From a virus, in IMG/VR virus record IMGVR_UViG_3300043466_000383, positions 1 to 21,811 of that record: a stretch of 21,811 nt of DNA; one strand, written 5' to 3'. The position numbers were made by a program, and so were the translations under genes. Shown here in pieces: positions 1 through 21,811 of the stretch; the stretch's first letter is position 1, and every line of letters starts with the position of its first letter. The notes under the pieces were generated by a model. The model saw only the letters and a program-made list of their open reading frames with translations, ran no database searches and was not told the origin of the DNA.

Positions 1-390
1 GCCAAATCCGTATAGTAGTTCCCTATATTCGGGGCTTTCAAATATAGCCCTTATCATACCTAATATACGGTGCATTTCTACCGCCCCACGATAATCACCA
101 CGCACGTTATTAGTGGCGTGTGCTGCCGTATAAACATCTATAGTAAACAAGTATATGCCGTTAACTTGATGCCTATCACGATTATCATAATCGGCACGTT
201 GTAGCGTTACATTTACTGCTGGTGCTTCGGTATGGTCAAACTGTATGATACGTTCACAATAAAATGCAGGGTTTGGAGTTGTGCCGCCTGAAAGTGTAAA
301 TTGATTAGCAAATTCGGCAAATAGTATAGCCCCGATACGGTCACGTATTAGTTCATATTTCTGCGGTGCTATTACTCCATTAAGTGCCAT
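1..390 (-). CDS. Tail-terminator/tail-completion-like protein, partial (3' end beyond the window)
   Basis: An open minus-strand frame of 130 codons starts at ATG 390 and runs without a stop to base 1, so the C-terminus is missing. The protein begins MALNGVIAPQKYELIRDRIG and contains a segment (HQVNGIYLFTIDVYTAA) that looks like the beta strands of phage tail terminator proteins, followed by a helical end. The start overlaps the stop of the upstream FII-like gene by 11 bases, typical of coupled translation. Position after the capsid and connector genes matches the lambda order FII-Z-U, so a gpU-type or Mu gp37-like tail-end protein is the best guess. The reading frame is certain; the family is an inference from context and length. 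Confidence 0.7.
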   Translation of the reverse strand, partial: MALNGVIAPQKYELIRDRIGAILFAEFANQFTLSGGTTPNPAFYCERIIQFDHTEAPAVNVTLQRADYDNRDRHQVNGIYLFTIDVYTAAHATNNVRGDYRGAVEMHRILGMIRAIFESPEYRELLYGFG

Positions 391-748
391 ACTTGCCCAA
401 TATTAACGTAATTAATCTACCTGTATCAGATGGAAACCACTGATTAACAACATACTGCACCGCCTCAACCGTTACCTTATGCCCTTTAAAATCTACCTCA
501 CCGTTTGCATTGCGTATAGTATAGTTAGCTTCATCAAATACATCTTCCGATACTGATACGTGTGCCATTCTATTATTGAACGCTACCCCTTGCCTATTTA
601 CATCAATGTGATGCCTAGAAAATAAACCGTTAACGGTGCATGTTTCGGGTGGGCTGGCAGGTGAAATGAAAGACATAGATACCCCAAAACCACTAGCGTT
701 ACTGCTAATGTTCGCAATATCACGCCTTGCCAATTCTAGTAGGCTCAT
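380..748 (-). CDS. Putative head-tail connector (lambda gpFII-like), 122 aa
   Basis: A 122-residue protein starting MSLLELARRDIANISSN. An N-terminal helix is followed by a beta-rich body with short strands around GVSMSFISP, TCTVNGLF and HVSVSEDVF, then a C-terminal part ending in LITLILGKYGT. Size, composition and position two genes after the major capsid gene fit the small beta-barrel head-tail joining proteins of the lambda FII type, which cap the portal and receive the tail. It overlaps the preceding small gene by 4 bases and the next gene by 11, so it belongs to the same transcript. The family call is by context and general look only; other head-tail adaptor families remain possible. Confidence 0.55.
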   Translation of the reverse strand: MSLLELARRDIANISSNASGFGVSMSFISPASPPETCTVNGLFSRHHIDVNRQGVAFNNRMAHVSVSEDVFDEANYTIRNANGEVDFKGHKVTVEAVQYVVNQWFPSDTGRLITLILGKYGT

Positions 749-942
749 TTGCTTTGTTTTTTCGGTTTGGTATCTTTTATTGGTTCTACTATTTCAGGGG
801 CTAATTCGCAAAGATACCCACCTTTAACCAATATAGCAGCATCGGTAGCTAACATATCTTGAGTAACTACATCGCCTGCATAATGTATTTTATTTCCACT
901 ACCTGTTATTGCGATTGGTATAACCTTGTATTGTTTTTGCAT
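745..942 (-). CDS. Small head-region protein of unknown function, 65 aa
   Basis: A 65-residue protein, MQKQYKVIPIAITGSGNKI..., with a beta-rich N-terminal half and a lysine-rich tail ending KPKKQSK. It lies directly after the major capsid gene, where lambda carries FI, but it is half the length of FI and I see no specific motif. The start at ATG 942 has an A-rich upstream stretch and no Shine-Dalgarno site, normal for Bacteroidota. It is separated from the capsid gene by a strong hairpin (958..993), so its expression may be lower than that of the capsid protein, and it overlaps the next gene by 4 bases. Its position suggests a role in packaging or head completion, but no function can be assigned from sequence. 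Confidence 0.6.
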   Translation of the reverse strand: MQKQYKVIPIAITGSGNKIHYAGDVVTQDMLATDAAILVKGGYLCELAPEIVEPIKDTKPKKQSK

Positions 943-957
943 GTTTGTGTAAATTTA

Positions 958-993
958 TAATAGCCATGCCATTTGTTAACGGCATGGCTATTA
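958..993 (-). terminator. Strong 13-bp hairpin after the major capsid gene (partial terminator or mRNA-stabilising stem)
   Basis: A perfect inverted repeat, 958-970 (TAATAGCCATGCC) pairing with 981-993, encloses a 10-base loop (ATTTGTTAAC). On the minus strand it begins 22 bases after the capsid stop codon and ends 15 bases before the next start. The bases that follow on the minus strand (ATAAATTTAC) are AT-rich but are not a clean T run, so it may act as a leaky terminator or as a 3' stabiliser of capsid mRNA. It is the only long perfect stem I found between genes in this window. Confidence 0.65.
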
Positions 994-1014
994 AAGTTAA
1001 GGTATTTATTTATC

Positions 1015-2067
1015 TTATGCTAGTACTGTAGCGGTAAACAGTTTGTCTACTTCTAGTAGTATTGGCAAACCTGCTGACTGTACACCGTACACTCTTGAAC
1101 GTCTGCGCTCATCTGTGTAACTGTAGTAAATGAATTTACCTGTACGTACTACTGGGTTATCTTCATCAATCAACTGTGGTACACCTGCATAAGCCATCAT
1201 AAAGGCTGGGTTAGGTGGTAGTATGATTATTTTCTTTGGGTCGATGTAAGGCTGTAATGTACCGCTTGCATCTTCATAATATTGGTCATAAACCCATATA
1301 CGGTAGTTGCAAGTACCTGCGCTAAACATACCCATGTAATCAGCACCTTCGGTATTCTTAACTGGGCTTACAATGTCTGTAAGTGCTATTCTACGGATAT
1401 CCGCTTCGGCTTGGAACTTAGTGTTAGCTATCATTGCCTGATATGCAGATGAACCCATCAACAAATCAAATGTACCTGTACCAACTTTACCAACCGAACG
1501 CATAAGGCTACCCCATGTGCCTAAGAAAGATGATATACTTACTGTATTGTCTGCAAAGTTATGCGCTGCATTGTAAGCAAGTATCATAGATGCTTTACGC
1601 TGAAAATCTATGTTCTCGGTAGATGTAGCAGTTACAATACCTGTTTGTAGGGCTTGCGCTCTTTGCAACTCATATCTACGCTCAATCTTATCAGCAAGCA
1701 TTTGCATTTTCTCTGTACCCTCATTAAGGATAGCAGTTACTACACCTGCATCAACTGAACCGCTACCAATTAGACGGTCATACATACGCAATGAATCAAC
1801 TGTGAAGTTTTCATCAAAGTAAGTAGGGTCGAAGTCTTTTTGTGTAGACTTTTCAAACTTGTTATGATTGCCTTCTGCATTGCGAAGTACATCGACTGCA
1901 ATCTTTTCTTTACCTCTCTGTACTTCGATACTTACGTAACGTGTAGCAGTTGGGGTAGTGTCGGGAAACCATGTAGCAAGGAACGTAGTAGGGCGTAGAC
2001 GCTCTTTCCACAATGCTAAAAACTTGGTTGTTATTGTTGACCGTATTAATGAACTGGGTATTGCCAT
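1015..2067 (-). CDS. Major capsid protein, lambda gpE family, 350 aa
   Basis: A 350-residue protein starting MAIPSSLIRSTITTKFLALW. Its length and layout match the lambda gpE (HK97-fold) family: an N-terminal arm, an early segment TFLATWFPD, a region GSVDAGVVTAILNEGTEKM with a long helix down to the stretch RYELQRAQALQTG, and a C-terminal domain containing KIIILPPNPAFMMAYAGVPQ and a C-terminal strand SAGLPILLEVDKLF. It follows the gpD-like decoration gene by 24 bases, the same order as lambda D-E. It would form the icosahedral shell. The hairpin just downstream may set it apart from the minor head genes in dosage. The family call is firm from both order and sequence character. Confidence 0.88.
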   Translation of the reverse strand: MAIPSSLIRSTITTKFLALWKERLRPTTFLATWFPDTTPTATRYVSIEVQRGKEKIAVDVLRNAEGNHNKFEKSTQKDFDPTYFDENFTVDSLRMYDRLIGSGSVDAGVVTAILNEGTEKMQMLADKIERRYELQRAQALQTGIVTATSTENIDFQRKASMILAYNAAHNFADNTVSISSFLGTWGSLMRSVGKVGTGTFDLLMGSSAYQAMIANTKFQAEADIRRIALTDIVSPVKNTEGADYMGMFSAGTCNYRIWVYDQYYEDASGTLQPYIDPKKIIILPPNPAFMMAYAGVPQLIDEDNPVVRTGKFIYYSYTDERRRSRVYGVQSAGLPILLEVDKLFTATVLA

Positions 2068-2091
2068 TTTATAAGTTATTTACGTTGTTAA

Positions 2092-2556
2092 TTAAGATTG
2101 TGGATTGTCGATTGCTGTTAATTCAGTAGAAGTGATTATCTGAAACCCTGAACGCTGCATTACATCTTTGATTGTACCTGCTGGCACTGTAGCTACGCCT
2201 GCTGGGCTAGAACCATCTGTACCGATATAGTTTACAACTGTTGCAAGTGTTTCGCCTGACGCAAAACCTAACAACTCGCTTGCCACTCTACCAGCTATGC
2301 AATAGGTAATAGTTGCACTTGCACCGTTAGCTACTACAAAGGTATCAGCAGATACGCCTAGTGGTATTTGTGAACCGTTAGTGTTGTCTTTATCCTGTAG
2401 TGCTATAAGGTTACTAGAACCAACACGACCGAGCAAACGACCTGCTGCTATTGTAACTTCGCTACCACTTGAATTTGTATATGTAGCGGTATCGTACCAG
2501 TTGCGACCTAGAAATAATTTCGAGGTATCAAAATTTGCTATTTGCGGATTTGCCAT
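2092..2556 (-). CDS. Head decoration protein, lambda gpD-like, 154 aa
   Basis: A 154-residue protein (MANPQIANFDTSKLFLGRNW...) with the typical layout of gpD-type head-stabilising proteins: a short N-terminal arm, then small beta segments such as EVTIAAGRLLGRV, a PLGVSADTF-like turn, and a C-terminal GTIKDVMQRSGFQIITSTEL. Such trimers sit on the outside of the expanded capsid and brace it after packaging. It lies between protease and capsid genes exactly as in lambda C-D-E, with only 9 bases to the protease stop region on one side and 24 bases to the capsid gene on the other. As an outer-surface protein it is one candidate target for the glycosyltransferases encoded just upstream. Confidence 0.8.
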   Translation of the reverse strand: MANPQIANFDTSKLFLGRNWYDTATYTNSSGSEVTIAAGRLLGRVGSSNLIALQDKDNTNGSQIPLGVSADTFVVANGASATITYCIAGRVASELLGFASGETLATVVNYIGTDGSSPAGVATVPAGTIKDVMQRSGFQIITSTELTAIDNPQS

Positions 2557-2565
2557 GATATTAAA

Positions 2566-2892
2566 TTATTTTAAGTTTACGTTTTCAATTGCCTCTTTCC
2601 AAAAATCTTCCTCTTGTTTAGCCTCTGTAGTTGCTGGGGCTTCAACCTTTGCAGGTGTTACGCTTGCAGGGCTACCATTTTCAGCATTAAGCATAAACTG
2701 TGCTTGTGCTGCTTTCAGGCTAAACTCTGCCATTTGCGTAGCAGATAGTGCGCTACCTTCTGTGATACCTTTTTTGCAAGCCTCCAAATCAAGGTGCGCA
2801 AATACCATAAATGAATTAACTCTATCACGCTCGCTGGCAAGAATAGCATTTACCAATTCTGGGTGCTGTGCCTTTAATTCTGTTACTGTCAT
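2566..2892 (-). CDS. Probable nested scaffold protein from an internal start within the protease gene, 108 aa
   Basis: Within the protease frame, Met217 (ATG 2892) begins MTVTELKAQHPELVNAILAS, a helical, charged segment that looks like a scaffold domain. The roughly 30 bases before this ATG are almost all A with some T and C and contain no G, which is the kind of unstructured A-rich leader that Bacteroidota use for translation start in place of a Shine-Dalgarno site. In lambda the scaffold Nu3 is likewise made from an internal in-frame start in the protease gene C. The start context is seen directly; separate production of this 108-residue protein is inferred. Confidence 0.45.
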   Translation of the reverse strand: MTVTELKAQHPELVNAILASERDRVNSFMVFAHLDLEACKKGITEGSALSATQMAEFSLKAAQAQFMLNAENGSPASVTPAKVEAPATTEAKQEEDFWKEAIENVNLK

Positions 2893-3540
2893 TTTATTGT
2901 TTTTTATTGTTATTGTTGTATTAGCCTCTTTTATTTCAGGTATTGCGAACGGCATTACTTCATATCCCGATTGTGCTGCCATTGCATAATGTCCTTTTAG
3001 TTCCGCTTGCATTGTAGGGGTAATATTTACCACCTTATTTATTAGCCCTATTTCTTTAGCTTGTTTCGCTGTAAGCAATACATCTATTCGGGTATCAGTA
3101 GAAAACACATCATCCATTGATTTGCCTGTAATAGATTGAAACAAAGTAGTATTAACCTTTGCTTCTAATGCCTCACGAAGTTTACCGTTAACCCTGTTTA
3201 ATGATGCCCACATTTCAGCAGTCATTATGTTAGGGTCTTTCTCTACCCAAGATGGATAAGCAGCCCTATGCACTAATATTTCCGATACATCTAACGCTTC
3301 GTTATCTTGGGTATAAGCTAACATAAATGCACCCATACTATGTGCCTTACCGTCAACCTTTATTTTAGTTGCTTTGGTACGCTCTGAAAGTTTGGCAATC
3401 ATACCAAATGTACTTTCAGGACTGCCACCGCCTGTATTCATACGTATAACTACATCTTCATCTTTATACGCCTCTAGCTGCGCTATAAAGTTAGCAGCCG
3501 ATGCGTCATAGAGGTAATTATATAGTATTATTTCTTTCAT
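2566..3540 (-). CDS. Prohead protease, ClpP/S14-like, with C-terminal scaffold-like region, 324 aa
   Basis: The chosen start is ATG 3540 (MKEIILYNYLYD...), because an upstream ATG at 3573 would add a phenylalanine-rich leader not seen in the family. Residues about 25-175 form a ClpP-type fold: NTGGGSPESTFGMIAKLSE, the serine nucleophile Ser68 in KAHSMGAFML, the histidine His91 in ILVHRAAY, and a probable acid Asp153 in TRIDVLLTAKQAKEIGLIN. Residues about 217-324 are helical, charged and alanine-rich, like scaffold domains fused to lambda-type proteases. The enzyme would mature the procapsid by cutting scaffold and itself. It follows the glycosyltransferase block and is separated from it by the oppositely oriented regulator gene. 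A weak minus-strand promoter-like pair (TTTG, 21 bp, TATTTTAC) precedes it. Confidence 0.85.
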   Translation of the reverse strand: MKEIILYNYLYDASAANFIAQLEAYKDEDVVIRMNTGGGSPESTFGMIAKLSERTKATKIKVDGKAHSMGAFMLAYTQDNEALDVSEILVHRAAYPSWVEKDPNIMTAEMWASLNRVNGKLREALEAKVNTTLFQSITGKSMDDVFSTDTRIDVLLTAKQAKEIGLINKVVNITPTMQAELKGHYAMAAQSGYEVMPFAIPEIKEANTTITIKNNKMTVTELKAQHPELVNAILASERDRVNSFMVFAHLDLEACKKGITEGSALSATQMAEFSLKAAQAQFMLNAENGSPASVTPAKVEAPATTEAKQEEDFWKEAIENVNLK

Positions 3541-3581
3541 TCGCTTGTAAAATAACGCTACGAAAAAAAACATTGCAAAGG

Positions 3582-3614
3582 TTTGCCGATATTGTCGGTA
3601 AATTATTAATTTTG
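3582..3614 (+). promoter_or_regulatory. Bacteroidota-type promoter of the small regulator gene
   Basis: The -33 element TTTG (3582-3585) and the -7 element TAATTTTG (3607-3614, matching TAnnTTTG) are 21 bases apart. The ATG of the regulator lies only 3 bases after the -7 element, so the message probably starts at or next to the ATG and is leaderless. The operator-like palindrome 3584-3600 fills the spacer and overlaps the -33 element. Confidence 0.65.
3584..3600. promoter_or_regulatory. Operator-like imperfect palindrome, copy A
   Basis: TGCCGATATTGTCGGTA is an imperfect palindrome with half-sites TGCCGA and TCGGTA. It sits between the -33 and -7 elements of the regulator promoter, where a bound repressor would block RNA polymerase. 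A second copy lies at 18964-18980; with four further bases (AATT) on the right side the two stretches agree at 19 of 21 positions. The most likely binder is the regulator encoded at 3618, which is an inference. Confidence 0.6.
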
Positions 3615-3617
3615 CGT

Positions 3618-3791
3618 ATGGATAAGAAAGATGTAAGAGTAAACAACATAGGCACTAAGCAGCATAATGAGGTTAAGAATATAGCATCTCATGTAGGCTG
3701 TAGTATGGGTGAATTGATAAAAAAGAATTTGCATGTTATAATCCAGCAGTACCCAAAGGACTATCGGGAATATCCTTGCGACAAAGACTAA
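3618..3791 (+). CDS. Small ribbon-helix-helix-like DNA-binding regulator, 57 aa
   Basis: A 57-residue protein encoded against the surrounding genes. The start at ATG 3618 was chosen because it directly follows a good promoter; longer in-frame versions would begin upstream of the transcription start. The pattern is a short strand (DVRVNNIG), helix A (TKQHNEVKNIASHVG), a turn (CSMG) and helix B (ELIKKNLHVIIQQYP), the usual Arc/MetJ-like ribbon-helix-helix plan, followed by a short charged tail. Such proteins bind palindromes as dimers or higher. Its promoter contains the palindrome described at 3584, suggesting autoregulation, and a twin site precedes the tail operon. Its 3' end overlaps the end of a convergent glycosyltransferase gene by 56 bases. 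The fold is inferred by eye. Confidence 0.65.
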   Translation: MDKKDVRVNNIGTKQHNEVKNIASHVGCSMGELIKKNLHVIIQQYPKDYREYPCDKD

Positions 3792-4314
3792 CCCATGCGC
3801 TGTTAGTTGTATTTTTTGGGCTTGTATTTCCGCTATGTATAGTGGCTAAAAATCCGTTAATATATGGATTAATATGTGTAGTAGCTTTTTTGCAAAACAT
3901 ATAATCCTCTCCTATGTGCATGTCAGCAAATTTATTGCGCTCCCAAAATTCTTTTCGGTATGCCATTGTAGCACCCCATACTATTTTGCTACTATTTGAC
4001 CCTATATATTTATACCCACCTGTAGCATAAAATTGTGATAGACCTACTATGTCGGCTGTGGGATTGTCTTGCAACTCTTGTACACATTTACTTACCCAAT
4101 CTGTAGCATACACATCATCACTATCCATGTGAACAATAATATCCCCAATAGCTTTAGATACTAATTTATTTCGCTTAGTTCCTATTATACTATCTGAGTA
4201 GTCAAATAGATGTTCTACTATGTATGGGTAATCTTGCAACTTTCCAATAGTAGAAATACGCTCATTAAATACTTGCCTGTCTTGCGTAGTAGGGGTTACT
4301 ATTGATACTGTCAT
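3736..4314 (-). CDS. Family-2 glycosyltransferase, third of three, 192 aa
   Basis: A 192-residue single-domain GT-A glycosyltransferase. Visible motifs are the N-terminal strand VSIVTPT, IIGTKRNKLVSKAIGD before the nucleotide-sugar site, the acidic metal-binding motif MDSDD in IIVHMDSDDVYATDW, an acceptor-side segment GATMAYRKEFWERN, and the catalytic-base region HIGEDYMFCKK. There are no membrane segments, so it should act in the cytoplasm. It resembles its upstream neighbour (IGDKRNRLLNAANGE against IGTKRNKLVSKAIGD), suggesting an old duplication. The start overlaps the previous glycosyltransferase stop by 4 bases (ATGA). Being between portal and protease genes, it would be made with head proteins; the sugar and the acceptor cannot be read from sequence. 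Confidence 0.85.
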   Translation of the reverse strand: MTVSIVTPTTQDRQVFNERISTIGKLQDYPYIVEHLFDYSDSIIGTKRNKLVSKAIGDIIVHMDSDDVYATDWVSKCVQELQDNPTADIVGLSQFYATGGYKYIGSNSSKIVWGATMAYRKEFWERNKFADMHIGEDYMFCKKATTHINPYINGFLATIHSGNTSPKNTTNSAWVSLCRKDIPDSPLGTAGL

Positions 4315-4856
4315 TTATTAGTAAGGTAAACGTAATAGTAAAGTGTATCGGTTATTTCTACTTCTGTTTTTAACATTCCGCTTTTGCAAATCTGCATAGC
4401 CCAATCAGTATCTTCACCAAAGTTTTTAGTAGGGAAAGTAAACTGTTTAGCTATTACTGACCTTATTACATTTAGGTGGTTTGGCGGTCTATAATATACG
4501 TTATCTTTTTCAAAATAACTATTGTATTTTATGGAATGTATAAACCGTTTAGGGTTATGTCCGTTTGTAGTAATTACACCGTTTAGACTGCAACAATCTG
4601 GGCTACTTTCTAACGCCTGAGTAATGCAGTAAATATAATCTTCGCTTATTGTATCGTCATCATCAATAAATACAAGATACTCACCATTTGCAGCATTTAG
4701 CAATCTATTGCGCTTATCCCCTATAGTTGCATTTTTAATATCACATACTATTATTTCAATCTCATTATCACCTATCTGCTTACGCAAATCAGATAATAAA
4801 GATTGTAACATTTCGTGCCGTTTTTCTATTGTAGGTATTAGTATGCTTAGTAACAT
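4311..4856 (-). CDS. Family-2 glycosyltransferase, second of three, 181 aa
   Basis: A compact GT-A glycosyltransferase of 181 residues. It has a textbook N-terminus (LLSILIPTIEKRHEML), the segment IGDKRNRLLNAANGEYLVF, a strong acidic metal site IDDDDTISEDYI, and the catalytic-base region FGEDTDWAMQI. No membrane anchor is seen. The gene starts within one base of the stop of the first glycosyltransferase and overlaps the next by 4 bases, so the three are translationally coupled. The acceptor could be a virion protein, phage DNA or a host surface molecule; co-expression with head genes favours a virion protein, but this is inference. Confidence 0.88.
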   Translation of the reverse strand: MLLSILIPTIEKRHEMLQSLLSDLRKQIGDNEIEIIVCDIKNATIGDKRNRLLNAANGEYLVFIDDDDTISEDYIYCITQALESSPDCCSLNGVITTNGHNPKRFIHSIKYNSYFEKDNVYYRPPNHLNVIRSVIAKQFTFPTKNFGEDTDWAMQICKSGMLKTEVEITDTLYYYVYLTNK

Positions 4857-5497
4857 TATATTCCAAAGTTTATAGCTTTCCTATTCTTAAATGTAACCCT
4901 ATCAACCATCATGTAACTATCATTCTGCGCATTTACCTCATCTTTTTTATTCACTCCTGTACTGTAGTGGTTATGTGGAAATAATAAAGGTAGTTCAATC
5001 GTACACTTTAGCAACTTAGCTACATTTGCTAACTCTTCATCACCGTACATATGGTAGTATTCGGGGTGGTAAATATGACCGCCTACTTTGTCATAAAAAG
5101 CCCTATCCATAATGGGTAATGTCATTATAAATGGTTGCAAACCATCATTAATTTTTACCGCAAAACATTTGTTTCCTGTAGTGCCAAAAAGTAAATCCTT
5201 ATCCCATCCTTTAGGGCAACTAAAATCATCAGATACCGCTACTAATATATTTCCACTTGCTTCATGTGCTGCCGCATTTACTTGCTTTACCAATCCGTTT
5301 TCAGGGTGAATAATGCGTATAGCCTTAGTACTTCTGAATGTTTCCATATACTCACTAAGGTATGGGTCATTCTGTGCAAGGCACAATATATACTCTATGT
5401 TTTCGGCATATACCGCTTTTGACATCCATTCCAAATAGCATTGTAATGCTAACTGTGGGCGTTTATAACTTGGGTGTAAAATGCTAATTTGTTGCAT
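4856..5497 (-). CDS. Family-2-like glycosyltransferase, first of three, 213 aa
   Basis: A 213-residue protein starting MQQISILHPSYKRPQLALQC, a GT-A-like nucleotide-binding start. Further motifs are LVKQVNAAAHEASGNILVAV, an acidic site VSDDFSCPKGWD in the place of the DXD metal motif, and MYGDEELANVAKLL as the likely catalytic-base helix. It is more divergent than the two glycosyltransferases that follow and could have a different donor or acceptor. It overlaps the end of the portal gene by 14 bases and the next gene by one base, which ties the glycosyltransferase block to the head operon. It is predicted to be cytoplasmic, since no signal or membrane segment is visible. Confidence 0.78.
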   Translation of the reverse strand: MQQISILHPSYKRPQLALQCYLEWMSKAVYAENIEYILCLAQNDPYLSEYMETFRSTKAIRIIHPENGLVKQVNAAAHEASGNILVAVSDDFSCPKGWDKDLLFGTTGNKCFAVKINDGLQPFIMTLPIMDRAFYDKVGGHIYHPEYYHMYGDEELANVAKLLKCTIELPLLFPHNHYSTGVNKKDEVNAQNDSYMMVDRVTFKNRKAINFGI

Positions 5498-7079
5498 TGT
5501 TATTTGTGTTTATTGGTACTACTATCGGTTCTATGTATTTCAATCCTAAGTTTTCCGCTTGCTCTATTTCCTTTGCGGCTTGCTCCATGTTATCCTCACT
5601 ATCGCCACCGTTAACGTTAATAGTAGCATTTTCAAGTGTGGTAAGGGGCTTATCCTCAAACATCTTGCCTAGCTTCAATCTCTCGGCTGTTACCTCTTTA
5701 ACTGGGTCTATATGCGGTACGTTTGCACCTCTCCATGCGCTTGCCTTAAACGCTTCTAAAGTTAAATAATCCTTTGACATTAAAGCCCTTAAATATCCTT
5801 GTGCCTGTACTTTATTTTTTGCTACCTCAATATCTAACCATACAGAATATATAGGTAAATAAAAGCCGTTTGCAAAGTTTTTGCGCTCAACATCTAACGT
5901 ATGTTCCCAATCTTTTAACGCTGCCCTACTTGCGCTGAAATTACTATCGTACATCATACGTGCTACATTCGGTGGTATTCCTACCGCACTAAATATATCG
6001 TTTGATATAGTCATAAAGAAATCCTTAAAGTGTAACTCTTGTTTACTCTCTAATGATTCAATAGCCGTATCTCTCGGCATGTTAAATGTCTGTTTGTTAG
6101 TAGTGGCGTATATGTTCTCAGCTAACATAGTACCGAACTTATCAACTGGTACATCATCTTGGTCGTTATAGTTACTTATCTTGGTCGCATTTTTAGCAAA
6201 TATATCTTCTTCATCTGATTGTGTACCATGCTTGATATAGTAAGCTATTTTAGCCCTTTCTTCTGCACTGCTAACTGTAGCCTCTTTGTATCGGTCTAGT
6301 GTTTTTGCACTTTCGATTACTGTAGCTAACATAGCAAGTCCCCTATAGTCATCAAGCCTAAACTGATTGCCACTATAAAGCCATGCCATCTTTTGCCCTG
6401 TCTTGCTATTATACGCCTCTATTCTTTCCCAATTAAACGGCTCAAACTTTACATGGTATGCTATTGGCTTGCCTTCGCTGTTTATCTCTACACCATCACG
6501 TACTATATTGCCATTGTAAATAAAATCTGCACCTGTGATAGCTACACCTGTAGACATCGGATTGCTTACGTGCGCACCGTCTATTAGCTGTACCCTTAGC
6601 GAACCATTTATGATACGCAATATTACCAACACATCGCCCCCAACCTTACCATTTACTAACGCATCATTAGCCAACTCATGTAAATTACGTTTGTTGCTAT
6701 AATCAGCAGTGCAACTATTAGCAAATACTTGCCACCTACTTTCAACTACATTATTAAATGTCTCGCTATTTAGCTTTATCCCTTCGGTAGCAAGATATGA
6801 TGTTTCAGGTATAGAACGCAAATCAAGCCCTTTACCTATTACCCACCTTGCAAGACGGTTAATAGCCATTGAACATATTTCACTCTCCAAATACAACTGC
6901 CATGACCTAGCCCTTAATACTTGCGTATCTAAAAAATAATCCTTTACTGGTCCGACTGCACCTGCATTTTTCTCGCCATCAAATATATCGTATTGGTAAA
7001 AACGCCTTACGGGGCGTGTGCTTACTGCCTGTTTTTCAGGCTTTGCTTTACCAATCTCAAATCCAAATATCTTTAACAT
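5484..7079 (-). CDS. Portal protein, lambda gpB family, 531 aa
   Basis: A 531-residue protein (MLKIFGFEIGKAKPEKQ...) with the layout of lambda-type portals. An early segment RSWQLYLESEICSMAINRLARW is followed by the typical WQVFANSCTADYSNKRNLHELANDAL, then GKVGGDVLVILRI and LRVQLIDGAHV, and later a helical crown region. The C-terminus ends in a low-complexity tail with NTNNNATN. Twelve copies would form the ring at the packaging vertex, docking the terminase and later the connector and tail. It follows the gpW-like gene with a 7-base overlap, as W precedes B in lambda. In lambda the next gene is the protease C; here three glycosyltransferase genes and the regulator intervene. Confidence 0.88.
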   Translation of the reverse strand: MLKIFGFEIGKAKPEKQAVSTRPVRRFYQYDIFDGEKNAGAVGPVKDYFLDTQVLRARSWQLYLESEICSMAINRLARWVIGKGLDLRSIPETSYLATEGIKLNSETFNNVVESRWQVFANSCTADYSNKRNLHELANDALVNGKVGGDVLVILRIINGSLRVQLIDGAHVSNPMSTGVAITGADFIYNGNIVRDGVEINSEGKPIAYHVKFEPFNWERIEAYNSKTGQKMAWLYSGNQFRLDDYRGLAMLATVIESAKTLDRYKEATVSSAEERAKIAYYIKHGTQSDEEDIFAKNATKISNYNDQDDVPVDKFGTMLAENIYATTNKQTFNMPRDTAIESLESKQELHFKDFFMTISNDIFSAVGIPPNVARMMYDSNFSASRAALKDWEHTLDVERKNFANGFYLPIYSVWLDIEVAKNKVQAQGYLRALMSKDYLTLEAFKASAWRGANVPHIDPVKEVTAERLKLGKMFEDKPLTTLENATINVNGGDSEDNMEQAAKEIEQAENLGLKYIEPIVVPINTNNNATN

Positions 7080-7384
7080 ACTCTTCTAAAGTTTTGACCG
7101 TCACGTAAAATGTACCTTCTGCCGTTTAATTGTGCAAGATACCTATTTTCCATTCTCTCATACGCTATTATATCCGCTTGTATCTGTTTTGAACTGCGAT
7201 ACTTAGCAGCTATCTTTACTTGACCGTCATCAAGTTCGTAACTCTCATATATGCCATTACCTGCATCGCTTGTACTTGATGCAAGGATATAAAGTTTATC
7301 TATAATTAAACGTATCTTAACCAACCTATCCTGAATGGTAGCGGCTGTTGTTACGTACATTAATGCGTTGCTATATTCTATCAT
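7073..7384 (-). CDS. gpW-like head-tail joining protein, 103 aa
   Basis: A 103-residue protein directly before the portal gene. After an N-terminal helical stretch (TIQDRLVKIRLIIDKLYIL), the second half reads GQVKIAAKYRSSKQIQADIIAYERM, a strand followed by a helix as in lambda gpW, and ends with a basic YILRDGQNFRRVC. gpW closes the packaged head before tail attachment. In lambda W lies between terminase A and portal B; here the same neighbour relation to the portal is kept, but a whole tail module has come between it and the terminase. It overlaps both neighbours by a few bases. The similarity is weak and was judged by eye, so context carries much of the call. Confidence 0.6.
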   Translation of the reverse strand: MIEYSNALMYVTTAATIQDRLVKIRLIIDKLYILASSTSDAGNGIYESYELDDGQVKIAAKYRSSKQIQADIIAYERMENRYLAQLNGRRYILRDGQNFRRVC

Positions 7385-7875
7385 AATGTTTTTATTTCGT
7401 TTATTTTAGCCCCTGTAATTGTTGCTGTTGGTGGTATGGCTGCCGATAATGGGGTACTTGTAGGTGTAGTAGGAGCTGTAGATGTATGGGTGTGTGCATT
7501 AAATACAGTAACTAAATCCGTAACCGACTGCTTTAAACTGTTAAATCCTGTTTCTAGTTCCTCATATCTTACCATGTGCTTACTATCCCCCAATAACTCC
7601 AAATTACCGTTAGCCCTCAAATATACATAACCATTCTCACTATACAACCTTATACTACCAACTTCTGCAACTGCATCTTTATACACATACCCAACTATCA
7701 CACTATTACCCATATCTGCCGTATTAGCATATACCGCTACCATTTCCCTAACTGGTGCGCTGTCAACTCCATACGGTAGTGCCTGTGGTATTTCCCTAGC
7801 TTTTTTAAATAGCGATACCTGTACTATTCTCCTAGTACCCCTAATTACGCTACCTAGTACATTTGCTAAGAACAT
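7381..7875 (-). CDS. Baseplate spike protein, Mu gp45/gpV-like, 164 aa
   Basis: A 164-residue protein at the end of the baseplate block. The middle part has the alternating beta pattern of the central spike family (NSVIVGYVYKDAV, VGSIRLYSENGYVYLRANGN). Near the C-terminus FNAHTHT supplies an HxH pair (His128 and His130), the motif by which spikes of the P2 gpV type hold an iron ion at the trimer tip. It is followed by a threonine- and proline-rich stretch and a short tail. The spike would be a trimer that pierces the outer membrane when the sheath contracts. It follows the hub gene with a one-base overlap. Most members are longer, so this is a compact version. Confidence 0.7.
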   Translation of the reverse strand: MFLANVLGSVIRGTRRIVQVSLFKKAREIPQALPYGVDSAPVREMVAVYANTADMGNSVIVGYVYKDAVAEVGSIRLYSENGYVYLRANGNLELLGDSKHMVRYEELETGFNSLKQSVTDLVTVFNAHTHTSTAPTTPTSTPLSAAIPPTATITGAKINEIKTL

Positions 7876-9014
7876 TATCCAAATATATTTTTAGGCTCAC
7901 CATCTGTAAATACATCAGGTAAGCAACAATTCAAAGTTAGTATTTGTTTTTCAGCATCACCGCTATATGTTGCCTCACGTATAAAAAATAATGTTTTTGT
8001 AAATAGAAAACAGTTAGGACTAATCACATTTACCATGTTATTAACTTTTGCTAATGTCTTTCCAAAATACCAACTATTACTTTCAATAGTTAAAGATATA
8101 TTTTTTAATTCTTCTGATAAAATATTTCTTGCCGTAATTGGTACATCCCCTCCTGTGCTTGCAGATTGTACGCTTACATTAGGTCTATAAACTGATTGCA
8201 CGTATGGGTTAGGAATAGTAGCATCTACTACCTGTTGCACATCTACCACATCACTTTGCTTTACAACCGATATAGTGCTGTGCATGTTTTGACCGTTGGT
8301 AACTAGCTTTATTTTAGTATTTGGATTAGTGCCATTAAATGTAAATACTGGCTCATAAGTAACCGCTACTACTATCCTTTGTGCGTTATAGTCTGCCGCA
8401 CCGTCTATGTCTGCCGCCACTGGTGTAACTGTAACCGTTGTTAGTGTATCATCTGTAGTTGTTTCACTGCCTACTCTAGCTTTTGTATATCTTACGTTTC
8501 CAAATTCATCATGGGTAAGAATAACGTGTTTCTGACTTGCTATTTTTGCTAAAAAATCTTTAATACTTTGTGTTTCTTTAGCCTCAACATTTGCGTAATT
8601 TATATTTACATATTGCGCTATTAGTGGGTCTATAACCAACTTCAAATCAAATGGCTCTATTAACTTTTCTGTAATCTCTTTAAGGTTAGATGTAAACCAT
8701 TGTTGTGGCTCTTCTAAAGGTATTTGGCAATCTTCTAATACACCTGTACGGCTATACCCTGACAATGTTATTAGTGTAGGTTCGGGGCTATCCTCATACT
8801 CAATATTTAATACCGTACCTGTTAGCAATCTACTTCCGCCATCGCTGATAACTATTCGCTGATAACCTAACGGCTTATATATGCGTCTATGTGTGGCATT
8901 GTTAGGATTGTATAATACCGAAAATTGAAAATCAGATACAAGGCTATCATACCTTACTGTTAGTCTAAGGTTTGTGTATGTATCAATAACAACATCTTCA
9001 ATCTTAATTTGCAT
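7875..9014 (-). CDS. Baseplate hub protein, Mu gp44/gpP-like, 379 aa
   Basis: A 379-residue protein starting MQIKIEDVVIDTYTNLRLTV. Its first part has the pattern of the gpP/gp27-like hub family: a beta domain with SDFQFSVLYNP, YQRIVISDGGSRLLTGTVL, then LITLSGYSRTGVLEDCQIP, close to the usual tG.v and G.s.t..L.D blocks. A helical segment LKEITEKLIEPFDLKLVID leads to IKDFLAKIASQKHVIL and a second domain. Hub proteins form the trimeric platform joining tube, tail tape and spike. The gene overlaps the gpN-like gene upstream by 11 bases and the spike gene downstream by one base, the same N-P-45 order as in Mu. Confidence 0.8.
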   Translation of the reverse strand: MQIKIEDVVIDTYTNLRLTVRYDSLVSDFQFSVLYNPNNATHRRIYKPLGYQRIVISDGGSRLLTGTVLNIEYEDSPEPTLITLSGYSRTGVLEDCQIPLEEPQQWFTSNLKEITEKLIEPFDLKLVIDPLIAQYVNINYANVEAKETQSIKDFLAKIASQKHVILTHDEFGNVRYTKARVGSETTTDDTLTTVTVTPVAADIDGAADYNAQRIVVAVTYEPVFTFNGTNPNTKIKLVTNGQNMHSTISVVKQSDVVDVQQVVDATIPNPYVQSVYRPNVSVQSASTGGDVPITARNILSEELKNISLTIESNSWYFGKTLAKVNNMVNVISPNCFLFTKTLFFIREATYSGDAEKQILTLNCCLPDVFTDGEPKNIFG

Positions 9015-10239
9015 TTTCGTAGTATGTGATTAACCTATCTCTTGGTATTATAAATATCTCGCTTAATCCTATCATGTTAGCATCTAACAACTCATTCAAA
9101 AACTCATCTGTAGGGTCTGCACCGTATAGCCTTTGTGTTAGGTTAATCGGGTCTGTATCTTCTTCTAATCTAAATGTAACCTGTAGCCTACCATCTGCCG
9201 CAACATTATAAAGATTATTTATAGCAAAGGTAATCAATTCCGTAATACCCGACACGCTATCATAATCGGGTATATACCCATCGGCACTACCACCTGTAGC
9301 AGTTTGTAAGCTATCAAGATTAATTATATAACCGTTATACGCATTTGCAAGTATATCGGCTATGGCAATCGCATCGGGTCTATTCCTGTAACTGCCATCT
9401 GTATTAGTTACTGTAGTCTTAGCCATTGCGGTAATAATAGCCCCTACATTTGTTTCATACTGCCGCTTTTGTTTCCTGTTAAGTATAGTATCTAAACTTC
9501 TATTTAATGTATTGATTTGCTGTAAAAATAGCATCATTCTAGCCTTTACCGTTTGCGCAAAGTTATAAGGGGCTTCAATCATTCTTTGTGCTAATCTTAC
9601 TGCTGCTGCTGGCTTTGCTATAAGATTGTTAAGCCCTGTATTGGCTGCGGTAAAAGCATTAAAGTACACTTGTGCATCTAATGTAGTTCCTACGCCATTT
9701 ACGCCATCATTATACATCTTTGATAGATTACCCTTATACTCTTGTACATCGGCTAATGTTGGGGTCTGTATATCCACTGCATACGTATCGGCTTGCAACT
9801 TATCAATAGCAAGTTTATCCGCTACTATCTTACTTTGTGCATCTTTTTTTGTTGGTTTTTTGCCTATAACCGTTGCAATCATTACCCCTGTAATATGGCT
9901 AACATTATAGTCTTTATTGTCGTATGTTAGTTCTAATGGCTGTACATACAATGTGCCGTACATCGGGTGCTGAACTGTCCAATACTTTGGATTACGTGCC
10001 GATTGTTTAAACCGTTCCATTAAGTCCAAATGATTATCCCCATCAAAATATACATCTAACGAATACCGCTCACCCTTTACATTCTTACGCTCAACTACTG
10101 TACCTGCTACATTTGGAAATTCAAATAACGACATATTGAACGCCTGCTGAATTTGAGTAGGTATGTACTTCGGTCGGTATTCTGCACCGTCACCCATTTT
10201 AATAACGTATGGCTGTGCCATCTTTTCAATCCAACTCAT
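9004..10239 (-). CDS. Mu gpN-like tail/baseplate protein with DNA-circulation-type N-terminal domain, 411 aa
   Basis: A 411-residue protein. Its first 120 residues (MSWIEKMAQPYVIKMGDGAE, then YSLDVYFDGDNHLDLMERFKQ and KYWTVQHPMYGTLYVQPLELTY) match the DNA-circulation N-terminal domain known from Mu gpN and relatives: the HPxxGxLxVxP block is clear. The rest is largely helical, with a middle region rich in basic residues and a C-terminal part about positions 330-411 that looks beta/alpha mixed. In Mu-type tails this protein sits at the tube-baseplate junction. It overlaps its neighbours by 4 and 11 bases. The name DNA circulation is historical; a structural tail role is more likely here. Confidence 0.72.
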   Translation of the reverse strand: MSWIEKMAQPYVIKMGDGAEYRPKYIPTQIQQAFNMSLFEFPNVAGTVVERKNVKGERYSLDVYFDGDNHLDLMERFKQSARNPKYWTVQHPMYGTLYVQPLELTYDNKDYNVSHITGVMIATVIGKKPTKKDAQSKIVADKLAIDKLQADTYAVDIQTPTLADVQEYKGNLSKMYNDGVNGVGTTLDAQVYFNAFTAANTGLNNLIAKPAAAVRLAQRMIEAPYNFAQTVKARMMLFLQQINTLNRSLDTILNRKQKRQYETNVGAIITAMAKTTVTNTDGSYRNRPDAIAIADILANAYNGYIINLDSLQTATGGSADGYIPDYDSVSGITELITFAINNLYNVAADGRLQVTFRLEEDTDPINLTQRLYGADPTDEFLNELLDANMIGLSEIFIIPRDRLITYYENAN

Positions 10240-10976
10240 ATTCTAGCTAATTGTTTTGCCGCCTCATTAATAAATATTTGTTCTACTCTTTTACTGCTTT
10301 GTTCTGCCGCCTTACCCATAAAATGTGTAGCTGGTGGTTTTACTTGCCTATTATTTTTTTCGCTATAAACTGCCGTCTTACCTATTACAGTATTTTTGCC
10401 TTTACGCATTACTTTGTTTACTAAATATATCGTTCTAGCCCCACTACTATTTTTAATATTACCCCTAACTAAACCCCCTTTACCTGCATGAATTGCAGAT
10501 TTAACAAACTTTTGTTTATCATTTTTACCGCTTGCCTTATCGCTATCAATCATTCTATCAAGTGCCGATATTCTTAGGTCTTTACGTACCCCTTTATGCC
10601 ATGATTTTGCAGACCTTGCACCCTTTAACGCTACGTAATCTCTACCGCCTATTTTGCCCCCAAACTCTTGTTGCTTTAAGTCATCTACCGCCCTACCTTT
10701 ATCATTGGGTAGTTGCTTGAAACCTGCTGCTGACTTCATTTGTGATATGTCGCTACCTTTTGCAAATACTACTGTACTAGCTGCCTTAAAAAACTGTGGC
10801 TTACGTTGTATAAATGTACGCTTTGCACTCTTTGGCATGGTGTTTTGTTTCACATCTAATGCCGCCTTACTCAATGTGTTTCTTATAGCATTTGGTAACG
10901 CTGATTTACGCATACGTTCTAGCCTTGCCGTATATGTTACAACTTCGCTACTATTGATATTTAGAAATACATTCAT
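10236..10976 (-). CDS. Putative tail completion/minor tail protein, basic, 246 aa
   Basis: A 246-residue, strongly basic protein beginning MNVFLNINSSEVVTYTARLE. A helix with LPNAIRNTLSKAALDVKQNT and a C-terminal helix with GKAAEQSSKRVEQIFINEAA resemble HK97 gp10-like or virion-morphogenesis proteins that complete the tail. The centre is rich in lysine, glycine and serine. It is the first gene of the second tail block, after the oppositely oriented lipoprotein gene. Its start codon lies within the promoter region of that divergent gene, so its own transcription must come from read-through of the main operon or an unseen promoter. It overlaps the gpN-like gene by 4 bases. The family call is tentative. 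Confidence 0.5.
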   Translation of the reverse strand: MNVFLNINSSEVVTYTARLERMRKSALPNAIRNTLSKAALDVKQNTMPKSAKRTFIQRKPQFFKAASTVVFAKGSDISQMKSAAGFKQLPNDKGRAVDDLKQQEFGGKIGGRDYVALKGARSAKSWHKGVRKDLRISALDRMIDSDKASGKNDKQKFVKSAIHAGKGGLVRGNIKNSSGARTIYLVNKVMRKGKNTVIGKTAVYSEKNNRQVKPPATHFMGKAAEQSSKRVEQIFINEAAKQLARI

Positions 10977-10984
10977 TATGTTTG
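10954..10984 (+). promoter_or_regulatory. Bacteroidota-type promoter of the lipoprotein gene
   Basis: The -33 element TTG (10954-10956) and the -7 element TATGTTTG (10977-10984, matching TAnnTTTG) are 20 bases apart. The predicted transcription start is near 10988, giving a leader of about 15 bases before ATG 11003, with an A-rich run just ahead of the start codon. The -33 element lies inside the beginning of the divergent minus-strand gene. Confidence 0.65.
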
Positions 10985-11002
10985 CACAAAACTAAACTAA
11001 AA

Positions 11003-11329
11003 ATGAAACACACACTACTTGCAATCGCTTTAATCTCTTTTGTTTCTTGTGGCAAACAGCCTGCTTGCCCTCCTGTTAATCCACCTGTACCTCCTAAAAT
11101 AAATAGTGGGTGTTGGTCATCTTCGTATGGCTCACTCTGCTTTACTGACAGTTTAATGTCGGTAGACAGACAGCCATTCTATCCTTATGCCGTATCTACT
11201 GATTCAATCTACTATCTGCTTGATGACGGTAGCAAGTTTGCACAATACGGTTATTTTTTGGTAAACGATACACTTAGATTGTACCCTACTTTGCACCACC
11301 CAAATGCACCGTTTACCTACTGGCGTTAG
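11003..11329 (+). CDS. Small lipoprotein encoded against the tail operon (moron-type gene), 108 aa
   Basis: A 108-residue protein on the plus strand. ATG 11003 is chosen because the in-frame TTG at 10982 lies inside the -7 promoter box. It starts MKHTLLAIALISFVSCGK: a short basic end, a hydrophobic core and a lipobox cysteine at residue 16, so it should be a lipoprotein exposed to the periplasm or outer membrane. The mature N-terminus is proline-rich (CGKQPACPPVNPPVPPK) with three more cysteines, then a small beta-rich domain follows. With its own promoter and a position between two baseplate blocks it looks like a moron gene. It could exclude superinfecting phages, alter the host surface or take part in lysis; the sequence does not decide. 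It ends with 4 bases of overlap against the convergent fibre gene. Confidence 0.72.
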   Translation: MKHTLLAIALISFVSCGKQPACPPVNPPVPPKINSGCWSSSYGSLCFTDSLMSVDRQPFYPYAVSTDSIYYLLDDGSKFAQYGYFLVNDTLRLYPTLHHPNAPFTYWR

Positions 11330-12234
11330 TCAATCTCAAAAGTAATTGAAACACTTAATCCACTGTCATCTGTACCTACAACCCACCCACTTGCAGGCGA
11401 GTATATTCTTATAAATTCTGTTGCTCCGTTTTGTGTTTCAACTATTAGCGGTTCTTTTATTATACCTGTAGGAGATGTGTACACTCCCCCTAAATAAGAC
11501 ATAGGTTCTGCTATATCTGATGGTAAAAAAGGGAATGTAACAGTCATAAATGCTGGCGAACTTGTAACACTAAATCCTGTGAGTAACATTTGAAACGTTA
11601 CTGTCTTGCCACGTAAAAGGTATTTAGCATAAATTATGTCTGCTAAATCTACAGTAAATGAACCACCTGCACCACTACCTATTGTTATTGTAGTCCGTAC
11701 ATCTACCCATTTATTCACATAAATAACATTCGCAAAATTCGCAATACCTGTACCGCTTGTGCCACATGCAATCTGTAATGTTTGTACGCCATTAGTATAT
11801 AATACTGGGCTAAATACCGTAACTATATCAACTAACGCACCGCCACATGGCGAACCTGCATTACCTTGTATATAATATAACTCTCCATCATACAAAGCAA
11901 AACCACTATCCGACCTAGTAGCACAACCCCACAAAATATACACCTTTGTCGGGTCATACGCACCACCAATTAAACTAACAACTATCTGCGCTGCATGGTT
12001 GCCTATAACCTTGCTCAAAGCCTCTGTTAGCTGAAAACCATTAGTGGAATTATCGGCTAAACTATTAAGCGTTATACCTGCGCTGTCTGCCAACTTTTGA
12101 AAAAACTGTTGCAAATCTGCATTACTCTTACGGTCTATAATCGTACCGCTCGGATTGTCCTTAATATCTCCGTAAGGATATGCACCACCTACTGCAACTA
12201 CTGTACCGTTATAATCTGTTATTTTACGTGCCAT
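11326..12234 (-). CDS. Tail fibre-like/receptor-binding candidate, 302 aa
   Basis: A 302-residue protein following the gp48-like gene, the place of the fibre gene in Mu-type phages. The N-terminal part (GAYPYGDIKDNPSGTIIDRK, then DLQQFFQKLADSAGITLNSL) looks like an attachment domain to the baseplate. The centre and C-terminus are rich in glycine, serine, threonine and aromatic residues, as in beta-structured fibre tips, with cysteines at WGCATRS, SPCGGAL and IACGTS. No chaperone gene follows and it is short for a fibre, so it may be a compact tip or an adaptor that carries another fibre. It ends against the convergent lipoprotein gene. The role is inferred from position and composition. Confidence 0.6.
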   Translation of the reverse strand: MARKITDYNGTVVAVGGAYPYGDIKDNPSGTIIDRKSNADLQQFFQKLADSAGITLNSLADNSTNGFQLTEALSKVIGNHAAQIVVSLIGGAYDPTKVYILWGCATRSDSGFALYDGELYYIQGNAGSPCGGALVDIVTVFSPVLYTNGVQTLQIACGTSGTGIANFANVIYVNKWVDVRTTITIGSGAGGSFTVDLADIIYAKYLLRGKTVTFQMLLTGFSVTSSPAFMTVTFPFLPSDIAEPMSYLGGVYTSPTGIIKEPLIVETQNGATEFIRIYSPASGWVVGTDDSGLSVSITFEID

Positions 12235-12238
12235 AATA

Positions 12239-12952
12239 TTATATATAGTTTACAAATGCGAACGCCACCGTTTGCGCTGGCTTTAATTTTAATACTAATT
12301 CCCTAAATTCAATTTCCCTATCTGCATCTACATTAGCAAAGGTAGTAATTGTGCTGCCTGCAATGTAAAATGTACTGCGATAATTTGCACCAAAATCAAA
12401 AGTGGCATCCCTTACCGCCTCCAAATTATTTGCTATAATCGTAATACCCTCATCTATCCAACCGCTACCATAAGCAGTTTCACCATAAGACACATCACCG
12501 TAAATTGCTAACCCTATCGGAATACCTAATATATCGCTAGGTGTTTTGGTTTCCATTATCGCAGGTGAACCAACTAAAAACCTATTCTCATATAGTCGTA
12601 CATCAAAACCTGCCAACCTTAACTGAAATTCAATGAATAGATAGTGCTGTCTTGCAGGCTGTCCGTTAGGGTGTGCCATCTTGCGATATATAGCTAACTT
12701 CCTATCAGTCAATGATACAGTACTATTGGTAATCATACCCAACCTACGCTCCCAATCTGTTGCATCTTGTGTCGTAAAATTGGCATTGTCAGGTATAATG
12801 CTATCCAATATACTTACGCCATCACTTGCCGCCCTTGCTAATGACAAACTAAGTGCATCTGTTAACTTCCAAAACGTACCGAGATAGGGCAATTTAAATG
12901 CCCTACCTCTCGGATATAGTAACCTTAATAACCTAAATATTCTATCTCCCAT
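12239..12952 (-). CDS. Mu gp48-like baseplate protein (YmfQ/DUF2313-like), 237 aa
   Basis: A 237-residue protein. The N-terminal part shows the pattern of the gp48/YmfQ family: RIFRLLRLLYPRGRAFKLP, then DSIIPDNANFTTQDATDWERRLGM, the latter close to the usual P.tA...L..WE..lGl block, and a helix NSTVSLTDRKLAIYRKM. The C-terminal half is beta-rich. In Mu-type tails this protein joins the gp47 wedge to the fibres. It overlaps the baseplate J gene by one base and precedes the fibre-like gene by 4 bases, the same order as gp47-gp48-fibre in Mu. Confidence 0.75.
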   Translation of the reverse strand: MGDRIFRLLRLLYPRGRAFKLPYLGTFWKLTDALSLSLARAASDGVSILDSIIPDNANFTTQDATDWERRLGMITNSTVSLTDRKLAIYRKMAHPNGQPARQHYLFIEFQLRLAGFDVRLYENRFLVGSPAIMETKTPSDILGIPIGLAIYGDVSYGETAYGSGWIDEGITIIANNLEAVRDATFDFGANYRSTFYIAGSTITTFANVDADREIEFRELVLKLKPAQTVAFAFVNYI

Positions 12953-14130
12953 TATACGTAAGTTATTGTGTCAAGATATGGAATTTCGCCATTATCAAAT
13001 TGATAGCTTGACATTATGACACCATCAACACGCATAGTAATTGTGCCAAAACTACTACCCGCCAACGCTGATAATACTATCGCACCTATCCTATTAGTAT
13101 CAAATATATCGTTCCTCTCTGCCACAATGTCAATGCCTGCAATAAAAGGTCTAACATCATATAAAGCCTCTGTAATAGCTGCTAATATAGTAGCTTGCTT
13201 ACCTGCCGTTAGGTCTGCAAATGACGCAATATTAATATCTATCTCACGCAATACAATCGGATAAACATTTACTAAAAATACGCCTAACGGTCTACGTGAA
13301 CGCTCGGCAAGTGTTAGGGTTACATCGGGGCTGGCTTCAATCACATCTTCTACATCTGTTAATATTGCTAGTGTGGGCGTACCTCTACCGTCTGTACTAT
13401 CTGCAATGGTAGCCTCAACATATATATCTACTTCGTTATTGTTACCACTACTTGCATAGGGGTATATTTCTCTTGTACCTTGTGCATCATATCCCCACAA
13501 TCTATAATCACCCTTACTGCCGCCCTGTGGCTCAATCCTGTATGCCTGTATTATCTTAGTCCTGTACTCTTCAACCGTTTCCGCTGCCTGTGGTATAACC
13601 GTTTCTGTAGCTACTGTAATGCCCCTATTAACATCATTAATTGGGCTTGTAGCGGTTAATGTATTACCTACTACTAACCTACTTTCACTACCTGCCGTTA
13701 ATGCACGTATTGTTATCGTTCCTGTGCCTGCTGGCATAGTGTAGGCATTATCTAGGATAAACAAAAAACCCGCATTTAAAGCGTTGCTATCGCTTTTAAA
13801 TGTTGTGCCTGCTGGTATCACTGCTGCCGTTGTGCCTGTTACCGTAGCTGTATATTGCGCTTGTGTAGCTGGGAAACGCCTACGACCTAATTTAAGCAAT
13901 CCAAACCTATCAAGCGTACCGCCTTTCTCTTCGGGGTCTGCTAAGTCAGGTGCTACATTCTTTTGCACAAAACCAATAGATAAATATACTAGCTTTAACG
14001 CACCTGCATAAACCAATGCAAGTATTCTTAGTAACACCCTGCCAAATGTAGATAATGTAATACCTAACTTATTTTCTAAGTCTAGTACTATCTCATCATA
14101 TATCTGTTGTTTTGTTTTTATCGTTGCCAT
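12952..14130 (-). CDS. Baseplate J-like wedge protein, Mu gp47-like, 392 aa
   Basis: A 392-residue protein (MATIKTKQQIYDEIVLDLEN...) with the full pattern of baseplate J proteins. A helical start with LLRILALVYAGALKLVYLSI is followed by the conserved GTLDRFGLLKLGRRRFPATQAQ, a beta domain with TGTTAAVIPAGTTFKSDSN, then EEYRTKIIQAYRIEPQGGSKGDYRLWGYDAQG, which contains the PQGGSxxDY-like signature, and a C-terminal beta/alpha domain. These proteins form the wedges around the hub. It follows the Gp46-like gene after 2 bases and overlaps the gp48-like gene by one base. Confidence 0.88.
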   Translation of the reverse strand: MATIKTKQQIYDEIVLDLENKLGITLSTFGRVLLRILALVYAGALKLVYLSIGFVQKNVAPDLADPEEKGGTLDRFGLLKLGRRRFPATQAQYTATVTGTTAAVIPAGTTFKSDSNALNAGFLFILDNAYTMPAGTGTITIRALTAGSESRLVVGNTLTATSPINDVNRGITVATETVIPQAAETVEEYRTKIIQAYRIEPQGGSKGDYRLWGYDAQGTREIYPYASSGNNNEVDIYVEATIADSTDGRGTPTLAILTDVEDVIEASPDVTLTLAERSRRPLGVFLVNVYPIVLREIDINIASFADLTAGKQATILAAITEALYDVRPFIAGIDIVAERNDIFDTNRIGAIVLSALAGSSFGTITMRVDGVIMSSYQFDNGEIPYLDTITYV

Positions 14131-14132
14131 TA

Positions 14133-14519
14133 TTATAAGTTAGGTTGCCACATTAAAAATACTTCCTCTCCATTGATATTAACACTCATGTCTATTCTGT
14201 TCGTCTGCGGTATGCTACTGCTAACTACTACGGTAGTACTTGCAATCTGTTCTGTAAGGTATGCCAAATCATTAATAACCGACCTTTCTATCACTGGTCT
14301 GCCTGAACTACTTAATGGTGTTACTCTTAACGTTTCCTCTGTAGTAGCTGTATGCTGTTGCCCTACATCTTCGGGTAATAGTGCATTACCCCACCAATCA
14401 GCCCCACCAAAGCATGATAAGTACGGCATGTTGGTAATACCCTCAACCGTATTTATATCGCTGCCATTTAGCCTTATTTCGCCACCGTTACCGCTTTCAA
14501 ATATTTCTATGTCCGTCAT
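14133..14519 (-). CDS. Mu Gp46-like baseplate protein, 128 aa
   Basis: A 128-residue protein directly before the baseplate J gene, as Mu gp46 is before gp47. It contains a short repeat-like start (IEIFESGNGGEIRLNGSDIN), a VEGITNMPYLSCFGGADWWG segment, and a C-terminal half VIERSVINDLAYLTEQ followed by beta strands MSVNINGEEVFLMWQPNL. This fits the Gp46/gp25-like group, which links sheath and wedge. It overlaps the tape measure stop by 4 bases. The match is by eye and context. Confidence 0.6.
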   Translation of the reverse strand: MTDIEIFESGNGGEIRLNGSDINTVEGITNMPYLSCFGGADWWGNALLPEDVGQQHTATTEETLRVTPLSSSGRPVIERSVINDLAYLTEQIASTTVVVSSSIPQTNRIDMSVNINGEEVFLMWQPNL

Positions 14520-16384
14520 AAGTTACCCCCCATCATTGTAGTAGTTCCTTTAACCGCTATACCTGCCGTTGCCGCTACATTAACATTGCTCGGCATATTG
14601 TTGTAAGATAACTCAATCTTTTCTTTTTTGCTGCTTTCTTGTATTCTTTCATACAATGTATTTTGCTCTGTAACCTTGCTGCTAACTGCTGGCATTGTTG
14701 CCCCTTCTTTTTCAGGTGTATATGTACCCATATTGGTGCGGAATACCTCAATAGCCATCTTTCCATTCTTAGCCCAATCAGCCCCCGTTATCTTGGCTAT
14801 AATTGACAGTATTGCCTGTAGTGGTGCTAATACCACATCTAATAACACCTTTCCAATTTCTTTTATAGCACCCAATATACCCCCAACCTTAAAAGCCTCT
14901 CTAACTTTATCCCAATGTTGCACCAATTTAACAATAATGTATATTAGTGCCGCAATGCCTGCAATAATCCAAACAACTGGGAAACCGTAAAAAGCAGTAT
15001 TCAATAACCATTGTGCCGCCTCTAACACCCCTGCCGCTACTGCCATACCGTACATACCTGCCTGTGTAGCAAATGCCGATGTAGCATAAGTGCCGTTAAT
15101 AACCGCACCTATACCCATAACAAAATTAAGCCCAGCAGTCCATGCTGCCGCTACCTTAGATACAAATGCTATACCCCATATAGCCGCCTTAACACTTAAT
15201 AATATTCCTAACAATGGAATTGCTATATCTAAAAGCCAACCCATATTATCAGTAAGCCAACCTATTGCACCACTAAGCAACCCTACCCCACCCCTTGTAC
15301 TGTCTGCGGTACTTATAGCAGTTACAAAAGTATTTACCAATTCACCCAACTTAGCCCTTAAACTTTTACTATTTATTTCTGCCGCCTTTTGTGCTTCACT
15401 TGTGCCTGTAACGGCTGTAGTAAATTGCTTATAAGCATCTATGTTATTTAATAATATAGACCCTGTAGTAATACTTTCAAGACCGAATGTTTTAGATAAC
15501 ATTGCATCTCGTTCCATTGGTGAACGTAGTGCATCATATTGACCTTTCAATTCGGTCAATGCGTCATTAATATTAAATACTCCTGACGCATAACCTACAC
15601 CTGCTGCTTGTAGCTTAACTATTGCAGCCCTTAACCTGCTACCTGCCTCTGCACCTAGTTGCCCCTTACTAGCTAATAATTGTATAAGCCCTGTACTTTG
15701 TTCAATAGTGATATTTGCACCTTTAGCAACCGCACCAAAGTTAGTTAATGCGTCTGCTGTTTGGTTAATGCTTGCCGCACCTACCGCCTGACCTGCCGCT
15801 AATACATTTATAACCCTATCCGATTGCTCAACACTATAGTTAAATTGGTTCATTATGCCAATTAAACTTTCAGCAGCCGCCCCCATATCCATTCGGCTTG
15901 CCTTAGCTAATGTACTAACGCTTTGAGTAACCATACCTAACCCCTCTGCCGTATTTGCAAATTCAGCGTTTAGCCCTGCAATAACTTCAAATGACTTAGC
16001 AATATCTACACTTGATTTTTTTGTAATGTCTGCAACTATACCTATTTGCTTTTCATACGCTGAAAATTCATTATCTGTCAAATCAGATACAATAGTCCTA
16101 AATGACAATACCGCATCTTCATAATCAAGTATAGATGTGGCACTAAATTTGATAGCTTCAATAGCACTTTGAACACCTACTATACCTTTTGCATAGTCTA
16201 TAACCTCATTTGTTTTTGAACCAAACGAAGGTAACATTTTATTAAACGCCCTATCTGCCCTTGCAGCCGCTACCTCAGCATTACGTGCAAAACCACTAAC
16301 CGCATTATTCATATTCTTGAATGGTGCTGTTAGCCTGTCAACTGCCGTAAATATCGCTGGTATGGTTAATGCTGCTATGTTCAT
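14516..16384 (-). CDS. Tail tape measure protein, 622 aa
   Basis: The longest tail protein of the block. Residues about 60-330 form the conserved tape measure region, with stretches such as SVDIAKSFEVIAGLNAEFAN, STLAKASRMDMGAAAESLIG and TADALTNFGAVAKGANITIE, typical of the TP901-type family. About residues 370-480 hold hydrophobic helices (WLLDIAIPLLGILLSVKAAI, FPVVWIIAGIAALIYIIVKL) expected to enter the host inner membrane. The C-terminus is short and soluble. At about 0.15 nm per residue the length would predict a tail of roughly 90 nm, short for a contractile tail. It starts at ATG 16384, immediately after the stop of the frameshifted chaperone extension, and overlaps the Gp46-like gene by 4 bases. 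Confidence 0.87.
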   Translation of the reverse strand: MNIAALTIPAIFTAVDRLTAPFKNMNNAVSGFARNAEVAAARADRAFNKMLPSFGSKTNEVIDYAKGIVGVQSAIEAIKFSATSILDYEDAVLSFRTIVSDLTDNEFSAYEKQIGIVADITKKSSVDIAKSFEVIAGLNAEFANTAEGLGMVTQSVSTLAKASRMDMGAAAESLIGIMNQFNYSVEQSDRVINVLAAGQAVGAASINQTADALTNFGAVAKGANITIEQSTGLIQLLASKGQLGAEAGSRLRAAIVKLQAAGVGYASGVFNINDALTELKGQYDALRSPMERDAMLSKTFGLESITTGSILLNNIDAYKQFTTAVTGTSEAQKAAEINSKSLRAKLGELVNTFVTAISTADSTRGGVGLLSGAIGWLTDNMGWLLDIAIPLLGILLSVKAAIWGIAFVSKVAAAWTAGLNFVMGIGAVINGTYATSAFATQAGMYGMAVAAGVLEAAQWLLNTAFYGFPVVWIIAGIAALIYIIVKLVQHWDKVREAFKVGGILGAIKEIGKVLLDVVLAPLQAILSIIAKITGADWAKNGKMAIEVFRTNMGTYTPEKEGATMPAVSSKVTEQNTLYERIQESSKKEKIELSYNNMPSNVNVAATAGIAVKGTTTMMGGNL

Positions 16385-16950
16385 TTACTTCTTTTTTGTT
16401 TGTGCTTTTATTTCATCATTAACCGCCACAATATCCTCATACCAATAATATAGCCCCCGAAAATCCCAATTATCTAAAAAAAGCCCACCTATTACGGCAG
16501 GCTTCCAATGATGCTCTCTGACTACTGTCTTTATAGCGTTGTTTATGTCTTCGGGGTTTATTGAAAAAAAGATAAAATAACACTTGGCACTTCCAAATCT
16601 TTCATATCCAATTTCTTAGCCAATGCCACCGATATACCTGTTGCACTTGAAATCATAATACAAGTTGTTGTAAATGCGTCTGCGCTACTTTCTAACTTAC
16701 CCTTCGAAATTAAACCGTCTACTTTAATCCTATTCGCATATACCAACTCTTCATAATTTGGTAGTGGCTCTTCTAGTTTTTGAACTGGGTTACCTTGCTC
16801 ATTAAACCTAACCTCACCATACATTACCATTTCAATTAGCTTGTTAATCTGCTCCGTTTTACCATCACGCTTACGTGGTGCAATACGCATAGTTTCAAGC
16901 CATTTAGTTACCTCTTCTGTTGCTGTGTCTTTGTTAATTTGTGTGTTCAT
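16385..16950 (-). CDS. Frameshift-extended tail assembly chaperone (-1 fusion product), 188 aa
   Basis: After the 130-aa chaperone frame there is a second open frame of 59 codons in the -1 phase, with no ATG of its own, ending in TAA at 16385-16387 directly before the tape measure ATG. A run of seven T at 16564-16570 lies in the right phase (codons TCT TTT TTT CAA) to let the ribosome slip back one base and read SFF then SINPEDINNAIK. The extension continues to HHWKPAVIGGLFLDNWDFRG and ends KAQTKKK. Tail assembly chaperones in lambda (G/GT) and Mu (gp41 region) are made this way, and the fused part grips the tape measure protein. The frames and the slip site are seen; the slip itself is inferred. 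Confidence 0.78.
16558..16950 (-). CDS. Tail assembly chaperone, unshifted product (Mu gp41-like), 130 aa
   Basis: A 130-residue, mostly helical protein between tail tube and tape measure genes, the usual place of the tail assembly chaperone. It begins MNTQINKDTATEEVTKWLET and includes a basic stretch RIAPRKRDGKTEQINKLIEM and a C-terminal part DLEVPSVILSFFQ. The normal stop at 16558-16560 comes just two codons after a run of seven T, where slippage gives the longer product described for 16385-16950. The short form would be made in excess and coat the tape measure during tail assembly, and is absent from the finished particle. It follows the tube gene with 8 bases between. Confidence 0.75.
   Translation of the reverse strand: MNTQINKDTATEEVTKWLETMRIAPRKRDGKTEQINKLIEMVMYGEVRFNEQGNPVQKLEEPLPNYEELVYANRIKVDGLISKGKLESSADAFTTTCIMISSATGISVALAKKLDMKDLEVPSVILSFFQ
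16564..16570 (-). promoter_or_regulatory. Slippery heptamer for programmed -1 frameshifting
   Basis: On the minus strand the heptamer T TTT TTT sits in the zero frame as TCT TTT TTT CAA, so both tRNAs can re-pair after a one-base slip. The zero-frame stop follows 3 bases later (16558-16560). The -1 frame stays open for 59 codons and lacks any ATG. The +1 frame closes after about 30 codons. Confidence 0.75.
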
Positions 16951-16958
16951 ATACTTAA

Positions 16959-17366
16959 TTATAGTTTGATTAATTGACCCGCACCTGACATTTTAATTGT
17001 CATAGTAGCAGTATTGGTAGCGTCTTGGATATCGCCAACAAACGTACCTGTAGCACCCATTGTAACGCCCGATGCAAAGGTATAAGTAAAGTTAGCTTCT
17101 AGTGGACTAGCTGCCACCGCTACTATCTTCTGCATGTCCTCAGCTACATTATCATCACTTGATATAGTAGCCTCAAACATCCACCTAAAACGATTTTTAA
17201 TGATGATGTTTTGACCGCCACCATCTAAGCCGTTAGTATCGTCATTGTTACGGAAACCACCCAAATCACGAGTAGCATCTTCATTACTTTTAGCACGTAG
17301 AGAAAATACCCCTACCGTATCATGTGCTACCGATATATCGACAATATCACCACCTATTACTGCCAT
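16959..17366 (-). CDS. Tail tube protein, Mu gpM-like, 135 aa
   Basis: A 135-residue protein next to the sheath gene, as gpM follows gpL in Mu. It is almost all beta strand: MAVIGGDIVDISVAHDTVGV, an FSLRAKSNEDATRDLGGF segment, a central RFRWMFEATISSDDNVAEDM and a C-terminal strand TNTATMTIKMSGAGQLIKL. This fits the small barrel proteins that stack as hexameric rings to form the tube inside the sheath. It starts at ATG 17366, 24 bases after the sheath stop, and is followed by the chaperone gene. The call rests on position, length and beta pattern. Confidence 0.78.
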   Translation of the reverse strand: MAVIGGDIVDISVAHDTVGVFSLRAKSNEDATRDLGGFRNNDDTNGLDGGGQNIIIKNRFRWMFEATISSDDNVAEDMQKIVAVAASPLEANFTYTFASGVTMGATGTFVGDIQDATNTATMTIKMSGAGQLIKL

Positions 17367-17390
17367 TGTATAATTATTTTATAGTTTGTA

Positions 17391-18908
17391 TTATTCTCCG
17401 AAATATGAATTAGCAAATGCCATTGTACTTGATATGTTAGCTACACCTGTACGCTCATAAGCAAACTCGGTATCTAAACGATTTGGATTAGTAGAATTTA
17501 CTACAACTGTAGTATTTTCTATCATGTAGCTAGCCCTTGCAATCAACGCCCTGCGCTCAAACTCATTCGCTAATGCTGCAAGTAGTTGTTTCCATTTCTT
17601 AGGGGTAATAGTATTACCTACCGCTACCTGCGCTCCATCGCTAGTTATAACCTTGTCAACTACATATAGCAATTCTCTAAGGTAGTAAGCATAACGGATA
17701 TTCCAATCAACAAACAAATCACGTACAAATCTAAACTTAGGGTCTGCATCGCCTATAGGTCTGTAAGTCGTTACCATGTCTTGTATCTGATAAACACCTG
17801 CAACCAAATCAACTGTAGAACAACCTAATTTAACGATTGCATCACGTTCGTTATATTCACTCATCACACCTATCACACCGTCTGAAGGTACTGGCATATC
17901 AGGGTAATTTAACCCACCTGCACCGATATGCGGATTGCTTTGCGCTATTGGTGCATACAATGCTACCATGTTTGCAGCCGCCTCAAAATCAAACCCTTTA
18001 CTATTTGGTGCTGGTGAAATTGCTATTGTGCAATTATTACGCCTTGCACTTGTAAGGCTTGATGGATTAGCCAATGTGCTACCTGTAAATACTGTAGCTG
18101 GGCGCATTATAATACCTGTATAGCGACCTGTTGGGGCTGTCTGTGAAGGTATGCCGTTCCATGTTTCAAACGCTGATAATGTAGTACTATCGCTGCCTAT
18201 TGCATTGATAATCATATTATCCCAACGATTACCAATCATTGCAAGTGCTGCCGTTACTGATGGTGTGCCACTTGCTGCAGTTGTTTGTGCTACTGCATAC
18301 GTTATACCTGCCGCATCTCCGTTTGTATCTACGCTCAATTCAAATGCTGATGACAATCCACGCCACTTAGCAGCTAAATTACAGAGTGTTACTGGACTGT
18401 CAAGCGTTGCATTTACTGGTACATTCAAAGAACTGCCAACCATATCAAATATCTTTGCTGATATGTCTGCTGGCGTATCTCCTGTTTCAATGTTTATATC
18501 ATAACGTACGTCTGTAGCCCTTCTACCTGCAATAACAATCGTATGTGTTACATTGCCTGTAGCCGTTCCTGTTGGTGTAATTGACTTAATGTTATTAGCA
18601 CTACCTACCGCTTTTTCAATAGGGTAAACTATTGTAGGAATACCACCAACACCACCATTTTGAGGGCGCAAAATTGACATTATGCGATGTGCTGGCGAAC
18701 CATAACCAAACAAATCACCTGCCTGCTGTGCCGATGTTACAGTATAAGGTACTGTAAAATCAAAACCGCTTTCATTTTGCTGATTTATTTGGCTTAATAT
18801 GGCTATTGATATTGGCAAGTTAGCAGATGTGGTAGCTTTATTGCCTGCACTAACATTATAGCCGACTACTCTACTTAACCTTTCTGCTCCTACTCCTATA
18901 TTTGACAT
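17391..18908 (-). CDS. Contractile tail sheath protein, Mu gpL-like, 505 aa
   Basis: A 505-residue protein, the first gene after the terminase pair and the start of the tail module. The layout fits the Mu gpL sheath family: an N-terminal segment LPISIAILSQINQQNESGFD with VTSAQQAGDLFGYGSPAHRI, a variable beta-rich middle domain (about residues 100-210), and a conserved C-terminal part with PIGDADPKFRFVRDLFVDWN, ITPKKWKQLLAALANEFERR and a final strand domain ERTGVANISSTMAFANSYFG. Its presence shows the tail is contractile. The 75-base gap upstream holds operator copy B and other repeats, so expression of the tail block may be controlled there. Confidence 0.88.
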   Translation of the reverse strand: MSNIGVGAERLSRVVGYNVSAGNKATTSANLPISIAILSQINQQNESGFDFTVPYTVTSAQQAGDLFGYGSPAHRIMSILRPQNGGVGGIPTIVYPIEKAVGSANNIKSITPTGTATGNVTHTIVIAGRRATDVRYDINIETGDTPADISAKIFDMVGSSLNVPVNATLDSPVTLCNLAAKWRGLSSAFELSVDTNGDAAGITYAVAQTTAASGTPSVTAALAMIGNRWDNMIINAIGSDSTTLSAFETWNGIPSQTAPTGRYTGIIMRPATVFTGSTLANPSSLTSARRNNCTIAISPAPNSKGFDFEAAANMVALYAPIAQSNPHIGAGGLNYPDMPVPSDGVIGVMSEYNERDAIVKLGCSTVDLVAGVYQIQDMVTTYRPIGDADPKFRFVRDLFVDWNIRYAYYLRELLYVVDKVITSDGAQVAVGNTITPKKWKQLLAALANEFERRALIARASYMIENTTVVVNSTNPNRLDTEFAYERTGVANISSTMAFANSYFGE

Positions 18909-18921
18909 AATTATTTGCTTT

Positions 18922-18937
18922 GGGTGTAAATTTACCC
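18922..18937. promoter_or_regulatory. Imperfect inverted repeat upstream of the sheath gene; weak promoter candidate
   Basis: GGGTGTAAATTTACCC contains the palindrome GTAAATTTAC and, with a two-base bulge, longer arms GGGT..AAA and TTTACCC. On the minus strand its core TAAATTTA lies about 18 bases before the sheath ATG and resembles the -7 box, but its last base is A in place of the G of TAnnTTTG, and no clear -33 TTG is at the right distance. It may be a second control site or a weak promoter needing an activator. Confidence 0.3.
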
Positions 18938-18963
18938 ACCTATAACGCCATTATTACACATTA

Positions 18964-18980
18964 TGCCGACATTATCGGTA
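18964..18980. promoter_or_regulatory. Operator-like imperfect palindrome, copy B
   Basis: TGCCGACATTATCGGTA has the same half-sites as copy A at 3584-3600 (TGCCGA and TCGGTA), differing at only two of 17 bases; the next four bases on the right (AATT) are also the same. It lies right after the terminase stop codon and about 55 bases before the sheath start, at the boundary between terminase and tail module. A regulator bound here could stop or start transcription of the tail genes. Confidence 0.6.
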
Positions 18981-18983
18981 AAT

Positions 18984-21014
18984 TTATTTAATCATGTTAC
19001 AGTAGTCTATCCAACTAAACTCCTTACCCTTTTTCATCTTAACCCCAAATATATACACTGCTATATCTCTTACCGCTATGTTATATATCCTACAATCTAG
19101 CATGTGGTTAGCTACTTTACTGTGCTTTTTCTGCCATTTGCTAACCGTTTCACCTACACTATTGACCGATATAATGCACTCTTCCGCCTCGAAATGGTCA
19201 AAGAAATTAGCTTTATTGTAAATGCCATCATTAGATATTTGGGGAAAATTCATAAAGCCTATCGGCTGGCTATCCTCTGACTTATCCCACTTTAAAGCCA
19301 TATACTCACTATTTATGTCCTTAATAGCATTTACTTCCAATATCCACATATCTGAACGGCTTACCCCCCTTTTAAACAGTGCCACATCTGCCGCTTTACG
19401 CTTAAATTTACTTTCTGTATCTCCTTTTATACCTAAAATATAATGGTTTGTTCTATCCATAAACTCGTAAGCATAGGTAGTAAAGTTAGAAGTATCTAAT
19501 CCGCTTACTACTATTTTCATTTGCCTACCTGTATCTACCTGCCAAATCGTATCTAATACCTTTTCATATTGTTTCCATACGCTGTTTTCTTTTCCATATT
19601 CATAACTCATCTTAGGTCTATCCTTATTAGCACTGTCGCCACGCTGAAACGTACCAATACTGCCATGAATGACGCTCCAACTTGCACCCAACCTATCCCA
19701 TGCAACTACTTCATAGTCCAACCTTGCGTCATCTATCATCCCGTTCAAATCCGCACTGCATGTTAACATAACTATATCACCATTGCCATACTGTCTGCTT
19801 AAACTTTCGGGAATAATACCCGATGGATAGTCTTGCCTGTTTCGCTGTATGTTCTTACTACTTGTTTCTATAGCCTCACCTTCGTAACATTCACCTAATA
19901 CAGTATTTGCAAATACTTGATATTCTCGCTCATCTCGCTTATCTCCTTCGGGGTGTGCCTTAATCCAATCTCTAACACTATGTTTCCAATCAAACATCCA
20001 TAAAGGGGCGTATAATGACGATATATGATAGCTGTAATATTGCGGTCTTTGCGCTTTTGCTGTTGGCTGCCATATACCACCATTTAAAAAATCATATTTA
20101 TTTTTATCACTAAACCAACCGCCACACTTATAGCAACAATAACCAACGCTTTTTTCATCTAACTCACCGCTTATAGGGTCTACATCCCACGTTATACCGC
20201 CCCTATTATTTGCCACCTCACCTGTCAATGGGTTAATAATTTCGCCCTCTCTTATATCCCACTTAATCAATATAGGCTCGTGGCAACATTGGCACTCTAT
20301 GTAGTAGTGCCGCCTATCACCTTCAAGATATGCAGGTAGTATAAGCGACTTATGTTTTTCCATTGGCGTACTTATAAGAAACATCTTATAACTATCCTTG
20401 TAGGCTGCTGCACGTTTCTCAATTAATTTCAATAAATTACCACTTGTTTTACTCTCACCTTTCATCTGGTCTAAGTCATCAAGTAATATATATTGCAAAT
20501 CTACCTGAGCAATATTTTTATGATTGTTTGCACTACCTATTGACACATAACCGCCTGCAAAATCCTTCTTAGTATCGGTATCTCCTGTTTTCCTATTTGC
20601 CCTACGTGCTGATTGTGAACGTATGTAACTTGCTATGCCTGCACTATCAATCATCTTATCTACACGTTCACTTGCCTTTGGTATAAGGTCGGGGCTACCT
20701 ACCATAAGGTAACTATTAGCAGGGTTATTAACAATCATCCAACCAATAGCAGGTACTAGCACTGTGGTACTAAATCCAATCTGCGCCCCCTTCATTACCG
20801 CCACTACCCTAGCATCATCATACGGTGAAAACCTATTTATAATTTCCTTTGTATATGGTGTTTGGCTGTACCGTAATGCTCCTGGTCTTGGCTTATCCAT
20901 TATCATATTAGCCTCTGCCCAATCAGCAGGTAGGATAGTGGATATTTGCGCATTACCTTGCGTTAATATCCGTTCTAATTGCGGTAAATAAAGTAGGTTG
21001 TTGTCGTTAAGCAT
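18984..21014 (-). CDS. Terminase large subunit, lambda gpA (GpA) family, 676 aa
   Basis: A 676-residue packaging motor protein. The N-terminal ATPase has the GpA-type Walker A region VVAVMKGAQIGFSTT (Lys75 to Thr83), a Walker B YILLDDLDQM (about 174-184) and the coupling motif LISTP (213-217). A zinc-binding insertion is seen as C241-x-x-C244 and C294-x-x-C297. The C-terminal nuclease has acidic residues in SADLNGMIDDARLDYEVVAW (Asp422), VVSGLDTSN (Asp507) and NHMLDCRIYNIA (Asp640), matching the metal site of the family. It cuts concatemers and pumps DNA through the portal. It starts 2 bases after the small subunit stop. GpA-type terminases usually precede a lambda portal; here the tail module comes between. 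Confidence 0.92.
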   Translation of the reverse strand: MLNDNNLLYLPQLERILTQGNAQISTILPADWAEANMIMDKPRPGALRYSQTPYTKEIINRFSPYDDARVVAVMKGAQIGFSTTVLVPAIGWMIVNNPANSYLMVGSPDLIPKASERVDKMIDSAGIASYIRSQSARRANRKTGDTDTKKDFAGGYVSIGSANNHKNIAQVDLQYILLDDLDQMKGESKTSGNLLKLIEKRAAAYKDSYKMFLISTPMEKHKSLILPAYLEGDRRHYYIECQCCHEPILIKWDIREGEIINPLTGEVANNRGGITWDVDPISGELDEKSVGYCCYKCGGWFSDKNKYDFLNGGIWQPTAKAQRPQYYSYHISSLYAPLWMFDWKHSVRDWIKAHPEGDKRDEREYQVFANTVLGECYEGEAIETSSKNIQRNRQDYPSGIIPESLSRQYGNGDIVMLTCSADLNGMIDDARLDYEVVAWDRLGASWSVIHGSIGTFQRGDSANKDRPKMSYEYGKENSVWKQYEKVLDTIWQVDTGRQMKIVVSGLDTSNFTTYAYEFMDRTNHYILGIKGDTESKFKRKAADVALFKRGVSRSDMWILEVNAIKDINSEYMALKWDKSEDSQPIGFMNFPQISNDGIYNKANFFDHFEAEECIISVNSVGETVSKWQKKHSKVANHMLDCRIYNIAVRDIAVYIFGVKMKKGKEFSWIDYCNMIK

Positions 21015-21016
21015 AG

Positions 21017-21712
21017 TTAATTTCTTTGCCCTACCCCTCTCTTTTCGGAATAGTCATTAATTACATCTTCAATAGACTTGACTGTTAAATTGGTAGCCTT
21101 AGTAACTGCATCATTCCTTAGCCTTATCCACTCACCACGTAAGTAAGCGGTATCACTCGGTGCAATGTCATACTTATGTGTTATTGCTAACAATAACTCT
21201 TCATCTGCATTTTTTTGCTCCTGTAAAATAAAATGATTGTGTTGTTTAACGATAGGTATTAATGGTTCTGACGGCACAACTACGCCCATCTTTTTTTCAA
21301 TGTCTATTTTGTTTTTTTCAATATCTGTTTTTAACTTTTCACCTTGCAGATATTTATACAACATTTCTAATTGCTGGTAATCCATACCCTCAATCATTTG
21401 CATAGCTGTGCTAACCTCACCTTCCGTTATCCCATCGGGTAGCTGCATGCTTGCCTTTGGTTGTTGTGGTGCTACATTGCCACGAGGTACGCTAATCTTT
21501 TCGGCTTTAGGCTTTGTTGGTTCTGGGCTGCTAAGTTGCGGTGGTTCTTTGCCCATTAACTTTTTCTGAATGTAGATTTGATTCTTTGGATTGCTGGTAT
21601 CAATCATACCATCATCGTTAACTATAACCTTCCCCCTGCTAATATCTACCGAAAGATATTTAGTTTCAATATCGCACTGATTAGCAAAGGATTTTTTTGT
21701 AACTACTGCCAT
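21017..21712 (-). CDS. Terminase small subunit-like DNA-binding protein, 231 aa
   Basis: A 231-residue protein before the large terminase. ATG 21712 is chosen because the in-frame TTG at 21721 lies inside the -7 promoter box. The N-terminus (MAVVTKKSFANQCDIETKYL, then SVDISRGKVIVNDDGMIDTS) looks like a small helix-turn-helix or winged domain followed by the GKVxxxDGxID pattern common in Bacteroidota terminase small subunits. A proline-rich linker (about 55-90) leads to a helical region with LEMLYKYLQGEKLKTDIEKN, probably a coiled coil for assembly, and a C-terminal helix with NDAVTKATNLTVKSIEDVIN. It would recognise the packaging site and hand the DNA to the large subunit. Confidence 0.75.
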   Translation of the reverse strand: MAVVTKKSFANQCDIETKYLSVDISRGKVIVNDDGMIDTSNPKNQIYIQKKLMGKEPPQLSSPEPTKPKAEKISVPRGNVAPQQPKASMQLPDGITEGEVSTAMQMIEGMDYQQLEMLYKYLQGEKLKTDIEKNKIDIEKKMGVVVPSEPLIPIVKQHNHFILQEQKNADEELLLAITHKYDIAPSDTAYLRGEWIRLRNDAVTKATNLTVKSIEDVINDYSEKRGVGQRN

Positions 21713-21764
21713 TGTTGTCAAAATTACGGCATGTTGTCAAAACTAACAACAAGTTTAACAACAA
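21713..21764. repeat. Cluster of short direct and inverted repeats at the terminase promoter
   Basis: On the plus strand TGTTGTCAAAA occurs at 21713-21723 and 21732-21742, 19 bases apart. TAACAACAA occurs at 21744-21752 and 21756-21764, 12 bases apart. TGTTGT and ACAACA are complementary, so the cluster also contains inverted pairs, for example TGTTGT at 21732-21737 with ACAACA in the right-hand repeats. The cluster covers the whole promoter of the structural operon, as expected for several regulator sites or for a terminase binding site. Confidence 0.6.
21719..21749 (-). promoter_or_regulatory. Bacteroidota-type promoter of the terminase and structural operon
   Basis: On the minus strand TTG (21747-21749) is followed after 20 bases by TAATTTTG (21719-21726), a full match to TAnnTTTG. 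Only 6 bases separate it from ATG 21712, so the leader would be about 3 bases. A second TAnnTTTG match, TAGTTTTG at 21738-21745, lies further upstream but has no -33 element at the right distance. Confidence 0.65.
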
Positions 21765-21775
21765 AGGTTGAAAAC

Positions 21776-21811
21776 CTATGCCACATTCTTTCTTTTGCGG
21801 GTTTCATCCAT
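21776..21811 (-). CDS. Possible C-terminal end of an upstream gene, partial
   Basis: From the right edge a minus-strand frame reads MDETRKRKNVA and stops at TAG 21776-21778, 27 bases before the terminase -33 element. The short piece is basic and could be the end of a gene that continues beyond the window. A small hairpin (AGGTT, TTC, AACCT) followed by TTTGTTGTT overlaps the stop and may be a weak terminator. Another frame is also open here, so the call is weak. Confidence 0.25.
   Translation of the reverse strand: MDETRKRKNVA

Follow-up and report, generated by a model that had tools for sequence, protein, structure and literature searches.

What a 57-aa gene that runs against every large gene of a phage could be doing directly before the head protease gene, and why a short sequence from its promoter returns in front of the tail sheath gene, are the questions raised by this locus. 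The DNA analysed, hereafter called the window, is a 21.8-kb virus record representing a genome fragment, in which every large gene is located on the minus strand: terL, the sheath gene, tail and baseplate genes, the portal gene, three glycosyltransferase genes, the head protease gene and the capsid gene. The genes on which the argument turns are:

1015–2067, minus strand: major capsid protein (MCP); matches phage major capsid proteins and served as query for finding relatives
2566–3540, minus strand: head maturation protease of the ClpP type, with which the head operon begins (CLP_protease in Pfam, 1e-12; head maturation protease in PHROGs)
3618–3788, plus strand: gene of the 57-aa putative ribbon-helix-helix (RHH) regulator, in the gap that precedes the protease gene, antisense to the head operon and diverging from it
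17391–18908, minus strand: tail sheath, first gene of the tail operon (PHROG 165, 4e-76)
18984–21014, minus strand: terminase large subunit (terL) of the GpA family, upstream of the tail operon (Pfam GpA_ATPase and GpA_nuclease)

For the protease, the start at MKEIILYNYL (3540) was taken; a longer form starting with MFFF would begin upstream of the predicted TSS. The small gene, which at its 3′ end runs into the end of a glycosyltransferase gene, was previously unannotated, and the clade to which it belongs consists of uncultivated phages.

Operators and promoter geometry

The promoter consensus of Bacteroidota consists of TTTG near −33 and TAnnTTTG at −12 to −5 (PMC6847099, PMC9723704). The following elements can be recognized in the window:

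3584–3600, no strand: operator 1, TGCCGATATTGTCGGTA, two TRCCGAYA half-sites, in the spacer of the RHH promoter and just upstream of the head-operon promoter
18964–18980, no strand: operator 2, TGCCGACATTATCGGTA, between the terL stop, which precedes it by 3 nt, and the sheath ATG, which follows after 55 nt
3582–3585, plus strand: TTTG, −33 element of the RHH promoter (consensus from PMC6847099)
3607–3614, plus strand: TAATTTTG, −7 element of the RHH promoter; the ATG follows after 3 nt, and a nearly leaderless mRNA is predicted
3576–3579, minus strand: TTTG, possible −33 element of the head-operon promoter
3547–3554, minus strand: TATTTTAC, weak −7-like element of the head operon, 29 nt from operator 1, an offset as at the sheath promoter
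18927–18934, minus strand: TAAATTTA, resembling a −7 element, in the sheath (tail) promoter at 29 nt from operator 2; it is also conserved in G001, G002 and G009

Each operator is an imperfect dyad of two TRCCGAYA half-sites about one central base, with 9-bp spacing. The first-pass annotation had reported both 17-mers, an agreement over 19 of 21 positions when they are extended, and promoter elements enclosing the first copy; these are indeed present, with a spacing of 21 nt between TTTG and TAATTTTG, and the 17-mer is found nowhere else in the window. Its placement of the second copy in the gap before the sheath gene was also correct, this gap being bounded by the sheath gene and terL. A consensus scan of the window with at most three mismatches gave 5 matches as compared to 0.16 expected, a number reached in 0 of 100 shuffles; these are the two operators on both strands and one weak match at 17336–17352. 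A motif spread through coding DNA, which would have spoken against an operator, was not encountered in the window or in a 46-kb relative.

Operator 1 is also situated upstream of the protease and thus of the head operon (start 3540, minus strand), between divergent promoters, which the first reading missed. The earlier idea of a switch over the small gene itself and the tail operon is supported by the sites, their conservation and the RHH fold, and it was incomplete in omitting the head operon. To judge from its position, operator 1 would be shared by two divergent promoters and would have to serve the head operon as well; binding of the RHH protein and the sign of its effect at the late promoters are inferred.

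The geometry differs between the two types of promoter. RHH promoters possess a perfect TAnnTTTG box in 15 of 22 sequences, mostly 3–5 nt before the ATG, which therefore leaves little or no leader, and the operator is found within 25 bp directly upstream of that box. The box of G002, TAAATTTG, differs from TAATTTTG at the free nn positions only. The gaps before protease and sheath contain a −7-like box at one operator offset per phage, identical within a phage (29 nt in the window, 25 in G006, 27–28 in G011, G017, G022 and G027; range 23–32), even though the DNA between operator and box is usually unrelated across the two loci. These late boxes are nearly all imperfect, whereas those of the RHH promoters are mostly perfect, and the operator that falls inside the RHH promoter, in the −33/−7 spacer, is positioned just upstream of both late promoters. 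Conserved sites upstream of late operons at fixed promoter spacing, the pattern expected for a late activator, are thus found. Since the −33 box is weakly defined in F. johnsoniae (PMC6847099), a poor late −33 box is no proof of activator dependence.

The 57-residue protein

The RHH character of the protein emerged only from an alignment of 19 homologues, since searches with the single sequence (Pfam, PHROGs, NCBIfam, PDB) gave chance matches only, such as Integrin_beta (0.057) and RNAP alpha (0.067). The homologues align as strand-helix-helix with the consensus EIRIxxV...LxxxLxNIAxxxGxTxxxLLKPxLRxIxxSYP, and AF2 run on this alignment predicts an extended segment 1–12 and helices 13–26 and 30–44 with a pLDDT of 86.5, as compared to 65 for an earlier model from two sequences only. 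The strand followed by two helices that characterizes the MetJ/Arc/CopG superfamily was recovered by AF2, Foldseek and the profile. Nearly all top Foldseek matches in the PDB are RHH proteins, i.e. PutA52 with DNA (probability 0.96, TM 0.81 on target), VapB12, ORF56, FitA with DNA, ParG, AmrZ and Arc; none of the Foldseek E-values is below 0.001, as expected because there are only 57 residues. The family profile matches the chains of ORF56, AvtR (4hv0, E 0.028), VapB12 and FitA, next to some chance matches to designed repeat proteins. By model and profile the protein is an RHH protein, as the first-pass annotation had supposed. Half-sites that are repeated or inverted some 8–11 bp apart, as in RHH operators, occur in the window, G011 and G022.

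The PHROG 582 family of 'Arc-like repressors' matches 7 of the 19 members at E values up to 1 (best 8e-5), and the window protein itself has no PHROG match. A type II antitoxin of the RelB/VapB/FitA kind was considered and rejected: no toxin gene adjoins, and the RHH gene stands alone between a glycosyltransferase gene and the head protease gene, both divergent or convergent to it. No relative of the 57-aa protein was detected by tblastn in phages and plasmids or by scans of genome contigs. An MCP scan of genome contigs gave one contig, from a metagenome-assembled genome, and no prophages, and the phage collection contains no cultured clade member with the RHH gene.

Conservation and divergence of the operators

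Near relatives, found by searching with the DNA, the 57-aa protein, the sheath and terL, encode the protein with 93–100% identity. The 46-kb genome of G001 has exactly two strong sites, at places homologous to those in the window, and in a further relative, G009, operator 2 is retained with two changes, one of them bringing the dyad closer to perfect symmetry. In G002 (49.8 kb; RHH 93% identical, its gene differing by 9 synonymous base changes and by 7 base changes in 4 replaced codons) both sites are present and both have changed from TRCCGATA to TRCCGTTA, one site in its right half and the other in its left. Copying of one site onto the other cannot explain these changes, as it would alter the same half; the parallel change is as expected if one protein reads both sites. 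Repeats of TGCCGTTATTGCC at 39 kb in G002 were discarded as operators because they are part of a cysteine-rich coding repeat. The early-region gene concerned (L055, about 19030–19722; 39.0–39.7 kb in G002) encodes a long Cys-rich repeat (CRYCRYCSSCSSC...) from TTGCCGT/TTGCAGT DNA repeats. Another observation on close relatives is that the portal-to-RHH cassette (3736–5497 in the window; 10688–13927 in L051) is swapped among them, with three glycosyltransferases in the window versus a different gene set in G001 and G002.

A capsid-alignment scan provided 78 loci, and about 20 distinct phages carry an antisense ORF of 57–116 aa, with a single or tandem RHH, directly before the protease. Tandem forms of 96–116 aa occupy the same antisense position in L098 (7992–8315), L101 (7978–8268) and L140 (7630–7980). 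In G006, of which the sheath is 47% identical, a 61-aa antisense ORF is found at the same place; its promoter contains a different palindrome, AATGTATACATT, and a second copy of this is located 49 nt upstream of the sheath ATG.

Such pairs were sought systematically by taking the stretch from the RHH start codon to that of the protease gene and searching it against the whole contig, for which 11 independent clusters with both gaps were available. In 10 of these, the best match elsewhere in the genome is the gap upstream of the sheath gene (30–114 bits), a score attained by 0 of 355–958 control windows. The pair in G023 is weak and positionally correct (23.5 bits, reached by 2 of 585 windows). 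In G002 taken by itself the sheath gap is outscored by a low-complexity coding repeat; it ranks first in the cluster mates G000 and G001. In a 12 by 12 matrix of gaps against sheath regions the diagonal stands out with high scores and the other cells are at background, apart from those between the relatives G000 and G002, and the gap searches gave no convincing third operator copy. The RHH gene is present in the gap in 11 of 11 clusters having both the pair and an RHH. Related phages retain the motif at both places, as the earlier reading required of a true operator, and the same logic extends across 11 clusters.

The operators themselves differ between phages: AGTCCCAAAGTTTGGGACT with a AGTCCCAAA dyad in G011, AGCATCCAA(W)TTGGATGCT in G017, TTCCGTTATCAACGGAA in G027, and in G022 a 61-bp block with GTGGGACA repeats every 11 bp; the related RHHs of G012, G014, G018 and L090 have one operator type in common. 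As far as the sequences tell, every phage species has its own operator, paired with its own RHH gene and presumably bound by its product. Post hoc, half-sites with CC/GG were seen to accompany an Arg, Lys or Gln as third residue of the strand (R7 in the window) in 14 of 14 single-RHH phage types, and to be absent where this residue is Val or Leu (G006, G026). This pattern, which was not predicted beforehand, hints at direct read-out of the half-site. A side observation in G027 (L193–L195) concerns near-copies, at 4393–4412 and 31758–31777, of the 20-bp GATAGAAGTATAATnATTTT stretch between RHH start and operator, possibly other promoters of the same class.

The presence of the RHH gene also goes with gene order. 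In phages that have it, the sheath gene precedes the protease gene by 13–17 kb and head and tail form separate late units. By profile, the antisense RHH is present in 11 of 14 split-order clusters versus 0 of 13 clusters in which protease and then sheath follow in one contiguous stretch (Fisher, about 3e-5). In cultured Ficleduovirus and Cellulophaga relatives, likewise, the protease, MCP and sheath genes form a single block, and an antisense RHH is absent. The 'Arc-like repressor' of Vibrio phage R19R, beside the MCP gene, was dismissed as a parallel, being co-directional between MCP and neck genes and thus another arrangement. Two of the split-order exceptions, lacking the antisense RHH by profile, were examined for a shared block: G039, with at most a weak shared head/tail block (23 bits), and G033, with a strong 35-bp block upstream of both sheath and protease (63 bits), where another protein may serve in place of the RHH. 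In G033 (L207 and L208, 16.1 kb and 29.0 kb) a 56-aa ORF after terL (9352–9522) could be a replacement regulator. In one sheath gene of the survey, G045:C1:21734-23245 (L225), the search tool gave one in-frame TAA, for which stop-codon reassignment or a sequencing error is possible.

Proposed switch, rival explanations and known systems

The explanation that we prefer, with a probability of roughly 0.6, is that the 57-aa RHH protein is an autorepressed late regulator that switches on the head and tail operons via the two operators. The phage would be a lytic myovirus of a Bacteroidota-type host, as inferred from its promoters and related phages. Its strong, nearly leaderless RHH promoter (TTTG-N21-TAATTTTG) would fire early, and RHH dimers would then bind both operators through their half-sites. 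At operator 1 the protein would block its own promoter, because the site fills the −33/−7 spacer, and from operators 1 and 2 it would act on the divergent head promoter and the tail promoter. At the late promoters the operator ends about 28 nt upstream of the weak −7 box, i.e. at about −40 to −56 from the predicted start, which is the expected place for an activator. One protein could thus turn on two separate operons together while limiting its own amount.

The main rival keeps the same protein and sites and reverses the sign, the RHH holding head and tail promoters off early as an SvtR-like timer, with release by dilution in replicating DNA or by removal. Activation would not be the default, as RHH proteins mostly repress (PMC3325190); SvtR represses its own gene and also that of a tail fibre, in the latter case from a site about 80 nt ahead of the promoter core (PMC5569661), and half-site arrays such as that of G022 would allow spreading. 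Nevertheless, both late promoters are probably activated, and we favour this because at both loci, and in every phage, the late operators keep a fixed distance from the core promoter and stay out of it, though the sheath copy was free to move in, because the late core promoters are weak, with mostly imperfect −7 boxes, and because activation needs no further factor for release, whereas no candidate anti-repressor for the rival was identified. Repression with later release is consequently judged unlikely, though it deserves to be taken seriously.

Explanations in which the RHH plays no role fare worse. The repeats could be intrinsic terminators, each a hairpin with a T-run, at which the operons upstream of sheath and protease end, and elements of G011, G017 and G027 do fold at −6 to −10 kcal/mol on the late strand and are followed by T-runs. 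Inspection of folding and T-runs led us to reject this very improbable reading, since the elements of G000, G006, G014, G020, G022 and G029 are unlike terminators (0 to −4.7 kcal/mol, mostly lacking a stem followed by a T-run), the gene upstream of the sheath runs the opposite way in G006, G011, G020 and G027, and terminators require neither a phage-private sequence nor the parallel half-site change of G002. The strong block of G033 in a phage that lacks the antisense RHH would fit late promoters read by another host or phage factor, with the RHH encoded there by coincidence. Such a coincidence is hardly to be expected when the RHH gene accompanies the pair in all 11 clusters, the operator overlaps the RHH promoter, and operators diverge between phages in step with the RHHs, as the one type of G012, G014, G018 and L090 illustrates. 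A chance repeat, for which nothing but the AT-rich intergenic setting can be adduced, is practically refuted by conservation, and the shuffle, gap-search and matrix results are also contrary to it.

Whether the autorepressed activator constitutes a clade-wide, previously undescribed late module of Bacteroidota phages is a bolder proposition, to which we give slightly less than even odds: a leaderless antisense RHH gene would repress itself and activate head and tail through exactly two operators, and fast co-divergence of regulator and operator would provide each species with a private, insulated lock and key.

Several known systems resemble parts of this scheme. SvtR, a small RHH protein of the virus SIRV1, has a virion structural gene among its targets: it binds at the promoter of a tail-fibre gene as well as at its own (PMC5569661), and a comparable combination is predicted here for the window protein. 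It differs in belonging to an archaeal virus with archaeal promoters, in being a proven repressor, and in not being encoded between divergent head genes; no close sequence relationship was seen in this analysis. We know of no paired head and tail operators for SvtR. AvtR of the archaeal virus AFV6 has two RHH motifs in one chain, like the tandem forms of L098, L101 and L140, versus the single RHH of the window protein. Arc and Mnt of phage P22 are phage RHH repressors, of which Arc (1baz) was a fold match; their operator also lies between divergent promoters, and what they govern is the antirepressor/immunity region in a temperate phage rather than promoters for head and tail. P2 Ogr and Mu C are early phage proteins that act at dyad sites ahead of poor promoters to switch on several late operons; their folds differ from RHH and, to our knowledge, neither autorepresses from a shared divergent site. 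The RHH protein AmrZ of Pseudomonas aeruginosa, like the regulator proposed here, represses itself and activates another promoter (PMC3325190); AmrZ is a host protein, and its activation site is 282 bp upstream. New here are the bacterial host group, the shared divergent operator, the head/tail pairing and the species-private operator.

The open-access papers searched yielded no description of the mechanism by which late genes are turned on in Bacteroidota phages, and the present analysis offers a specific candidate regulator with its two sites. It also gives a spotting rule for unannotated phages, namely a small antisense ORF before the head protease and a repeat before the sheath. The matched regulator-operator pairs, at least 11, form a natural set for learning how RHH proteins choose their DNA and in what way a phage can alter the specificity of such a switch while keeping it functional.

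A second conserved antisense gene is present within the tail cluster of the window (10982–11329, plus strand) and is kept at the same place in G001 and G002. It encodes about 108–115 aa with a lipoprotein-like signal, MKHTLLAIALISFVSCGKQPACPP, and its product may be a membrane lipoprotein, of a moron or superinfection type.
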